From Dolichospermum sp. DET69 (lineage in GTDB: Bacteria; Cyanobacteriota; Cyanobacteriia; Cyanobacteriales; Nostocaceae), in assembly GCA_017355425.1 (NCBI GenBank), contig CP070233.1, positions 288,501 through 352,500 on the forward strand: DNA of 64,000 nt, written 5' to 3'. The position numbers and the translations under genes are program-made. Below the pieces are notes generated by a model. It was not told the origin of the DNA, searched no databases, and was given only the letters and a program-made list of their open reading frames with translations. This document shows positions 1-64,000 of this stretch, one piece after another; within the stretch, counting starts at the first letter, position 1; the number at the start of each line of letters is the position of its first letter.

Positions 1-1091
1 CTTGTCCCATTGATTTAAAGATAGATCCCGGCTCTAAATTTACAGGTATTTCCTTGGTAAATAACCGAGATGAGGTTATTTGGGGAATGGAATTACAGCA
101 TCGTGGTGATGTAATCAAAGGTGAGTTGGAAACACGCAGAGGAATTAGGCGTAGTAGAAGAAACCGCCATACTCGCTATAGAAAGCCACGGTTTTTGAAT
201 AGAACCCGCACAAGAAGTTGGTTAGCTCCAAGTTTAAAACATCGGGTATTGACTACTAACACTTGGGTCAAAAGATTAATAAAATATGCCCCAATTGCAG
301 CTATTACTCAAGAGTTAGTTAGATTTGATTTACAACAATTAGAGAACCCTGAGATATCGGGAATAGAGTATCAGCAAGGGGAGTTACAAGGTTACGAAGT
401 TAGAGAGTATTTACTAGAGAAATGGGAGAGAAAATGTAGCTACTGTGATGCAAAAGATATCCCGCTTCAAATAGAACATATTCAACCTAAAGCGAAAGAA
501 GGAAGTAACAGAATAAGTAATTTATGCTTATCCTGTGAAAAATGCAATCAAAAAAAAGGAACACAGGACATTGAAAAGTTTTTGGCTAAAAAACCAGAAC
601 TCTTAACAAAAATTAAGTTTCAGTCAAAAAGACCTTTAAAGGATGCGGCTGCTGTTAACTCTACAAGATGGGATTTATTCCACACTTTAAAAGAAACTGG
701 ATTACCAATTACGACAGCTTCTGGTGGAAGGACAAAATTTAATAGGAGAAAATTAAATCTCCCCAAGGAACACTGGATAGATGCGGCTTGTGTTGGAGTA
801 GTAGAAAACTTAAATATATTAACAACAAATATATTAAAAGTGAAATCTACTGGACAGGGAACAAGAAGATTGTGCCGTATAAACAAGTTCGGTTTCCCTT
901 GCTCTAACCCCCGACAAAAGTATGAACACAAATGGAACACAGGTGATATCGCCTGTTGTCAAGGTGTCTCAGGTCGAGTTGTAGTGCAATCTGCGACTAG
1001 GCTAGAGATAAGGGTAGACGGGAAAAGAATTGGCGGTAAACTTACTGATTTCAAAAAACTCCACAGCAAAGATGCTTATTCCTACTTTTGA
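1..1091 (+). CDS. iscB: IscB-family RNA-guided endonuclease (5' end outside window)
   Basis: IscB is the IS200/IS605-associated ancestor of Cas9 and cuts DNA guided by an omega-RNA. The frame is open from base 3, so the true start lies upstream; a TTG at 54 is not the start because the RuvC-I motif (LKIDPGSKFTGISLV, Asp codon at 24-26) precedes it. An arginine-rich bridge helix follows (RRGIRRSRRNRHTRYRK), then RuvC-II (ITQELVRFD), an HNH domain with two CxxC pairs and the catalytic IEHIQP, and RuvC-III (HWIDAACVG). All catalytic residues are present, so it looks functional. The C-terminal ~90 residues fit the omega-RNA/target-interaction region. The omega-RNA normally lies upstream of iscB and would be outside the window. 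No tnpA is visible. It abuts a broken phosphatase gene. Confidence 0.9.
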   Translation, partial: CPIDLKIDPGSKFTGISLVNNRDEVIWGMELQHRGDVIKGELETRRGIRRSRRNRHTRYRKPRFLNRTRTRSWLAPSLKHRVLTTNTWVKRLIKYAPIAAITQELVRFDLQQLENPEISGIEYQQGELQGYEVREYLLEKWERKCSYCDAKDIPLQIEHIQPKAKEGSNRISNLCLSCEKCNQKKGTQDIEKFLAKKPELLTKIKFQSKRPLKDAAAVNSTRWDLFHTLKETGLPITTASGGRTKFNRRKLNLPKEHWIDAACVGVVENLNILTTNILKVKSTGQGTRRLCRINKFGFPCSNPRQKYEHKWNTGDIACCQGVSGRVVVQSATRLEIRVDGKRIGGKLTDFKKLHSKDAYSYF

Positions 1092-1309
1092 CTACGAAAC
1101 ACTACATTATTCTGGGATTAGGACGTAAGGCTGTTGACCCTTCTGGGCAATATCATTCTAAAGTTAGGTTAATGTGTGATTTTTGCTCTACACACACCCT
1201 TAAGGAAGTTCCAGACCCCTATTATGGTGGAGTTGAGGGTTTTAATCAAGTAATTTATTTGCTGATGGATGCTTGTGAAGGTTTGCTACAACATATTACC
1301 CAGAAGTAA
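1088..1309 (+). pseudogene. C-terminal fragment of low-molecular-weight protein tyrosine phosphatase
   Basis: From about 1130 the frame encodes VDPSGQYHSKVRLM, then DFCSTHTLKEVPDPYYGG and a helix ending in CEGLLQHI. This matches the C-terminal half of LMW-PTP, including the DPYYGG general-acid loop. The N-terminal P-loop half (CxxxxxCRS) is absent; what precedes in frame (HYIILGLGRKA) is not phosphatase-like and is probably insertion-element end. The TTG at 1088 overlaps the iscB stop and is unlikely to be a real start. The simplest reading is that the IscB element inserted into the gene and the 5' half lies left of the window. Confidence 0.75.
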
Positions 1310-1329
1310 TCAACAATTTCATAATTCTT

Positions 1330-1362
1330 AGATCCTCGATTTCTTAAAGAAGTCGGGGATCT
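1330..1362 (+). terminator. Hairpin with T-rich tail
   Basis: A nearly perfect 16-bp stem (AGATCCTCGATTTCTT paired with AAGAAGTCGGGGATCT, two G-T pairs) is followed by AATTTTTGG. It lies 21 bases after the phosphatase-fragment stop and fits its intrinsic terminator. Confidence 0.5.
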
Positions 1363-1411
1363 AATTTTTGGATTTATAGTAGTAAAGAAGAGTGAACCTA
1401 AACACCTCAAT

Positions 1412-1611
1412 GTGATTAAAGCCGCTATGCAAAGTACAGAAACAAATCTACAATTGCGCTTGTGGACTGTGGAAGAATATCACCGTATGGCTGAAGCGGG
1501 TATTTTTGCACCAGATGAACGGGTAGAATTGTTAGAAGGAAAGATACTTTGTAAAATTTGGAGTTTCCAGATTTGCAAATTCGTTTATCTGATATGTTAC
1601 CATTGATGTAA
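1412..1611 (+). pseudogene. Uma2 (DUF820) endonuclease remnant
   Basis: The 5' part reads LRLWTVEEYHRMAEAGIF followed by APDERVELLEGKI, the start of Uma2-family (PD-(D/E)XK-like) proteins. It then jumps at about 1545 to another frame reading FPDLQIRLSDMLP and a stop at 1609-1611, which resembles the family's C-terminal tail. The central ~130 residues with the nuclease core are missing, so this is an internal-deletion pseudogene. Confidence 0.65.
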
Positions 1612-1620
1612 TCAGATCCC

Positions 1621-1665
1621 AAAATATAATTGTAGGGTGGGCAATGCCCACCGTCCGTATATTTT
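1621..1665. repeat. 45-bp palindromic dispersed repeat
   Basis: The ends AAAATATA and TATATTTT are inverted around a central GGTGGGCAATGCCCACC hairpin. It sits exactly between the Uma2 and methylase remnants and may be a small inserted palindromic element. Confidence 0.45.
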
Positions 1666-1668
1666 AAA

Positions 1669-1778
1669 AATGAAGCTTTAAAATTAGAACAGCGACTTTC
1701 AGATTTAGTCAACGAAGCTTATCAACTCACACTAGCAGAAATTGATTTAATGTAGAAAACTGCACCACGAATAATGCT
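1669..1778 (+). pseudogene. C-terminal remnant of a DNA methylase (type II R-M-like)
   Basis: The frame reads NEALKLEQRLSDLV, then NEAYQLTLAEIDLM, a stop (TAG at 1753-1755), and KTAPPRIM in the same frame. This resembles the extreme C-terminus of class-I restriction-type N6 methylases, which commonly end with a helix plus a TAPPRMP tail. No catalytic part is present. The assignment rests on about 35 residues. Confidence 0.4.
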
Positions 1779-1797
1779 GATTTCTAGAGTTGAATAA

Positions 1798-2696
1798 TTG
1801 TCTGAATCAGGATACCCAGGATTTAAGGATTTTCAGGATTGTAATCTCCGGATGACAAAAATATCCCAATTAGGATGATAATCTTTAATCCTAAAATATT
1901 CTCAGAAAATACCAAATTATGTAAACATAAAAATCATCTCCATCTAAAATCAAACAAAATTCTGTAAATCCTTAAATCCTGTAAATCCTGATTCAGACAA
2001 TAAAGGATTAAATATTCTCAGAAAACAGCAAATTATAGAAACATAAAAATCATCTCCATCTAAAATCAAACAAAATCCTGTAAATCCTTAAATCCTGTAA
2101 ATCCTGATTCAGACAATAAAGGATTAAATATTCTCAGAAAACAGCAAATTATAGAAACATAAAAATCATCTCCATCTAAAATCAAACAAAATCCTGTAAA
2201 TCCTTAAATCCTGGACATCCTGATTCAGACAATAAAGGATTAAATATTCTCAGAAAATACCAAATTATGTAAACATAAAAATCATCTCCATCTAAAATCA
2301 AACAAAATTCTGTAAATCCTTAAATCCTGTAAATCCTGATTCAGACAATAAAGGATTAAATATTCTCAGAAAACAGCAAATTATAGAAACATAAAAATCA
2401 TCTCCATCTAAAATCAAACAAAATCCTGTAAATCCTTAAATCCTGGACATCCTGATTCAGACAATAAAGGATTAAATATTCTCAGAAAATACCAAATTAT
2501 GTAAACATAAAAATCATCTCCATCTAAAATCAAACAAAATTCTGTAAATCCTTAAATCCTGTAAATCCTGATTCAGACAATAAAGGATTAAATATTCTAA
2601 GAAAATACCAAATTATGGAAACATAAAAATCATCTCCATCTAAAATCAAACAAAATCCTGTAAATCCTTAAATCCTGGACATCCTGATTCTGACAA
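1798..2696. repeat. Core-repeat locus 1: 116-bp tandem array
   Basis: One plus-oriented core (TTGTCTGAATCAGGAT) at 1798 faces a run of minus-oriented cores (ATTCAGACAA) at 1991, 2107, 2223, 2339, 2455, 2571 and 2687, each exactly 116 bp apart (the last reads ATTCTGACAA). Units differ by a few bases (CTGTAAATC versus CTGGACATC; AAAACAGC versus AAAATACC). The array ends at the dnaG stop codon. No reading frame was found. Confidence 0.95.
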
Positions 2697-4607
2697 TTAA
2701 ATTAAGTCAGTAATAGAAAATTGTCGCTGTTTCTCTAAGTCTTGTAAATGAATTTTTTCTATATATATGGCTTCAGCAAAATATTTATCTTTTTCTGGTT
2801 CAGTTTCAGGATCTATTTTTTCCCATTGTTCCATAAAATAACGATAGCGTTTTTCTCTGAATACTCTCTCCATACAAGCTAATGCTGCTTGGATAACGTG
2901 AGGAGTTCGTAATATTTCTGTTTTATTTTTTTCGTTAAGATGAAATAAATGGGAAACTACTTCCAATTCTTCTGCTAATTCTAAATATCTATTTTGCACG
3001 CTAGAAATTAAATCAACTTCATCAACTGTAAATTCTGCCATTTGTTGCCATAAAAAGCGATGATGAGAAAGACTAAATTCTAAATTGCGGGTTTCTAAAT
3101 CTTCAATAATTATTTGTCTTTGTCGGGAAGAATGAAGATAAATTATTAATAATAATGCCTCGGCTCGTTCTAGTAAACTCCGTTCTGTGGTTACTAAAGA
3201 TAATTTTGAGGTTTTAGGTTGCTGGTTGCGTATTTGCTGAGGTGAAGATTTTATCCTCCCAGGTTTAATTTGAGTGAGGAGATTTTCAACTCTTAAAGGA
3301 ATAAGTCGAGTATCTCCTAAACTCAATATTTCTGCACAGGAGGAAACATAATAGTTAAGTGTATCACTATTAACAATATTTTGTAATAATTTAACTATTT
3401 GCTGGGTGACTTGTTGAAAGTCTGTAGCTTGTTTCAAATCCCGATTTTCAATAATTTTCTGAATTTGCCAATCGAGCCAAAGTGGCGCATTTACTAATAG
3501 TTGTTGATAATCGGCTGAGGTATGACTATGTAGATATTCATCAGCATCTTTTCCATTCGGTAAATTAAGGATTTTTAATTGTACTTCTCCTGCATAAGCT
3601 AAATTAGCAATTTCCCCAATTGCTCTTTCTGTGGCGTTTGTTCCGGCTTTATCAGCATCGAAATTGAGAATTAATTGTTTGGATTCAGAGTAACGTAATA
3701 AGAGCCGTACTTGTTCGATACTCAAGGCTGTACCCAGAGAAGCAACAGCGTTATTAATTCCGGCTGCATGGAGAGCGATCGCATCAAAGTATCCCTCCAC
3801 AACTACCGCTTGATCAACTTTAGAAATACCGTCTTTGGCTTCATCTAAAGCATATAAGGTTTTGCCTTTACTAAATAATTCTGTTTCGGGAGAATTGAGA
3901 TATTTCGGTTGCTCATCTGTTAATGTTCTGCCACCAAAAGCAATAACTCTGCCTTGAATATCCCGAATAGGAATCATTAAGCGATCACGGAATACATCAT
4001 AATATCCACCCCCTTCTTTCCGGGGTTTAATTAATCCCGCTTGTTCTACCAATTGCACAGGATGATGTTTACTTTCTACCAAATAACGGTAGAGAGTTTC
4101 CCAACCAGCAGGAGCATAACCTAAACCAAATTGTTGAATTGTTCCTTGTTGAAATTGCCGACTTTTTTCTAAATACTCTAAGGCCTTTTGTCCTTGAGAC
4201 TGTCTTAAAGTGTGTTGATAAAATTGAGCAGCGGAAGCCAGAACAGTATATAATTGGTCACGTAAAGATATTTGCCGTTGTAATTCTTGTCTTTGTTCAG
4301 GTTCTAAAGTTTTAACCGGGACTTGATAACGCTTTGCTAAATCTAGTACCACATCTGCAAACTGGCGTTTTCCCAAATCCATGACAAATTTAATGGCATT
4401 ACCAGCAGCTTGACAGCCAAAGCAATAATACATTTGCTTATTGGGACTGACAGTAAAACTGGGGCTTTTTTCATCATGAAAAGGACATAAACCCACAAAA
4501 TCTTTACCCCGCTTCCGCAAGACTACATACTCCGAAACTACATCAACAATATCAGCCCGGAGTTTAACTTCTTCAATAGTATCTGGATGTAAGCGGGGAA
4601 TTTGCAT
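2697..4607 (-). CDS. dnaG: DNA primase
   Basis: DnaG synthesises the RNA primers for replication. At 636 residues it is full length. The N-terminal CHC2 zinc finger is visible (C41, H44, C62, C65 in CPFHDEKSPSF and YYCFGC), followed by the catalytic core with GGRTL and the TOPRIM domain (VVVEGYFDAIAL and the acidic NFDADKAG). A C-terminal helicase-interacting region follows. The start MQIPRLHPDTIEEVK matches the family. Its stop codon lies at the edge of the 116-bp repeat array, so the array forms the 3' untranslated region or replaces a terminator. Confidence 0.97.
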   Translation of the reverse strand: MQIPRLHPDTIEEVKLRADIVDVVSEYVVLRKRGKDFVGLCPFHDEKSPSFTVSPNKQMYYCFGCQAAGNAIKFVMDLGKRQFADVVLDLAKRYQVPVKTLEPEQRQELQRQISLRDQLYTVLASAAQFYQHTLRQSQGQKALEYLEKSRQFQQGTIQQFGLGYAPAGWETLYRYLVESKHHPVQLVEQAGLIKPRKEGGGYYDVFRDRLMIPIRDIQGRVIAFGGRTLTDEQPKYLNSPETELFSKGKTLYALDEAKDGISKVDQAVVVEGYFDAIALHAAGINNAVASLGTALSIEQVRLLLRYSESKQLILNFDADKAGTNATERAIGEIANLAYAGEVQLKILNLPNGKDADEYLHSHTSADYQQLLVNAPLWLDWQIQKIIENRDLKQATDFQQVTQQIVKLLQNIVNSDTLNYYVSSCAEILSLGDTRLIPLRVENLLTQIKPGRIKSSPQQIRNQQPKTSKLSLVTTERSLLERAEALLLIIYLHSSRQRQIIIEDLETRNLEFSLSHHRFLWQQMAEFTVDEVDLISSVQNRYLELAEELEVVSHLFHLNEKNKTEILRTPHVIQAALACMERVFREKRYRYFMEQWEKIDPETEPEKDKYFAEAIYIEKIHLQDLEKQRQFSITDLI

Positions 4608-4654
4608 TAGGGGTCAATGATCAGAACTGACATCCATTATAATTCAAAAAATAA

Positions 4655-4678
4655 AGCCCTTGGTATATTACCAGGGCT
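4655..4678 (-). terminator. Intrinsic terminator of the protoglobin cluster
   Basis: On the minus strand, AGCCCTGGTA pairs with TACCAAGGGCT (one bulge) and is followed by TTATTTTTT. It lies downstream of the protoglobin gene and before dnaG, so it probably ends the signalling operon. Confidence 0.6.
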
Positions 4679-4754
4679 GAAAAAACATGGATAAATATAT
4701 CTAATTGTAGAATACACAGATAAGAGAACACCAAAAAATAAATTATCCAATCTT

Positions 4755-4810
4755 GTGGGATGGGCATCTTGCCCGTCTTTTATTATTAGCAGGCAAGATG
4801 CCTGCACCAC
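4755..4810. repeat. Palindromic GGGCATCTTGCCC dispersed repeat
   Basis: GTGGGATGGGCATCTTGCCC and its inverted counterpart GGCAAGATGCCTGCACCAC flank a short AT loop. The same family occurs near 30371-30433 and 46970-47070. Confidence 0.75.
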
Positions 4811-4867
4811 AACAAATTTTAGGATATTTTTTTATTGGGAAGTCCCTCAAACTAGATAATGTTAAGA

Positions 4868-5422
4868 TTACATATCAGATGCACCAGTAGCAATTAAACG
4901 TCTAAATAAGGCTGCTGACCAACCTGTTTCTTTTAGTACCGCAGCCGAAGAAACTTCTACATAAGCTTGTTCAATAAAAGCTAAATCAATCATGCAAACT
5001 TTAGCTAAGGCATCTTTTAATTCATCTGACTTACCATCAGCTTTGAGTTTTTTACCAACTTTATCAACGACAACTGCCATTGCAGGTACTACGTGCTGAG
5101 GAGCGATACCAATTTTCACATGAATTAATCCAATGTGCCAACGACATTTTGCATAGTCATCACCCCAATTATCCATCCCTGTGAACATTTGATTGAACCA
5201 GTCAATAAAGGTGGCGTGTAAGCGATGAACTCGTCCCTCAGTAGCATTCAAAATGCCATTCATTTCTGCATCGCGTCCGAGGAAATCATAAAAATGATTT
5301 GCCATTTCTTCAGCAACCGCTGTTCCCCAATCTGTATTTGCTTGCATTACCTTTTTATCTTCAGCAGTCAGACCAATACGAGTTTCCATTGTGGTCAAAA
5401 AAGCACGAGGTTCAATAGCCAT
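4868..5422 (-). CDS. Protoglobin-family heme protein
   Basis: This is a single-domain protoglobin of 184 residues, related to the sensor domain of globin-coupled sensors. The segment RWHIGLIHVKIGIAPQH matches the F-helix motif of the family, and H101 is the predicted proximal heme ligand. No signal peptide, membrane segment or output domain is fused, so output would have to go through a partner. It is the last gene of the roadblock/GTPase/DUF4388/V4R-like cluster, which suggests gas or redox sensing (O2, NO or CO) feeding that module; this is inference. A palindromic leader shared with the V4R-like gene precedes it, and an intrinsic terminator follows. Confidence 0.85.
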   Translation of the reverse strand: MAIEPRAFLTTMETRIGLTAEDKKVMQANTDWGTAVAEEMANHFYDFLGRDAEMNGILNATEGRVHRLHATFIDWFNQMFTGMDNWGDDYAKCRWHIGLIHVKIGIAPQHVVPAMAVVVDKVGKKLKADGKSDELKDALAKVCMIDLAFIEQAYVEVSSAAVLKETGWSAALFRRLIATGASDM

Positions 5423-5438
5423 AACTAATCCTTAAAAA

Positions 5439-5496
5439 CATTTAGGTGGAGATTTAATTAACTTTTGTTGATACTCTAGAAAGGATAAAGTATCAA
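5439..5496 (-). promoter_or_regulatory. Palindromic leader motif, copy 1 (upstream of protoglobin)
   Basis: TTGATACT (5468-5475) is inverted at 5488-5496 (AAGTATCAA). On the minus strand it reads ACTTTATCCTTTCTAGAG, then TATCAACAAAAGTTAATTAA and ATCTCCAC, nearly matching the block before the V4R-like gene. No T-run follows, so it is better read as an operator, an RNA-processing hairpin or an attenuator than as a terminator. Confidence 0.55.
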
Positions 5497-5518
5497 CCTT
5501 TTTCAAAATTTAGTATTC

Positions 5519-5983
5519 CTATAAAGGAGTAAACTCAAACACATCATGAGTACCACCTCTGAGGACGGATTCGGTATGAACTCCTCTCAATCGCTTGCCA
5601 ATTAGTTGCTCAACAGCGCCCCAAACTGCACCCATCGTAAAAGTGCATTTACGGGGAGAATCCATAGCTTCACCAGCAGAACAAAGAGTTTCCGTAGTAT
5701 AGACTTTAATGATTTCACCTTCAGAAATCATCTTTTCAACAATACATAAACAAGTCCCTTCTTTACCTAAAGCTTGGTTTAATTTAGCAGCCGCATCATC
5801 TAATGACATTGAAGATCCTGCTAAACCTAAATCTTCAGCTAACTTTTTGCCTCTAGCACGACCGGCTGTGGTCAGGGCAATAGCTGTAGCTTTTTCTCCC
5901 AAAGCTTCTTCCATGCCTATAATAGCAGCTTTAAAGCAGAAAATACTACTAAAATCGCCTAATTCTTTACGTAATAGTGACAT
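5519..5983 (-). CDS. V4R-like domain protein
   Basis: A 154-residue soluble protein. Its C-terminal half (CTFTMGAVWGAVEQLIGKRL, then HTESVLRGGTHDVFEF) resembles the 4-vinyl-reductase (V4R) small-molecule-binding fold: a Gly-rich turn, a helix, then a strand ending in F-E-F. The usual final Cys-x-Phe pattern is replaced by DVFEF. Four cysteines lie upstream (F-C-F, C-L-C, LCSAGE) and could bind metal or heme. The ligand is unknown. It sits between the DUF4388 gene and protoglobin, each separated by about 100 bp, with its own palindromic leader. It could instead be an unrelated cyanobacterial family; the V4R link is by pattern only. Confidence 0.6.
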   Translation of the reverse strand: MSLLRKELGDFSSIFCFKAAIIGMEEALGEKATAIALTTAGRARGKKLAEDLGLAGSSMSLDDAAAKLNQALGKEGTCLCIVEKMISEGEIIKVYTTETLCSAGEAMDSPRKCTFTMGAVWGAVEQLIGKRLRGVHTESVLRGGTHDVFEFTPL

Positions 5984-6012
5984 AATTCAAATTCTCAGGA
6001 AAAGGATTCTAT

Positions 6013-6073
6013 GCATTAATAATTGTGGATTTAATGAACTTTTATTCATACTCTAAAAAGATAAAGTATGGAA
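6013..6073 (-). promoter_or_regulatory. Palindromic leader motif, copy 2 (upstream of V4R-like gene)
   Basis: TTCATACT (6045-6052) is inverted by AGTATGGA (6066-6072 region). On the minus strand it reads ACTTTATCTTTTTAGAG, then TATGAATAAAAGTTCATTAA and ATCCAC, a close match to the block before the protoglobin gene, including the sequence outside the stem. Confidence 0.55.
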
Positions 6074-6110
6074 ATTTCTCAAAATTAAGATAGTAGCGGT
6101 AGAAGTATAA

Positions 6111-6983
6111 TCAACCAGTTTTACTCCGCAGAAAACCCACTAGATTTTTGAGAAATGATTGACTAACGGCTGGCTTTTGAGCAGGTTCTGGTACTGGTTC
6201 AAATACATGAATTTCGTGAATAGATTCTTCCATCATGGGGACAGAAGCATTCATAACCATAAAATGCTCTTCTGCTAAACCGACAACAATCAGACGGAAA
6301 GCTATTTGCAATACTGCATCTACAGTGAGATTAAGTTGGGTGGCAATTTTTTCTAGGGGAACTTCACCATTAGCAAATTCCCATACTTGCCATTCTTGAG
6401 CATTTAGCTGTAATCGGGGTTTTGCACTTAATCCTGATAAACCGGAAGTGGGATCTGGTAGTTTCTCGGCTAAAGCACTCCAGTCTCGCAATGCTCGCAA
6501 ACCGATTAATATAACTTCGGTTGCGGACATACTTAAACCTGTCATTTCTCCTAATGGCAATGCTGAGATTGGCTCAAATTTAAACTCGCCATTTTTGATT
6601 TGAAATAAAGCACAGACTGGACGGAGAACTTGACCATTAAACAACAGTTTTAGTTGTTCTGGTTGGATTAAACCTTGGGATTTTAGGCATAGTCCTAGAG
6701 GTGAATTAATAAAACAGGAAGAAATATGAGTCACCCTAGAGATAACGCGCTCACTTATCCAGCCTCGTTGAGCAATCATTAAGGTTAAACCTTGTTGATC
6801 TAAACGATCGGATGCAGCTATAACCCGTCCTTGATGCAGCCAAATATAATAAATTTGTTTGGCGTTATTTTGATTTTCGTTAGGTGACAATTCAATGTGA
6901 AGTACACCTGTTTTTTTGCCTTGGTCTAAAAATTGCAATAATTCTGGCAAAGAAAAATCTGCAAAGTTACCAGTAATAGACAT
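6111..6983 (-). CDS. DUF4388 (PatA N-terminal-like) protein
   Basis: The first ~100 residues (FADFSLPELLQFLDQGKKTG, then VLHIE and later GRVIAASD) match DUF4388, the domain at the N-terminus of PatA-type regulators and of many proteins next to roadblock/GTPase genes. A long middle part follows (LFQIKNGEFKFEP), then an HTH-like segment (LEKIATQLNLTVDAVLQIAF) and a Pro-rich tail. No receiver domain is present, unlike PatA. On the minus strand it follows the GTPase by 77 bp. It is likely a scaffold or adaptor for the GTPase; this is inferred from genomic association. Confidence 0.8.
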   Translation of the reverse strand: MSITGNFADFSLPELLQFLDQGKKTGVLHIELSPNENQNNAKQIYYIWLHQGRVIAASDRLDQQGLTLMIAQRGWISERVISRVTHISSCFINSPLGLCLKSQGLIQPEQLKLLFNGQVLRPVCALFQIKNGEFKFEPISALPLGEMTGLSMSATEVILIGLRALRDWSALAEKLPDPTSGLSGLSAKPRLQLNAQEWQVWEFANGEVPLEKIATQLNLTVDAVLQIAFRLIVVGLAEEHFMVMNASVPMMEESIHEIHVFEPVPEPAQKPAVSQSFLKNLVGFLRSKTG

Positions 6984-7060
6984 AACCGACCTCCTTATTC
7001 GTAAGAAAATTATTAAAATCTAGAATCCAAATATGCTGATATGCAATTTGAAAAAAGCTC

Positions 7061-7606
7061 TTAGCTTTCAACTGCACAGCTTTCCATTAAGTGCTGTACT
7101 AAATGAATTACGGCTTCAGCTACTGAGTCTCTTTCGTTGGGATTGACTTTAACTAGAGGAGGCCGATTTTCTTCGTCTACATAACCAATTGCTAGATATA
7201 TATCTTCCTCTGCCCAAGCTCCAGGAAAATCTGTATGGGTAATACCGATTATCATCGGCACACTGACTCGCGCTTGCATAAAATTGATAATATTCCGTGC
7301 CTGACGAAATTCTCTCGGTCTATGGGCTGCTATGAGTACAATATAAGCGTGTGCTTTATTAATAAGAATATCCCACATAAAGTCAAAGCGAGTTTGACCA
7401 GGTGTTCCGTAAAGATGCAATGCCATATCAGGCCCAAATTGCAATCTGCCAAAGTCAAAGGCTACAGTGGTTCTTTTCTTCAGCAATGCCGTTTCATCAG
7501 TTGCACGGGTATCTGTATCTACAACCTCAATTTCACTAACGGCACGAATGAAGGTAGATTTACCTGCTCCTACAGTTCCCGTAACAACCAAACGCATAAC
7601 TTCCAT
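7061..7606 (-). CDS. MglA/CvnD-type small GTPase
   Basis: A 181-residue Ras-like GTPase of the prokaryotic MglA/conservon type. G1 is GTVGAGKST (residues 10-18), G3 is GTPGQ (67-71) and G4 is THTD (123-126) instead of the canonical NKxD, as is common in this group. A GGAG ribosome-binding site six bases before the ATG supports the start. It cycles between GTP and GDP states and in studied systems works with a roadblock protein as GAP or scaffold. Such a protein is encoded just upstream, which supports a working pair. No membrane anchor is seen. Confidence 0.88.
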   Translation of the reverse strand: MEVMRLVVTGTVGAGKSTFIRAVSEIEVVDTDTRATDETALLKKRTTVAFDFGRLQFGPDMALHLYGTPGQTRFDFMWDILINKAHAYIVLIAAHRPREFRQARNIINFMQARVSVPMIIGITHTDFPGAWAEEDIYLAIGYVDEENRPPLVKVNPNERDSVAEAVIHLVQHLMESCAVES

Positions 7607-7755
7607 TTTTCTCCACTCCGCAAAAATGCTAAAAATTGTTCACATTTTTTCCTATTTCACCCTAGCAACATCGGCACTATACAGTTAAAAGACTGACATA
7701 GTTAACCTAACTAACCACTCGCTGCCAAAATAAACACATCCAAAATAAAATAGCA

Positions 7756-7794
7756 AGTTCCCTAAAATTAGCAGTATGTATCTACCAGGGAACT
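7756..7794 (-). promoter_or_regulatory. Intergenic hairpin between roadblock and GTPase genes
   Basis: AGTTCCCT (7756-7763) and AGGGAACT (7787-7794) form a perfect 8-bp stem with a 23-base loop. The 218-bp gap is long for a pair expected to be co-transcribed, so this could be an attenuator or processing site. Confidence 0.35.
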
Positions 7795-7824
7795 CTAATT
7801 AAGTTACCTGTAATGTGCTGTTAT

Positions 7825-8196
7825 TTACTGGACGATTAGCTTTAATTCTGCAAGAACGCGCTTGATTTCTAGCATTAGTAATCCTTGTTTGGCACTTTCA
7901 CTAGCTAAGACTAGGAGAACGGCATCTTGACCACAACCAGTTAAAATCCCAAAGCCTTTATTACCTTCTACAAAGATCCGGTCAATAGTGCCTCTGGCTA
8001 ATTCCATCCCAATTCTTTCGCCCAAGGATAACATAGATGCTGACATCGCTGATACCCGTTCTTCATCCATCCCACCAGGCAAGCTTGCTGCTAAAGGTAG
8101 TCCGTCAGGAGTGACAAGTGCTGCTCCTTGTACATCAGTAGTACCGCTAACAAAGTTTTGTAAAACCATGCCGAGTTTTTCTGCGTTAATAGCCAT
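7825..8196 (-). CDS. Roadblock/LC7 domain protein
   Basis: A 123-residue single roadblock/LC7 domain, as in MglB and CvnB. Typical features are the N-terminal helix, VQGAALVTPDGLPLAASLPG, the central SAMSASMLSLGERI helix, and the C-terminal strand plus helix LLVLASESAKQG. These proteins dimerise and act as scaffold or activator for MglA-like GTPases. It is first in the minus-strand cluster, which probably starts from a promoter in the 8197-8330 region. Confidence 0.9.
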   Translation of the reverse strand: MAINAEKLGMVLQNFVSGTTDVQGAALVTPDGLPLAASLPGGMDEERVSAMSASMLSLGERIGMELARGTIDRIFVEGNKGFGILTGCGQDAVLLVLASESAKQGLLMLEIKRVLAELKLIVQ

Positions 8197-8975
8197 GATG
8201 ATGATTCTCCGTGATTTTGAATTGGAAAGCGGGTATGAAAGTCAAGTAAATACCGAATTAAACAAACTCTTTTTTACTTGGACGAATATAGTATCCTTTA
8301 TTCTAAAGGCGTAAATTAAAATACATGATTATCGCCCCTTAAATACACAATTTAGTTCCTGCCTGTTCTTTTGCTACCTTTCCCCATAAGATTACTTATC
8401 TTCTTCCTTCTTCCTTCGTGGTTCATTTAGGGACTTCCAAATAAAAAAATGTCCCAAAACTGACGCAAAAATTCTCTCTCTGTGTTCTCTGTGCCTCTGT
8501 GGTTCGTTTATTGGGATAATTTATTTCTTGGAAGTCCCTTAATCTATATTTTTTTAATGGGAAAGGAGTAATAGACTTGACTTGATTTTAATTACATCTG
8601 AATAACTAAGGAGTTAGGAGTGTAAATGGATGCTGTTTCTCTAGCGCCCTTGTGATTTAAATTATGCCCCAGTCACAATTAACATGATACCGAGAAAATA
8701 CTGAATTTAGGTTTTCTTATCATTAATATAAGTTAAGACTATATATAAGATTTTTTGGTTAGCTGAGGCTGTGTAACTCATATAGAATAAGCTTTTTAGG
8801 CTATTCGACCAGAATCAATACATAGTATCGTCTATTAACGTTTGTCAAGAGTATCCACTCTAATAAACTTTTAGTATTGTGTATTAATTTTATCAAGAAT
8901 ATCAATTTTGTATACATAGACATGATGGTAAAGAAAAGTTACCAGCTAGTAATAACTACTTAAGTAGACTATGTG
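8197..8975. other. Gene-free 780-bp stretch
   Basis: It holds the upstream region of the roadblock gene, a 110-bp inverted-repeat element (8430-8539), and an AT-rich region to 8975 with no credible ORF (the longest seen are about ten codons). Nothing tRNA-like was seen. Confidence 0.6.
8430..8539. repeat. 110-bp MITE-like element
   Basis: GGGACTTCCAAATAAAAAAA is inverted as ATTTATTTCTTGGAAGTCCC, with ATGTCCCAA/TTGGGATAA just inside. The centre holds a common cyanobacterial repeat (TTCTCTGTGCCTCTGTGG). Related ends occur at 4838 and 30450. Confidence 0.65.
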
Positions 8976-9641
8976 CTATTTCTTAAAAGTATCTTGTTCT
9001 AAGTAGGTAAAAAAACTATTGGCTAGAATAGCAGCTTGTGTGCGATCGCGTAAATTGAGGCAATTCAAAATGTTGGTAACATGATTTTTGACTGTCCCTT
9101 CAGAAATGTACAGTTTTTGGGCAATTTCTCGATTATTGTCACCAATAGCAATTAACCGCAAAACTTCCTTTTCTCTAGGGGTGAGTTCTGCTAAATTCGC
9201 TGGTACAGATGGTTGGGGAGGAGTAGCAGGAAATTGAGTCATAAGTTTTTTAACTATTCCTGGGCCTAATTGGGAATATCCTTTATCAACCGCACGAATG
9301 GCAACGGCTAATTCTTCTGAGGGTGTATCTTTAAGTAAATAACCCATTGCCCCATTTTGAATTGCTGCTTTCACATATTCATCATCATCAAAGGTTGTTA
9401 ATACAAGCACTTTACTATGGGGAAAGTTTTGATTAATTTCTTTAGTAGCAGCAACTCCATCCATAATTGGCATTCTAATATCCATTAAAATTACATTTGG
9501 TTGGAGTTCTCTGACTAAATTAATTGCTATTTGACCATTTTCGGCTTCTCCGACAATTTCTATATCTGGTTCTAATTCTAATAAGGCTCTTAAACCTTGA
9601 CGAATTAAACTTTGATCATCTACAAGTAAAATGCTAATCAT
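8976..9641 (-). CDS. NarL/FixJ-family response regulator
   Basis: The N-terminal receiver domain has the acidic pair D8-D9, the phospho-acceptor D54 (ILMDIRMPIMDG), the Thr of VLVLTTFDD and the Lys of LLKD. The C-terminal LuxR-type HTH (LTPREKEVLRLIAIGDNNRE, then KLYISEGTVKNHV) binds DNA. At 221 residues it is full length. It starts two bases after the stop of the upstream histidine kinase, so the pair is translationally linked. The divergent Spy-like gene is a plausible target. Confidence 0.95.
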   Translation of the reverse strand: MISILLVDDQSLIRQGLRALLELEPDIEIVGEAENGQIAINLVRELQPNVILMDIRMPIMDGVAATKEINQNFPHSKVLVLTTFDDDEYVKAAIQNGAMGYLLKDTPSEELAVAIRAVDKGYSQLGPGIVKKLMTQFPATPPQPSVPANLAELTPREKEVLRLIAIGDNNREIAQKLYISEGTVKNHVTNILNCLNLRDRTQAAILANSFFTYLEQDTFKK

Positions 9642-9643
9642 TA

Positions 9644-10849
9644 TTATTTGTCTCTGGGTAAGGGGATATTAACTATTATTTGACAACCAGCATTATAACT
9701 ACTATGAATATAAAATTCACCTCTTAATGATAAAGTGCGATCGCGCATACTTTGTAAACCAAATCCGGTAGTATTTTGTTCCACATCAAAACCGCTGCCA
9801 TTATCCTGAATTATTAATTTTAAATTTTCTAAAGTTGTCATTAATTCTAATTTAACTTCTGTAGCTTGTGCATATTTAGAAATATTAGTGAATGATTCTT
9901 GAATAATCCGATAAATGGGAGTGCTGATTTCCATAGACAATGGAGCCATAATAGAAATTTGACAATTAGGTAAAACGCCAGTAGAACGCTGAAAATCTGC
10001 TGCTAGGATCGGAATTGCTTGTTCTAATGTTTGTCCCTGTAAAGGATGGGATCTCATCGTAGAAACAGATTGACGGACATCTTGTAAGGCTTTTGAACCC
10101 AGTTCTTTAGCAGTGGCTAAAAACGTCATAGCTCTAGGTATATCAGATTTTGATAACTTTAAAGCAGTTTCCAATTGAAGATTTAAAGCTGTCAGCGAAT
10201 GTCCTAAAGAATCATGAATTTCTCTAGCAATGCGGTTACGTTCTTCTAAGGTAGCTTGATTTTCAATTTTTAAAGCATATTGACGGAGTTTTTCATTTGC
10301 AATTTCTAGTTTATCTCGACTTTGCCGTTCAGACAAAACAGTATTCATTAATACTAAAACAAATACTAAACTTAAACCAAACAAAACGGCTAAACTAAAA
10401 CTAAAAAATCTAAATCTTTCTTGAGCTATTGGTGAAAATCTTCCTGGAGGCATCCTTTGTTTAAGGGTAAGTAAAAATAAAACAAATGAGGAAAAGGTAA
10501 TTGTTAATCGTCCTGGAAGTTGAAAAATCAAACAACTGCGAGTTACTAAAATCAAATAAAGAAAGGGAAAAAGTCTGGCACTTCTACCTCCATAAAAGCC
10601 AGTAATTAAGATTAATAATACTTCAATAGCTGTATAAATAATTTTATTGGTTTTATTGTAAGTCGGTAATCTTAAACCCATTAAACCAAAAATTGCCAAA
10701 CTGCAAATTGTCAGTTCTGGATACATTGCAGAAAAGCGCGGTGAAGGAGATGGCATCAATACCATTAAACCAGAAAATCCTAACAACAGCCATTCTAAAT
10801 ACAGTAGAAATCTAAAAGGATGATTATTAAACTGAATAGGACGATTCAT
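9644..10849 (-). CDS. HisKA_3-type sensor histidine kinase
   Basis: I place the start at 10849 (MNRPIQFNNHPFRF). The open frame runs 15 codons further, but that stretch is an AATTGATAATTGA microrepeat and not protein-like. About five or six hydrophobic segments span the first ~180 residues, then a short coiled coil, the dimerisation/phosphorylation helix REIHDSLGHSLTALN (phospho-His in EIHD) and the HATPase domain (DNGSGFD, GFGLQSMRDR). This is a NarX/DesK-like kinase with an integral membrane sensor and no periplasmic domain of note. Its partner is the adjacent regulator. Confidence 0.93.
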   Translation of the reverse strand: MNRPIQFNNHPFRFLLYLEWLLLGFSGLMVLMPSPSPRFSAMYPELTICSLAIFGLMGLRLPTYNKTNKIIYTAIEVLLILITGFYGGRSARLFPFLYLILVTRSCLIFQLPGRLTITFSSFVLFLLTLKQRMPPGRFSPIAQERFRFFSFSLAVLFGLSLVFVLVLMNTVLSERQSRDKLEIANEKLRQYALKIENQATLEERNRIAREIHDSLGHSLTALNLQLETALKLSKSDIPRAMTFLATAKELGSKALQDVRQSVSTMRSHPLQGQTLEQAIPILAADFQRSTGVLPNCQISIMAPLSMEISTPIYRIIQESFTNISKYAQATEVKLELMTTLENLKLIIQDNGSGFDVEQNTTGFGLQSMRDRTLSLRGEFYIHSSYNAGCQIIVNIPLPRDK

Positions 10850-11100
10850 AAATAATTGATAATTGATAATTGACAATTGAAAGTTAAAAATCAAGAAACT
10901 TCATACATGAGGACTTAAACGTCTGTCTGACTTAAAATATTTTTATCACAATTAAATGCAAATTGAACAGGGGTAGAATATCTAAATGCTAATGTCATGA
11001 CTAAAGTAACGGATGTAGACGTGACTTTTGCCTCATATCATTCCTGGATGTTAATCCCTATGATAGAAACATAGAAAACCGACATAACCAAAAGCTAATT

Positions 11101-11604
11101 ATGAAACTGAAGACATTATCACTGATTGCTGGCACTCTGGCTTTGACTTTAATCGCAACTCCCTTTGCAGTTCAAGCACAATCAAGTATACCCTCACCCC
11201 AACCTGGTAAGGAAATGCGGGAAAAAGGTCCATTCAAAGGCTTGAATTTGACGACCGAACAAAAAGCGAAAATGAAGGAAATTGGCCGCAATACCCGCGC
11301 TCAAATGGAAGCTGTTTTAACTCCTGAACAAAAGACTAAATTACAAGCTGCAATGGCTCAACGTAAGGCTGAATATCAAGCACAACGTCAGCAAGGACAA
11401 GGGCAACGTCAGGAAAGACGTGAGAAGAGGGGGAATATTTTTGCTTCTTTGAACTTAACTCAAGCACAAAAAGATCAAATGAAACAAATCAGAGAATCAT
11501 CAAAACAACAAATACAAGCTGTGTTAACTCCCCAACAGCAAGCGCAAATGAAGCAAATGCGAGAAAATATGCGTTCTCGTCGTCAACAAGATAAACCTCA
11601 ATAA
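11101..11604 (+). CDS. Spy/CpxP-like LTXXQ periplasmic protein
   Basis: A signal peptide (MKLKTLSLIAGTLALTLIA, cleavage after VQAQ) is followed by two LTXXQ-type units: LNLTTEQKAKMKEI with VLTPEQKTKL, and LNLTQAQKDQMKQI with VLTPQQQAQM. The mature part is rich in Gln, Arg and Lys and predicted all-helical, as in the Spy chaperone and the CpxP stress regulator. It is divergent from the two-component pair with a ~250-bp shared upstream region, recalling the cpxP/cpxRA arrangement although the regulator here is NarL-type. A role as envelope-stress chaperone or kinase modulator is inferred. Confidence 0.85.
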   Translation: MKLKTLSLIAGTLALTLIATPFAVQAQSSIPSPQPGKEMREKGPFKGLNLTTEQKAKMKEIGRNTRAQMEAVLTPEQKTKLQAAMAQRKAEYQAQRQQGQGQRQERREKRGNIFASLNLTQAQKDQMKQIRESSKQQIQAVLTPQQQAQMKQMRENMRSRRQQDKPQ

Positions 11605-11839
11605 TTCTTAACTATTTAATAAATTAGGGGTGGGCATAAAAGCTCATCTCTTTTTCTAACCAAGTAAGTAAGTCGACGGAGAAATTTATAGTTACGCAAT
11701 TTACATAAATTGTCTATTTTGTCAAGATATAAGCTAAAGTATCAGAAATTTTGATTCATGTAATTATTTGTTTATTTTTATGAGAGTGATGCAAAATTTA
11801 TGTACTATTAAGTAAAGAAAGATAACAAGGAATTACTTC

Positions 11840-12019
11840 ATGCCCTATACAAACGAAGAACGCGGTCTTCTCAATAATTTTGCTAAAGAACCCAAGGTTT
11901 ATCAAGCTGAACCTCCTACAAACAGTCAAAAGCTTACTTATATTATATTAGGAATTGCGGGGGTACTTTTAATTGGGGGGGTAATTTTTGTGGCCTTCTC
12001 TGTTTCTAATGTTAGTTAA
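11840..12019 (+). CDS. psb34: Photosystem II assembly protein Psb34
   Basis: A 59-codon gene. It begins MPYTNEERGLLNNFAKEPKV, continues with YQAEPPTNSQKLTY, and ends in one membrane helix (IILGIAGVLLIGGVIFVAFS) and VSNVS. This is the pattern of the ssl1498/Psb34 family, HLIP-related single-helix proteins that bind CP47 in photosystem II assembly intermediates. AAGG lies eight bases upstream of the ATG. A terminator follows at 12059. The assignment is from memory of the family. Confidence 0.78.
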   Translation: MPYTNEERGLLNNFAKEPKVYQAEPPTNSQKLTYIILGIAGVLLIGGVIFVAFSVSNVS

Positions 12020-12058
12020 TTGCCAAAATGTCCTATAAATTTTAAATTTTCCGGAGAT

Positions 12059-12092
12059 CAGGTTCTTATTTTTATCAAGAGCCTGGTTTTTT
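12059..12092 (+). terminator. Intrinsic terminator of psb34
   Basis: CAGGTTCTT pairs with AAGAGCCTG (one G-T pair), 9-base loop, followed by GTTTTTTTG. It lies 40 bases after the psb34 stop. Confidence 0.75.
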
Positions 12093-12235
12093 TGTTAGAA
12101 TGGGAAAATACAAATATAGTTAGCAATTTTTTGACATTCTAGCCCGCAAAACGTGATTCATCCTGAAAAAGAACACATCTGAGTGAAAATTAAAGTTATG
12201 AGATGTGACATTAATATTTAATTTATTCAATCAGG

Positions 12236-14419
12236 ATGTATACAGAAAAAAAGGCTAAAACCCAAGTAAATACAAACGTGAATGAAACTGTACACACAGA
12301 AAACATTAGTTTGAATCGGCAAGTATATCAACGCCTAAAACTTGCCCTGAGTCTGGGTTTACGTAGACAAATTTTATTTGCTATATGTGATGATTTACAT
12401 TTAAGAAATCGGATAGCAGCCCGATTGCATTCAACCCTTGCTTATCCGGTGGGTAAGGTATTATATCAAAGAGCCAATTCGGGGAATTTTAGCACTCCAG
12501 CTTATCCGCGATTAGTTACTTTGCGTTTAGATGTAAGCGATCCTAATCCTATAGCGCAGATCAATCAATGGTTAGCTAATTATCCACCTCCGCTGATGGG
12601 GAAATCAACAGATAATCCCGGTCGTCCCTTACCAATCCCTGCATTTCAAATTGTCGGGGTGGAAATGCTGACTAAAGAACCAGTAGCAGTACAACGGTTA
12701 TTTTTGAATTATCTCCGCTTAGGTGAACAGCACTTATCTGGTGATGAATCTAGCCGCTTTTTAGAATCAAGTTTGTTATTTTGGGTTTCTCGTCCTTGGT
12801 TGTCTACAATTCAGCAATCAGCACCCAAATTTTGGCATTATCGAACGGGTGTATTTGTGTTTGCGGGAGAACCAACACCAACTATAGAGAATAGAGGTTA
12901 TTCAGAGGTTTTAGCGGATTCTCGGAGTTTAGACCGGGAAAATTTAGATCATTTATTTGTTAATGAAGAGAAAATCTCTCCAGATATCCAACAAATAAAT
13001 AAACCGGATTTGCCTTTAACTGCAACTACAGATTCAGTCACAGAAATACCAGACGTGCCTGCTGTTCAATCTTCTCAAATAACCAATAATCAAAGTTTCT
13101 TGTCCTTGTCTCATATTAACGAGGAGTTGCAAAAATTAATTCAGGCAACAATAAATGCTGATGATAGTGATCAAATTCAACAAATACTCTGGGAAATTGA
13201 ACAATTACACATTCAAAAAGCTACTGAAGAGGAATTAGCGATTCCTTCGGGGCGCCTCGCTATCGCTTATCAGAATCTGGGTAATTTCTATCGGTTGCAG
13301 ATTGAGCAAGGACAACCAACCATAGAAAACTTAATGATAGCAATTCTGGCTTATCAGGAAGCGGTGAGCCATGATGAAAGTTCTCCACAACTTCCCGACA
13401 TTTTGAATGATTTGGGGACACTTTACTGGATGTTGCACCGCATCCCTGATAATTCTGAAGAAGCGAAAATTTATATTCAGCAAGGAATAGATTTTTATAA
13501 GTTAGCACTCAAGTTGATTACAGGTGATATTCAGCCAGAAACTTATGCTCGGATTCAAAATAACATTGGTACTGCCTATGGTGATTTGGCTCGGTTTGCT
13601 GACGCAGTAGAAAACTGGAATTGGGCAATTGTTGCTTACAATGAAGCACTTCGTTACCGACAGGAGGAGATAGAACCATTAAAATATGCTGCTTGTCAAA
13701 ATAACTTAGGTACAGCGTACTGGCATCTAGGACAGTATAATCAGCCTGTGGAACATCTCACAAAAGCGATCGCTGCTTATAAATTAGCCATTGTTCACTA
13801 TAAACCGGCGGATGAACCCCTCAAATATGGGATGATTCAGAATAATATTGGTACAGCTTATTGGAATCTTTCCCAATATGAACAACCAAAAGAAAATCTC
13901 CAGTTAGCAATTCAGGTTTATAATGAAGCACTAAAATATCGCACATCTTTTGATGTTCCTCAATCCTATGCTGCTACTCAAAATAATCTGGGTATCGCTT
14001 ATTGGCATCTAGCAAATCAGCCCCAAAGGACAAAGGAAGATCAACAAAAACTCGTAAAATTATGTATTCATGCTTATGAAGAAGCTGTGAATATAGCTCA
14101 CTCACTTATTAGTGTATCTTTGAATTTTGATTTATATGTGACACATAATAATTTAGGATTAGCTCATCATTACTTAGTGACAGATGTATCTTTTATTGGT
14201 GACAAAAAAACACTTTCTCAACACTTAGAAGCTGCTTTAGAAAATCATTTACACGCGTTAAGTGGATTTGATAGACAAACAGAAAATTATCAAACAACAA
14301 TCAGTTACATTATTAACACAATTCGTGCTTTCCATAATAAGTTAGGAATTCAAGGACAAAATTTAGCTTTGTCTAAACTTCCAGGACAATTGTTGCCAGA
14401 TGTTTTGCCGAAGTTATAA
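12236..14419 (+). CDS. Cyanobacterial TPR-repeat protein
   Basis: 727 residues. The N-terminal ~220 residues (QVYQRLKLALSLGLRRQILF, then NRIAARLHSTLAYPVG) resemble an ATPase-like or nucleotide-binding head seen in cyanobacterial TPR proteins, but I see no clear Walker A. A low-complexity linker follows (~220-300), then at least six TPR-like units marked by NNIGTAYGDL, NNLGTAYWHL, NNIGTAYWNL, NNLGIAYWHL and NNLGLAHHYL. No signal peptide, so cytoplasmic. The partner is unknown. The fused ABC ATPase starts 35 bp downstream on the same strand and may be co-transcribed. Confidence 0.8.
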   Translation: MYTEKKAKTQVNTNVNETVHTENISLNRQVYQRLKLALSLGLRRQILFAICDDLHLRNRIAARLHSTLAYPVGKVLYQRANSGNFSTPAYPRLVTLRLDVSDPNPIAQINQWLANYPPPLMGKSTDNPGRPLPIPAFQIVGVEMLTKEPVAVQRLFLNYLRLGEQHLSGDESSRFLESSLLFWVSRPWLSTIQQSAPKFWHYRTGVFVFAGEPTPTIENRGYSEVLADSRSLDRENLDHLFVNEEKISPDIQQINKPDLPLTATTDSVTEIPDVPAVQSSQITNNQSFLSLSHINEELQKLIQATINADDSDQIQQILWEIEQLHIQKATEEELAIPSGRLAIAYQNLGNFYRLQIEQGQPTIENLMIAILAYQEAVSHDESSPQLPDILNDLGTLYWMLHRIPDNSEEAKIYIQQGIDFYKLALKLITGDIQPETYARIQNNIGTAYGDLARFADAVENWNWAIVAYNEALRYRQEEIEPLKYAACQNNLGTAYWHLGQYNQPVEHLTKAIAAYKLAIVHYKPADEPLKYGMIQNNIGTAYWNLSQYEQPKENLQLAIQVYNEALKYRTSFDVPQSYAATQNNLGIAYWHLANQPQRTKEDQQKLVKLCIHAYEEAVNIAHSLISVSLNFDLYVTHNNLGLAHHYLVTDVSFIGDKKTLSQHLEAALENHLHALSGFDRQTENYQTTISYIINTIRAFHNKLGIQGQNLALSKLPGQLLPDVLPKL

Positions 14420-14454
14420 ATTGATAATTAATTTATAAATTAATAATTGGTGAT

Positions 14455-16311
14455 ATGAAAGAAATAGTTTTAGGGGTTCGCAATCTACAAGTTGAATTTA
14501 TCAGTGATAGCAGTAATGTCAAAGCTATTGATGATATTAGCTTCCAGTTACATCAAGGTGAAACTCTGGGAATAGTGGGAGAGTCTGGGAGTGGAAAGTC
14601 AGTTACAGCTTTAGCAATCATGGGTTTGTTGCAATATCCTGGAAAAGTAACTAGAGGGGAAATTTTCTTTTCGCGGACAAATAACCAACCCCTGGATTTA
14701 TTAACATTATCACCTCAAGAAATGCAGCTTTATCGAGGTGGTGATATTGCAATGATTTTCCAAGAACCGATGACTTCTTTAAATCCGGTTTATAGTATCG
14801 GTTTTCAGTTGCAAGAAGCAATTATGCGACATCAAAATGTAAATGCAATTGCAGCGAAAAGAATTGCGATTGCGGGTTTACAAGAAGTTAAACTTTTACC
14901 TAGTGATGAGCAAATTCAAGAACAATATATTAATAATGATTTGTCTGAATCAGGGAGTTTTAAATTAGCACAATTGGTGAAAGAACACAAAGAAGCAATG
15001 CTGGAACGCTATCCTCATCAACTATCTGGGGGACAATTGCAACGAGTGATGATTGCAATGGCAATTTCTTGTAATCCCTCTGTATTAATTGCTGACGAGC
15101 CAACTACAGCTTTAGATGTAACTGTGCAAGCGACAATTTTAGCATTGTTGTATGAATTACAACAAAGTCGCAATATGGCAATGATTTTTATTAGCCATGA
15201 CTTGGGGTTAATTTCGGAAATTACTGACCAAGTGGCAGTGATGTATAAAGGTAAAATTGTGGAATATGGTGCTGCTGCACAAATTTTCAACAATCCCCAA
15301 CATCCTTATACTAAAGGACTTGTAGCTTGTCGTCCTAGTTTGAACCGTCGTCCCCACAAACTGCTGACTGTTTCTGACTATATGAGTGTCACAGAAGATG
15401 AATTTGGCAAAGTCATAATTCAGGCTAAAGAACCCGCACAACCATCGGAAATTACTAGGGAAGAGATTAATCAAAGATTAGCAAATAACAGTGCAAAACA
15501 ACCTCTGTTGACAGTTCGTAACTTGGAAGTTGGTTTTCCAGTTCGGGGAGTATTTGGAGCCACAAAACGTTACCATAAGGCGGTAAATGGCGTTTCTTTT
15601 GATGTCTTTCCGGGAGAAACTTTGGGATTGGTGGGGGAATCGGGTTGCGGTAAAACTACTTTGGGTAGAACCCTGCTGCGATTAATCGAACCGATGAGCG
15701 GTAAAATATTCTTTGATGGACAAGATATTACTCACTTGACTGGGAAAACTTTGCAGCACTTACGACGGGAAATGCAAATTATTTTCCAAAATCCTTTTAG
15801 TTCCCTCAACCCCCGGATGAAAGTTGGGGAAGCGATTATTGAACCCCTATTGATTCATGGTGTGGGTAAGTCAAAACAACAGCAACAAGCTAGGGTTGTG
15901 GAACTTTTAGAAAGGGTGGGTTTAAGTGCAGATGATCAGAAAAAGTATCCTCATCAATTTTCAGGTGGTCAGCGTCAACGGGTTTGTATTGCTCGCGCTT
16001 TAGCTTTGAATCCTAAGTTTATTATCTGCGATGAGTCTGTTTCTGCTTTGGATGTGTCAGTGCAAGCACAGGTTTTAAATTTATTAAAAGAATTGCAAGC
16101 GGATTTTCAACTAACTTATATCTTTATTTCCCATGATTTAAGTGTAGTGAAATTTTTGAGCGATCGCATTTTGGTGATGAACCAAGGAAAAATTGTGGAA
16201 TCAGGGACATCTGAAAGTATCTATTTAGAACCAAAGGAAGAATATACGCAAAAATTAATTGCTGCAATTCCTACTGGTAGTCCTGAACGGATCAGAAATC
16301 GGCACAATTAA
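14455..16311 (+). CDS. Dipeptide/oligopeptide-type ABC transporter, two fused ATPase domains
   Basis: 618 residues containing two complete ABC domains in the DppD-DppF order. Domain 1 has Walker A GESGSGKS, signature LSGGQLQRV and Walker [13 protein letters not shown]. Domain 2 has [18 protein letters not shown] and [12 protein letters not shown]. Both end with the oligopeptide-binding C-terminal motif ([24 protein letters not shown]). It powers uptake of peptides or similar solutes (Dpp/Opp/Gsi class). No permease or binding-protein gene is adjacent, so the membrane partners are elsewhere, a common cyanobacterial arrangement. The substrate cannot be told. Confidence 0.92.
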
Positions 16312-16320
16312 ATAATAAAA

Positions 16321-16475
16321 GTGTACACACATCTCTAGACAGGATGCTAAACGTGATCCGATCCCCCTAAATCCCCCTTAAAAAGGGGGACTTTGAAGAA
16401 TTTAGCCCCCCTTTTTAAGGGGGGTTGGGGGGATCTAAACGTTGTGGGGCAACTCTAGAAGACTTGTGTGTACAC
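16321..16475. mobile_element. 155-bp MITE (GTGTACACACA ends), copy 1
   Basis: Perfect inverted ends GTGTACACACA and TGTGTGTACAC enclose two G/C-run hairpins (CCCCCTTAAAAAGGGGG and CCCCCCTTTTTAAGGGGGG). Identical-length copies lie at 33047-33201 and, inverted, at 59643-59799. It lies ten bases after the ABC gene stop. Confidence 0.9.
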
Positions 16476-16500
16476 TGTAGGCTTGCGGGGAGGGGGCTAA

Positions 16501-16809
16501 GATGTACCTCATAAGAGCGCAAACCGCTGTATCGTACTTTCTTTCATTAACCAAATAATCACAAAGAGAATTTACATCTTGATTAAGTTGGGAATTGCGA
16601 TCTAATTTCAATACTTTACAAGTAGATTTTCAAGCATCCGTTAATTCATTATAACGTTGATTCGCTCTTTCCCTGGTCAGAAACGTATTTAACGCCCCCA
16701 TAAACTCAGGAAAGCCAGTTTTGCTTAAACAAATAGAAATCTCAGAACGAACTTGAGCAACCCGTTCTAAATCATTAATAAATTGGTCAGTTCCCACTTG
16801 ATTATTCAT
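16501..16809 (-). pseudogene. Broken small conserved gene
   Basis: From ATG at 16809 the frame reads MNNQVGTDQFINDLERVAQV, then RSEISICLSKTGFPEFMGAL and NTFLTRERANQRYNELTDA, then TGA (16630-16632). The same frame then continues with KSTCKVLKLDRNSQLNQDVN and SLCDYLVNERKYDTAVCALM before running into half of a GAGGTACAT repeat (to about 16478) and the 155-bp MITE. The protein-like composition on both sides of the TGA suggests one gene with a nonsense mutation and a 3' end replaced by repeats. Family unknown. The intact 59-codon part could still be expressed. Confidence 0.5.
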
Positions 16810-16821
16810 GATAATGCCACT

Positions 16822-17127
16822 TTATTTAATATTCTTAAATTTAGATTCTAGAAAAAGTTTATAAACCAGAAAAGCCAAAGCCCCAAACATTACAATTCCT
16901 GCCAAAGCTGAGGCTACTTTCACTGCAACTATAGTTGCCACAGCCAAACCAAAAAGCTGTCCACCAAGAATTACTTTTCTCAGCCAAGATTTTTGAGATT
17001 GTGCTGGTTGGTGTTTTTGCGTTTGATAGAAAGGTGCATCAATACCATGGATTTGATCATCCATTTCGCGCAGTCGCTTTTCTACCTGACGTTGAAGGTC
17101 TTGATTATGTTCATGGGGAGATTTCAT
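16822..17127 (-). CDS. Small membrane protein, unknown function
   Basis: 101 residues. A charged, helical N-terminus (QDLQRQVEKRLREMDDQI) is followed by two hydrophobic segments (VILGGQLFGLAVATIVAVKV and IVMFGALAFLVYKLF), so probably two membrane helices with the termini cytoplasmic. It lies 12 bp upstream of the broken small gene on the minus strand and may have formed an operon with it. I do not recognise the family. Confidence 0.6.
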   Translation of the reverse strand: MKSPHEHNQDLQRQVEKRLREMDDQIHGIDAPFYQTQKHQPAQSQKSWLRKVILGGQLFGLAVATIVAVKVASALAGIVMFGALAFLVYKLFLESKFKNIK

Positions 17128-17377
17128 CAGCGTCCACCTTGTTTAGGACATTATCGATTATATTATATGATAATTTGTACCAGGAAATTCACAAAGCATA
17201 TTATCATTGCTGCATTTAGTTTAGATTCAAGATTGTGTCCTGGCTTTTCGGAAATTATGGGGAAAAAGATCACAATAGGATTTCGTTAAATGTCAAAATT
17301 TGATAGCGTTCGCGAAGCGTCCCGGAGGGAACTAGCGCTGCTGCAAGCAGATCGGGAATAACTCAGGTAGATTCAAC

Positions 17378-18352
17378 ATGAATATCAAAAATGGATTTAT
17401 TGGTACGATTGGTAACACACCTCTAATTCGCTTGAACAGTTTTAGTGAAGAAACAGGTTGTGAAATCCTGGCCAAAGCCGAATTTCTTAACCCTGGTGGT
17501 TCTGTGAAAGATCGGGCTGCACTTTACATTATCGAAGACGCAGAAAAAAAAGGACTCCTCAAACCTGGAGGTACAGTAGTAGAAGGAACTGCGGGTAATA
17601 CGGGTATTGGACTAGCACATATCTGCAATGTCAAAGGTTACAAATGCTTGATTTTTATTCCCAATACCCAATCTCAAGAAAAAATTGATGCTTTGACTAC
17701 CTTGGGTGCGGAAGTTCGTCCTGTTCCGGCTGTACCTTACAAAGATCCGAATAATTACGTCAAACTATCTGGTAAGATTGCGGCGGAAATGGAAAACGCC
17801 ATTTGGGCTAATCAGTTTGATAATTTAGCCAATCGTGTTGCCCATTATGAAACCACAGGTAGAGAGATTTGGCAACAGACAGGCGGTAAAATTGATGGTT
17901 GGGTGGCGGCCACTGGTACGGGTGGTACTTATGCTGGTGTGGCTATGTACCTCAAGGATCAAAATCCGGGCGTTAAATGTGTAGTTGCTGATCCTTTGGG
18001 TAGTGGACTATATAGCTATATCAAAACTGGGGAAATCAAAATGGAAGGAAATTCTATTACTGAAGGTATTGGTAATAGTAGAATTACCGCTAATATGGAA
18101 AGCGCACCTATTGATGATGCGATCCAAATTGATGATTCTGAAGCCTTGCGAGTGGTTTATCAACTATTAAGAAAAGATGGTTTATTAATGGGTGGTTCAA
18201 CGGGAATTAATGTCGGTGCGGCTGTGGCTTTAGCTAAACAATTAGGACCAGGACATACTATTGTGACTATCTTATGTGACAGTGGTTCTCGCTATCAATC
18301 ACGGATATTTAATAGTGAATGGTTAGCAAGTAAAGGATTAGTTATCAATTAG
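17378..18352 (+). CDS. cysK: Cysteine synthase A
   Basis: O-acetylserine sulfhydrylase, the last step of cysteine synthesis (O-acetylserine + sulfide to cysteine), a cytoplasmic PLP enzyme. Visible are the PLP lysine K44 in NPGGSVKDR, the substrate loop TAGNTGIGL, the phosphate-binding TGTGGTYAG and GGSTGIN. 324 residues is the normal length. Start MNIKNGFIGTIGNTPL is standard. The upstream region holds a dispersed repeat (17304-17350) of the GATAGCGTTCGCGAAGCG type. The ferredoxin-like gene follows after ~200 bp containing a MITE. Confidence 0.95.
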   Translation: MNIKNGFIGTIGNTPLIRLNSFSEETGCEILAKAEFLNPGGSVKDRAALYIIEDAEKKGLLKPGGTVVEGTAGNTGIGLAHICNVKGYKCLIFIPNTQSQEKIDALTTLGAEVRPVPAVPYKDPNNYVKLSGKIAAEMENAIWANQFDNLANRVAHYETTGREIWQQTGGKIDGWVAATGTGGTYAGVAMYLKDQNPGVKCVVADPLGSGLYSYIKTGEIKMEGNSITEGIGNSRITANMESAPIDDAIQIDDSEALRVVYQLLRKDGLLMGGSTGINVGAAVALAKQLGPGHTIVTILCDSGSRYQSRIFNSEWLASKGLVIN

Positions 18353-18372
18353 GATTTTTTTACTTATCTGTT

Positions 18373-18440
18373 ATGAGGTACATCATAGCCCCCTCCTCGC
18401 TTGCGGGGAGGGGGTTGGGGGTGGGGTTCATGTACCTCAC
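18373..18440. repeat. GAGGTACAT MITE-like repeat, copy 1
   Basis: Inverted ends GAGGTACAT and ATGTACCTC flank CCCCCTCCTCGCTTGCGGGG and GGGTTGGGGGTGGGG. Another copy is at 19555-19620 in opposite orientation and a half copy at 16478-16512. Confidence 0.75.
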
Positions 18441-18553
18441 TCAATCAAAAATCGTTGTAATCTTACTTTAGTTACTGGTAATTTGTCTCATTACCAAATA
18501 ATTCAAGATTTAGGCTATTCACTAATACTAGATAACTGGCGTTTATAGTCAAA

Positions 18554-18883
18554 ATGGTGATGAATGAATTAATATCAAATATCTCAAATCAGGAACAACC
18601 TCTTCCTATTTGTGTCCAAGTATGTCAACATCGTACTTGTAGGAAACAAGGTGCAGCAGAAGTATTAGCGGCTTTACAAGCTTTACCTATACTTAATGTG
18701 ACAGTTATACCAAGTGGCTGCTTAGGTCAATGTGGTAATGGGCCAATGGTGTTAGTGTTACCGGAGATGGTTTGGTATTGTCGGGTTTTACCCCAAGAAA
18801 TACCTAGATTGGTAGAACAACATTTATTAAGTGGTAAAAGAGTTAAGAAAATGCTTTATTATCGGTTTCATCCCCACGGGTAA
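18554..18883 (+). CDS. Thioredoxin-like [2Fe-2S] ferredoxin domain protein
   Basis: 109 residues with four cysteines in the thioredoxin-like ferredoxin pattern: VCQHRTC near the N-terminus and GCLGQCGNGP near the middle, which ligate a [2Fe-2S] cluster. The fold is that of NuoE-like or CbiW-type small ferredoxins. A role as soluble electron carrier is inferred; the partner is unknown. It is on the same strand as the DUF5331-like gene 55 bp downstream. Confidence 0.85.
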   Translation: MVMNELISNISNQEQPLPICVQVCQHRTCRKQGAAEVLAALQALPILNVTVIPSGCLGQCGNGPMVLVLPEMVWYCRVLPQEIPRLVEQHLLSGKRVKKMLYYRFHPHG

Positions 18884-18938
18884 ACTAACTGAAAATATAT
18901 AAATCCTTTAATTTAGCACAAATGCAGTGAGGGAATGA

Positions 18939-19529
18939 ATGGATATTCAGCATCTACGTCAATCATTAAAAATCAAGTGGCTGAGTTATTACGAACAAAA
19001 TCGTGCTTGGCTAGTAAAAATGCGAATTTGGAAAGATTATGATGGTATACGCCGACCTTCTTCTGGGTACATTTTAGCAACTTTATCTACTTTAGAACCA
19101 GAGCTAAAAAAAATCCTGCCTTTTATTTTGGATTTAAACAATGATCCTGATCAAATAATTGTGGCTTTGCATTTACACTTCAATCCTGAACAGGAGTTAA
19201 AATTATTAAAAGCCCAGCATTCTACAGCCAGAAATGAGATTGTTAGTACGTCTCCTGCTCATATACATTTAATAGATTCACCTATCTCCAAAGAACGTAA
19301 ACAGGTGTTATTGAAAATGTCTACAAGTGTTTCCGTGATGGCTGTTGCTACGCCGGTGCATCATCATTCTTCTGTTAAGTTACCTGTGGGACTGGAAAGG
19401 GAGCAAATAGACAAACGATTTATCAATACTAGAATTCCCGTCCAAAATATTCCCGGTGTTTCATCTACCCATAGCAGTATTTTTCCGTCTTGGATAGATG
19501 AATTGTGTCCAGGTAGAGGAAATAGATAA
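18939..19529 (+). CDS. DUF5331-like cyanobacterial protein
   Basis: 196 residues. The N-terminal ~95 residues (LRQSLKIKWLSYYEQNRAWL, then RRPSSGYILATLSTLEPEL and FNPEQELKLL) are typical of a cyanobacteria-restricted family I know as DUF5331. The C-terminal half is low-complexity and variable. No membrane segment or catalytic motif is seen. Function unknown. Confidence 0.65.
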   Translation: MDIQHLRQSLKIKWLSYYEQNRAWLVKMRIWKDYDGIRRPSSGYILATLSTLEPELKKILPFILDLNNDPDQIIVALHLHFNPEQELKLLKAQHSTARNEIVSTSPAHIHLIDSPISKERKQVLLKMSTSVSVMAVATPVHHHSSVKLPVGLEREQIDKRFINTRIPVQNIPGVSSTHSSIFPSWIDELCPGRGNR

Positions 19530-19554
19530 TCATTACAGCGATTCTTGATTGAAT

Positions 19555-19620
19555 GAGGTACATGAACCCCACCCCCAACCCCCTCCCCGCTTGCGAGGAG
19601 GGGGCTATGATGTATCTTAT
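19555..19620. repeat. GAGGTACAT MITE-like repeat, copy 2
   Basis: It begins GAGGTACATGAACCCC and ends GGCTATGATGTATCTT, an inverted relative of the copy at 18373, 25 bp after the DUF5331-like stop. Confidence 0.7.
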
Positions 19621-19679
19621 AACAGCATCATCTATATTATTGTGAAAGTATTGGGTTTTCTCAACTTTGTCGCGGGTCT

Positions 19680-19895
19680 TCATCTGGTGGATGCCAACCT
19701 GTCCAGTTCTAATATTCCAGTTAATTCAGCTTGTTCTGTTGTATTTAACATTCCTGCTTTGTTTTTATCAACAAGTTCTTCTAACCTAGATTGTAATTCT
19801 GGAGTGAATTTAAACAAATTCAAATTTCTGACTTTGCTGATTTCAATTCCAGATTCTATCCAGTATGAGGGTTGAATCATTACTTGAGTCATCAT
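19680..19895 (-). CDS. Small cyanobacterial protein, possibly truncated
   Basis: 71 residues: MMTQVMIQPSYWIESGIEI, LFKFTPELQSRLEELVDKNK, AGMLNTTEQAELTGILELDR. This helical pattern is common in small cyanobacterial proteins found beside nuclease or toxin genes. Relatives usually extend beyond LDR with a final helix, whereas this one ends LASTR, so the 3' end may have been lost. No partner is left nearby. An antitoxin-like role is a guess. Confidence 0.5.
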   Translation of the reverse strand: MMTQVMIQPSYWIESGIEISKVRNLNLFKFTPELQSRLEELVDKNKAGMLNTTEQAELTGILELDRLASTR

Positions 19896-19975
19896 AGAAT
19901 TATCTTAATAATTTTGATAACCTTTATATTATAACATAATCAATAATGAAAATATTGATTATGTTATAATATTTT

Positions 19976-20223
19976 TTGTCTGATAGCGTAGCGTGGCGCA
20001 AGCCATATCAGGATAACCAGGATTAGAGGATTTTCAGGATGTGGTTGTTTGATTGTCTATAATATATACAGATTTTGGGATAATAGATAAGTTATCAGTT
20101 AAATTATCCGCTGTTAATTCTTGACTATTACTGTAACTGGATTTTATAATCTTCAAATCTTCACAGACAATTTATCAATAATCCTGTACATCCTAAAATC
20201 CTGGACATCCTGATTCAGACAAT
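19976..20223. repeat. Core-repeat locus 2: single inverted-repeat element
   Basis: A plus core at 19976 (interrupted by the 22-bp TAGCG...CCAT mini-element) and a minus core ending at 20223 enclose a ~140-bp AT-rich loop (TTGATTGTCTATAATATATA onward). The same loop recurs at 20748, 20935 and 23645. This seems to be the unexpanded form of the element. Confidence 0.85.
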
Positions 20224-20274
20224 TACAATTTCAGCATCCCACCAACAACCTACAAATTACCATCCTGTAAATTC

Positions 20275-20676
20275 ATGAACACATCTCATACCCAAAATCT
20301 AAAATTAGACGAAATTACATATATAATCAATGGATGTGCAATGAAAATACACCGAACTTTGGGAAATGGTTTTCAGGAGGTTATTTATCAAAGATGTATG
20401 GAAATTGAACTTAAAAAATCAGGTTTAAGTTTTGGAAGGGAGGTGGAACAAACAATTTATTATGAAGGAATTGAAGTAGGAACACGCAGGGCGGATTTTA
20501 TAGTTGAAAATCAGGTTGTGGTGGAGTTAAAAGCGGTTATTTCTTTAGAAGATGTTCATTTAGCGCAAGCGAAGAATTATTTGGTAGCTTATAATTTTCC
20601 TGTGGGATTATTGATTAATTTTGGTGGGTTGAAGTTGGAATACAAGAAGGTTTTTAATCCTAGATTTCAGGGTTAA
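20275..20676 (+). CDS. GxxExxY protein
   Basis: 133 residues of the GxxExxY family, named for the motif seen here as GNGFQEVIY. The rest fits: CAMKIHRTLGNG, RRADFIVENQVVVELKAV and AQAKNYLVAYNFPVGLLINF. The D-x-E-x-K pattern (ADFIV...VELKA) recalls PD-(D/E)XK nucleases, though no activity is established. The gene is flanked on both sides by core-repeat elements, so it sits like a cassette. Confidence 0.88.
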   Translation: MNTSHTQNLKLDEITYIINGCAMKIHRTLGNGFQEVIYQRCMEIELKKSGLSFGREVEQTIYYEGIEVGTRRADFIVENQVVVELKAVISLEDVHLAQAKNYLVAYNFPVGLLINFGGLKLEYKKVFNPRFQG

Positions 20677-20678
20677 TT

Positions 20679-21342
20679 TGTCTGATAGCGAAGCGTGGCG
20701 AAGCCATATCAGGATAACCAGGATTAGAGGATTTTCAGGATGTGGTTGTTTGATTGTCTATAATATATACAGATTTTGGGATAATAGATAAGTTATCAGT
20801 TAAATTATCCGCTGTTAATTCTTGACTATTACTATAACTGGATTTTATAATCTTCAAATCTTCACAGACAATTTATCAATAACAATCTGTCTGAATCAGG
20901 ATAACCAGGATTAGAGGATTTTCAGGATGTAGTTGTTTGATTGTCTATAAAATATACAGATTTTGGGATAATAGATAAGTTATCAGTTAAATTATCCGCT
21001 GTTAATTCTTGACTATTACTGTAACTGGATTTTATAATCTTCAGATCTTCACAGACAATTTATCAATAACAATCCTGTACATCCTAAAATCCTGGACATC
21101 CTGATTCAGACAATAACAATTTTATCATCCCACCAATAACCTACAAATAAAAATCCTGTACATCCTAAAATCCTGGACATCCTGATTCAGACAATAACAA
21201 TTTTATCATCCCACCAATAACCTACAAATAACAATCCTGTACATCCTAAAATCCTGGACATCCTGATTCAGACAATAACAATTTTATCATCCCACCAATA
21301 ACCTACAAATAACAATCCTGTACATCCTAAAATCCTGTACAT
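20679..21342. repeat. Core-repeat locus 3: loops plus 81-bp array
   Basis: Plus cores at 20679 (with the 22-bp insert) and 20886 are each followed by the ~140-bp loop. Minus cores follow at 21104, 21185 and 21266, spaced exactly 81 bp. The last unit is cut at CTGTACAT, where a toxin-gene fragment begins. Confidence 0.9.
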
Positions 21343-21432
21343 AAAACCAAAGTCATATATATCCGTGATTTTCTTACTCATGCAGAATATGATAGAGATA
21401 AATGGAAAGATGATGAATGGTTTAATAGCTAA
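21343..21432 (+). pseudogene. HigB toxin C-terminal fragment
   Basis: KTKVIYIRDFLTHAEYDRDK followed by WKDDEWFNS and a stop matches the C-terminus of HigB-type mRNA interferases (THxEYD motif). The first ~65 residues are gone; the fragment starts exactly where the repeat array stops. It lies upstream of higA as expected for a higBA operon. Confidence 0.7.
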
Positions 21433-21499
21433 TACTAATTAGGATTGATAAATTAGGTAAAACTAAGATTGGTATTATTCAATCTCAGTCATAATATTT

Positions 21500-21682
21500 G
21501 GTTCTACCGCTCCCCTTGTGATTAAATATCCCTTTTAGATATCCAAAACCATTGATGTATATAGGTTTTATCTAAATTAATAGCGATCGCCTATTTCTGA
21601 AAACATTAAAACCTCAAATCCAGTCAGGGCAAGGGGTTCAGGGATATTATATCGAAAATATCATAAAGGGAGCGGTAGAGCC
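21500..21682. mobile_element. 183-bp MITE with 8-bp target duplication
   Basis: Inverted ends GGTTCTACCGCTCCC (21500-21514) and GGGAGCGGTAGAGCC (21668-21682), one mismatch. TAATATTT flanks both sides (21492-21499 and 21683-21690). No coding capacity. It separates the higB remnant from higA. Confidence 0.8.
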
Positions 21683-21730
21683 TAATATTTTTATTCCTAA
21701 TATTTAAGCAAATAATACCATAATGAGCGA

Positions 21731-22162
21731 ATGTTGAATCATCACAGCAGCTATACACAATTACTTGTATCTTTCCCCCCACGTTCTATAAAGAATGAAG
21801 AAGATTTAGAAAAAATTCAAGCAGTTGTTGATAATCTACTTGACAAGGGGGAACTAACAGAGGAAGAAGAAGACTATTTGGATTTACTGGGAATTTTAAT
21901 TTATGAATATGAGGAAAAACAAAATCTGATTCCAGATATCTATGGAGTAGAACTTTTAAAAGTTTTAATTGCGGAATTAAATCTGAAACAAAAAGATTTA
22001 GTTCCTATTTTTAAAACGGAGTCAATTGTTTCCGATGTACTTAAAAACAAGCGTAAATTAACAGTTGAACATATTGAAAAGCTGGCAAAGTTTTTTAATG
22101 TTTCAGCCGCTGTATTCTTTCCAAAAAATCCATTAGAAAGAGATTTTTTAGAAGTAGCGTAA
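21731..22162 (+). CDS. higA: HigA-type antitoxin (XRE HTH)
   Basis: 143 residues. The N-terminal part (SFPPRSIKNEEDLEKIQAVV, then LTEEEEDYLDLLGILIYEYE) and the C-terminal HTH (LKVLIAELNLKQKDLVPIFK, VSDVLKNKRKLTVEHIEKLA) match HigA antitoxins of the higBA type. It looks complete. Its toxin partner survives only as a C-terminal scrap 300 bp upstream and the native promoter was displaced by a MITE, so this is an orphan antitoxin. Any promoter would now lie in 21683-21730. Confidence 0.82.
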   Translation: MLNHHSSYTQLLVSFPPRSIKNEEDLEKIQAVVDNLLDKGELTEEEEDYLDLLGILIYEYEEKQNLIPDIYGVELLKVLIAELNLKQKDLVPIFKTESIVSDVLKNKRKLTVEHIEKLAKFFNVSAAVFFPKNPLERDFLEVA

Positions 22163-22231
22163 CGCACTATTTCAATAACAAAATCAAAATGGTGCGTTAA
22201 TGAAATGTAACGCACACTACAAATTAACTGT
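22163..22231. repeat. Palindromic TAACGCAC repeat
   Basis: GTAACGCACTATTTCAATAAC faces GGTGCGTTAATGAAATGTAAC, then GCACACTAC. A larger relative lies at 24888-24978. Confidence 0.55.
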
Positions 22232-22232
22232 C

Positions 22233-22577
22233 TCTGTCTGAATCAGGATAACCAGGATTACGGGATTTATGGCTAACGCCACGCTTCGCTATCAGGATGT
22301 TGTTGTTTGAAGTGGGGATTTTGAGGATTTTTTTGTCTGAATCAGGATGTCCAGGATTAGAGGATTTTCAGGATGTAATTTTTTATTACTGTGATTGTAA
22401 TTATCATTTTTCCTCTTTCAATATTCACAAACAATTCATCAATAACAATCCTGTACATCCTAAAATCCTGGACATCCTGATTCAGACAATTACAATTTTA
22501 TCATCCCACCAATAACCTACAAATAACAATCCTGAAAATCCTAAAATCCTGGACATCCTGATTCAGACAATTACAAT
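22233..22577. repeat. Core-repeat locus 4
   Basis: Plus cores at 22235 (with the 22-bp insert in the second half, 22268-22290) and 22333; minus cores at 22480 and 22561, again 81 bp apart. It ends five bases before the stop of the next gene. Confidence 0.85.
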
Positions 22578-22581
22578 TTTA

Positions 22582-22875
22582 TCATTGTTCTAATTTATGG
22601 ATTTTTTGTAAAATATCTTGGCGTAGTTCGCATAAGCCAAACCACTCAAAATAATCCATTTCATCCCCTAAACTTCCTGAGTTAAATTTTTTTACGAATT
22701 GTTCAGAGGTGAGTTGATATTTTATTTCAAATTGTTCTAAATCAGAGTTGTAAATGGCTAATTTTTGACGATGACGGATTAAGATTACATTTAAAAGTTG
22801 TCCAATAATTCTTTCTAATTCTGTGTTGTCGTTACAGTTTTCACTCAGCAATTCTAATTTTTCCAATGTATTCAT
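22582..22875 (-). CDS. Small antitoxin-like protein, unknown
   Basis: I place the start at 22875 (MNTLEKLELLSENCNDNTE); ten extra upstream codons are open but not protein-like. 97 residues, helical and acidic, ending GSLGDEMDYFEWFGLCELRQ. The GSLGDEMDYFEW pattern is common in small proteins encoded beside toxin genes. It follows vapC by 43 bp on the same strand, so it may be a third gene of that operon or an orphan antitoxin whose partner was replaced by the repeat locus at 22233-22577. Confidence 0.55.
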   Translation of the reverse strand: MNTLEKLELLSENCNDNTELERIIGQLLNVILIRHRQKLAIYNSDLEQFEIKYQLTSEQFVKKFNSGSLGDEMDYFEWFGLCELRQDILQKIHKLEQ

Positions 22876-22918
22876 AATTATATATACCTTTGGTGATTTT
22901 CTCAAATGGTGCTAATTG

Positions 22919-23326
22919 TTAATTTCCAGAAGATGGAAACCGCAAACATAACAGAGGTCTTACTTGTTGAATAGTTTCAAAATCACGATCATTATGAATT
23001 AGGGTTAGCTGGTTTTCTATTGCTATTTGGGCAATACAACAATCTATACTACTTCTAACAGTTAACCCTTGTCTTTGTAAATCATAATAAATTCGTGCAG
23101 CGAAAACCCAAGTATTATCAGTTGCTTCAAGATAGTCTTGTTCTTGCAGGTAGGTTTGCAATAACATCCACTCCCTTTCATCCCGACAACCTTGTAATAA
23201 TTCCATTTGGGTAAATCGAGTCAGAAAGACATTTTCATCTTTTATAAATGTCTGGAGATTTTGACGTGCAACTCCTGTTTTATTGCGTAAAACATTTATC
23301 CAAATGGAAGTATCAATCAGAAACAT
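22919..23326 (-). CDS. vapC: VapC-type PIN-domain toxin
   Basis: 135 residues starting MFLIDTSIWINVL (23326). PIN-domain acidic residues are visible: the D of FLIDTS, the E of TQMELLQG, the D of RSSIDCCIAQIA and the D of HNDRDF. PIN toxins are Mg-dependent RNases. A longer frame (from 23383) exists but lies inside vapB, so the 14-bp overlap start is preferred; it fits the translational coupling usual for vapBC. It looks intact. Confidence 0.9.
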   Translation of the reverse strand: MFLIDTSIWINVLRNKTGVARQNLQTFIKDENVFLTRFTQMELLQGCRDEREWMLLQTYLQEQDYLEATDNTWVFAARIYYDLQRQGLTVRSSIDCCIAQIAIENQLTLIHNDRDFETIQQVRPLLCLRFPSSGN

Positions 23327-23525
23327 TTCGATTTTCTCGCAATGCTTTGTAGTCATAGTCAGGAGTAAATTGAATTTGTCCACTTAAATCAAGTAAATTC
23401 CGTTTTTTACGAACGCGAATTAGTTCTTGTAATGCTAGATGAATTAATTCTTTTTTGGTTCGCACGTTAGTTAAACGAAATGCTTCTTCTAGTAACCCGT
23501 CGTCAAGTTCAATATTGGTTCGCAT
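23313..23525 (-). CDS. vapB: VapB-type antitoxin
   Basis: 70 residues: MRTNIELDDGLLEEAFRLTN, then RTKKELIHLALQELIRVRKK, the classic VapB ribbon-helix-helix N-terminus. The C-terminal tail (QIQFTPDYDYKALRENRN) would neutralise the PIN toxin. The stop overlaps the vapC start by 14 bases. RHH antitoxins autorepress their operons, so an operator is expected within 23526-23570. Confidence 0.88.
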   Translation of the reverse strand: MRTNIELDDGLLEEAFRLTNVRTKKELIHLALQELIRVRKKRNLLDLSGQIQFTPDYDYKALRENRNVSD

Positions 23526-23571
23526 GATATTTAGGTAGATTATGTGTATGGATATGTGTATTATACACTAT

Positions 23572-24713
23572 TTTGTCTGAATCAGGATAACCAGGATTAG
23601 AGGATTTATGGCTAACGCCACGCTTCGCTATCAGGATGTAGTTGTTTGATTGTCTATAAAATATACAGATTTTGGGATAATAGATAAGTTATCAGTTAAA
23701 TTATCCCCTGTTAATTCTTGACTATTACTGTAACTGGATTTTATAATCTTCAAATCTTCACAGACAATTTATCAATAACAATCCTGTACATCCTAAAATC
23801 CTGGACATCCTGATTCAGACAATTAAAATATCAGCATCCCACCAATAACCTACAAATCACAATCCTGTACATCCTAAAATCCTGGACATCCTGATTCAGA
23901 CAATTAAAATATCAGCATCCCACCAATAACCTACAAATCACAATCCTGTACATCCTAAAATCCTGGACATCCTGATTCAGACAATTAAAATATCAGCATC
24001 CCACCAATAACCTACAAATCACAATCCTGTACATCCTAAAATCCTGGACATCCTGATTCAGACAATTAAAATATCAGCATCCCACCAATAACCTACAAAT
24101 CACAATCCTGTACATCCTAAAATCCTGGACATCCTGATTCAGACAATTAAAATATCAGCATCCCACCAATAACCTACAAATCACAATCCTGTACATCCTA
24201 AAATCCTGGACATCCTGATTCAGACAATTAAAATATCAGCATCCCACCAATAACCTACAAATCACAATCCTGTACATCCTAAAATCCTGGACATCCTGAT
24301 TCAGACAATTAAAATATCAGCATCCCACCAATAACCTACAAATCACAATCCTGTACATCCTAAAATCCTGGACATCCTGATTCAGACAATTAAAATATCA
24401 GCATCCCACCAATAACCTACAAATCACAATCCTGTACATCCTAAAATCCTGGACATCCTGATTCAGACAATTAAAATATCAGCATCCCACCAATAACCTA
24501 CAAATCACAATCCTGTACATCCTAAAATCCTGGACATCCTGATTCAGACAATTAAAATATCAGCATCCCACCAATAACCTACAAATCACAATCCTGTACA
24601 TCCTAAAATCCTGGACATCCTGATTCAGACAATTAAAATATCAGCATCCCACCAATAACCTACAAATCACAATCCTGTACATCCTAAAATCCTGGACATC
24701 CTGATTCAGACAA
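23572..24713. repeat. Core-repeat locus 5: perfect 81-bp array
   Basis: A plus core at 23572 (with the 22-bp insert at 23608-23630), the ~140-bp loop, then minus cores (ATTCAGACAA) at 23813, 23894, 23975 and onward to 24704: twelve cores at exactly 81-bp steps. The units between appear base-identical, which indicates recent amplification. Confidence 0.95.
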
Positions 24714-24722
24714 TTACAAATA

Positions 24723-24872
24723 ATGGAAGGTATTTTGCAGCTTATTTTTATGTTCGCATTGTTTTGTCTAATAGGCTCTTTATCTGGTGCTGTTCCTGCT
24801 ATTTTAGTACCTTATTTCTTTTGCGGTTCTTTAATAGTAATGTTTGTAACAGCAGGTATGATCTCTAAGTAA
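24723..24872 (+). CDS. Short hydrophobic ORF (49 aa), tentative
   Basis: It reads MEGILQLIFMFALFCLIGSL, SGAVPAILVPYFFCGSLIVM, FVTAGMISK: two membrane-like segments. It starts nine bases after the 81-bp array. No convincing ribosome-binding site exists apart from AATAATGG, and I do not recognise a family. It may be the tail of a lost membrane-protein gene. Confidence 0.35.
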   Translation: MEGILQLIFMFALFCLIGSLSGAVPAILVPYFFCGSLIVMFVTAGMISK

Positions 24873-24887
24873 TCTACGTATTTAGTC

Positions 24888-24978
24888 CGTAGGGTGCGTT
24901 AGCACCAGCGTAACGCACCTTAAATAATTAACAAATCACAATCAAAAAGGTGCGTTACATTTCAATAACGCACCCTAC
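24888..24978. repeat. Palindromic GGTGCGTTA repeat
   Basis: GTAGGGTGCGTTAGCACCAG and CGTAACGCACC are inverted by GGTGCGTTACATTTC and AATAACGCACCCTAC. It lies between the small ORF and the gcvP stop and can form a long hairpin on either strand. Confidence 0.7.
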
Positions 24979-24984
24979 AATTAA

Positions 24985-27855
24985 TTAACTATAAGCCTCC
25001 ATCGGTAAACAAGAACAAACAAAATTCCTATCCCCAAAAGCTGCGTCTATTCTCCCCACACTGGGCCAGAACTTATATTCCTTATTCCAAGGTGCAGGAT
25101 AAGCAGCTTGTTCACGGGAATAAGGATGATTCCACTCACCAATAATCAAACTTTCCGCAGTGTGAGGGGCATTTTTCAAAACATTATCTTCAATGTCCAT
25201 CTTACCAGATTCAATTGCCGCAACTTCCTCACGAATCGCAATCAAAGCATCACAAAAACGATCTAATTCCTGTTTAGATTCACTTTCCGTTGGTTCTACC
25301 ATAATTGTCCCCGCAACAGGCCAAGAAACAGTAGGTGCATGAAAACCATAATCCATTAACCGCTTCGCAACATCATCAATTTCAATCTGCGCTGATTTCT
25401 TCAAAGAACGCAAATCTAAAATACATTCATGTGCCACCAAACCATTTTTTCCCTGATACAAAACCGGATAATAAGACTCTAATTTCTTAGCCATGTAATT
25501 AGCATTCAAAATGGCAATTTTGGTTGCTTCCGTCAACCCATCTGCACCCATCATGATAATATACATCCAAGAAATCACTAGGATACTTGCACTACCCCAA
25601 GGTGCAGCAGAAACAGCACCCAAATCACCACCCATTCTCACCACAGAATGTCCAGGAAGGAAGGGGACAAGGTGGGAAGCCACACCAATGGGACCCATAC
25701 CGGGACCACCACCACCATGAGGAATACAGAAAGTTTTGTGTAAATTCAAATGACAGACATCTGCACCAATATCACCAGGACGACAAATACCTACTTGGGC
25801 ATTCATATTAGCGCCGTCCATGTAAACTTGTCCACCATGTTCATGAATGACAGCACAAATTTCTTGAATTGCTTCTTCAAATACCCCATGAGTTGATGGA
25901 TATGTCACCATTAAAGCTGAAAGTTCACTACTATGTTTTTCAGCTTTGGCTTTTAAATCTTCAACGTCAATATTACCATGATCATCACAAGCAACTCCTA
26001 CTACTTTCATTCCACACATTACCGCACTTGCAGGATTTGTTCCATGGGCAGATTGGGGAATTAAACAAATATTTCTGTGTCCTTCTCCCCGACTTTGATG
26101 ATATTCATGAATTACTAAAAGTCCTGCATATTCACCTTGAGAACCTGCATTTGGTTGTAAGGAAATTCCTGCAAAACCTGTGATTTCTCCTAACCATGCT
26201 TCTAGTTGTTGGAACAGAATTTGATAACCTCTAGTTTGGGAAATTGGCGCAAAAGGATGGATTTTCCCAAATTCTGCCCAAGTTACGGGAATCATTTCCG
26301 AAGTTGCGTTTAACTTCATGGTGCAAGAACCCAAAGGAATCATTGATGTTGTTAATGATAAATCCTTGCTTTCTAGTTGATGTAAATAACGTAATAACTC
26401 AGTTTCTGAATGATAACGGTTAAAAACTGAGTGAGTGAGATATTTACTTGTTCTTGATAGTTGATAATGAGAAATTGATAATTCTTCTACAGTGAACGGT
26501 AATTGATCTTTCAATGCAAAAATTTGCCAAATATCAATTAAATCTGCTTCTGTGGTAGTTTCATCTAAGGAAATACCAACAGTGGAATTATCAAAAATTC
26601 TCAAGTTGATATTTCTCTCATTCGCAGCGTCGAGAATTGCATCTAATTTGGTATTTCCTAATTCTACCCGCAAGGTATCAAAGAAGTTTTCCGAACTGAT
26701 TTTATAACCTAACTTTTTCAGTCCTGCTGCTAAGGTTGCGGTAAGTTCATGGATATTTTGAGCGATCGCTCTGAGTCCATCCGGTCCATGATAAACTGCA
26801 TACATACTCGCCATTACTGCAAGTAAAACCTGTGCCGTGCAAATATTACTGGTGGCTTTATCTCTGCGAATGTGTTGTTCACGGGTTTGTAAAGCCAGAC
26901 GTAAGGCAGGTTTACCATTTACGTCCTTGGATACCCCAATAATTCGCCCTGGAACGAGCCGTTTATACTCTTCCTTCGTGGCAAAATAAGCAGCGTGTGG
27001 TCCCCCAAAGCCCAAGGGAATACCAAATCTTTGTGTACTGCCTACAGCAATATCAGCCCCTAATTCACCGGGAGGTGTAAGTAATGTTAAACTCAAAGGA
27101 TCTGCGGCTACAGTCACCAATGCACCCTGAGCATGAGACTTTGTGATAAAATTGCGGTAGTCGTAAATTGTGCCGTCGGTTGCGGGATATTGGAGAATTG
27201 CACCAAAAATTGATTCTGAGAAATCAAAAGTTTGATGATTACCGATAATGATATTTATCCCTAAAGGTTTTGCGCGTGTTTGCAATACATCAATGGTTTG
27301 AGGATGACATTCACTAGAAACAAAATAGTTATGGGATTTGTTTTTGCACACACCATAACTCATACTCATTGCTTCTGCGGCTGCTGTTCCTTCATCAAGT
27401 AAAGAAGCGTTAGCAATTTCTAACCCCGTCAAGTCAATAATCATGGTTTGGAAATTTAACAACGCTTCCAAACGTCCTTGGGCAATTTCTGGCTGATAAG
27501 GGGTGTAAGCTGTATACCAACCGGGATTTTCTAAAATGTTGCGTTGAATGACTGCGGGGGTGATACAGTCGTAATAACCCATGCCAATAAATGAGCGATA
27601 AACCTGATTTTTGTCAGCTATCTGTTTTAACATTCCTAATGCTGCATATTCGCTTTGTGCTGCTGGTAAATTTAGGGTTTGATGAAAGCGAATCCCCTGT
27701 GGTACTGTTTTATCAATGAGATCATCAAGGCTGGAAAGACCTAATATATTCAGCATTTGCTGAACATCATCAGGGTTTGGTCCAATGTGTCTTTGTGTAA
27801 AGTCGCTCAGTTTCTGACTACTGTGAGCTTGAATGCGCGGGGAATTAGTTACCAC
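24985..27855 (-). CDS. gcvP: Glycine dehydrogenase (decarboxylating), P-protein
   Basis: P-protein of the glycine cleavage system: PLP-dependent decarboxylation of glycine with transfer of the aminomethyl group to lipoyl H-protein, central to photorespiratory glycine use. At 956 residues it is the fused alpha/beta form, full length. The PLP lysine is in [17 protein letters not shown] (about residue 706). The N-terminus ([17 protein letters not shown]) and C-terminus ([20 protein letters not shown], then [10 protein letters not shown]) are canonical. gcvT and gcvH are not in the window, and no glycine-riboswitch-like leader was recognised upstream. Confidence 0.97.
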
Positions 27856-27964
27856 AAATCGTTCTCCAAAGATTTCTATATTAATATATTGTAATGATCA
27901 CTTTTGGATATTAGGGTTTTTTCTATATCTTGTTTTTATCTCACGCTCCAGACGCAGAGAGTTT

Positions 27965-28867
27965 TTAAGTGTTGGTTTGTTTCATTGATTGGTAATGTTG
28001 CCATTTTTGTTGTAGTCGTTTTCTTTTTTCCTGTGTTAGACTCTCGAAACAATGGTGACAAGAAATACCTTGTTCATATTCAGATGAAGATTTATCTGCT
28101 TCAGATATGGGATATCCACAACAAAAGCATAATTCATGATATCCCGCTTCTAAGTCATGATTAACTGTGTTTCTTTCATCAAAAACAAAACATTCTCCTT
28201 CCCATAAACTTTCTTCTGGGGGAATTTCTTCTAAATATTTGAGAATGCCTCCTTGGAGGTGATAAACTTCTGCAAACCCTTGAGAAAGTAAATAAGATGA
28301 GGCTTTTTCACAGCGAATACCTCCAGTACAAAACATAGCTACTTTTTTATGTTTATTAGTATCAAGATGTTTTTGGACATATTCAGGAAAGTCTCGAAAT
28401 ATTTGGGTTTGCGGATTTTCTGCACCTTTAAATGTGCCAATAGTGACTTCATAATCATTGCGGGTATCAATGACGGTGACTTCGGGGTTAGAAATTAATT
28501 CGTTCCAATCTTCAGGTTTTACATAAGTTCCTACTTTTTCCGCAGGGTTCACTTCTGGTAATCCTAAAGTGACAATTTCTGGCTTTAATTTAATTTTTAA
28601 TCGTTCAAAAGGGGGAATTTCTGTATAAGATTCTTTGTGTTCTATATCTGCAAATCGTGAATCATTGCGAAGAAAGGCTAAAACTACATCAATTTGTTGA
28701 CGAGAACCAGCAATTGTGCCGTTAATTCCTTCTTGTGCTAGTAAGATTGTTCCTTTAATCTCTTGTGACTGACAGAAGGATAATAAGGCTGTTTGCAGTT
28801 CGTCACAATCAGGCAGATTCACAAATTTATACATTGCAGCAACAACAATCAGATTTTCTGGGTTCAT
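27965..28867 (-). CDS. trhO: tRNA uridine 5-hydroxylase, rhodanese-like (TrhO/YceA)
   Basis: 300 residues. The N-terminal acylphosphatase-like part ([19 protein letters not shown]) precedes a rhodanese domain ([19 protein letters not shown]) whose active-site loop is [12 protein letters not shown] (Cys about 179 and 184). A C-terminal Cys-rich region follows ([12 protein letters not shown], then GISCHHCFE). This is the TrhO family, which carries out O2-dependent 5-hydroxylation of U34 in tRNAs. It lies 109 bp upstream of gcvP on the same strand. Confidence 0.92.
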
Positions 28868-28919
28868 GGTCTTGGTAAATTAATAATAATTGAAATAAAA
28901 GTATTTTAGGATATTGAGT

Positions 28920-29372
28920 TTAGATTGAGTCCAAATCACTTAAACCAACTTTCTCAGGTGGATGTAAATTTGCAGCAAATAACAAACGACGTAGATTAAC
29001 AACACCGGCACGATTCAAACGCAAAGATTCAACCGTTACCCGTCCAGAAGGTGTTTTACCAATAACCTGAGTAAAATCATCATTCCAATTAAAATGATCA
29101 GTCCAAGCTTGCTGACGAGGATTAAATAATGCTATTTTTTCCTCAGTTTCTGGATCAATTGCCTCTGTTTTGGTATGTTTATGAGCATTACATCCAAAGC
29201 AACTCCAAGCGAGATTTTCTAAAACATTTTCACCACCTGCTTTTCGAGGTTTTATGTGTTCAACTGTAAAACTTTGTGTTGCAAATTTTTCAGAACAACG
29301 ACAATACTCACAGTAACCACAACTACGAGCAGCAACAGCACGTCTAATTGATTCCGTAACTCGATCTGACAT
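28920..29372 (-). CDS. HNH endonuclease domain protein
   Basis: 150 residues. Two CxxC pairs (CGYCEYC, CFGCNAHK) frame the HNH motif FTVEHIKPRKAGGENVLEN with catalytic VEHI and the Asn of ENL. The C-terminal ~60 residues (FNPRQQAWTDHFNWNDDFTQ) are typical of the cyanobacterial HNH family. Its ATG overlaps the TGA of the upstream small gene by one base, so the two are translationally coupled and probably act together. The role (mobile or defence-like) is unknown. Confidence 0.85.
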   Translation of the reverse strand: MSDRVTESIRRAVAARSCGYCEYCRCSEKFATQSFTVEHIKPRKAGGENVLENLAWSCFGCNAHKHTKTEAIDPETEEKIALFNPRQQAWTDHFNWNDDFTQVIGKTPSGRVTVESLRLNRAGVVNLRRLLFAANLHPPEKVGLSDLDSI

Positions 29373-29773
29373 CAGGTTAAATTAATATCTGTAGGTGAAA
29401 ATTGATTAATCAGCACGTTTAAATCAACTTGTCGAACTTGAGCTAATTGAATCAATGCTTGTACGCGTTCAGTATCTTCTTGTTCAATCCGATCAATATA
29501 GGTTAGCAATTCTTGATACTCTATCTCTGTAATTTCTTCATTTTCGTTTTGTTCCCGTAAATAAGATAATCTATTTTGTTGCTCAGAAGATAACCGATGT
29601 TGAATTATTTGCAATAAAGCAACTTCGCTCATAGAATAATTTTGCGTTTGTGATAGCTGTAAAGACTCATGAGAAAGAACTTCTAAAAATTCAACTGCTT
29701 TAATTAATGACTCTCCTGGTAATTGTTCCAGTAGTTCAATTGCTCTTTGACGAATTTCCGTAGTTACAGTCAT
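29372..29773 (-). CDS. Helical partner of the HNH protein
   Basis: 133 residues, strongly helical and acidic. The N-terminus (EIRQRAIELLEQLPGESLIK followed by AVEFLEVLSHESLQL) resembles DUF2281-like antitoxin or adaptor proteins. The middle (QIIQHRLSSEQQNRLSYLRE) and end form a helical tail. It directly precedes the HNH gene with a one-base TGATG overlap. An antitoxin-like or targeting role is plausible but unproven. Confidence 0.65.
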   Translation of the reverse strand: MTVTTEIRQRAIELLEQLPGESLIKAVEFLEVLSHESLQLSQTQNYSMSEVALLQIIQHRLSSEQQNRLSYLREQNENEEITEIEYQELLTYIDRIEQEDTERVQALIQLAQVRQVDLNVLINQFSPTDINLT

Positions 29774-29845
29774 AATTACATGACCTCATTTTATATTTAT
29801 AGATAGCTTAAATTGTAACTCATAATCATCTTAATAATGGATTAT

Positions 29846-30023
29846 TTTGTCAGAATCAGGATATCCACCGATTCAAGGATGTACAGGATAGCGATTTTGT
29901 TGTGTTTTCTAATCTGAAAAAATCATCTGCGTTTATCCGCGTTTATCTGCGTTCAATAATTTGTCTGATAGCGTAGCGCAAGCCATATCAGGATATCCAC
30001 CGATTTAAAGATTTACAGGATGT
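29846..30023. repeat. Core-repeat locus 6: two plus cores
   Basis: A core at 29846 (TTTTGTCAGAATCAGGATAT) and another at 29960 carrying a short form of the 22-bp insert (GATAGCGTAGCGCAAGCCATATC). Between them lies the common phrase CTGCGTTTATCCGCGTTTAT. No minus cores follow, so this copy is one-sided. Confidence 0.75.
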
Positions 30024-30535
30024 TAGTTTGCGTTGGGGATTTTTTGGATTTCAGAGGTAACAGGGAATAGGCACACCGGAACAGGAAAAACTCATGTTTG
30101 AGTAGAACATGAGATTGAAATAATGACACTGTTTTTTTCGGGCTACGCATCTTGTAAAAACATCTTTTTTTTGACTGAAGCTCTAAACTGGTGCAAATGA
30201 GTGTTTCTTATCTGTTCCCTGTTCCCTGTTCCCTGTTCCCTTCTTTTGTAACATGGCACGAGCTTTTATTTGGTTGTTATCGTTTACCTCTTTCTAAAAA
30301 GAAAAATAAAATTGTTCACTATCTGCACGAAATAATTAAGAGAACTCCACAAAAAAGATTATCCAATTTTGTGGGATGGGCATCTTGCCCGTCCCTGTAT
30401 TATTAGCGGGCAAGATGCCCGCACCACAAGAAATTTTAGATATTTCTTTAATTGGAAGTCTCTAAACCAAAAATTCCTATTTTGCATGATGATGGTGTAG
30501 CTGCTGAGTGATTTGCTAATAAAAGATCACGACTT
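30024..30535. other. Gene-free region with small repeats
   Basis: It holds an ACTCATGTTTGAG hairpin (30099-30112 area), a CCCTGTT microrepeat (30215-30240), and a GGGCATCTTGCCC palindrome (30371-30433). No credible gene. Confidence 0.5.
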
Positions 30536-30679
30536 GTAGGAATAGGAAAAACTCCTGCATATCCAGATGGGCAAATTGCAGCTATATCAAAGGTAAATGA
30601 TTTAATTTTAGTAACAAATAATGTTTCAGATTTTAATAATTTTGAAAAAATGAAAATAGAAAATTGGTTTATGGTGTAA
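30536..30679 (+). pseudogene. VapC/FitB-type PIN toxin C-terminal fragment
   Basis: The frame reads VGIGKTPAYPDGQIAAIS, KVNDLILVTNNVSDFNNF, EKMKIENWFMV and stop. DGQIAAIA and LVTxNxxDF are the hallmark C-terminal PIN motifs. The N-terminal two-thirds is missing. Confidence 0.7.
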
Positions 30680-30738
30680 CCTTGGAAAAACGGAAATGTT
30701 TATATAGCGGTTATCGTTCGGATGCAATACAATCGAGA

Positions 30739-30757
30739 GGGCGGGGAAACCCCGCCC
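30739..30757. terminator. GGGCGGGG/CCCCGCCC hairpin
   Basis: A perfect 8-bp G/C stem with an AAA loop lies just after the stop of the DUF938 gene on the minus strand. No U-run follows, and the same palindrome is widespread in cyanobacteria, so it may be a repeat that serves as terminator. Confidence 0.4.
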
Positions 30758-30765
30758 CTACGAAA

Positions 30766-31398
30766 TTAATTATGTTTAAATATTAGTGACAAGTTATTTG
30801 CTGGCATAATGCGAGTTTCTTGCAAAGTCAGGTTTTCCACTGCTGCTGCTGTAATCACATCTTCCAAATTCCGCACTCCCCAATCTGGATTTTCTGCTTG
30901 TAAAGACTCATCAAAAGCGGCGTTACTAGGTGCGGTATGCTCACCATCTTGTTTGTAGGGACCATATAAATAGAGGATACCACCAGGTGGCAGAATCCTT
31001 CCAGCCCCTGCCATAAGTCCTAAACAGGCTGACCAAGGGGAAATATGAATCATGTTAATATTGACAATAGCAGAAATAGGAAGCTCTGGTAACGGCTCTG
31101 TTTCCACAGCCCAAATTGCCGAACTAGCATCTAAATTTACGGGTGGTTGCAGAACATCACAGGGAAAAAATTCAGCCCACGCGCTAATACTAGCAAGCAG
31201 TTCTGGGTTAGGGTCAGAAGGTAGCCATTGTCGAGGTGCTAAGTGATAGGAAAAAAATGTAGCGTGTTCACCTGTACCACTGGCTATTTCTAAAACAGTC
31301 CCATGTTGAGGCAATATTTGTAATAGTACCTCTAAAATCGGTTCACGGTTGCGCTGGGTTGCGGGGGCAAATTTTCGCTGGTCTGGTGATGTGTTCAT
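30766..31398 (-). CDS. DUF938 SAM-dependent methyltransferase-like protein
   Basis: 210 residues of the DUF938 family: start PDQRKFAPATQRNREPILEV, SAM-binding motif I VLEIASGTGEHATFF, WLPSDPNPELLASI, then NINMIHISPWSACLGLMAGA and GILYLYGPYKQDGEHT. A Rossmann methyltransferase fold is clear; the substrate is unknown. It is divergent from the acyltransferase gene with 93 bp between. Confidence 0.9.
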   Translation of the reverse strand: MNTSPDQRKFAPATQRNREPILEVLLQILPQHGTVLEIASGTGEHATFFSYHLAPRQWLPSDPNPELLASISAWAEFFPCDVLQPPVNLDASSAIWAVETEPLPELPISAIVNINMIHISPWSACLGLMAGAGRILPPGGILYLYGPYKQDGEHTAPSNAAFDESLQAENPDWGVRNLEDVITAAAVENLTLQETRIMPANNLSLIFKHN

Positions 31399-31491
31399 AT
31401 CTGGCTATATCTAGTTATTATTCAATATGATAATTAAATTAGCAGCGATTTCTCAATTTTAGCCTTTTTCGCCATACCACAGGAGAACAAC

Positions 31492-32901
31492 TTGCCTAAA
31501 TCTATTCATTCCACCAAACCACCGCTAAAATTTATTCCTCAACGTCATAATCCCTTTGTTGTTAAAATTATATCTTGGTTTTTGCCTTTTATTTTGCGGG
31601 TGAGAACTAGACCTTGGCTACCTGCGGGTATTGTCAATATTGAAGCTAAAAATGCGGAAGTCTTAGCCAAATTATACCAAGAATTTCAAGCAGGTAAAGT
31701 CCGATTTTTAATCGCTTTCCGTCACCCAGAGGTAGAAGATCCGCTGTCTATGTTATATCTGCTATCACGGATTGTCCCAAAAGTGGCACGGGAAAAAGGT
31801 ATTAATCTCAAATACCCAGTTCACAGTCATTTTATGTATGAACGGGGGATGACTTTATGGGCAGGAAATTGGTTAGGATGGTTATTTTCCCGACTTGGTG
31901 GTGTACCTGTTCGCAGGGGAAAACGCGTAGATAAAAACGCCATTCAAATGGCCCGAGAATTATTTGCTAATGCTGAAATGCCGATAGCGATCGCTCCTGA
32001 AGGTGGTACAAATGGACATAGTAGTAGAGTCAGTCCCTTAGAACCAGGTGTAGCACAATTGGGTTTTTGGTGTGTGGAAGATTTAAAAAAGGCTAACCGC
32101 GAAGAACAGGTTTTTATTATTCCTATTGGTATTAAATATAGTTACGTTAACCCCCCTTGGCAAAAAATAGATTGGCTATTATCTAAATTAGAAGCTGATA
32201 GCGGTTTACCTGTGACAGAAATTAGTGCAAATGGTAAGGATTTAGAAGGAATTTTATATCAGCGAGTCCTGCGTTTAGCTGAATATCTAATTTCAGAAAT
32301 GGAGGAATTTTATCGGCGTTTTTATCATCAAGAATTGCCAGAAATTATTACTTCAGAAATTCCGATAAATGAGGCATTAATTACTAGATTACATCGCTTA
32401 ATGGATACTGCTTTAAAAATCACAGAAAAGTATTTTAATGTGCAGTCTCACGGTAATTTTATTGATAGATGTCGGCGTTTAGAAGATGCTGGTTGGAATT
32501 ATATTTATCGAGATGATATTGCCGATATTCAAAGTTTACCACCTTTTAAACGTGGTCTAGCTGATTGGGTAGCCCAAGAAGCAGATTTAAAAATGCAGCA
32601 CATGAGAATTGCGGAAAGTTTTGTGGCAGTTACTTCTAATTATATTCTCGAAAAACCCACACCAGAAAGATTTGCAGAAACAATATTATTAATGTTTGAT
32701 ATGTTGTCTCGCATTCAGGATTCTACCTTACCAGGAAGGCCGCGTTTAGGTTTAAAACAAGCAATGATTTTTGTCGGTGAGCCGATTAATATTAATGAAA
32801 GATGGGAAAGTTGTCAGGGAAATAAACAAGTTTTGCGGAAGGGTGTTAGTCAGTTGACGCAGGATTTACAAATGATGTTGGAGAGCTTAATTAAAGATTA
32901 A
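31492..32901 (+). CDS. PlsC-like 1-acylglycerol-3-phosphate acyltransferase
   Basis: 469 residues with a TTG start seven bases after AGGAG. The acyltransferase box HPEVED (H-x4-D) and PEGGTNG (block III) are visible. The N-terminus (FVVKIISWFLPFILRVRTRP) is amphipathic or hydrophobic and probably membrane-associated. The ~200-residue C-terminal extension (LHRLMDTALKITEKYFNVQS; ADLKMQHMRIAESFVAVTSN) is typical of the large cyanobacterial paralogs. A role in membrane lipid acylation is likely; the acyl acceptor is uncertain. Confidence 0.82.
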   Translation: MPKSIHSTKPPLKFIPQRHNPFVVKIISWFLPFILRVRTRPWLPAGIVNIEAKNAEVLAKLYQEFQAGKVRFLIAFRHPEVEDPLSMLYLLSRIVPKVAREKGINLKYPVHSHFMYERGMTLWAGNWLGWLFSRLGGVPVRRGKRVDKNAIQMARELFANAEMPIAIAPEGGTNGHSSRVSPLEPGVAQLGFWCVEDLKKANREEQVFIIPIGIKYSYVNPPWQKIDWLLSKLEADSGLPVTEISANGKDLEGILYQRVLRLAEYLISEMEEFYRRFYHQELPEIITSEIPINEALITRLHRLMDTALKITEKYFNVQSHGNFIDRCRRLEDAGWNYIYRDDIADIQSLPPFKRGLADWVAQEADLKMQHMRIAESFVAVTSNYILEKPTPERFAETILLMFDMLSRIQDSTLPGRPRLGLKQAMIFVGEPININERWESCQGNKQVLRKGVSQLTQDLQMMLESLIKD

Positions 32902-32913
32902 TCTGTATTTTCT

Positions 32914-33302
32914 CTAAGAGGATGTTTGATAGCTTGCCTAGCGTTAGCCATAAAGTTCTCTTGTCGGTATCAAAAGTTTTAGATCCCTCTAAATCTCCCT
33001 GAAAAAGGGAGACTTTGATGACCGTTCCCCCGTTTTTAAGACTACGGTGTACACACATCTCTAGACAGGATGCTAAACGTTATCCGATCCCCCTAAATCC
33101 CCCTTAAAAAGGGGGACTTTGAAGAATTTAGCCCCCCTTTTTAAGGGGGGTTGGGGGGATCTAAACGTTGTGGGGCAACTCTAGAAGACTTGTGTGTACA
33201 CCGTAGGTTTTTAAGGGGGGTTATGGGGGATGTAAAAGTCTCTAAAGTCATAGCGAAACACTTTATGGCTACGCCACGCTTCGCTATCAAATAACCTCTA
33301 AG
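32914..33302. mobile_element. Composite element: AAGAGG-TIR repeat with nested 155-bp MITE
   Basis: The outer ends CTAAGAGGATGTTTGATAG (32914) and CTATCAAATAACCTCTAAG (to 33302) are imperfectly inverted; a shorter relative is at 63107-63226. Inside, the complete 155-bp GTGTACACACA element (33047-33201) is flanked by CTACG/CGTAG. The 22-bp ATGGCT...TTCGCTA mini-element is at 33264-33286. Confidence 0.7.
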
Positions 33303-33326
33303 AAAGCATTATTTCCTGCTATACAA

Positions 33327-34700
33327 TTACACATCTGCAATTAACCTAGCCTTTCTCAAGAAAAATTGCAGTACCGTTTCCTCGCGGGAAATAATATCAA
33401 CTCTACCTTCCATTCCCAATTGAATGTTACACAGATTTTTCCCTTTACCTAAAACCAAAGTTTCTGGTTTAATAGTCACTTCATAAAAGGCATTTGGGGC
33501 TACTGCTTTCGGACTACTATGAGGATGGGAAATTCCCTCATTTGTGCTATTTTGTCGGGGAGTAATAGCGTCTGGAGAAATCGCCTCCACTTTACCATTG
33601 AGAGTGCCATAATCGGGGTAAGGACAAGCACTAACTCGCATTTGGACTGGTTGACCTATTTTGAGCTTACTTTTCGCTTCTGATGCCACTGCTGCCTTAA
33701 TAATCTGATTAACATTGTTGGGGACAATCTGCAATATTTCCTCCCCAGGACGTACAGTTTGACCAGAATTACGCAAGTTGATTTGAGAAATAATACCATC
33801 AGCCGTAGCAGTAATAGTAGTTTGATTTAGTTCAGTTTCCACTTGTTTTAGTTCGCTCGTATCACGTTCTAGCTGTTTTTGAGCTTCCATGCTTTGTTTG
33901 ATCATTCCTTGATGTTCTTTCTCTAAAGCTGCTTTATTACTTTCACCCCCAGCTTTTTCTTGAGCTATGCGCTCATTAGCAATTTTTACTTCAGCATTAC
34001 TAGGATTTAAGGCGGCTTTAGCACGTTGCTTTTTAGCGATCGCAGCAGATACCGCTTGTTCCTGCTGTTTTGTAGCTAACTGTGCTTCCTCTAATTGATT
34101 CTTAGACAATGCTTCCGCTAGACTCTCATATCGCTTTTGCTTTAACTTCGCTACATTCAAAGCTGCCTCAGTAGAATGGAGATTAGCATCAGCTTCTTCA
34201 AGTTCAGAAACAGTGGTAATTTTTTTATCATGATATTGTCGTTGGCTATCGCTTAATCCGGCTTTGGCAGCATTAATAATTCGATTAACTTTATCAGTTT
34301 CGGCTCTAATTTGACTCTCAAGAATTTGAATTTGAGTATGAATTTGTAATATTTGCAATTTACTTTGCTGAATATTAATTATCAATTGGCTTTTTTTAGT
34401 TTGCAAACGAGAGTCATCAATAATAGCAATCTGATCTCCTGTTTTCACAACCTGATTTTCTTTGACATAAATCTGCATTACTTTACCTTCCGTTGTAGCC
34501 TGGACAATTCGCAATTCTCCAGATGGACGTACAACCCCCTGTCCTTGAATTGTCACCTTATATTTAGCGACTGCGGCCACAGGAATAGCTAGTCCGAGAA
34601 CGCAGAGAATAAACATACCGCCAAAGGTAGTCCAACGAGCAATTGGAGGCAGGAATTCATCTGTTTGAATAGGGGGTAAAAAGTCGTTGTTGGTAGTCAT
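33327..34700 (-). CDS. HlyD-family membrane-fusion adaptor
   Basis: 457 residues. A cytoplasmic N-terminus and one membrane helix (TTFGGMFILCVLGLAIPVAA) lead to a biotinyl-lipoyl hairpin (VVRPSGELRIVQATTEGKVM; ADGIISQINLRNSGQTVRPG) split by a long coiled coil (~95-290), then a beta-barrel domain. This is the periplasmic adaptor of type-I secretion. It is 334 bp downstream of the C39-peptidase ABC exporter on the same strand; that gap is filled by a 244-bp MITE. It should link the exporter to an outer-membrane TolC-type pore, which is not in the window. Confidence 0.93.
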   Translation of the reverse strand: MTTNNDFLPPIQTDEFLPPIARWTTFGGMFILCVLGLAIPVAAVAKYKVTIQGQGVVRPSGELRIVQATTEGKVMQIYVKENQVVKTGDQIAIIDDSRLQTKKSQLIINIQQSKLQILQIHTQIQILESQIRAETDKVNRIINAAKAGLSDSQRQYHDKKITTVSELEEADANLHSTEAALNVAKLKQKRYESLAEALSKNQLEEAQLATKQQEQAVSAAIAKKQRAKAALNPSNAEVKIANERIAQEKAGGESNKAALEKEHQGMIKQSMEAQKQLERDTSELKQVETELNQTTITATADGIISQINLRNSGQTVRPGEEILQIVPNNVNQIIKAAVASEAKSKLKIGQPVQMRVSACPYPDYGTLNGKVEAISPDAITPRQNSTNEGISHPHSSPKAVAPNAFYEVTIKPETLVLGKGKNLCNIQLGMEGRVDIISREETVLQFFLRKARLIADV

Positions 34701-34784
34701 GGTTAATAGAAAGTGACGGGATAGAAATTTACAAGATATAAATTTACATAATATAAAATCAGAAAATAACAGTTAATAATTACC

Positions 34785-35028
34785 GTAGGGGTTTAGCACT
34801 GCTCATTTGTGTCAACTTAGGCTACAGATAGCTTATTTGTTTGGCTTCCACACCCGCCAGGGAATAAATTCCCTGTCTAATAGCTCAAGTCCGTTAAAAC
34901 GGACTAATAAATTTTCCTAGTATTCAGTCATCTTTAGATGACTTTTGCTATGAGACTGGGAATTCATTCCCAGACGGGTTAAAGGTTTTACGTTAAGTTG
35001 ACAACAATGAGCATTACTAAACCCCTAC
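34785..35028. mobile_element. 244-bp MITE between exporter and adaptor genes
   Basis: GTAGGGGTTTAGCACTGCTC is inverted by GAGCATTACTAAACCCCTAC, with GTCAACTTA/TAAGTTGAC continuing inward. The interior holds the hairpins GGGAATAAATTCCC, GTCCGTTTTAACGGAC-like and GGGAATTCATTCCC. It interrupts the exporter-adaptor operon but carries no gene. Confidence 0.85.
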
Positions 35029-35034
35029 AAATCC

Positions 35035-37176
35035 TTAATCTAAAAAGTCCAAATGTTCGCCAGGAATTTTAGATAAATCTGCTGGTGTCCCCTGGACTTT
35101 TAAGCGTCCTTGTTCTAGAAATACAATCCAATCTGCACACTGGATTACCTTGGGACGGTGACTAATTAAAATAGTGGTTTTACCCTGACGATATTCTAAA
35201 AGCCTCTTGAGTATTTGTGCTTCACTCACTGGGTCAAGTGCGCCCGTAGACTCATCTAAAATCAACAAAGGGGGGTTAGTAACGATGGCTCTAGCTATGG
35301 CTAATCGCTGCTTTTGTCCTCCCGAAAGATTAGCTCCAAATTCTCCTAAAACCGTTTGATATTTATCAGGTAATTCGCTAATAAAATCATCTGTCCCAGT
35401 AATTTGACAAGCTTTGACAATTTCCTCAAAACTGATGTGAGGATAGCTAAAATGGAAATTGTCAATAATAGAGCGACTCCAAAAATGTGGTTCTTGGGGA
35501 ATTAAAATTACTTGTTGTCTGAGACATTCCAAAGATATATCCTGTTGATTGTAAAGTCCATAACGAATATTTCCTGACTGCGATTGATATAAACCAGTCA
35601 TTAATTTTGATAGGGTACTTTTACCACAACCAGATTTACCAATTAAAGCAATGACCTGACCACCAGGAATAGTTACAGAAAAATCTTGCAATAAATCAAC
35701 TCTACCTGTGTGGTGAAAATTAATTTCTGTGCAAGTAATCTCTGCATTGGCAGGAATTTCTACCCACTGTTTTTTTAGATCATTTTCATCTTCTGGAGTC
35801 GCATCAATAACTTCTGTCAGCCGTTGAATAACTATTTGCGAAGTGATAAATTCATCTACTAAACCAATGACAGAACTTAAAAAGCCGAGAAGATTACCAC
35901 TCATCCCGTTATAAGCCATCAATTGTCCAATTGTTAAAGTTCGATTAATTACTAAATAGCTACCAATCCAGAGAATACCAATATTAATAAATGTAGAAAG
36001 AATATTTGTAACTGTGCTGCTATAAAGTCCTAGCTGCATAGTAGTCCAGGACAAGTTAGCCAAACGACCAAAATTTCCTTGATATTCTTCCCAGGCTTGG
36101 GGTGTAGCTTGGGTAGTTTTTAAGACTTGTACTCCTCGAAATGTTTCGACCAAAAAGCCTTGGTTTTCTGTACCAGAAACAATCATATTGCGGGTTTTCT
36201 GTCGCAGTGCTGGTAAAAAAAGCAAGTTAACACCCGTAATTATGACAAATGCCAATATAGACGCTAGAGTTAACTCCCAAGTATAAAAGAGCATAAAACC
36301 CAAGGAGACTACCGCAATAAAAAATTGACTGGGTAATCCCAAAACAATTTGGGAAACTAAGTTATTGATAGCGTGAACATCTGCAATGCGGCTGACAACT
36401 TCCCCGCTACGTCGTCCTTCAAAATAGGATAGGGGTAAATGTAAGAGTTTGCGCCCATATTCTAGGATTAGTCCTAATTGTAATCTTTGACTAAAATGAC
36501 CGATGAGGTGGGATTGTACCAAACTAATGGCGCTTTTAATTAAGTTCATGGCGATAACGCCAATAGCGACGGTAGTTAATAGTTGGGTATCTCCGCGCAC
36601 TAGGACATCATCCGTAAGTAGCTGCATCATGAAGGGAGATGCCAGGGAAAGCAGACCAATAGCGATATTTAGGGAAATGGCTTGGGCTATAATAAAGCGA
36701 TAGGGGTAAATCCGTTGCAGATAACGGACAAAACCAGCAATTTTATCTGATTCCTGTTGATAAAAGCGGCTTTCATCTGGAAGCAGCAGCAACATCACCC
36801 CATTATTCCAACCTGTAATTAATTCTTGGTGAGTCAAGTAACGAATACCAACGCTGGGGTCGCCAATGACATATTTATTGCCCTTCTGCCCGTATAATAC
36901 TACCCAGTGGTAGCCTTTCCAGTGAATAATCGCAGGGAGAGGAGTTTGATCTAATTGATTGATGAGTTGAGGAGAGGCTTTAACTTGTCTAGTATGGAAT
37001 CCCAGGGCTTCTGCACCCCGTCGTAATCCTAACAAAGTAGTTCCTCTCGCTCCAGTACCAACAGCTTCGCGCACTCGATTGAGGGTAAATGTGCGTCCGT
37101 AGTGTTGGGAAATTGTGGCTAAAGCGGCTGCACCACAATCTTCTTCACTGTGTTGAAGGACTATTTTGTATTTCAT
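35035..37176 (-). CDS. C39-peptidase-containing ABC exporter (double-glycine leader type)
   Basis: 713 residues. An N-terminal C39 cysteine-protease domain has Q8 and C14 (LQHSEEDCGAAALATISQHY), H90 (HWKGYHWVVLYG) and D106 (IGDPSVG). About six membrane helices follow (~165-440), then the ATPase (Walker A GKSGCGKST, signature LSGGQKQR, Walker B LLILDESTGALD). Such exporters cut leaders after Gly-Gly and secrete the core. Four genes with SGG leaders lie immediately upstream on the same strand, so they are the obvious substrates. 127 bp separate it from the nearest peptide gene. Confidence 0.95.
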   Translation of the reverse strand: MKYKIVLQHSEEDCGAAALATISQHYGRTFTLNRVREAVGTGARGTTLLGLRRGAEALGFHTRQVKASPQLINQLDQTPLPAIIHWKGYHWVVLYGQKGNKYVIGDPSVGIRYLTHQELITGWNNGVMLLLLPDESRFYQQESDKIAGFVRYLQRIYPYRFIIAQAISLNIAIGLLSLASPFMMQLLTDDVLVRGDTQLLTTVAIGVIAMNLIKSAISLVQSHLIGHFSQRLQLGLILEYGRKLLHLPLSYFEGRRSGEVVSRIADVHAINNLVSQIVLGLPSQFFIAVVSLGFMLFYTWELTLASILAFVIITGVNLLFLPALRQKTRNMIVSGTENQGFLVETFRGVQVLKTTQATPQAWEEYQGNFGRLANLSWTTMQLGLYSSTVTNILSTFINIGILWIGSYLVINRTLTIGQLMAYNGMSGNLLGFLSSVIGLVDEFITSQIVIQRLTEVIDATPEDENDLKKQWVEIPANAEITCTEINFHHTGRVDLLQDFSVTIPGGQVIALIGKSGCGKSTLSKLMTGLYQSQSGNIRYGLYNQQDISLECLRQQVILIPQEPHFWSRSIIDNFHFSYPHISFEEIVKACQITGTDDFISELPDKYQTVLGEFGANLSGGQKQRLAIARAIVTNPPLLILDESTGALDPVSEAQILKRLLEYRQGKTTILISHRPKVIQCADWIVFLEQGRLKVQGTPADLSKIPGEHLDFLD

Positions 37177-37303
37177 TTTCTGGCGTGATTTTTGAGGAGA
37201 AAATTAGATACCCGACTTCTTTTTTCTGATAAATAAATTATGAGGCGATATAAGAAGTGGGGGATATTGGAGCAAATATTGAAGGAGGATTGACGCAGAA
37301 AAA

Positions 37304-37666
37304 CTATTTATTAAAGCCGGGGTCAAAGATTGACTGGTCTACCCTATGGAGATAGATGTCATGAATGGTTTTTTTCTCTCGAAATTCATATATACCCTTA
37401 TCGAACAAGTTATATTCTTTGGAATCAAATTCAATTTTCTCTCTTTGACCCCTAGTCATCAATTGAACTATTTCACCGGGTCTTAGTAGTGATTGTTTGC
37501 CACCTACTAGTCTGTAAGCGATGTCGTACCTTGTTTTATTTCTAATTGTACATCGTATACCACCAGAAATTATTTCCGCAGCCTGTTCGTCAAGTTCTTC
37601 CACCAAAGCCAAATTTTGTAAGATACTTTGGTTATTTTGTAGAGATTTTTTTTCTGTGATAGCCAT
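37304..37666 (-). CDS. Double-glycine leader peptide/protein 1
   Basis: 120 residues. The 36-residue leader shares NNQSILQN and EELDEQAAEIISGG with its neighbours; cleavage is predicted after G36. The 84-residue core starts IRCTIRNKTRYDIAYRLVGG and continues with LLRPGEIVQLMTRG and KGIYEFREKK, resembling core 3 (TIRNKTRYDI, G-x-x-S-x-L-x-PG, GIYEF). This is too long for a classical bacteriocin and looks like a small beta-rich secreted domain. AGGAG eight bases before ATG lies inside a hairpin. Function unknown. Confidence 0.82.
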   Translation of the reverse strand: MAITEKKSLQNNQSILQNLALVEELDEQAAEIISGGIRCTIRNKTRYDIAYRLVGGKQSLLRPGEIVQLMTRGQREKIEFDSKEYNLFDKGIYEFREKKTIHDIYLHRVDQSIFDPGFNK

Positions 37667-37675
37667 TTGATTTTC

Positions 37676-37697
37676 TCCTAAAAGTTCCTGTTTAGGA
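37676..37697 (-). promoter_or_regulatory. RBS-sequestering hairpin, peptide gene 1
   Basis: TCCTAAA and TTTAGGA form a 7-bp stem with an 8-base loop; the 3' arm on the mRNA contains the AGGA of the Shine-Dalgarno sequence. Copies precede peptide genes 3 and 4, and a mismatched copy precedes the pseudogene. Confidence 0.6.
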
Positions 37698-37817
37698 AAT
37701 ACGCTAAATATTTATGATCGCCCTAAATACTCAATAAAAAGGGTAATTGTAATTATAGATCCTTCTTTTTGAATGGCTTAGGGCGATCGCAATTATGTAG
37801 GATTAAGATTAGCCTAC

Positions 37818-38072
37818 TTAGTCGCAGTGATGTCTGTTTCTATCTCTATATCCATCTCTTCTTCTCGATCTTCTTTGAGTGCCAAAGCCTAGATTAGCCT
37901 TGTTAGTATTTTCTACTATTGGATCGTCTTCACCGTCAAAAACAGATATTTCTTTATTGGATTGACCACCAGAAATTATTTCCGCAGCTTGTTCGTCAAT
38001 TTCTTGAACCAAAGCAATATTTTGCAATATGCTTTGATTGTTTAACAGAGTTTTTTCGATAGTAATAGCCAT
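37818..38072 (-). CDS. Double-glycine leader peptide 2
   Basis: 84 residues. The leader (NNQSILQN, VQEIDEQAAEIISGG) is nearly identical to the others. The 48-residue core is different: acidic first (EISVFDGEDDPIVENTN), then Gly and basic-rich (FGTQRRSRRRDGYRDRNRHH), with a single Cys two residues from the end. This is the one core that resembles a small bacteriocin-like cationic peptide. The upstream region (CAGGAGCAACTCAAATGG) has a good ribosome-binding site but lacks the shared hairpin. Confidence 0.8.
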   Translation of the reverse strand: MAITIEKTLLNNQSILQNIALVQEIDEQAAEIISGGQSNKEISVFDGEDDPIVENTNKANLGFGTQRRSRRRDGYRDRNRHHCD

Positions 38073-38131
38073 TTGAGTTGCTCCTGAAATTTAATGCAAT
38101 TGATTTACATCACCTGAAAAATCAGATGAGC

Positions 38132-38503
38132 TTACCTACGTACCCAATAGAGGTCGAGATCATATTGGTAAGGGGTTGTTCGATCATCTTGAAATTCATA
38201 TATCCCCCCATTGGATAAGTCATATTCTTTCTTTTGCTCACCGGGTCTAAGAGCATCGGAATCAAATCTAATGATACCTCCTCGACCAGTACGCCATTTA
38301 ACTGCGTCACCAGGGTGCAGTGTTGACCGTTTGCCATCTAGTATGTAAGTAATGTCATACCTTGTTTTATTTCTAATGGTAAATCTCTCAGTTTGACCAC
38401 CAGAAATTATTTCCGCAGCTTGTTCATCAAGTTCTTCCACCAAACCAAAATTTTGCAAAATGCTTTGGTTGTTTTGCAGGGCTTTTTCTGCTGTCATCGC
38501 CAT
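38132..38503 (-). CDS. Double-glycine leader peptide/protein 3
   Basis: 123 residues from the ATG at 38503; a longer open frame upstream lacks the family's leader start. Leader of 36 residues ends VEELDEQAAEIISGG. The 87-residue core (FTIRNKTRYDITYILDGKRS, LHPGDAVKWRTG, GGIYEFQDD) is a homolog of core 1 and has the N-T-x-Y-x-I-x-Y-x-L-D-G pattern I associate with small beta-sandwich domains in cyanobacterial proteins. The gene and ~240 bp upstream are duplicated, in decayed form, at 40189-40580. Confidence 0.82.
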   Translation of the reverse strand: MAMTAEKALQNNQSILQNFGLVEELDEQAAEIISGGQTERFTIRNKTRYDITYILDGKRSTLHPGDAVKWRTGRGGIIRFDSDALRPGEQKKEYDLSNGGIYEFQDDRTTPYQYDLDLYWVRR

Positions 38504-38512
38504 TTTATTTTC

Positions 38513-38534
38513 TCCTAAAAGTTGATATTTAGGA
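38513..38534 (-). promoter_or_regulatory. RBS-sequestering hairpin, peptide gene 3
   Basis: A TCCTAAA/TTTAGGA stem with 8-base loop, the same position relative to AGGAG and ATG as in genes 1 and 4; the loop sequence differs (TATCAACT on the mRNA). Confidence 0.6.
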
Positions 38535-38574
38535 AATACGCCCAATATTACAACCTTAATGTCATAGAAAACTA

Positions 38575-38745
38575 CCAGCCCCCACACAGTAGTCGTTCTT
38601 GCAGAGTGGACACAAAGATAAAAAGCAAAGGTTTTATTTTGAGGGGATATTATTCAATCCTCTATTTTTAGTATATGAGAAAAAGAAGATTTTTCAAGAT
38701 GAATTAGACAATTTTTATTTTTTCTTTTGTTTTTCGCAAAATATG
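38575..38745. repeat. Duplicated upstream region, copy A
   Basis: From AGTAGTCGTTCTTGCAGAGT through TGGACACAAAGATAAAAAGC to the TTTTTCTTTTGTTTTTCGC run it matches 40425-40580 closely. It lies upstream of peptide gene 3 and probably holds its promoter. The rest of the 38504-38862 gap holds no gene. Confidence 0.75.
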
Positions 38746-38862
38746 AAAAACTTCTCTATAGACATCTCCCCTAGTATTATTGTAAGGGAGAGAAGAGGAG
38801 ATACTTGAAAATTTTTATTGCTGCGTTGGGTCAGGTGCTGAATGTTTAGATAACGTAAGAAA

Positions 38863-39066
38863 TCAGATTAGCTTACGCGATAGAGCCGGATTTCCAGTAT
38901 CTACTCCATTCATTGAGTAAGTAATCGGCTGATTTGTTGTATTTTTAATCGTAACGTAGCCGCCAGAAATTATTTCCGCAGCTTGTGCATCAATTTCTTC
39001 ACCCAAAGCAAAATTTTGCAAGATGCTTTGATTGTTTAACTGGGCTGTTTCCACTGTCATAGCCAT
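38863..39066 (-). CDS. Double-glycine leader peptide 4 (short core)
   Basis: 67 residues: leader with NNQSILQN and GEEIDAQAAEIISGG, then a 31-residue core YVTIKNTTNQPITYSMNGVD followed by TGNPALSRKLI. The core aligns with the first third of cores 1 and 3 (TIRN-T-x-x-x-I-x-Y-x-x-x-G) and then stops, so it is a shortened version or a 3'-truncated gene. Leader, ribosome-binding site and hairpin are intact. Confidence 0.72.
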   Translation of the reverse strand: MAMTVETAQLNNQSILQNFALGEEIDAQAAEIISGGYVTIKNTTNQPITYSMNGVDTGNPALSRKLI

Positions 39067-39075
39067 GTAATTTTC

Positions 39076-39097
39076 TCCTAAAAGTTGGTGTTTAGGA
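39076..39097 (-). promoter_or_regulatory. RBS-sequestering hairpin, peptide gene 4
   Basis: A TCCTAAA/TTTAGGA stem with 8-base loop, including the AGGA ribosome-binding site; ATG follows eight bases after AGGAG. Confidence 0.6.
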
Positions 39098-39168
39098 AGT
39101 ACGCTAAAGATTTCTCAACGCCTACAAATTAACTGCTGCTGATAGAATAACGTTAATAATTGATGTTT

Positions 39169-39348
39169 TCACTCCTCAATCATACGCACATAAATAGCCC
39201 GTGCTATTTCCCGATCTATAGTCAGAGATAAATTACTACATTTAATTACAAACGTAGGAAATTGCTGTTCTACAGTAATAGTATTACCTGTTTTTATTCC
39301 CATTAATATGAGCTTTTTTCTAATTGTCTCATCTTGACTTTGACAAAT
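39169..39348 (-). pseudogene. feoA-like C-terminal remnant
   Basis: The frame reads ICQSQDETIRKKLILMGIKT, GNTITVEQQFPTFVIKCSNL, SLTIDREIARAIYVRMIEE, stop at 39169-39171. This is the SH3-like C-terminal part of FeoA (LxxMGIxxGxxI, IDREIARxIYVR). The N-terminal third is missing: upstream the frame runs antisense-like through the PTETK repeats of the neighbouring gene. An internal ATG (39303) could give 44 residues. FeoA normally aids the Fe(II) transporter FeoB, which is not here. Confidence 0.55.
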
Positions 39349-40019
39349 GGTTTTGTCTCAGTAGGCTCTGGTGGAAGCTTTGTCTCAGTAGGCTCTGGTG
39401 GAAGTTTTGTCTCAGTAGGCTCTTCATTTGGAAGCTTTGTTTCAGTAGGCTCTGGTGGAAGCTTTGTCTCAGTAGGCTCTGGTGGAAGTTTTGTCTCAGT
39501 AGGCTCTACATTCGGAAGCTTTGTCTCAGTAGGCTCTACATTCGTATCATTTATTTTACGACGCACTTCCTGGCGATCGCTCTCGAAAGTAATAGCCTGT
39601 TCAACGACAAACCAGTTACCATGATCCACAACTTGCGGATATAGCATCACCGCTGCTTCTACCTCACGATCCCCAAATTTCATCTCCTTAACAATCTGAC
39701 TGGCCTGAACAGATGTGAAGTAGTTTTGAGGAACTATCTGAATTAGGAATTGAAGCTCATTAGGCCAGCTACGACGAAGATCATCCATTAGTTGGCTAAA
39801 ATCACTATCACTTATAGGGCAAGAATGGGACCGATTTCCCCAGATTATAAACTTATTAAATAGAATACTTAGTCCTTGACCATTGGGGCTAATATTCACA
39901 CGAGAAGACTCACCTGTACAACTGTTATCACTAATTTCAACTTTATCATTAGCCAAGGTAGGGCTAATAGAAACTACCATTAATGTAGCTGTAGCCAGAA
40001 ATACTTTTGCAAAATTCAT
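39303..40019 (-). CDS. Secreted protein with PTETK tandem repeats
   Basis: I start at 40019 (MNFAKVFLATATLMVVSISP), eight bases after GGAG; a 12-codon longer frame is less likely. A signal peptide (cleavage after TLAN) precedes a ~150-residue domain with two cysteines (SCTGES, HSCPIS) and SDFSQLMDDLRRSWPNELQF. Seven EPTETKLP units follow, spaced 9 to 11 residues, encoded by a ~27-bp DNA repeat that could vary in number. The last ~14 residues (FVKVKMRQLEKSSY) are read out of frame over the feoA remnant, so the native C-terminus may be lost. A surface or wall-spanning role is a guess. Confidence 0.7.
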   Translation of the reverse strand: MNFAKVFLATATLMVVSISPTLANDKVEISDNSCTGESSRVNISPNGQGLSILFNKFIIWGNRSHSCPISDSDFSQLMDDLRRSWPNELQFLIQIVPQNYFTSVQASQIVKEMKFGDREVEAAVMLYPQVVDHGNWFVVEQAITFESDRQEVRRKINDTNVEPTETKLPNVEPTETKLPPEPTETKLPPEPTETKLPNEEPTETKLPPEPTETKLPPEPTETKPFVKVKMRQLEKSSY

Positions 40020-40188
40020 GACTGCTCTCCTATTGTTAGATATGAGTTTTAGCAATACGGACTGACGCTAAAGATGAGGATGAAACATAAGTTTTATCCT
40101 GTATCCTTAGCCAGAAATGCTTTTGAAATTTTCATAAATGCTTTCCTGTTATTAGGTGTGAATTTTAGGGACATTTATGGCGTTATGT

Positions 40189-40344
40189 TTAAGATGAAAG
40201 ATATGACTCATCCTTCATCTTTGTGGCTGTAATGTATCTGCCAGAAATTATTTCCGCAGCTTGTTCGTCAGTTTCTTCACCAAAAGCAAAACTTGCCAAA
40301 ATGCTTTGGTTGTTTAACTAGGCTGTTTCCACTGTGATAGCCAT
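40189..40344 (-). pseudogene. Decayed double-glycine leader gene 5
   Basis: It reads MAITVETA, stop (TAG), LNNQSILASFAFGEETDEQA, AEIISGRYITATKMKDESYL. The leader is recognisable but has an in-frame stop at codon 9, SGR in place of the SGG cleavage motif, and only 16 residues after it. The upstream hairpin is retained with a mismatch (TTCTAGGA). It is a dead relative of gene 4 (shared VETA and the short core). Confidence 0.75.
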
Positions 40345-40424
40345 GTGATTTTCTCCTAAAAGTTGGTTTCTAGGAATTATGCATAATATTTATAACCTTA
40401 ATGTCATAGAAGACTAGTAGATTC

Positions 40425-40580
40425 CACATAGTAGTCATTCTTGCAGAGTGGACACAAAGATAAAAAGCAAAGATTTTGTTCTGAGAGGATATTATTCACT
40501 CCTCTATTCTCACTATATGAGGAAAAGAAGATTTTTCAAGATGAATTATGCAAATTTTATTTTTTCTTTTGTTTTTCGCT
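40425..40580. repeat. Duplicated upstream region, copy B
   Basis: A close copy of 38575-38745, here upstream of the decayed leader gene. The remainder of the gap to 40716 holds no recognised feature. Confidence 0.7.
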
Positions 40581-40716
40581 TTATTGTGATAAATCCTGGA
40601 TTGTTCTATCGTTATTAGCTCATTTCCGATGGAAAAACTGTTTTAAAAAATACCGTTTTTGATATTCTCCTTGAGTTTTAATCTAAAATATCCGGTATAA
40701 ATATAATCTTTCCTAT

Positions 40717-41175
40717 TTATCCTTCAGTTTTTTTATGACCATTTCTTTCCCGGTTGAGACTTTCTTCTAAAGCTTCAATTTGTTCCCGACGGGCTTCTAA
40801 TTCCAAACTCCGACGGGCTAAATCTTGATTTTGCAAAGTTAAATTTTGCTGCCAATTCTCCATTTTTTCTGTCTCTTGCTTGAGAAATTCAGAAGTAACA
40901 CCTGTAGAAAGATAGGTTTTGACCAGATTAATTACCCAATCAGTAGCATTTTCAATTGTTTCAATTTTATTTGTAGTAGATAGTTTAACTAACACCAATA
41001 AGTTATGACTTATAGTGTTTTCCTTTCCTAAGAAAATTAAAGTTTCTATGGTTAATATCAAACTATCGCTATCAGAAATTGTTAGCCAAAAGTTTTCTGA
41101 TTCTTGTCGCGCTAATAAACGTAACTGATATTGGTCTAAAAAATCATTTTTATGTACTTGGGCAAGATATAACAT
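40717..41175 (-). CDS. Conserved cyanobacterial protein with coiled-coil tail
   Basis: 152 residues. The N-terminal ~100 residues form an alpha/beta domain (MLYLAQVHKNDFLDQYQLRL; NFWLTISDSDSLILTIETL). The C-terminal ~45 residues (QQNLTLQNQDLARRSLELEA, RREQIEALEESLNRE) are a heptad-like coiled coil. No signal peptide or catalytic motif. It follows valS by 101 bp on the same strand and may be co-transcribed. I do not recognise a function. Confidence 0.68.
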   Translation of the reverse strand: MLYLAQVHKNDFLDQYQLRLLARQESENFWLTISDSDSLILTIETLIFLGKENTISHNLLVLVKLSTTNKIETIENATDWVINLVKTYLSTGVTSEFLKQETEKMENWQQNLTLQNQDLARRSLELEARREQIEALEESLNRERNGHKKTEG

Positions 41176-41276
41176 AATTTTACTTCTCTACTAATTTAAT
41201 ATTTAAGTATTAGAGCTAGGTAATGGGTAATGGGTAAATATTAAACCAATCACCAATTACCAATCTCCCATTATAC

Positions 41277-44200
41277 TTATACTAAACTACGCAGACGTTC
41301 GCGTAAAATTTCTGCTTGTTTTTGTACCTCGGCTAAAGTAGCCTTAGCACTCTCAACTACATCTACAGGCGCTTTATCTACAAACTTAGAATTACTTAAT
41401 CTCGCACTCAAAGAGTCTGCTTCCGTTTCAGCTTTTTGTAAACTCTTCTCTAGTTTTACCCGCACAGATTCAATATCCACAACTCCTTTTAAAGGGATTA
41501 CTACCTGTATAGTACCGACAACACCAGCAATAGAATTTTCTTGTTCCTGGGGTGCTGTTATAGGTAATTCTGGTTCAATTGATATTTCACTGGGTGGAAA
41601 ATATTTGGACAATAACTCTTTTCTAGCTTCACCATTGAGTATATAGCGGAAAATAAACCAAGCAACATAACCCAAACCAATGATTTCAAAGCTAGTTCCA
41701 AACACAGGAATATCTAAAGCAGTATTACCAACAAATACAGCTACTTTCAAAGCGATAAGTGCGACAACGGTTAAAGCAATTATTTTAATCCCACCCCAAT
41801 ATTTACCACCTTCAACTATAGCAATTTCTTCTGAAATAACAACAGCATTAGGATCAGTAATTGTTAAAGTTTCCACTTTGGCTGAATCTTGAATATAAGC
41901 CTGGCCAGCAGTGAGAATAAATCTTTCACTTTCGCTTTCAGTTTGCAAATTTGCAGTAATTTTTACCCCTGGTTTAATATCTGCTTCTGCTCGTAAATTA
42001 CGAATTGTGCGAATTGTGTCAATTAACAAATCAAACTGGGTTTCCAAAGCTGAATCAATGAGATTTTCATCTACTTCAGGATATAATTGTAAAGGTAAAA
42101 GTTGGGGATTTTCTGTTGGTTGTTGGGTGAGAGTTTGCCAAATTTCCTCAGTAATGTGAGGCATAAAGGGATGAAGTAATTTTAAAATCCCTTCTAAAAT
42201 GTAGGCAATGATTTGTTGGGCAACTTTGCGAGATTCTGGTTCTGCATCTTGCTGTAATCTGGATTTGACTAATTCAATATACCAATCACAGAAATCACCT
42301 CTAATAAATTCATAAAGTCCTTTAGCTGCTTCTCCTAAACCATAATTACCAATGTCATGGTTGGTTTGTTTGACAACTTGATTAAAACGGGAAAGAATCC
42401 ATCTATCACTTAATTCTGTGGGAACTGGTTGACCTAATTGGACTGGAGTTTGTCCGTCCAAATTCATCATCACGAATCGCGCAGCATTCCACAACTTATT
42501 GGCAAAATTGCGAGAAGCTTCTACCGAAATAGATTCATCTTTTTTGCGGTCATATTCTAAACGAATATCTTGACCAGCCCCAGCTACTTCCTTAATTAAG
42601 GTATAGCGTAAAGCATCCGTTCCATATTTGGCAATCAACAATAAAGGGTCAATTCCATTATTTGCTGATTTGGACATTTTCTTATTATTTTCATCCCGCA
42701 CCAAACCATGAATGTACACAGTTTTAAACGGCATTTTTCCGGTAAAATGTGTTCCCATCATCGTCATTCTGGCGACCCAGAAAAAGATAATATCAAAACC
42801 AGTAACTAGGGTAGCTGTGGGGTAATATGCCGCTAAATCTTCGGTTTCTTCCGGCCAACCTAAAGTTGAAAATGGCCACAATCCCGAAGAAAACCAAGTA
42901 TCTAAAACATCGGGGTCTTGAACTAATTTGACATCTTCCCCAAATTGAACTTTGGCTTTTTCTAATGCTTCTTCTTCATTACGGGCAACAAAATAGGGTG
43001 TAGAGTCAGTAATTTCTCCTTCAGTTTCGCTAACAGCATACCAAGCGGGAATTTGATGACCCCACCACAACTGCCGAGAAATACACCAATCACGCAGATT
43101 TACTAACCAATCACGATAAACTTTAGACCATCGTTGGGGAACAATTTCGGGGGAATTTTGGTTATCGAGCAAATCTAAAGTTTCATCAGCCAGAGGGCGG
43201 ATTTTCACAAACCACTGGGTAGAAAGTAGGGGTTCAACAGGGACTTTTCCGCGATCGCTATAAGGTACTGTATGTTTATATTCCTCAACCTTGACTAAAA
43301 CGCCATCAGCTTCTAAACGGGCTACAACATTTTTCCGCGCCACAAAACGGTCTTGTCCTTGAAAATCTCCTGCATTTTCATTTAATGTGCCGTCCTTATT
43401 CATAATATTAATGAACGGCAAATCATGACGTTTCCCCATTTCAAAATCATTGGGGTCATGTGCCGGTGTCACTTTTACGCAACCTGTACCAAAAGTTGGA
43501 TCTACCAATTCATCACCAATAATGGGGATTTCCCGGTTCATAATTGGTAAAGTCAGAGTTTTGCCAATTAGGTGTTTATATCTGTCGTCAGTGGGATTAA
43601 CTGCCACACCCGTATCACCTAACATGGTTTCGGGGCGAGTTGTGGCTACTTCCAGAAAACCAGAACCGTCGCTGAGGGGATAACGGAAATACCAGAGATT
43701 CCCATTTACCTCTTTGGGTTCGACTTCCAAATCAGACACAGCCGAACCAGAAGCGGGACACCAATTGACTAAATAGTTACTGCGATGAATTAAGCCTTCT
43801 TCATGAAGGCGAATAAATGCTTCTAAAACTGCTTTTGATAAACCTTCATCTAAAGTAAAGCGTTCCCGTGACCAGTCCACGGACACGCCTAACCGTTTTA
43901 ACTGATTAATAATTGTGCCACCGGATTCTGCTTTCCATTGCCAAGCCCGTTCTAGGAACTTTTCGCGCCCTAAATCATCACGGGTTTTCCCTTCAGCTTT
44001 GAGTTGCTTTTCTAAAATCGTTTGGACTGCAATGCTGGCGTGGTCAGTTCCCGGTAGCCACAGGGTATTACGTCCCTTCATGCGGTGGTAGCGGACAAGG
44101 GTATCAATGATAGCCCCTTCAAAGGCGTGACCCATGTGCAAACTGCCAGTCACGTTAGGTGGAGGGATAACGACGCAATAGGGTTCACCCTTGTGGTTGG

Positions 44201-44303
44201 GGTCAGCTTTGTAAACTTGGTTGTCTTCCCAGAATTTTTGCCATTTGGCTTCTGTGGAAAAGGCTTCGTAAAGACTAGGGAGATTAGGAATAGTTGCGGT
44301 CAT
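41277..44303 (-). CDS. valS: Valyl-tRNA synthetase with CAAD membrane domain
   Basis: 1008 residues. The class-I core has the HIGH-type motif ([16 protein letters not shown], ~residues 47-62) and KMSKS ([11 protein letters not shown], ~540), then the editing and anticodon-binding domains. Between about residues 825 and 905 there is an insert with two hydrophobic helices ([35 protein letters not shown]). The usual ValRS C-terminal coiled coil follows (~915-1008, with [20 protein letters not shown]). The insert is the CAAD domain known from cyanobacterial aminoacyl-tRNA synthetases, which anchors the enzyme to thylakoid membranes. Its upstream region is interrupted by the tnpB element about 30 bp before the ATG. 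Confidence 0.96.
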
Positions 44304-44332
44304 GCTGGGAATGGTAATTATATGACAAGTTT

Positions 44333-45750
44333 ATTGACATCCTCCCCACCTTACTTCGTTGAAGGTGGGGATTCCAAAGATCACTCTTTGGGCTTCCTCT
44401 TTCCACGAGTTGATTTGCTTGAAGGAGTTTCCCCACTCAAGTATTGATCAGTCTCTCCCGAGGCGTTAGTTCCGACGTGACCCGCCGTACTCAATCCTTT
44501 TTCTAATATGTTACGCGCTGCGTTCCAATCACGGTCTTGGATATGCCCACAATGAGGGCATACATGGGTTCTGATGCTCAGGGTTTTTTTCACCACTTCA
44601 CCACAATTCGAGCAGTTTTGTGAGGTGAAATGAGGCGGCACCGCAACCGTGACTGCGCCAAACACTTTACCAAAATACTCAACCCATTCACGGAACAAAG
44701 TCCACGCTGCGTCACTAATCGACTTGGCAAGGTGTCTGTTCCTTACCATATTCCGCACTTTCAAATCTTCATACGCCACGAGGTCGTAAGACTTCACTAC
44801 GCACCTTGCTGTTTTTACAGCAAAGTCTTTACGTTGGCGACTTACTTTGAGGTGCTTACGTGCCAGTTTATTTCTCAACTTGACTCTATTTTGAGAACCC
44901 TTTTTAGTCTTGGACATCCGGCGTTGCCATCGTTTTAAAGACTTCTCGCTCTGGCGAAGATGTCTAGGATTGGCGACTGTTTCACCGTTACTATCGGTGT
45001 AGAAATGGTTCAATCCCACATCAATACCAATAGTCTTACCCGTTGGTTCACGCCTTTCTACTCGTTCTTGGTCAATGCAAAACTGGGCATAATACCCATC
45101 AGCACGACGCACAACCCGCACTCTTTTAAACTGTTTGAGTTGGTAGAAATGTAGGTCACGAGTTCCCCAAAGTTTAAATGTTCCTGCTTCAAATCCATCG
45201 GTGAAAGTGATGTACCTGCGGTTGTCAGAAAGTTTCCAACCACAGGTTTTGTATTCAACAGAACCGTGTGTTTGTTCTTTCTTAAACTTTGGAAAACCTT
45301 TCTTCCCTGGTTGGCATTTCTTGCAGTTATCAAAAAACCTAGCAATAGCAGACCACGCTCTTTCAGCGCTGGCTTGTCTTGCCATCGAGTTGAGTTTCGA
45401 TACCCAAGGAAACTCAATATTGGCTGCAAGCACAGCGCAGAATTTATTCAGGTCATAGCGTCCAATACCCTTATTGTCCATCCAGTATCTCAGGCAACTA
45501 TTCCGCACAAAACGAGCAGTTCTAATCGCTTCATCAAGCGCTCGATACTGCTCGTCAAGTCCTTCAAGTTTTGCCTCAAATACGATCATTTATGTCTAAC
45601 TTTGGTACATAAATAGTATATCATGATTTGTTAAAAACTTAGCTACTATGCAGATTCTATTTCGCTAACGCTCAATATTTATCTGCCTAGTGCTGCGTTT
45701 TGAACCGCTTTACATCCCCCGCCTAGGAGACCTTGAGGCGGGGGTCTTAC
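44333..45750 (-). mobile_element. IS200/IS605-type element carrying only tnpB (IS1341-like)
   Basis: Subterminal hairpins mark both ends: CCCCACCTT/GAAGGTGGGG at 44345-44370 and CCCCCGCCT/AGGCGGGGG at 45716-45744. No terminal inverted repeats and no tnpA, as in IS1341-type relatives. Exact ends cannot be fixed from one copy. The omega-RNA of such elements overlaps the tnpB 3' end and the right end, here about 44335-44480 on the minus strand. The 45590-45978 stretch beyond tnpB otherwise holds only the left end and the upstream region of the UXS gene. Confidence 0.75.
44381..45589 (-). CDS. tnpB: TnpB RNA-guided endonuclease
   Basis: 402 residues. The RuvC-like triad is intact: D in TIGIDVGLNHFYTD, E in LVAYEDLKVRNMVRN, and D in HIQDRDWNAARNI. 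The zinc-finger pair CSNCGEVV and CPHCGH lies between the last two. The N-terminal wedge/REC region (RFVRNSCLRYWMDNKGIGRY) is present. The start MIVFEAKLEGL is a family start. It should be nuclease-competent. The C-terminal tail is Ser/Lys-rich (GETPSSKSTRGKRKPKE) and overlaps the predicted omega-RNA. Confidence 0.95.
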   Translation of the reverse strand: MIVFEAKLEGLDEQYRALDEAIRTARFVRNSCLRYWMDNKGIGRYDLNKFCAVLAANIEFPWVSKLNSMARQASAERAWSAIARFFDNCKKCQPGKKGFPKFKKEQTHGSVEYKTCGWKLSDNRRYITFTDGFEAGTFKLWGTRDLHFYQLKQFKRVRVVRRADGYYAQFCIDQERVERREPTGKTIGIDVGLNHFYTDSNGETVANPRHLRQSEKSLKRWQRRMSKTKKGSQNRVKLRNKLARKHLKVSRQRKDFAVKTARCVVKSYDLVAYEDLKVRNMVRNRHLAKSISDAAWTLFREWVEYFGKVFGAVTVAVPPHFTSQNCSNCGEVVKKTLSIRTHVCPHCGHIQDRDWNAARNILEKGLSTAGHVGTNASGETDQYLSGETPSSKSTRGKRKPKE

Positions 45751-45978
45751 AGCGATTCGATAAAACATTCCCATAACAACACCTTCGCCATTTTTTTGCT
45801 TTGGCTAAGGTATTGCATAAGTAACCTATTTATTAGAAAATACCTGGCAGGCAATTAATATTAAACTTAAAAGCCATAGATGAGATTCTGGGATAAATAT
45901 CTACTTTTATATTACCCATATTGGTAATATAAAACAGCATGATAGGTACTGAAAATATATGTTAGTCAAAGGAAAAAT

Positions 45979-46902
45979 ATGAGAATTTTAGTAACGGGTG
46001 GTGCTGGTTTTATTGGTTCTCATCTAATTGACCGATTAATGAATGATGGTCATGAAGTCATCTGCTTAGATAATTTTTATACAGGAAAGAAACAGAATCT
46101 CCTCCCATGGTTAGATAATCCTAATTTTGAACTGATTCGTCACGATATCACCGAGCCAATCCGCTTAGAAGTAGATCAAGTTTATCATCTGGCTTGTCCG
46201 GCTTCTCCAGTGCATTATCAGTATAACCCAATTAAAACAGTTAAAACTAACGTTATTGGCACACTCAATATGTTGGGGTTAGCTAAACGAGTTAAAGCCA
46301 GATTTTTATTAGCTTCCACCAGCGAAGTCTACGGAGATCCAGAAGTTCATCCTCAAACTGAAGATTATCGAGGCAGCGTCAATCCCATTGGGATTCGGTC
46401 ATGTTATGACGAAGGCAAAAGAATGGCTGAAACCTTGGCATTTGACTATTACAGAGAGAATAAAGTTGAAATTCGCGTCGCCAGAATCTTCAACACTTAT
46501 GGACCGAGAATGTTGGAAAATGATGGTCGCGTAGTCAGCAATTTTGTGGCGCAAGCATTACGAGGTGTGCCTTTAACTGTTTATGGTGAAGGTCAACAAA
46601 CCCGGAGTTTTTGTTACGTTTCCGACTTGGTAAATGGGCTAATGCGATTAATGAATGGTGAACATACTGGCCCCATAAATTTGGGTAATCCTGATGAGTA
46701 CACAATTTTAGAACTAGCTCAGGCTGTGCAAAACTTAATTAACCCAGATGCACAGATTAAGTTTGAACCCCTACCTGCTGATGATCCCCGTCGTCGTCGT
46801 CCTGATATTACCAAGGCACAAACTTTGTTAAATTGGGAACCTACTATTCCTCTGCAAGACGGGTTAAAGTTAATGATTGAAGATTTCCGTCAACGTTTCT
46901 AA
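45979..46902 (+). CDS. UDP-glucuronate decarboxylase (UXS), SDR family
   Basis: 307 residues. NAD-binding [10 protein letters not shown] at the N-terminus, the UXS signature [18 protein letters not shown], the catalytic Y-x3-K in [11 protein letters not shown], and [10 protein letters not shown]. It converts UDP-glucuronate to UDP-xylose for polysaccharides. AAAGGAAAAAT precedes the ATG. The next gene supplies its substrate, so the two form a short pathway unit. Confidence 0.9.
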
Positions 46903-46964
46903 AAGGTTTAGCAGGGCTACATTCCATTTAGAGACTTTTAAATCAAAAAATATCCGGCATTCTT

Positions 46965-47075
46965 TCTCTTGTGGTGCAGGCATCTTGCCTGATCATAATA
47001 CAAGGACGGGCAAGATGCCCATCCCACAAAATTGGATAGCGGACGAGCAGGATGCTCATCCCACAAGATTGGATT
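46965..47075. repeat. GGGCATCTTGCCC-type palindromic repeat, extended
   Basis: GTGGTGCAGGCATCTTGCC faces GACGGGCAAGATGCCCATCC, followed by a third half-copy, GAGCAGGATGCTCATCCCAC. It separates the UXS and ugd genes and could form strong RNA structure between them. Confidence 0.65.
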
Positions 47076-47133
47076 ATTTTTTTATTGAGTTCTTTTATTC
47101 ACTGATAACTGTACAAAACGGGGGAATTCAAAA

Positions 47134-48525
47134 ATGCGTGTTTGTGTAATCGGTACTGGTTATGTTGGTTTGGTAACAGGTGCTTGTTTGGCTCACATTG
47201 GTCATGATGTCATTTGCATAGATAATAACGAAGAAAAAGTTAAATTAATGAAGTCTGGGCAGTCGCCAATTTTCGAGCCAGGACTTTCGGAAATTATGCA
47301 GTCTGCCATCAATAGTGGCAAGATTCTATTTTCTAGTGATCTCGCGGCTGGTGTTCATCATGGAGAAATCCTGTTTATTGCGGTGGGAACTCCTCCTTTA
47401 CCTAATGGTGAAAGCGATACCCGATACGTAGAAGCTGTTGCTCGTGGTATTGGTGAAAATCTCAATGGTGGTTATAAGGTAATTGTTAACAAATCTACCG
47501 TTCCCATTGGTTCTGGCGACTGGGTAAGAATGATTGTTTTAGACGGGATTGCTGAACGTCAGAAAACATTGGTGGCTGCTGGTGATACAGCCTGTGAAGA
47601 AAAGTTTTCGGCGATCGCTAATGAGTTTGATGTAGTTAGTAATCCAGAGTTTTTACGGGAAGGTTCAGCAGTTCATGATACCTTTAATCCTGATCGGATT
47701 GTCTTAGGCGGCAATAGTCAACAAGCCACCGGCATGATGAAAGAACTATATGCCCCAATTGTCGAACGCAAATTTGCGGCTGATAAGTCTTTACCTCCCG
47801 TTCCAGTTTTAGTTACAGACTTAAGTTCGGCTGAAATGATCAAATATGCGGCTAATGCTTTTTTAGCTACCAAGATTAGTTTTATTAACGAAGTTGCTAA
47901 TATATGCGATCGCGTTGGTGCGGATGTTACCCAAGTAGCAAAAGGCATTGGTTTAGATTCCCGCATTGGTAGCAAGTTCTTACAAGCTGGGATTGGTTGG
48001 GGTGGTTCATGTTTCCCCAAAGATGTTTCTGCCCTCATTCACACCGCTGATGATTATGGCTATGAAGCCCAACTAATGAAAGCTGCGGTTAGTGTCAACG
48101 AACGTCAACGTTTAATCGCCCTAGAAAAGCTCCAACAGGCTCTAAAAATCCTTAAAGGTAAAACGGTGGGACTACTCGGTTTAACCTTCAAACCAGATAC
48201 CGACGATTTACGGGATGCACCCGCACTCATCTTGATTGAACAACTTAACCGACTGGGAGCTAAAGTCAAGGCTTATGACCCCATTATTTCCCAAACCGGA
48301 ATGCGTCATGGTCTTTCCGGTGTCTTAGTAGAAACCGATGCCGAAAGACTAGCTGATGGCTGTGATGCTTTGGTACTTGTAACTGAATGGCAACAGTTCA
48401 GCACTTTAGATTACGGGAAAATGGCAAAATTAATGAACCACGCCGTCATGATTGATGGTCGTAATTTCCTTGATCCTCAAGCAATGACCAGGGCTGGATT
48501 CCAATATGTAGGTGTAGGAAGGTAA
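47134..48525 (+). CDS. ugd: UDP-glucose 6-dehydrogenase
   Basis: 463 residues. NAD-binding VIGTGYVGLVTGACLAHIGH, TVPIGSGDWVR, the Glu loop SNPEFLREGSAVHD and the catalytic cysteine in GIGWGGSCFPKD (about residue 292), then the C-terminal GLTFKPDTDDLRDAPA. It oxidises UDP-glucose to UDP-glucuronate, the substrate of the upstream decarboxylase. A GGGGG run lies about 15 bases before the ATG. Confidence 0.96.
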   Translation: MRVCVIGTGYVGLVTGACLAHIGHDVICIDNNEEKVKLMKSGQSPIFEPGLSEIMQSAINSGKILFSSDLAAGVHHGEILFIAVGTPPLPNGESDTRYVEAVARGIGENLNGGYKVIVNKSTVPIGSGDWVRMIVLDGIAERQKTLVAAGDTACEEKFSAIANEFDVVSNPEFLREGSAVHDTFNPDRIVLGGNSQQATGMMKELYAPIVERKFAADKSLPPVPVLVTDLSSAEMIKYAANAFLATKISFINEVANICDRVGADVTQVAKGIGLDSRIGSKFLQAGIGWGGSCFPKDVSALIHTADDYGYEAQLMKAAVSVNERQRLIALEKLQQALKILKGKTVGLLGLTFKPDTDDLRDAPALILIEQLNRLGAKVKAYDPIISQTGMRHGLSGVLVETDAERLADGCDALVLVTEWQQFSTLDYGKMAKLMNHAVMIDGRNFLDPQAMTRAGFQYVGVGR

Positions 48526-48582
48526 AAAAGGCAGGGGGCAGGAGGGATTTTCTTCTTTCTCCTTTCTCTCTCCTTTCTCTCT

Positions 48583-48655
48583 CCTGACTCGGTGACTCCT
48601 GACTCGGTGACTCCTGACTCCTGACTCGGTGACTCGGTGACTCCTGACTCCTATA
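48583..48655. repeat. Microrepeat TCCTGACTCGGTGAC
   Basis: Alternating units of CTCCTGACT and CGGTGACT repeat about eight times. Likely variable by slippage. Confidence 0.8.
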
Positions 48656-48665
48656 GAAATTAAAT

Positions 48666-48699
48666 CGCCGCCCAAAGTCAACTAGGCGGCGTTAATTTT
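48666..48699. terminator. Terminator between ugd and DUF2993 gene
   Basis: CGCCGCC (48666-48672) pairs with GGCGGCG (48685-48691) and is followed by TTAATTTTTTT on the plus strand. The minus side has GATTTAATTTC, so it could serve the convergent gene weakly. Confidence 0.8.
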
Positions 48700-48717
48700 T
48701 TTCAATTTCAAGAATTG

Positions 48718-49512
48718 TTAAGAACTGTGAGGAATTCTTTCTATTTCTGCATAACCGCTAAAAATCAATCTTTGACCTTCTGTTTCTAAACGATTTAGTC
48801 GCATTTTTACCCCATCTAAATCAAAGCGATCTAAATCAACCATATTATCCAAAATTTCTACCAATGCCACACTTAAAGTCTGGGAAATTTCTCTTTGTAC
48901 TTCTGGAACTCCCTCAAGTTCAATCTTCGGTTCTTTGAAAGAAACCCGCCTTCTTCTTTCAATCCCGATACCAATGGTCATACTTAGGGGTATGAGTTCG
49001 CCGTTGTTTAAATCGGCTTTAGCTACTAGATGTAAGCGATTTTCCGGTAATAGCTTGACTTGAACTTCTGTAAAGGAAACTGGCTCACCATCGGATATTG
49101 CCATCAAAGTGGGTTCAGAAAGGTTCAGCAGGCGCTTTTGCACCAGTTCCGACTCAAAAGCCTTATTAATGCCTACTTCTGATAGAATCACCTGGGCGAC
49201 AGCTTGGGTGGGTTGTTTGAGATTAAGTTTGCCACTTAAAACCGAGCCGAAGTCAATGGCTACAGCATCGGTTTCAAAGAACATTTCCTCAACTGCGAAG
49301 TCTCTACGAATTACTAAGCCGCGGCCGTTCATTTGAAAGCTATCAATGCTGCCTTGCAACAGTTTGCTGGAGGGGTAGCAGCGCACAAAGACTTCTACCG
49401 ACTCGCTTTGGGTAAACAGGTGGCGAATCGTTTGGCTGGCGACTGTGTTGAGCATTCGCTCTCCCCAATCGGTGCTTTTGGGATCTGTTAAACCGGTAAG
49501 TCCGCCGAACAT
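48718..49512 (-). CDS. DUF2993 (LmeA-like) protein
   Basis: 264 residues. MLNTVASQTIRHLFTQSESV, VRCYPSSKLLQGSIDSFQMN, the DFAVEEMFFETDAVAIDF core and a C-terminal SGYAEIERIP strand fit the cyanobacterial DUF2993 family, related to mycobacterial LmeA, which binds phospholipids. No obvious signal peptide. It is convergent with ugd. Function unknown; membrane-lipid binding is suggested by the family. Confidence 0.85.
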   Translation of the reverse strand: MFGGLTGLTDPKSTDWGERMLNTVASQTIRHLFTQSESVEVFVRCYPSSKLLQGSIDSFQMNGRGLVIRRDFAVEEMFFETDAVAIDFGSVLSGKLNLKQPTQAVAQVILSEVGINKAFESELVQKRLLNLSEPTLMAISDGEPVSFTEVQVKLLPENRLHLVAKADLNNGELIPLSMTIGIGIERRRRVSFKEPKIELEGVPEVQREISQTLSVALVEILDNMVDLDRFDLDGVKMRLNRLETEGQRLIFSGYAEIERIPHSS

Positions 49513-50004
49513 TAGGTTTTAGTCTCTAGAAGTTCTTTATATTTTTGTAACAAATTGTGAACAATAATGCAAGCGATCCCCTGATTTAATCTGCTAATGA
49601 CTTAGAACAGGATAACTGATGGTTAATTAATAATTAATACTGAACTACTATAATTGTCAATTTTTATACTACTAGCGATAGTATATATACTAAGGTTATG
49701 AAATATCAGTTACAACTTACAAGATTACTCAGTAAGCGTAAAGCTCAGTCACAAAGCGTGCTGAGAGTGTCAAACAAAGCACAAATTTATCTGCGTTTGA
49801 TTTCTAGTAATAGTACTTTACCATCTGAACTATGATTTGTCTGATTTTTGTGATTTGTCTGATACTGAAGCAAAATTCATCATCTTAATCAAAATAATCA
49901 CAAAAATCACAGTTCAGACAATGATTTTAATCCTTGTAGAAACAAATACGAAAAAGTTAGGTTTCCTCACGTCAACCCAACTTAAGTAATTTAAACGGAT
50001 TGAA
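49513..50004. other. 490-bp gene-free region with inverted repeat
   Basis: TTGTCTGATTTTTGTGATT (49836-) is inverted by AATCACAAAAATCACAGTTC and AGACAAT (49897-49921), leaving a ~40-base loop. The rest is AT-rich with no credible ORF. Confidence 0.55.
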
Positions 50005-51768
50005 TTATAGTGCTTTCCGTTGAGTTTGATAAATGTGAATTTCATCTACTAAACCCTGAATACCAGGAATATTATAACCGTAAAGTGGAAAACCTTTACC
50101 GACAGAATTGGTTAAAACTGCTGAACCTTTACCTTGATAATAAACAGGAACTGGACGGTTAGTATGAGTTCCCCAACCATATTTGATCTTAGGATTAGCA
50201 CCCCAAAAATGACCCGCTTTCATAGAATCAGATTCAGCAGTTAAAGCTTCCGTACCTTTTTCTTTCAGCAGTTCAGAAAAGTTGGGATTTAAAGTCAGAT
50301 AATGATCATGATCAGCGGTAACAATCAACAGATTATTTTCCCAACCACCGTTATTTTTAATCCAGTCAATTGTCGTTTTTACAGCTTTATCAAAATCTAA
50401 TACTGTGCCAATCATATTATCTAAGTTATCATCATGGGCAGCCCAATCAATATCACCACCTTCTACCATTAACCAAAATCCATCTTTGTCTTTAGATAAA
50501 ACTGTTAAAGCGGCTTTAGTTAAATCATTGAGTGTGGGATTTTCATTAATTTCCTTAGCAATAAAAGATTGATCGGTTTCTCCAGGAAGTAACGGCCGCA
50601 AGATATCCGGTTTTTGTCCTTGAGAAGCAAATAGGGAAAAGAGACTCAAACCTGTATTACTGTAATCTCCATTAGCGGTACTTACAGGCAGATTTCCCTC
50701 TTGTCCTCTAGCTCCATATAATCCTAGCAAGCGATCGCCCCGATTTGGATTTAATTTAGCGGCAGTCTTTGCTAACTTCTTAGCCGCATCTTTTCCCCGT
50801 TCTAAAAATGTATACTTATAGCGGTTTCGATTGGGGTTTTTGCTCAACTCTGCATAAGTTGATTTAGTGATATATTCAAATTTAGTTGGTGGTTCTACAC
50901 CCGTTGGCAGAGGTTGACTACTAGCACCCCTAAGTGGATGTCCACCACCTAGAATTACAGTAGGTTGATATATGCGAAGTTCCTGCTGGAGAATATTATC
51001 CAAAGATGGGTAATCACTATCATATTTATTACGACGATTTACATTAGCTGCTGCTGCTCCTGGTGTAGCATGATCCACAGGAACAGAAGTTACAATCCCT
51101 GTAGATTTACCATGATCAGCCGCAGTTTTGAGAATAGTTTCTAAGGGTTTTTCAAATATATCAACGGAAATAGCATTGTTATAACTTTTTACTCCCGTAT
51201 ACAAAGTAGTCGCTGTATTTGCAGAATCAGGATAACTATGCTGGATATATTCAGGATCATTACCAGGTGTCCAAGGATTTATCCCTCCACGGAGAGGATC
51301 ATAACCCACTAAATTACCCACTGCATTGGGCTGGGGATTCTCCGCACCTCCAGATGGTTTATTTCCTGGATTAAATTGGGGTTGAAATTTAAAGCCTGGT
51401 AAAATCGAACTTGCACCAGTCATGGGATTAGAGCCATTCAATGCAGAATTACCAGTGCTGAAAACTCCATCACCGGGAGCAACAGTAGTACCATAGGTGG
51501 TAGCAAGGGCGTAATGATCCAGAGTTTGAAAACTGAGTCCTTCCCCCTTACCAGAATTGTAATTATATCCCTTAGCTATAGCCCCAGCACGAGCCATTTC
51601 CCAGCCCATACCGTCCCCAATCATGAGAATGACGTTTTTGGTTTTGGTGGCAGATATAGCTGGGGTAGAATGGTTAGTCACAGTGATGAATATACCAACT
51701 ACAATGATCAACGCTGTGGCCAATAACCGGCGTTTAAATCGGAATTGTGAACTAGATTTAATAACCAT
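50005..51768 (-). CDS. Alkaline phosphatase (PhoA superfamily), secreted
   Basis: 587 residues. A signal or anchor sequence ([20 protein letters not shown]) precedes the mature enzyme. The metal and active-site motifs are visible: [27 protein letters not shown] (catalytic Ser/Thr turn), [23 protein letters not shown] and [13 protein letters not shown]. It would release phosphate from organic esters in the periplasm. No clear Pho box (PhoB-type direct repeat) was seen in the 79-bp gap shared with psb28, so Pho regulation is not shown. Confidence 0.92.
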
Positions 51769-51847
51769 CGGTAAAATGCCTGTGAGGAAATCGCTCTATG
51801 ATGAGAGAATATTACAAAATGATCACAAAAGTTTAAATTTACTCATC

Positions 51848-52183
51848 ATGGCGAAAATTCAGTTTGCTAGAGGTATTGACGAAGCAGTAGTTCCAGATGT
51901 CCGGTTGACGAGAGCAAAAACAGGTGAAAGTGGTACAGCAACATTTGTGTTCACCAATCCTGATATTTTGGCACAAGATGGCAAAGATGAAGTTACCGGA
52001 TTGTATTTAATTGACGAAGAAGGGGAAATAGTTATTAAGGAAGTTCAGGGTAAATTTGTCAACGGTAAACCTGAATCCTTAGAAGCAATTTATGTGATGA
52101 AGTCTAATGATGAGTGGGATCGTTTTATGCGCTTCATGAATCGTTATGCTGAGGACAATGGACTAGGATTGAGTAAATCTTAA
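51848..52183 (+). CDS. psb28: Photosystem II assembly factor Psb28
   Basis: 111 residues starting [20 protein letters not shown] at 51848; the open frame extends upstream to 51623 but that part overlaps the phosphatase gene antisense. Conserved RSKTGxxGTATF-like ([14 protein letters not shown]), YLIDEEGEI and the C-terminal [18 protein letters not shown] are typical. It binds the cytoplasmic side of CP47 in assembly intermediates. Confidence 0.95.
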
Positions 52184-52261
52184 TTAGTCCGTAGGGGCGC
52201 AGGGCCTGCGCCCAGTCAGTATTCATTGATTATTGACTAAAACCTAAATATAATATTATGT

Positions 52262-52771
52262 ATGAAATTTCAACCACATCCAAACACACAGAAAATTTCT
52301 GTAACCTGTGCGGTAATTACAGTTAGTGATACCCGTTCTCCAGATACAGATAAAAGTGGTCAATTAATTAAAGAACTACTTTTAGCGGATGATCACACAG
52401 TGGAATTTTATCAGATTATCAAAGATGAACCAAGAGAGATTGCGGATCAAATGGCAGTTTTAGGTAAAGATACTCATATCAATGCTGTGATTTTTAATGG
52501 GGGAACGGGAATTGCTCCTAGGGATACTACCTATGATGCTTTAGAAAAGTTGTTAGAAAAAACCTTACCAGGATTTGGGGAATTATTTCGGTTTTTAAGT
52601 TATCAAGAAATTGGTTCCCGCGCTATGGCTTCCCGTGCTGTTGCTGGTATTTATAAAAATAAAATCATTTTTTCTCTTCCTGGTTCTAGTAATGCTGTGC
52701 GACTGGGGATGGAAAAGTTGATTTTACCGGAATTGGTGCATTTAGTAAAACAGGTAAATTTTCTGAATTAA
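52262..52771 (+). CDS. moaB: Molybdenum cofactor biosynthesis protein MoaB
   Basis: 169 residues of the MogA/MoaB fold: VITVSDTRSPDTDKSGQL, the FNGGTGIAPRDTTYDAL active-site loop, and FSLPGSSNAVRLGMEKL. It acts in adenylylation of molybdopterin or as a MoaB homolog. Start ATG at 52262. It lies 78 bp after psb28. The stop codon is immediately followed by the 71-bp repeat array. Confidence 0.92.
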   Translation: MKFQPHPNTQKISVTCAVITVSDTRSPDTDKSGQLIKELLLADDHTVEFYQIIKDEPREIADQMAVLGKDTHINAVIFNGGTGIAPRDTTYDALEKLLEKTLPGFGELFRFLSYQEIGSRAMASRAVAGIYKNKIIFSLPGSSNAVRLGMEKLILPELVHLVKQVNFLN

Positions 52772-54588
52772 ACGAATCAGGATGTAAGGATGTAAGGATG
52801 TACAGGTTGGGTATTTACTGTTATTTTAACCTATTAATTGTCTGAATCAGGATGTCCAGGATTTAAGGATGTACAGGATGGGTATTTACTGTTGTTTCAA
52901 CATATTAATTGTCTGAATCAGGATATCCAGGATTTAAGGATGTACAGGATGGGTATTTACTGTTGTTTCAACATATTAATTGTCTGAATCAGGATATCCA
53001 GGATTTAAGGATGTACAGGATGGGTATTTACTGTTGTTTCAACATATTAATTGTCTGAATCAGGATATCCAGGATGCAAGGATGTACAGGTTGGGTATTT
53101 ACTGTTATTTTAACCTATTAATTGTCTGAATCAGGATGTCCAGGATTTAAGGATGTACAGGATGGGTATTTACTGTTATTTTAACATATTAATTGTCTGA
53201 ATCAGGATATCCAGGATTTAAGGATGTACAGGATGGGTATTTACTGTTGTTTCAACATATTAATTGTCTGAATCAGGATATCCAGGATGCAAGGATGTAC
53301 AGGATGGGTATTTACTGTTATTTTAACCTATTAATTGTCTGAATCAGGATATCCAGGATGTAAGGATGTACAGGATGGGTATTTACTGTTGTTTCAACAT
53401 ATTAATTGTCTGAATCAGGATGTCCAGGATGTAAGGATGTACAGGATGGGTATTTACTGTTATTTTAACCTATTAATTGTCTGAATCAGGATATCCAGGA
53501 TGTAAGGATGTACAGGATGGGTATTTACTGTTGTTTCAACATATTAATTGTCTGAATCAGGATGTCCAGGATGTAAGGATGTACAGGATGGGTATTTACT
53601 GTTGTTTCAACATATTAATTGTCTGAATCAGGATATCCAGGATGTAAGGATGTACAGGATGGGTATTTACTGTTGTTTCAACATATTAATTGTCTGAATC
53701 AGGATATCCAGGATGTAAGGATGTACAGGATGGGTATTTACTGTTGTTTCAACATATTAATTGTCTGAATCAGGATATCCAGGATGTAAGGATGTACAGG
53801 ATGGGTATTTACTGTTGTTTCAACATATTAATTGTCTGAATCAGGATATCCAGGATTTAAGGATGTACAGGATGGGTATTTACTGTTGTTTCAACATATT
53901 AATTGTCTGAATCAGGATATCCAGGATTTAAGGATGTACAGGATGGGTATTTACTGTTGTTTCAACATATTAATTGTCTGAATCAGGATATCCAGGATTT
54001 AAGGATGTACAGGATGGGTATTTACTGTTGTTTCAACATATTAATTGTCTGAATCAGGATATCCAGGATGCAAGGATGTACAGGATGGGTATTTACTGTT
54101 ATTTTAACATATTAATTGTCTGAATCAGGATATCCAGGATGTAAGGATGTACAGGATGGGTATTTACTGTTATTTTAACCTATTAATTGTCTGAATCAGG
54201 ATATCCAGGATGTAAGGATGTACAGGATGGGTATTTACTGTTGTTTCAACATATTAATTGTCTGAATCAGGATATCCAGGATTTAAGGATGTACAGGATG
54301 GGTATTTACTGTTGTTTCAACATATTAATTGTCTGAATCAGGATATCCAGGATTTAAGGATGTACAGGATGGGTATTTACTGTTGTTTCAACATATTAAT
54401 TATCTGAATCAGGATATCCAGGATTTAAGGATGTACAGGATGGGTATTTACTGTTATTTTAACCTATTAATTGTCTGAATCAGGATGTCCAGGATTTAAG
54501 GATGTACAGGATGGGTATTTACTGTTGTTTCAACATATTAATTGTCTGAATCAGGATGTCCAGGATTTAAGGATGTACAGGATTTTTA
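52772..54588. repeat. Core-repeat locus 7a: 71-bp array, about 25 units
   Basis: TCTGAATCAG recurs at 52841, 52912, 52983 and so on to 54545, always 71 bp apart (24 intervals), all plus-oriented. Units fall into two main types by their tails (GTTATTTTAACCTATTAA or GTTGTTTCAACATATTAA) and by middle variants GATTTAAGG, GATGTAAGG and GATGCAAGG. No ORF runs through. Confidence 0.97.
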
Positions 54589-54771
54589 TTAACTCAATAT
54601 TGTCAAAATTATCCTTAACTACCTCTTGACAAATTTCTGAATTTAGCCTATCATTAAATTATAGTGGGAATCTGTGTCGCCATATATAGTCATGTTATTA
54701 ACAGGCTCATAGAAAAACAGATATCAAACATTCCCAAAAACTCATCAACCCAACCATTATCAAACATCCTG
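54589..54771. repeat. ~185-bp spacer block U, copy 1
   Basis: A stretch from TTAACTCAATATTGTCAAAA to CCAACCATTATCAAACATCC lies between plus-oriented and minus-oriented core arrays. A near-identical copy is at 56307-56489. Confidence 0.85.
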
Positions 54772-55437
54772 TTAATCCTTAAATCCTGGACATCCTGATT
54801 CAGACAAAATATTATTGTTGTCATCCAGAGCCTCCCGTGAGCATTCCCCAGCAGAGCCAGGGAACGAGGGAAAATCTCACAATCACATCCTGTTAATCCT
54901 CAAATCCTGGACATCCTGATTCAGACAAAATATTATTGTTGTCATCCAGAGCCTCCCGTGGGCATTCCCCAGCAGAGCCAGGGAACCAGGGAAAATCTCA
55001 CAATCACATCCTGTTAATCCTTAAATCCTGGATATCCTGATTCAGACAAAATATTATTGTTGTCATCCAGAGCCTCCCGTGAGCATTCCCCAGCAGAGCC
55101 AGGGAACCAGGGAAAATCTCACAATCACATCCTGTTAATCCTTAAATCCTGGACATCCTGATTCAGACAAAATATTATTGTTGTCATCCAGAGCCTCCCG
55201 TGAGCATTCCCCAGCAGAGCCAGGGAACCAGGGAAAATCTCACAATCACATCCTGTTAATCCTTAAATCCTGGACATCCTGATTCAGACAAAATATTATT
55301 GTTGTCATGCAGAGCCTCCCGTGAGCATTCCCCAGCAGAGCCAAGGAACCAGGGAAAATCCCACAATCACATCCTGTTAATCCTTAAATCCTGGACATCC
55401 TGATATGGCTACGCCACGCTTCGCTATCAGACAAAAT
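54772..55437. repeat. Core-repeat locus 7b: 121-bp array
   Basis: Minus-oriented cores at 54798, 54919, 55040, 55161, 55282 and 55403, each 121 bp apart. Units contain GAGCCTCCCGTGAGCATTCC and CCAGCAGAGCCAGGGAAC. The last core carries the 22-bp mini-element (55405-55427). Confidence 0.95.
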
Positions 55438-55461
55438 TTTAATTAATTACATCATCAACAG

Positions 55462-56001
55462 TCATCCATCAATTTGTAAATTTTTCGGATTGTTGAGAAT
55501 AAAATGATTATCTTCTTTCACTAAATCACCTATACAGTGAATTTGCAACCGTTCTTGATAAGCTTTAATAGCTAAGATATAATCCTGATTAGTTAAAACT
55601 GTTTTAATTTCTTGTAATTTCTCAAACACTGCACCTAATAATGTAATTTCTCCTCTCAGCTTATCAATTTCTGGAGTGGCGATTTGCATGACAACACCTT
55701 GAACAGTAAAGTTAGGATAATTGGTGATAAATTCGCTTAAAATATCAAATTGATCTCTATTTTCTACTATCTCTAATGTTTTCAAAATATCGCTAATTCT
55801 TTCAGCATAATCTCCTAAATTATGTTGGAGAGGTAACAAAATTTCATATCCATCTGCGGTGTCTTTTTTTAATCGCCAAATTGCCCCAGCATCATTATAA
55901 ATTCTTCCTGTTTCTTGCCATCCTGTAGCTTGCAAGTGTATCTGGATAATATCAGGTTGAACTGTTTTGAGTATTTGACTATCTTTGATAGTAACTTTCA
56001 T
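55462..56001 (-). CDS. Unknown protein inside the repeat block
   Basis: 179 residues, soluble, mixed alpha/beta: QPDIIQIHLQATGWQETGRI, AGAIWRLKKDTADGYEILLP, NLGDYAERISDILKTLEIVE, and a C-terminal helical pair (GEITLLGAVFEKLQEIKTVL). Codon use and gene structure look genuine and a start ATG fits. No family recognised. Both flanks carry the same kinds of repeat block, so it sits between two copies of one composite repeat. It may be a cassette whose flanks recombine. Confidence 0.65.
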   Translation of the reverse strand: MKVTIKDSQILKTVQPDIIQIHLQATGWQETGRIYNDAGAIWRLKKDTADGYEILLPLQHNLGDYAERISDILKTLEIVENRDQFDILSEFITNYPNFTVQGVVMQIATPEIDKLRGEITLLGAVFEKLQEIKTVLTNQDYILAIKAYQERLQIHCIGDLVKEDNHFILNNPKNLQIDG

Positions 56002-56121
56002 GGCAAATCTCTGATCGCCCTAATATATGTGATGCTAAATTGTTCCTTTTGTTGATTAATATCCATTAAATTAGAAATCTAAAATCAAATTAAAACACTC
56101 CTAACAATACCCTAAAAATTC

Positions 56122-56897
56122 TTTTGTCAGAATCAGGATATCCAGGATTTAAGGATGTACAGGATGGGTATTTACTGTTATTTTAACATATTAATTGTCT
56201 GAATCAGGATATCCAGGATTTAAAGATGTACAGGATGGGTATTTACTGTTATTTTAACATATTAATTGTCTGAATCAGGATGTCCAGGATGTAAGGATGT
56301 ACAGGATTTTCATTATCTCAATATTGTCAAGATTATCCTTAACTACCCCTTGACAAATTTCTGAATTTAGCCTATCATTAAATTATAGTGGGAATCTGTG
56401 TCGCCATATATAGTCAGGTTATTAACAAGATCATAGAAAAACAGATATCAAACATTCCCAAAAACTCATCAACCCAACCATTATCAAACATCCTGTTAAT
56501 CCTCAAATTCTGGACATCCTGATTCTGACAAAATATTATTGTTGTCATGCAGAGCCTCCCGTGGGCATTCCCCAGCAGAGCCAGGGAACGAGGGAAAATC
56601 TCACAATCACATCCTGTTAATCCTTAAATCCTGGACATCCTGATTCAGACAAAATATTATTGTTGTCATGCAGAGCCTCCCGTGAGCATTCCCCAGCAGA
56701 GCCAGGGAACGAGGGAAAATCTCACAATCACATCCTGTTAATCCTTAAATCCTGGACATCCTGATTCTGACAAAATATTATTGTTGTCATGCAGAGCCTC
56801 CTGTGGGCATTCCCCAGCAGAGCCAGGGAACGAGGGAAAATCTCACAATCACATCCTGTTAATCCTTAAATCCTGGACATCCTGATTCAGACAAAAT
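56122..56897. repeat. Core-repeat locus 7c: second [71-bp]-[U]-[121-bp] block
   Basis: Plus cores at 56127, 56198 and 56269 (71-bp steps), spacer U (56307-56489), then minus cores at 56522, 56643, 56764 and 56885 (121-bp steps). The order and orientation are the same as in 52772-55437. It ends about 28 bp before the stop of the protease gene. Confidence 0.95.
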
Positions 56898-56924
56898 CAC
56901 AATTAACATCACCAAAGAAACTCC

Positions 56925-59576
56925 CTACAACCTTTTTAATAAACCCATTATTTTTTCATAAAGAGCAGTATTCCCTTGAGCCATGAACAATTGCGCTGCT
57001 CGTTGCAGGTCTTCTCTGGCTTTTTGTTTGTCACCAAGTTGATAATAAACAATTCCCCGACCGGCGTAGGCTTGGGCATAGTTAGGATTAATCTTGATAG
57101 CTTGGTTGAAATCATCTATTGCACCTTGCTTATCTCCTAATTTATAACGGACAATTCCCCGGTTGGTGTAGGCTTGGGCATAGTTAGGATTAATCTTGAT
57201 AGCTTGGTTGTAATCATCTATTGCTCCTTGCTTATCTCCTAATTCATTACGGACAACTCCCCGGTTGTTGTAGGCTAGGGCATAGTTAGGATTAATCTTG
57301 ATAGCTTGGTTGTAATCATTTATTGCTCCTTGCTTATCTCCTAATTCATTACGGACACTTCCCCGGTTGTAGTAGGCATCGGCATAGTTAGGATTAATCT
57401 TGATAGCTTGGTTGTAATCATCTATTGCTCCTGGCTTATCTCCTAATTCATCACGGACAATTCCCCGGTTGACGTAAAATGCTGCACGGGGACTGAGTTC
57501 AATGGCTTTATTTATCGCTGCTGCTGCTTCTCTATATCTTTTTAAATCTATTAAAACTACCGACTTCTGATTATACAAATTAGGATTATTAGGCTGGAGT
57601 TGAATGGCTTTATCTATGGCTGCTAAGGCTTTATCCAGTTGGTTTGATTCTTTATAAACTGCACTTAGCAACAACCAAGCAGGAACAAAATCAGGTTGAG
57701 ATTGCACCGATTGCTGTAATGCAGGTAATGCAGTTATAGCCTCTGGATATTCTCCACTCCTAGCTAACGCCAAACCCTTGCCATAATAAGCTAGGTGAAT
57801 AAACTTTGGTTTTTGCTTAATTGCTGCGTCAAAAGCCTGTATTGCTTCTGGATAACGACGTAACCGCCACAGTTGATTTCCTCTTTCTAACCATTGACTG
57901 GCGGTAGTATTGCCTTGGGAAACATCTACTGATAAAATCGCTGTTTTAATAGACCTAACTTTCTGTTGATTTAGTTCTGGTGTTGGGGTGGTTTCTACCT
58001 TTTGTGCTTGGGTATTCAGTCGGGTAGCTAATGCCAAAAATGTACTCACCGGAATACCCAAACTATTACCTAATTGGATAGTTTCTTGACTACTACTATT
58101 ATTATCAATAGCAGCTTGTCCCTCAGTTCTGCCATGAATACCAATTACCCGCCCTTGAGAGTCTAATACAGGTCCCCCACTCATGCCCCCAAAGGTGATA
58201 CTACTATAAACTAATTCATATCCTCCTGTTAAAGAAACTGCTGCTTGGGCTGTACCAGAACTGTTATTGTTAAAGTCTGATTGGGTAGTTTGTAATAACC
58301 CTCTTTCCTGACTATAAATCTGTCCCAATGTGAACCGCCAAGGTGATTTTTCTCCTAACCTGGGATAACCAGCAGTGAACATATATTCATAATCTTTGGT
58401 GGGATAATTGGCTAAAGTTGCAACTTGATAATTTTCCCGACTGGTGAATTTAACTACTGCTAAATCTACCCCTTCTTCTAATTTAATGGTGCTTGGTTCT
58501 ACGGGATATTGTTTACCATCTACTGTGAGGATTTTATAGGTATTTGGCTCACATTTTCCCGGTTTATCTGGTGGTTTACAAACTACATGAGCCGCAGTTA
58601 AAACGGTGTAAATATCTCCTTCCTTAGCGATAATAATTCCTGAACCATTAGCACCGCTACTGCTATCAATTCTGACGGTAATTTGTTTAGCTTTTGCTTC
58701 TAATTCTCCTAACCACCCTGTTAATGGTACTTCTGCTATTTGCTGTTTAATATCTGGTAGAGGTAAATTATAAGCGGTAAGAACTTCTGGTCTTACCTGA
58801 GCTAAAACGGTTTTAATGGGTATTCCCCAACTGAGTTTTCTAAATTCTTGAATTTCTGTATTTGTGGGGCGTTTTCCGTTGGTATAAGTATAAGCAGAAT
58901 TGGACAAAGGATAGGAACTAATGCCATTAATTCCTATTAAATTTCCTGTATTACTAATAATTGCACCGCCACTCATTCCCGGTTGAATATCGCTGGTATA
59001 GCCAATTTCATAACCATCTTTTAAACTGGGTTGAGAAATTATTTGTTGTATTTTTCCTGTTGTTAATACTAATTTATCTTCAGATACAGCATAGCCTGCG
59101 GACATAACTGGTGTTTCTAAGTTAATATCAAAAGAGGCGATTCTGTCAGCAATTTCTGATGGTAAACAATATTTTTGATTAGATGTAAATTCTACTATAG
59201 CTAAATCGAATTTATCAAAGTTAGTATCAGGTAAAATTTTACCTGCATATTTTTGACCATCGGCTGTGATAATATTGATATTATTAATTCTTCTGACAAC
59301 GTGGGAATTAGTAACTACTAAATAAGAATTATCTTTTCTAGCGAAAATTGTCCCGGAAGCGCCTCTTTCTTTGTCTCTGACTCTAACTGTAATTTGTTTA
59401 GCAATGGTTTGTAATTGTGGGTCTGAATAAATACCGTTTTCTGGGTCTGCTGGTTGTAATTTGCACCTTTGCGATGTCTGTGTAAGTAGTTTTGTCGTCT
59501 TGGTTTGGGTTTCTGTTGCTGACACTGGATAAGGTAGCAGCAGTAAGCAGGAGATCATGGCGATTTGACGTTTCAT
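56925..59576 (-). CDS. Double trypsin-like protease domain with TPR repeats, exported
   Basis: 883 residues. A signal peptide (MISCLLLLPYPVSA) precedes two S1-type domains, each with a full triad: H92, D124, S202 (TNSHVV, KFDLAIV, GMSGGA) and H330, D371, S466 (LTAAHVV, VDLAVV, GMSGGP). About eight TPR units follow (~555-870); the last five are nearly identical 34-residue units (GDKQGAIDDYNQAIKINPNY), a ~102-bp DNA repeat. It probably works in the periplasm as a regulatory or quality-control protease with a protein-binding tail. Substrate unknown. Confidence 0.88.
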   Translation of the reverse strand: MKRQIAMISCLLLLPYPVSATETQTKTTKLLTQTSQRCKLQPADPENGIYSDPQLQTIAKQITVRVRDKERGASGTIFARKDNSYLVVTNSHVVRRINNINIITADGQKYAGKILPDTNFDKFDLAIVEFTSNQKYCLPSEIADRIASFDINLETPVMSAGYAVSEDKLVLTTGKIQQIISQPSLKDGYEIGYTSDIQPGMSGGAIISNTGNLIGINGISSYPLSNSAYTYTNGKRPTNTEIQEFRKLSWGIPIKTVLAQVRPEVLTAYNLPLPDIKQQIAEVPLTGWLGELEAKAKQITVRIDSSSGANGSGIIIAKEGDIYTVLTAAHVVCKPPDKPGKCEPNTYKILTVDGKQYPVEPSTIKLEEGVDLAVVKFTSRENYQVATLANYPTKDYEYMFTAGYPRLGEKSPWRFTLGQIYSQERGLLQTTQSDFNNNSSGTAQAAVSLTGGYELVYSSITFGGMSGGPVLDSQGRVIGIHGRTEGQAAIDNNSSSQETIQLGNSLGIPVSTFLALATRLNTQAQKVETTPTPELNQQKVRSIKTAILSVDVSQGNTTASQWLERGNQLWRLRRYPEAIQAFDAAIKQKPKFIHLAYYGKGLALARSGEYPEAITALPALQQSVQSQPDFVPAWLLLSAVYKESNQLDKALAAIDKAIQLQPNNPNLYNQKSVVLIDLKRYREAAAAINKAIELSPRAAFYVNRGIVRDELGDKPGAIDDYNQAIKINPNYADAYYNRGSVRNELGDKQGAINDYNQAIKINPNYALAYNNRGVVRNELGDKQGAIDDYNQAIKINPNYAQAYTNRGIVRYKLGDKQGAIDDFNQAIKINPNYAQAYAGRGIVYYQLGDKQKAREDLQRAAQLFMAQGNTALYEKIMGLLKRL

Positions 59577-59599
59577 GATTAGTTAAATAGTGTTTTTAT

Positions 59600-60655
59600 T
59601 AGTAGTGATTTACCCCCCTTAATCCCCCCTTTACAAGCTACGGTGTACACACAAGTCTTCTAGAGTTGCCCCACAACGTTTAGATCCCCCCAACCCCCCT
59701 TAAAAAGGGGGGCTAAATTCTTCAAAGTCCCCCTTTTTAAGGGGGATTTAGGGGGATCGGATCACGTTTAGCATCCTGTCTAGAGATGTGTGTGTACACC
59801 GTAGCCTTAAAAAGGGGGGCTAAATTCTTCAAAGTCCCCCTTTTTAAGGGGGATTTAGGGGGATCGGATCACGTTTAGCATCCTGTCTAGAGATGTGTGT
59901 ACACCGTAGCCTTTACAAGGGGGGCTAAATTCTTCAAAGTCCCCCTTTTTAAGGGGGATTTAGGGGGATCGGATCACGTTTAGCATCCTGTCTAGAGATG
60001 TGTGTACACCGTAGCCTTTACAAGGGGGGCTAAATTCTTCAAAGTCCCCCTTTTTAAGGGGGATTTAGGGGGATCGGATCACGTTTAGCATCCTGTCTAG
60101 AGATGTGTGTACACCGTAGCCTTTACAAGGGGGGCTAAATTCTTCAAAGTCCCCCTTTTTAAGGGGGATTTAGGGGGATCGGATCACGTTTAGCATCCTG
60201 TCTAGAGATGTGTGTACACCGTAGCCTTTACAAGGGGGGCTAAATTCTTCAAAGTCCCCCTTTTTAAGGGGGATTTAGGGGGATCGGATCACGTTTAGCA
60301 TCCTGTCTAGAGATGTGTATACACCGTAGCCTTTATAAGGGGGGCTAAATTCTTCAAAGTCCCCCTTTTTAAGGGGGATTTAGGGGGAGCGGATCACGTT
60401 TAGCATCCTGTCTAGAGATGTGTGTACACCGTAGCCTTAAAAAGGGGGGCTAAATTCTTCAAAGTCCCCCTTTTTAAGGGGGATTTAGGGGGATCGGATC
60501 ACGTTTAGCATCCTGTCTAGAGATGTGTGTACACCGTAGCCTTAAAAAGGGGGGCTAAATTCTTCAAAGTCCCCCTTTTTAAGGGAGATTTAGGGGGATC
60601 GGATCACGTTTAGCATCCTGTCTAGAGATGTGTGTACACCGTAGCCTTTACAAGG
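59600..60655. repeat. 155-bp MITE copy 3 with one half amplified at 105-bp period
   Basis: A full inverted copy of the GTGTACACACA element (59643-59799) is followed by eight more copies of one half. GTACACC recurs at 59794, 59899, 60004, 60109, 60214, 60319, 60424, 60529 and 60634, all 105 bp apart. Each unit has GGGGGGCTAAATTCTTC and GATCGGATCACGTTTAGC. No gene in the stretch. Confidence 0.95.
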
Positions 60656-60679
60656 GGAGGGTTAGGGTGGGGTATTTTG

Positions 60680-61222
60680 TTATTTAGAGATTTTTTTGAG
60701 ATATTCACCCAGATTCAAGTAAGTATTTTCACCTGAATTTTGCCAAGTTAGGTCTGAAGTTCTACCTTCTCTGATGTCATTAAGTTCGGCTAAAACTGTA
60801 GTGGGATTTACACCTGGCCTGACACTAAATAAAATATTGTTTTTATTGCATTCACCAGGTTTAGCCGCACAGATAACTCCCAAACCATTCAACTTACCGG
60901 TAGTTAAATAATCTAATCGGCCTTGTTGGTGAAATTGCTGGAATTTTTTACTTACTTGTTCACAGCGTTTTTTAGGAGTCCATTCGCTACTGGGAAAAGA
61001 GTCAGATTTCCAAGCAATAATGGGTACATAAGGCTCAGGTTTTTTGTCGGGAACGAAGGCCATGGTAGTGGGAACTCTTTCCGTATTACTTTTGTAAGAA
61101 ATTGAACGACAAGCAAAACTAACTTCTTGCTTGGGAATCTCTTGACTCAAACCAGGGTTAACACTCAGGGTAACTGTCAATGCGGTGAATGCTAAGACAC
61201 TAGTTAATGCTGGTAGTTGCAT
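60680..61222 (-). CDS. COP23-domain secreted protein
   Basis: 180 residues. A signal peptide (LTSVLAFTALTVTLSVNPGLS) precedes the COP23 domain, first described as a circadian oscillating membrane-associated polypeptide in cyanobacteria. Typical positions: VSFACRS, the KRCEQVSKKFQQFHQQGRLD helix, GLGVICAAKPGECNKNNILF, and four cysteines likely paired. Function unclear. Its 3' end abuts the 105-bp repeat array. Confidence 0.85.
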   Translation of the reverse strand: MQLPALTSVLAFTALTVTLSVNPGLSQEIPKQEVSFACRSISYKSNTERVPTTMAFVPDKKPEPYVPIIAWKSDSFPSSEWTPKKRCEQVSKKFQQFHQQGRLDYLTTGKLNGLGVICAAKPGECNKNNILFSVRPGVNPTTVLAELNDIREGRTSDLTWQNSGENTYLNLGEYLKKISK

Positions 61223-61487
61223 AATGCTTGACCTTTGATTACTGAATTTTGGTGATTATGGTAGTATTTAACTAGATTTATGTTATCTAAACTTTATACT
61301 TGGCGTAAGAATATGCACGCCCATAACTGATTATATACTAATTCTTATCAAAGATTAAGGCGTTTACCCAGAAGTTAACTTTATGATACAATCCTGTTTA
61401 ATAGGTGAAGTGAACAGACTTATATAAATACCTGTTTTTGGTTAATGGATTAACTCTGTAACTATATCATGTACTATTTTATCTATC

Positions 61488-63101
61488 ATGTACTATTGTA
61501 CCAGACCCCACTGCCCTAGTCCCGAAAACCGTTTTCCCGACTCTCCAGATTCTAATACTACCTCAGAAATATTCTGTCAAGCTTGTGGAATGCCCCTAAT
61601 ATTAAAGGGGAGAAAAGGACATTATCAAACTATTAAACCTCTGGGAAAAGGAGGATTTGGTGCTACTTTTCAAGCTATTGATTTAGATTCTGTGAATCAG
61701 CGTCAATGTGTGATCAAACGATTGAATATTAATGACAACCCGGAAATTGCTGACAAAATTGTTGAAGCAATCAAAGCAGCTTTTGATCGAGAAGCTCAGG
61801 TTTTAGAATTTTTAGGTGACAATAACGGGAATATTCCCACATTATATGATTATTTTTCCCTGACCGCTCCCGCTTTTGGTCAACAAAAAGAACTTGAGTT
61901 TAAATATTCAGTACAACAATATATCCAAGGTGAAGATCTGTCTCAAGAACTCAGAAGAAAAGTTCGTTTTTCCGAAACAGATATTTTAGATTTTTTAAAG
62001 CAAATTTTACCGATTATACAATTTATTCATGATCAAAATTCTATCCATCGAGATATTAAACCCAGTAATATTGTTAGAGAAACAGCAACACAAAAACTAT
62101 TTTTAATTGATTTTGGGGCGGTTAAACAAGTTGTTTCTGGTGAAACAAATATAAAAAAATCTGTACCTATTTTTACAAAAGTGTACGCTTCTCCTGAACA
62201 AAGACCTGAAGAAGGAAGAATAGGAGAAATTTATCCGTCTAGTGATTTATATAGTTTAGCTGTTACTTGTCTGGAGTTACTCACAGGTACAACTCCTGTT
62301 GATTACCTTGACAATAATTACCGAAATTGGCGACAACAAGCTAGTATAATTACTAGCCCTTCTCTAGCTAATATTTTAGATAAAATGCTCAAGATTAACC
62401 CTAGACACCGGTTTCAATCAGCAGCAGAAGTTATGACGGCTGTAAATGAATCTCAAATAACCACACAACCAGATCATTCAGTCAATAATAATAATACAAA
62501 GCCCATCAATAAACCAGCTCACAATTTAAAATTTTTACTCATAAAATCGGCTTTTTTAATAACTTTAATAACTATTGGTGTGATGGGTATTAATATTTAT
62601 TTGCAACCATCAATTAAAGTAGTAGAATATGCAAAAGCTGGGGTTAAATTTAAATATCCTAAAAATTGGCAAGAAACACCAGCAATAGATAAAATAACGC
62701 GAATTATCCCGAAAAATACGATTTCATCTTCTCTAACTCCAGAATTTTTTATCACTATAGATGAGTTATTCCAGTCGGAGTCTTTGGAAGATTATACTAA
62801 GTTTTCTATCGGACAAATTGAAGCATTAGGACAAAATGCGAAAATTATCAAATCTGGACGAATACAACTTGGTGAAACACAAGGTCATCAAGTAGTTTAT
62901 GAGAGCAGAGATAATATCCACAAGGTAAATTTCCAAGAAATGCAAGTATGGATTGTTAATGGTAAAAAAGCCTATATTCTCACCTATCGCGCTGAAGATA
63001 AATCCTATCCAGAGTTTGCGAAAACTGTGGAAGACACCATAATTAAATCCTTTAGACTGGAAAAATCCACATCTGAAAAATCCACAAATCCAATCTGGTA
63101 A
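61488..63101 (+). CDS. Ser/Thr protein kinase with zinc-ribbon head and PsbP-like outer domain
   Basis: 537 residues. A Cys4 motif (C4, C9, C30, C33) precedes the kinase: Gly-loop GKGGFGATF (53-61), K77, HRDIKPSN (D189) and DFG (208-210), so it looks active. One membrane helix (~350-372) leads to a C-terminal ~155-residue domain (VVEYAKAGVKFKYPKNWQET; RIQLGETQGHQVVYES) resembling PsbP/Mog1-like folds. The topology suggests a cytoplasmic kinase with a periplasmic sensor domain. A duplicated ATCATGTACTATT (61468-61496) offers an alternative upstream start, but the Cys4 motif supports 61488. Confidence 0.87.
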   Translation: MYYCTRPHCPSPENRFPDSPDSNTTSEIFCQACGMPLILKGRKGHYQTIKPLGKGGFGATFQAIDLDSVNQRQCVIKRLNINDNPEIADKIVEAIKAAFDREAQVLEFLGDNNGNIPTLYDYFSLTAPAFGQQKELEFKYSVQQYIQGEDLSQELRRKVRFSETDILDFLKQILPIIQFIHDQNSIHRDIKPSNIVRETATQKLFLIDFGAVKQVVSGETNIKKSVPIFTKVYASPEQRPEEGRIGEIYPSSDLYSLAVTCLELLTGTTPVDYLDNNYRNWRQQASIITSPSLANILDKMLKINPRHRFQSAAEVMTAVNESQITTQPDHSVNNNNTKPINKPAHNLKFLLIKSAFLITLITIGVMGINIYLQPSIKVVEYAKAGVKFKYPKNWQETPAIDKITRIIPKNTISSSLTPEFFITIDELFQSESLEDYTKFSIGQIEALGQNAKIIKSGRIQLGETQGHQVVYESRDNIHKVNFQEMQVWIVNGKKAYILTYRAEDKSYPEFAKTVEDTIIKSFRLEKSTSEKSTNPIW

Positions 63102-63106
63102 TTAAG

Positions 63107-63226
63107 AGGATGTTTGAAAAGTATCAGAATTAATCGAGATTCCTCAAAGTCCCCCTTTTCAAGGGGGATTTAGGGGGATCAGATCCCACAGGAAAAAGTT
63201 TTCAAATAACCTCTTACTTAAACTCC
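63107..63226. repeat. AAGAGG-TIR MITE-like repeat
   Basis: TTAAGAGGATGTTTGAAAAG and TTTTCAAATAACCTCTTAC are imperfectly inverted, enclosing CCCCCTTTTCAAGGGGG. Related to the outer ends of the 32914-33302 composite. The following ~190 bp hold only a GAGACGTTCCATGG repeat fragment. Confidence 0.65.
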
Positions 63227-63414
63227 AAATTCAAGGGTGTAAATGACAATTTGAGTATTAGACATCTGGTGAAAATTAAATATGCGTGACTTACAACCCT
63301 TGTAGAGACGTTCCATGGGTAGGGATTCTCGGCTCTACATTCTTTTCTGGAGATGTCTATTGGGAATTGGGGTAATTTACGTTCTGGACAGAACCCCCAA
63401 TCTCAAAACAAAAA

Positions 63415-63447
63415 CAACCCCCAAATTTGGAGGTTGTGAATTTTTAT
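63415..63447. terminator. Bidirectional terminator between kinase and mraY
   Basis: CAACCCCCAAA pairs with TTTGGAGGTTG; T-rich runs flank both sides (GAATTTTTATTTTT on plus, TTTTTGTTTTG on minus). It suits the convergent genes. Confidence 0.8.
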
Positions 63448-63464
63448 TTTTAAAACAAAACTGA

Positions 63465-64000
63465 TTATTTTATAGACATAATACAAACAGATGCCAGAAA
63501 AGCAGCGATAATATAAAATACAGCCACTACTTGTAACTCTGACCAACCAGTTAATTCTAAATGATGATGTAAAGGAGCCATTTTAAATAAGCGCTTACCT
63601 TTGCCATCTGGTCCTTTTGTAGCTTTATAATAACCAACTTGTGCCATAACAGAGAGAGTTTCTACAAAGAAAATCCCACTCAGAATAAATAGTGCTACTA
63701 AGGTATTTGTTAGCAGTGCAACAGCAGCTAAAGCGCCACCTAGAGCTAAAGAACCTGTGTCACCCATAAAAACACTAGCGGGGTTGCGATTATAGGCTAA
63801 AAACCCTAAGCAACTACCACTGACAGCCGCACAGAAAACCATCAAGTCGGGAGAAGTTGGCGCAATAATCACACCTAATGCGAAAATAGCGATCGCTACT
63901 GTTCCCGCAGCTAAACCATCAACACCATCTGTTAAATTAGTAGCATTGCTCTGGGCAACTAGAACAAAACCCGCGACAGGCCAAAACAACATTCCTAAAG
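63465..64000 (-). CDS. mraY: Phospho-N-acetylmuramoyl-pentapeptide transferase (5' end outside window)
   Basis: The C-terminal ~178 residues of MraY, which makes lipid I for peptidoglycan. The frame is open to the window edge, so the true start lies beyond 64000. Conserved motifs: [29 protein letters not shown] and the [14 protein letters not shown] cytoplasmic loop with the HHH metal/phosphate site. Five hydrophobic helices are visible. The final MSIK is a normal C-terminus. Confidence 0.95.

Follow-up and report, generated by a model that had tools for sequence, protein, structure and literature searches.

Organization of the locus

The analysed stretch of DNA (henceforth the window; 64,000 nucleotides of the Dolichospermum sp. 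DET69 contig CP070233.1) carries a module that combines a C39 peptidase-ABC exporter and a HlyD-type adaptor with a series of small precursor proteins sharing a double-glycine (GG) leader. The features are listed below by their positions in the window.

32911..40706, strand not applicable: island of 7.8 kb carrying the whole module (blastn against three congeners)
33327..34700, minus strand: HlyD-type periplasmic adaptor, 457 aa (TIGR01843, E 7e-52, below the curated cut-off; Pfam HlyD_3, E 3e-17)
35035..37176, minus strand: short-type C39 peptidase-ABC exporter, 713 aa (Pfam Peptidase_C39, E 1e-34; ABC_membrane; ABC_tran)
37304..37666, minus strand: pre1, 120 aa, a 36-aa leader and an 84-aa core, one loop shortened and the C-terminus extended (ORF, predicted fold)
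37818..38072, minus strand: pre2, 84 aa, a 36-aa leader and a 48-aa core (ORF, relatives elsewhere)
38132..38503, minus strand: pre3, 123 aa from the ATG, leader and an 87-aa beta-domain core (ORF, AlphaFold2)
38863..39066, minus strand: pre4, 67 aa, leader and a truncated core of 31 aa (full-length relatives, homology break in the core)
39303..40019, minus strand: DUF4476 protein with ETKLP repeats, within the island (PF14771, E 1e-20)
~40226..40344, minus strand: dead precursor copy with an internal TAG, only the leader and a few core codons recognizable

The exporter begins with the C39 domain (residues 2–134), followed by the TM and NBD regions, and carries C14, H90 and D106, residues with catalytic roles in this domain, as well as the Walker A, LSGGQ and Walker B motifs. 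The frame of pre3 is open upstream as far as a GTG at 38587, and the gene start was set at the ATG. The core of pre2, acidic in its first part and then Arg/Asn-rich, is distinct from the beta domain, and pre2-type relatives occur at four other loci (L042, L044, L057 and L062). The genome of the strain contains 8 matches to the C39 domain, yet the precursors are confined to the module locus; PF02321 (TolC type) has four matches above its cut-off in this genome, two of them within one protein. Comparison of the window with congeners by blastn revealed that the sequences flanking the module are nearly contiguous in three of them, only 115 bp (L155, genome G027), 309 bp (L156, G165) and ~236 bp (L157, G137) apart; the module is therefore an island, missing from the same site in all three congeners checked.

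One leader, three intact precursors

The sequence-only reading had proposed four intact genes and one dead copy with a near-identical leader. The common 36-residue leader and the dead copy stand, and the wording is slightly strong, since pairwise comparison over six precursor pairs gives 25 to 30 identical residues of 36. At the nucleotide level, a unit of 163 nt comprising the leader and its 5' region is present five times, with 71–87% identity to the reference copy. A search of the strain's own genome with pre1 returned five matches, all of which map to the module locus; because the four matches other than pre1 itself (E 1e-76) reach E-values from 1e-26 to 2e-5, the repetition of the leader is far above chance.

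The number of intact genes has to be corrected. The 31-residue core of pre4 had been taken for a shortened version of the domain, whereas its relatives at L042, L044 and L057 carry full-length cores; homology of the window's copy to them ends 19–21 residues into the core, and a stretch of 35 nt beyond the break corresponds to the 3' end of another of the precursor genes. Both observations fit a deletion across tandem copies, and pre4 is what remains of a full-length gene and no natural short form. With pre4 truncated and one copy dead, three precursor genes (pre1, pre2 and pre3) are therefore intact.

A new core domain, predicted to be all-beta

The beta cores of 84–87 residues belong to one domain family. 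From the cores collected, 8 were skipped (short, off-type, mis-cut or duplicate) and 36 kept; a similarity filter reduced these to 29 (one pre2-type row, from L062, was excluded by hand), and the resulting alignment of 29 sequences has four invariant columns. None of the window's precursors matched a Pfam or NCBIfam family above its cut-off, or PHROGs at E <= 0.001. At the same threshold the 29 aligned cores matched no Pfam family either (best E 0.0075), and a profile search of the PDB with the cores gave no accepted match (best E 0.011, to a chain named Scone-R). The core of pre3, which the sequence-only reading had proposed to model, was predicted by AlphaFold2 with pLDDT 87.0 and pTM 0.79 as an all-beta structure of 8 strands with no helix. 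The core of pre1 likewise received eight strands (pLDDT 82.5, pTM 0.71), with pLDDT below 50 for the last 8 residues. The earlier description of two beta-rich cores of about 85 residues thus agrees with the models, and the core is confidently predicted to be a compact, all-beta domain, an eight-strand beta-sandwich, previously unnamed. A search of the literature returned no report of this domain or of the cargo repertoire described below.

Linkage to the exporter and cargo of related exporters

Relatives were sought with the whole pre3 protein as the query. Of 191 other genomes sampled within the family (Nostocaceae), 22 contain pre3-type relatives; the 15 congeners sampled contain none. A C39 exporter adjoins the cargo in 27 of the 28 loci (window included). 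Leader relatives without a C39 exporter had been named as evidence to the contrary; among the relatives of whole pre3 the sole such locus is L065, where the gene lies at the contig edge. HlyD lies next to the exporter on the same strand at 25 of the 28 loci with this cargo type, again counting the window. The 26 other exporters compared with that of the window are 79–91% identical to it, except for one at 64%.

The core domain is found also outside such loci, at the C-terminus of an S-layer homology (SLH) domain protein with a signal-peptide-like start (E 4e-10; L072, one genome from another family of the class), and it is weakly matched in at least two other proteins with signal-peptide-like starts; the counts from these genome searches are lower bounds, since the number of candidates scored per genome was capped. 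Other domains behind GG leaders, e.g. beta/gamma-crystallin and SH3, accompany related exporters, which were sampled by similarity. The seeds of the cargo classes were picked by eye at these same loci, and Pfam was consulted for the crystallin/I36 and SH3 classes only, with 44 distinct proteins hand-picked from 110, of which 7 matched peptidase inhibitor family I36. The I36 inhibitors share the crystallin fold. Further classes, called C2-like and PPC-like, are named from resemblance, without a Pfam match. The loose pattern of the leader scan missed true precursors (e.g. at L053 and L062), which were recovered by the domain models, and admitted a few ORFs unlikely to be precursors.

Immunity, modification and core size

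No immunity or modification gene was recognized beside the module, no lanthionine synthetase (LanM) was found among the ten proteins scanned between 30.8 and 41.2 kb, and apart from precursors, exporter and HlyD no ORF of at least 50 aa is common to most of the 27 loci, a search that shorter or locus-specific immunity genes could escape. The earlier statement that no such gene is visible agrees with these results, within their scope. The double-glycine leader and the C39 exporter of the class II bacteriocin/microcin type are both present, and the four window precursors show no match to NHLP or Nif11-type leaders in NCBIfam at E <= 10, provided that the release includes those models. The cores had been called large for class II bacteriocins, which is true with respect to those of Gram-positive bacteria, whose cores are smaller than 84–87 residues. 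Measured against the Gram-negative microcin V, with its 88 residues (PMC10231218), they are of normal length.

Possible function

These results suggest that the C39 route ships small folded-domain proteins to the outside, beyond short antibiotic peptides. The C39 domain would dock the leaders of pre1, pre2 and pre3 and cut after Gly-Gly; the ABC exporter, together with HlyD and a TolC-type outer-membrane channel encoded elsewhere, would pass the core out unfolded; and the core of 84–87 residues is predicted to fold outside into the eight-strand beta domain. The cores would vary between copies and strains because the cargo appears to be duplicated, lost and exchanged behind a constant leader. 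Export of the cores as small beta-domain proteins is very probable. An exported core would most likely act at the cell surface, in the sheath or in the biofilm matrix, either as a binding or as a building protein, and such a role, given export, is mildly favoured. For the module as a whole, a type I, one-step secretion system for small proteins that act at the cell surface or in the matrix, we consider the chances evenly balanced. The earlier idea of a secreted-protein system on a bacteriocin-style route gains from the 27/28 linkage, the beta cores, the lack of an immunity or modification gene common to the loci, the domain on the SLH protein and the EbfG/PteB precedent (see below); secretion itself, and the surface display or kin interaction that it also named, would be putative. 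Also in favour of the module as a small-protein secretion system are the restriction of the precursors to this locus, the TolC-type matches in the genome, the single domain family of the cores with its confident models, core dN/dS values below 1, the other GG-leader domains beside related exporters, and the microcin V system, which secretes diverse small proteins with length as the main constraint (PMC10231218).

Could the cores instead be microcin-like antibacterial proteins directed against related cyanobacteria or competitors, their divergence reflecting an arms race? The leader, the C39 exporter and a core length near the 88 residues of microcin V would fit, as would paralogues in tandem whose leader is constant and whose cores diverge, the patchy spread among family genomes and congeners, the island, and the Gly-rich, bacteriocin-like cores at L080 and L082; a 2011 survey labels the precursors of this cluster type bacteriocin precursors (PMC3140520). 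Against this, no immunity-type ORF is common to the 27 loci, and the gaps between pre1 and pre2 and between pre2 and pre3 measure merely 151 and 59 bp. The core dN/dS (0.10–0.81, from few substitutions) is below 1 in all 10 beta-domain pairs that could be computed, 8 of them of the window's type, though two pairs reach 0.68 and 0.81. The same domain, moreover, sits on an S-layer homology protein. We regard an antibacterial role as unlikely, yet as the strongest competitor of the surface or matrix role.

That the module is in decay in this genome, an acquired island of little use at present, is considerably less probable: two of the five precursor copies are broken, pre1 has lost a loop and the sampled congeners have no pre3 relative, but the frames of the exporter, HlyD, pre1, pre2 and pre3 are open, the exporter motifs are kept, and a fold is still predicted for both pre1 and pre3. 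Least probable are secreted inhibitors or shields, e.g. against proteases of lytic bacteria, grazers or viruses. Related exporters carry I36 matches and the microcin V system can export a protease inhibitor (PMC10231218), but the window's own domain matches no inhibitor family.

If the surface or matrix role is extended beyond this cargo, the exporter clade of heterocyst-forming cyanobacteria could, as a tentative generalization, be a general, cargo-swapping route for small proteins of one beta domain each (the new domain, beta/gamma-crystallins, SH3, C2-like and jelly-roll-like domains) which build an extracellular surface or matrix specific to the strain, and most of the adjacent 'bacteriocin precursors' might not be bacteriocins. 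Many cyanobacterial 'bacteriocin' clusters have C39 exporters and few have a known product; one exporter clade with recognizable folded domains would replace such peptides by protein families whose folds and ligands can be tested. Folded-domain cargo would offer a criterion to distinguish toxins from proteins of the matrix or with a binding role, and non-toxin cargo of this kind would account for the absence of a recognized immunity gene. The module would also show, as a case from nature, how photosynthetic bacteria can use a leader to export small globular proteins.

Comparison with known systems

The microcin V precursor bears a GG leader, and this system has a single antibacterial cargo with an immunity gene, whereas the module has several cargoes and no recognized immunity gene. 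As described for the microcin V (colicin V) CvaAB-TolC system, the module combines a C39-ABC exporter with an adaptor and cargo near 88 residues (PMC10231218). The L072 protein shares with the module the core domain on an apparently exported protein, which there has a signal-peptide-like start and SLH domains in place of a GG leader and a C39 exporter.

In Synechococcus elongatus PCC 7942, four GG proteins are reported to depend on the C39 exporter PteB for their efficient secretion (PMC4997328), and one of them, EbfG4, was localized to both the cell surface and the matrix (PMC4997328, PMC9981879). As in the module, several small GG-leader proteins (EbfG1–4) are encoded together and the C39 exporter has a catalytic Cys. 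Mature EbfG proteins are given as 6–7 kDa and without homologues, and EbfG1–3 form amyloid (PMC4997328, PMC9981879), unlike the beta cores of the module, of ~10 kDa and predicted to be globular.

A close description is that of the group III clusters in the survey of Wang, Fewer and Sivonen (2011), which covers 19 clusters with 74 precursors of 29–129 aa and has, like the module, a short C39-ABC exporter, HlyD and tandem GG-leader precursors (PMC3140520). The exporter of the window (713 aa, no CAP_ED-type match) is of this short type, HlyD is present, and the ten proteins between 30.8 and 41.2 kb include no second, peptidase-less ABC exporter, SurA or LanM (the survey used 20 kb on each side). 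In its account of these precursors the survey stresses very little conservation of the cores (PMC3140520), in contrast to the beta domain of the module, conserved over the 29 aligned cores and confidently modelled, and to the beta/gamma-crystallin and SH3 cargo of related exporters. The cluster type has been known since 2011 as group III; the core domain and the cargo repertoire, which none of the papers searched reports, appear to be the new part.

Organization of the module

The genome around the window comprises 6.04 Mb in two contigs, and the named relatives of the locus are Cylindrospermum, Nostoc and Calothrix, which points to a cyanobacterium of the Nostocaceae type. The module is transcribed from the minus strand in the order pre4, pre3, pre2, pre1 (precursors with 36-residue double-glycine, GG, leaders), exporter, HlyD:

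38863-39066, minus strand, precursor gene pre4
38132-38503, minus strand, precursor gene pre3
37818-38072, minus strand, precursor gene pre2
37304-37666, minus strand, precursor gene pre1
35035-37176, minus strand, C39 peptidase-ABC exporter (713 aa)
33327-34700, minus strand, HlyD adaptor (457 aa)
~40226-40344, broken precursor copy with an internal TAG

The gaps measure 151 bp between pre1 and pre2 and 59 bp between pre2 and pre3. The exporter retains Cys14, His90, Asp106 and the ATPase motifs, whose functional roles are those established for the exporter family. A DUF4476 protein containing consecutive ETKLP repeats (27–30 nt unit) is encoded at 39303-40055, inside the island (32911-40706) described below.

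The leaders of pre1–pre4 share 25–30 of 36 residues over the six pairs, and the leader forms, with ~55 nt upstream, a 163-nt unit present in five copies (71–87% identical). The cores of pre1 (10.1 kDa, pI 9.5, one Cys; all values computed) and pre3 (10.4 kDa, pI 9.0, no Cys) are paralogues (52% identity across 73 aligned residues), and the pre2 core (5.7 kDa, pI 8.2, one Cys) has no sequence kinship to them. The pre4 core (3.4 kDa, pI 9.5) ends after 31 residues; the match to its relatives in loci L042, L044 and L057, which have full-length cores of 85–86 residues, breaks off 19–21 residues into the core, and is followed by a 35-nt stretch matching the 3' terminus of a different precursor gene. 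This pattern suggests that pre4 arose through a deletion between tandem copies.

One copy of an apparently non-coding 190-nt repeat lies upstream of pre3 (38548-38737) and another, 89% identical, upstream of the dead copy (40390-40579); the repeat stretches the duplication unit past the genes. A 5' hairpin, TTTCCTAAA - 8 nt - TTTAGGAGAAA, which contains the ribosome-binding sequence, directly precedes the ATG of pre4 (39066) and, by reading the sequence, those of pre1 and pre3; it recurs in L037, L041, L042, L044, L050, L057, L059 and L060. It was found in 11/13 listed long-leader genes other than the pre2 type and in 0/4 of the pre2 type, counts that provide no independent evidence, the hairpin-bearing copies being closely related. 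The hairpin may throttle translation.

Spread and linkage to the exporter

Relatives of pre3 were detected in 23 of the 192 family genomes sampled (own included), spanning 12 of 56 genera, and the same search found none in the 15 other genomes of the genus. Comparison of 28 loci (the window, L037 and L041–L066, i.e. every place in the pre3-positive genomes plus one public-collection locus) revealed a full-length C39 exporter in the same stretch at 27 (window included), two of which, L063 and L064, have identical exporters and come from one assembly with 38% contamination. In the sole exception, L065, the gene lies 1.1 kb from the contig end, on the side expected to hold the exporter. The other 26 exporters are 79–91% identical to that of the window, save L058 (64%). 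HlyD is on the same strand at 25/28 loci; L058 has it in the opposite orientation, and in L066 it falls past the contig end. In the window's genome the precursors occur at the module locus only, against eight C39 matches genome-wide; elsewhere in it four PF02321 (TolC-type) matches exceed the cut-off, two of them in one protein.

The flanking genes have best matches 85–99% identical in the 15 congeners, in four of which (G027, G165, G137 and G099) the island site was read. In G027 the gene at window position 40707 and the gene ending at 32910 are joined with 115 bp between them; the same junction measures 309 bp in G165 and ~236 bp in G137, where it holds a short repeat of the flank. These junctions indicate that 32911-40706, the whole module, was either gained in the window genome or lost in the three congeners. 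We favour gain, because exporters 91% identical exist in other genera and the 15 congeners yielded no cargo relative. At the same site G099 encodes a 643-aa protein and a 142-aa ORF, PIN-like by eye, which suggests that the intergenic site may be an insertion hotspot.

Cargo of related exporters

With up to five candidates scored per genome, an exporter match at E ≤ 1e-200 is present in at least 178 of the 192 family genomes. From the listed places we took 60 further loci (54 at 73–86% identity, 6 at 64–66%), a non-random sample that omits the loci compared above for the window-type cargo and some others. A loose leader pattern identified 116 GG-leader ORFs over 87 exporter-bearing loci, 110 of them distinct with cores of ≥25 residues; core length has a median of 86 residues (repeat copies counted) and a maximum of 113. 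Of the 127 ORFs classified with domain models that had been seeded by eye, 50 belong to a crystallin type, 38 to the window's type (the predicted eight-strand all-beta core of pre1 and pre3), 26 to a C2-like and 9 to a PPC-like type (named by resemblance, without a Pfam match), and 4 to SH3; GG adjoins the domain start in 123 of the 127. At least one modelled domain occurs in 47/54 closer loci versus 1/6 farther ones. Among 44 distinct, hand-picked proteins, all without the window's domain, Pfam (E ≤ 0.01, classes may overlap) recognized beta/gamma-crystallin PF00030 in 12, peptidase inhibitor I36 in 7, bacterial SH3 in 3, Crystall_3 in 3 and a glycine zipper in 1, confirming fewer crystallin-type proteins than our own iterated model.

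Each locus was given a single cargo label, although several contain more than one class; on a quick tree of the 87 exporters this label requires 17 changes versus a shuffled mean of 45.4, which argues that cargo tracks the exporter, yet was switched repeatedly. Several cores count against a purely folded cargo: the Gly-rich, bacteriocin-like ones on the same NNQS-type leader in L080 and L082, a 35-residue His-rich one on that leader (L050:9644-9859), possibly a metal-binding exported peptide, the pre2-type cores, disordered-looking by eye, and 19 leader-bearing cores that fit no domain model.

L046 has five GG genes before the exporter (window-type, C2-like, window-type, C2-like, C2-like), as if some cargoes left in pairs, and L109 has six near-identical C2-like precursor genes in tandem, in two alternating forms. 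Neighbours among 88 related loci (L043, L048, L049, L054, L056 and L066 included) comprise, as raw counts, a sigma-70-region-4 protein at 12, DUF1822 at 16 and CHASE2-CHAT proteins at 29; none of the three is found in the window.

The core domain outside the GG system

The core profile matches at least 9 of 388 genomes of the class; of the nine listed, five belong to the same family and four to others. Those four are L072 to L075. In L072 the domain (E 4.4e-10) makes up the C-terminal part of a protein of 391 residues that also bears S-layer homology domains (SLH, E 3.9e-12) and, by eye, a signal-peptide-like start. Proteins in L074 and L075 also start signal-peptide-like and carry the domain at the C-terminus (E 1.6e-4 and 7.7e-4). 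These carriers suggest that the core domain is brought outside along two different routes, depending on the bacterium. The L073 match (E 1.1e-5) falls in a frame that is site-specific-recombinase-like by eye, and is probably due to chance.

Possible role and comparison with known systems

Clustering of ORFs ≥50 aa around the 27 exporter loci returned as nearly universal families only the precursors (27), the exporter (27) and HlyD (26). Next in frequency, at 12 and 8 loci, came reading frames that run antisense to the exporter or HlyD, and then neighbours at ≤8/27 loci. No immunity or modification gene was recognized among these shared ORFs, a clustering that shorter or locus-specific immunity genes would slip past. 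A microcin-like role of the cores is the main rival to the role that we favour, that of a surface, sheath or matrix protein.

By the biology of the exporter family, the leader would dock on the exporter and be cleaved after Gly-Gly, and the core would pass out via ABC-HlyD-TolC and fold outside the cell. In a study of the microcin V system (PMC10231218), every test cargo of 26–66 residues was secreted, whatever its composition, secretion fell at 116 residues, and its authors suppose a preferred length of 88–116; the window cores fit this range.

The cluster type is already known as group III of the 2011 survey (PMC3140520). Within the open-access texts searched we found no published report of the conserved core domain, of its SLH carrier or of beta/gamma-crystallin and SH3 cargo for this exporter clade. 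A surface, sheath or matrix location is favoured because the closest tested case for function outside the cell is PteB/EbfG of Synechococcus elongatus (PMC4997328, PMC9981879), where four GG proteins accompany a C39 exporter, efficient secretion of EbfG needs the PteB peptidase cysteine, and EbfG4 is located both at the cell surface and within the matrix.
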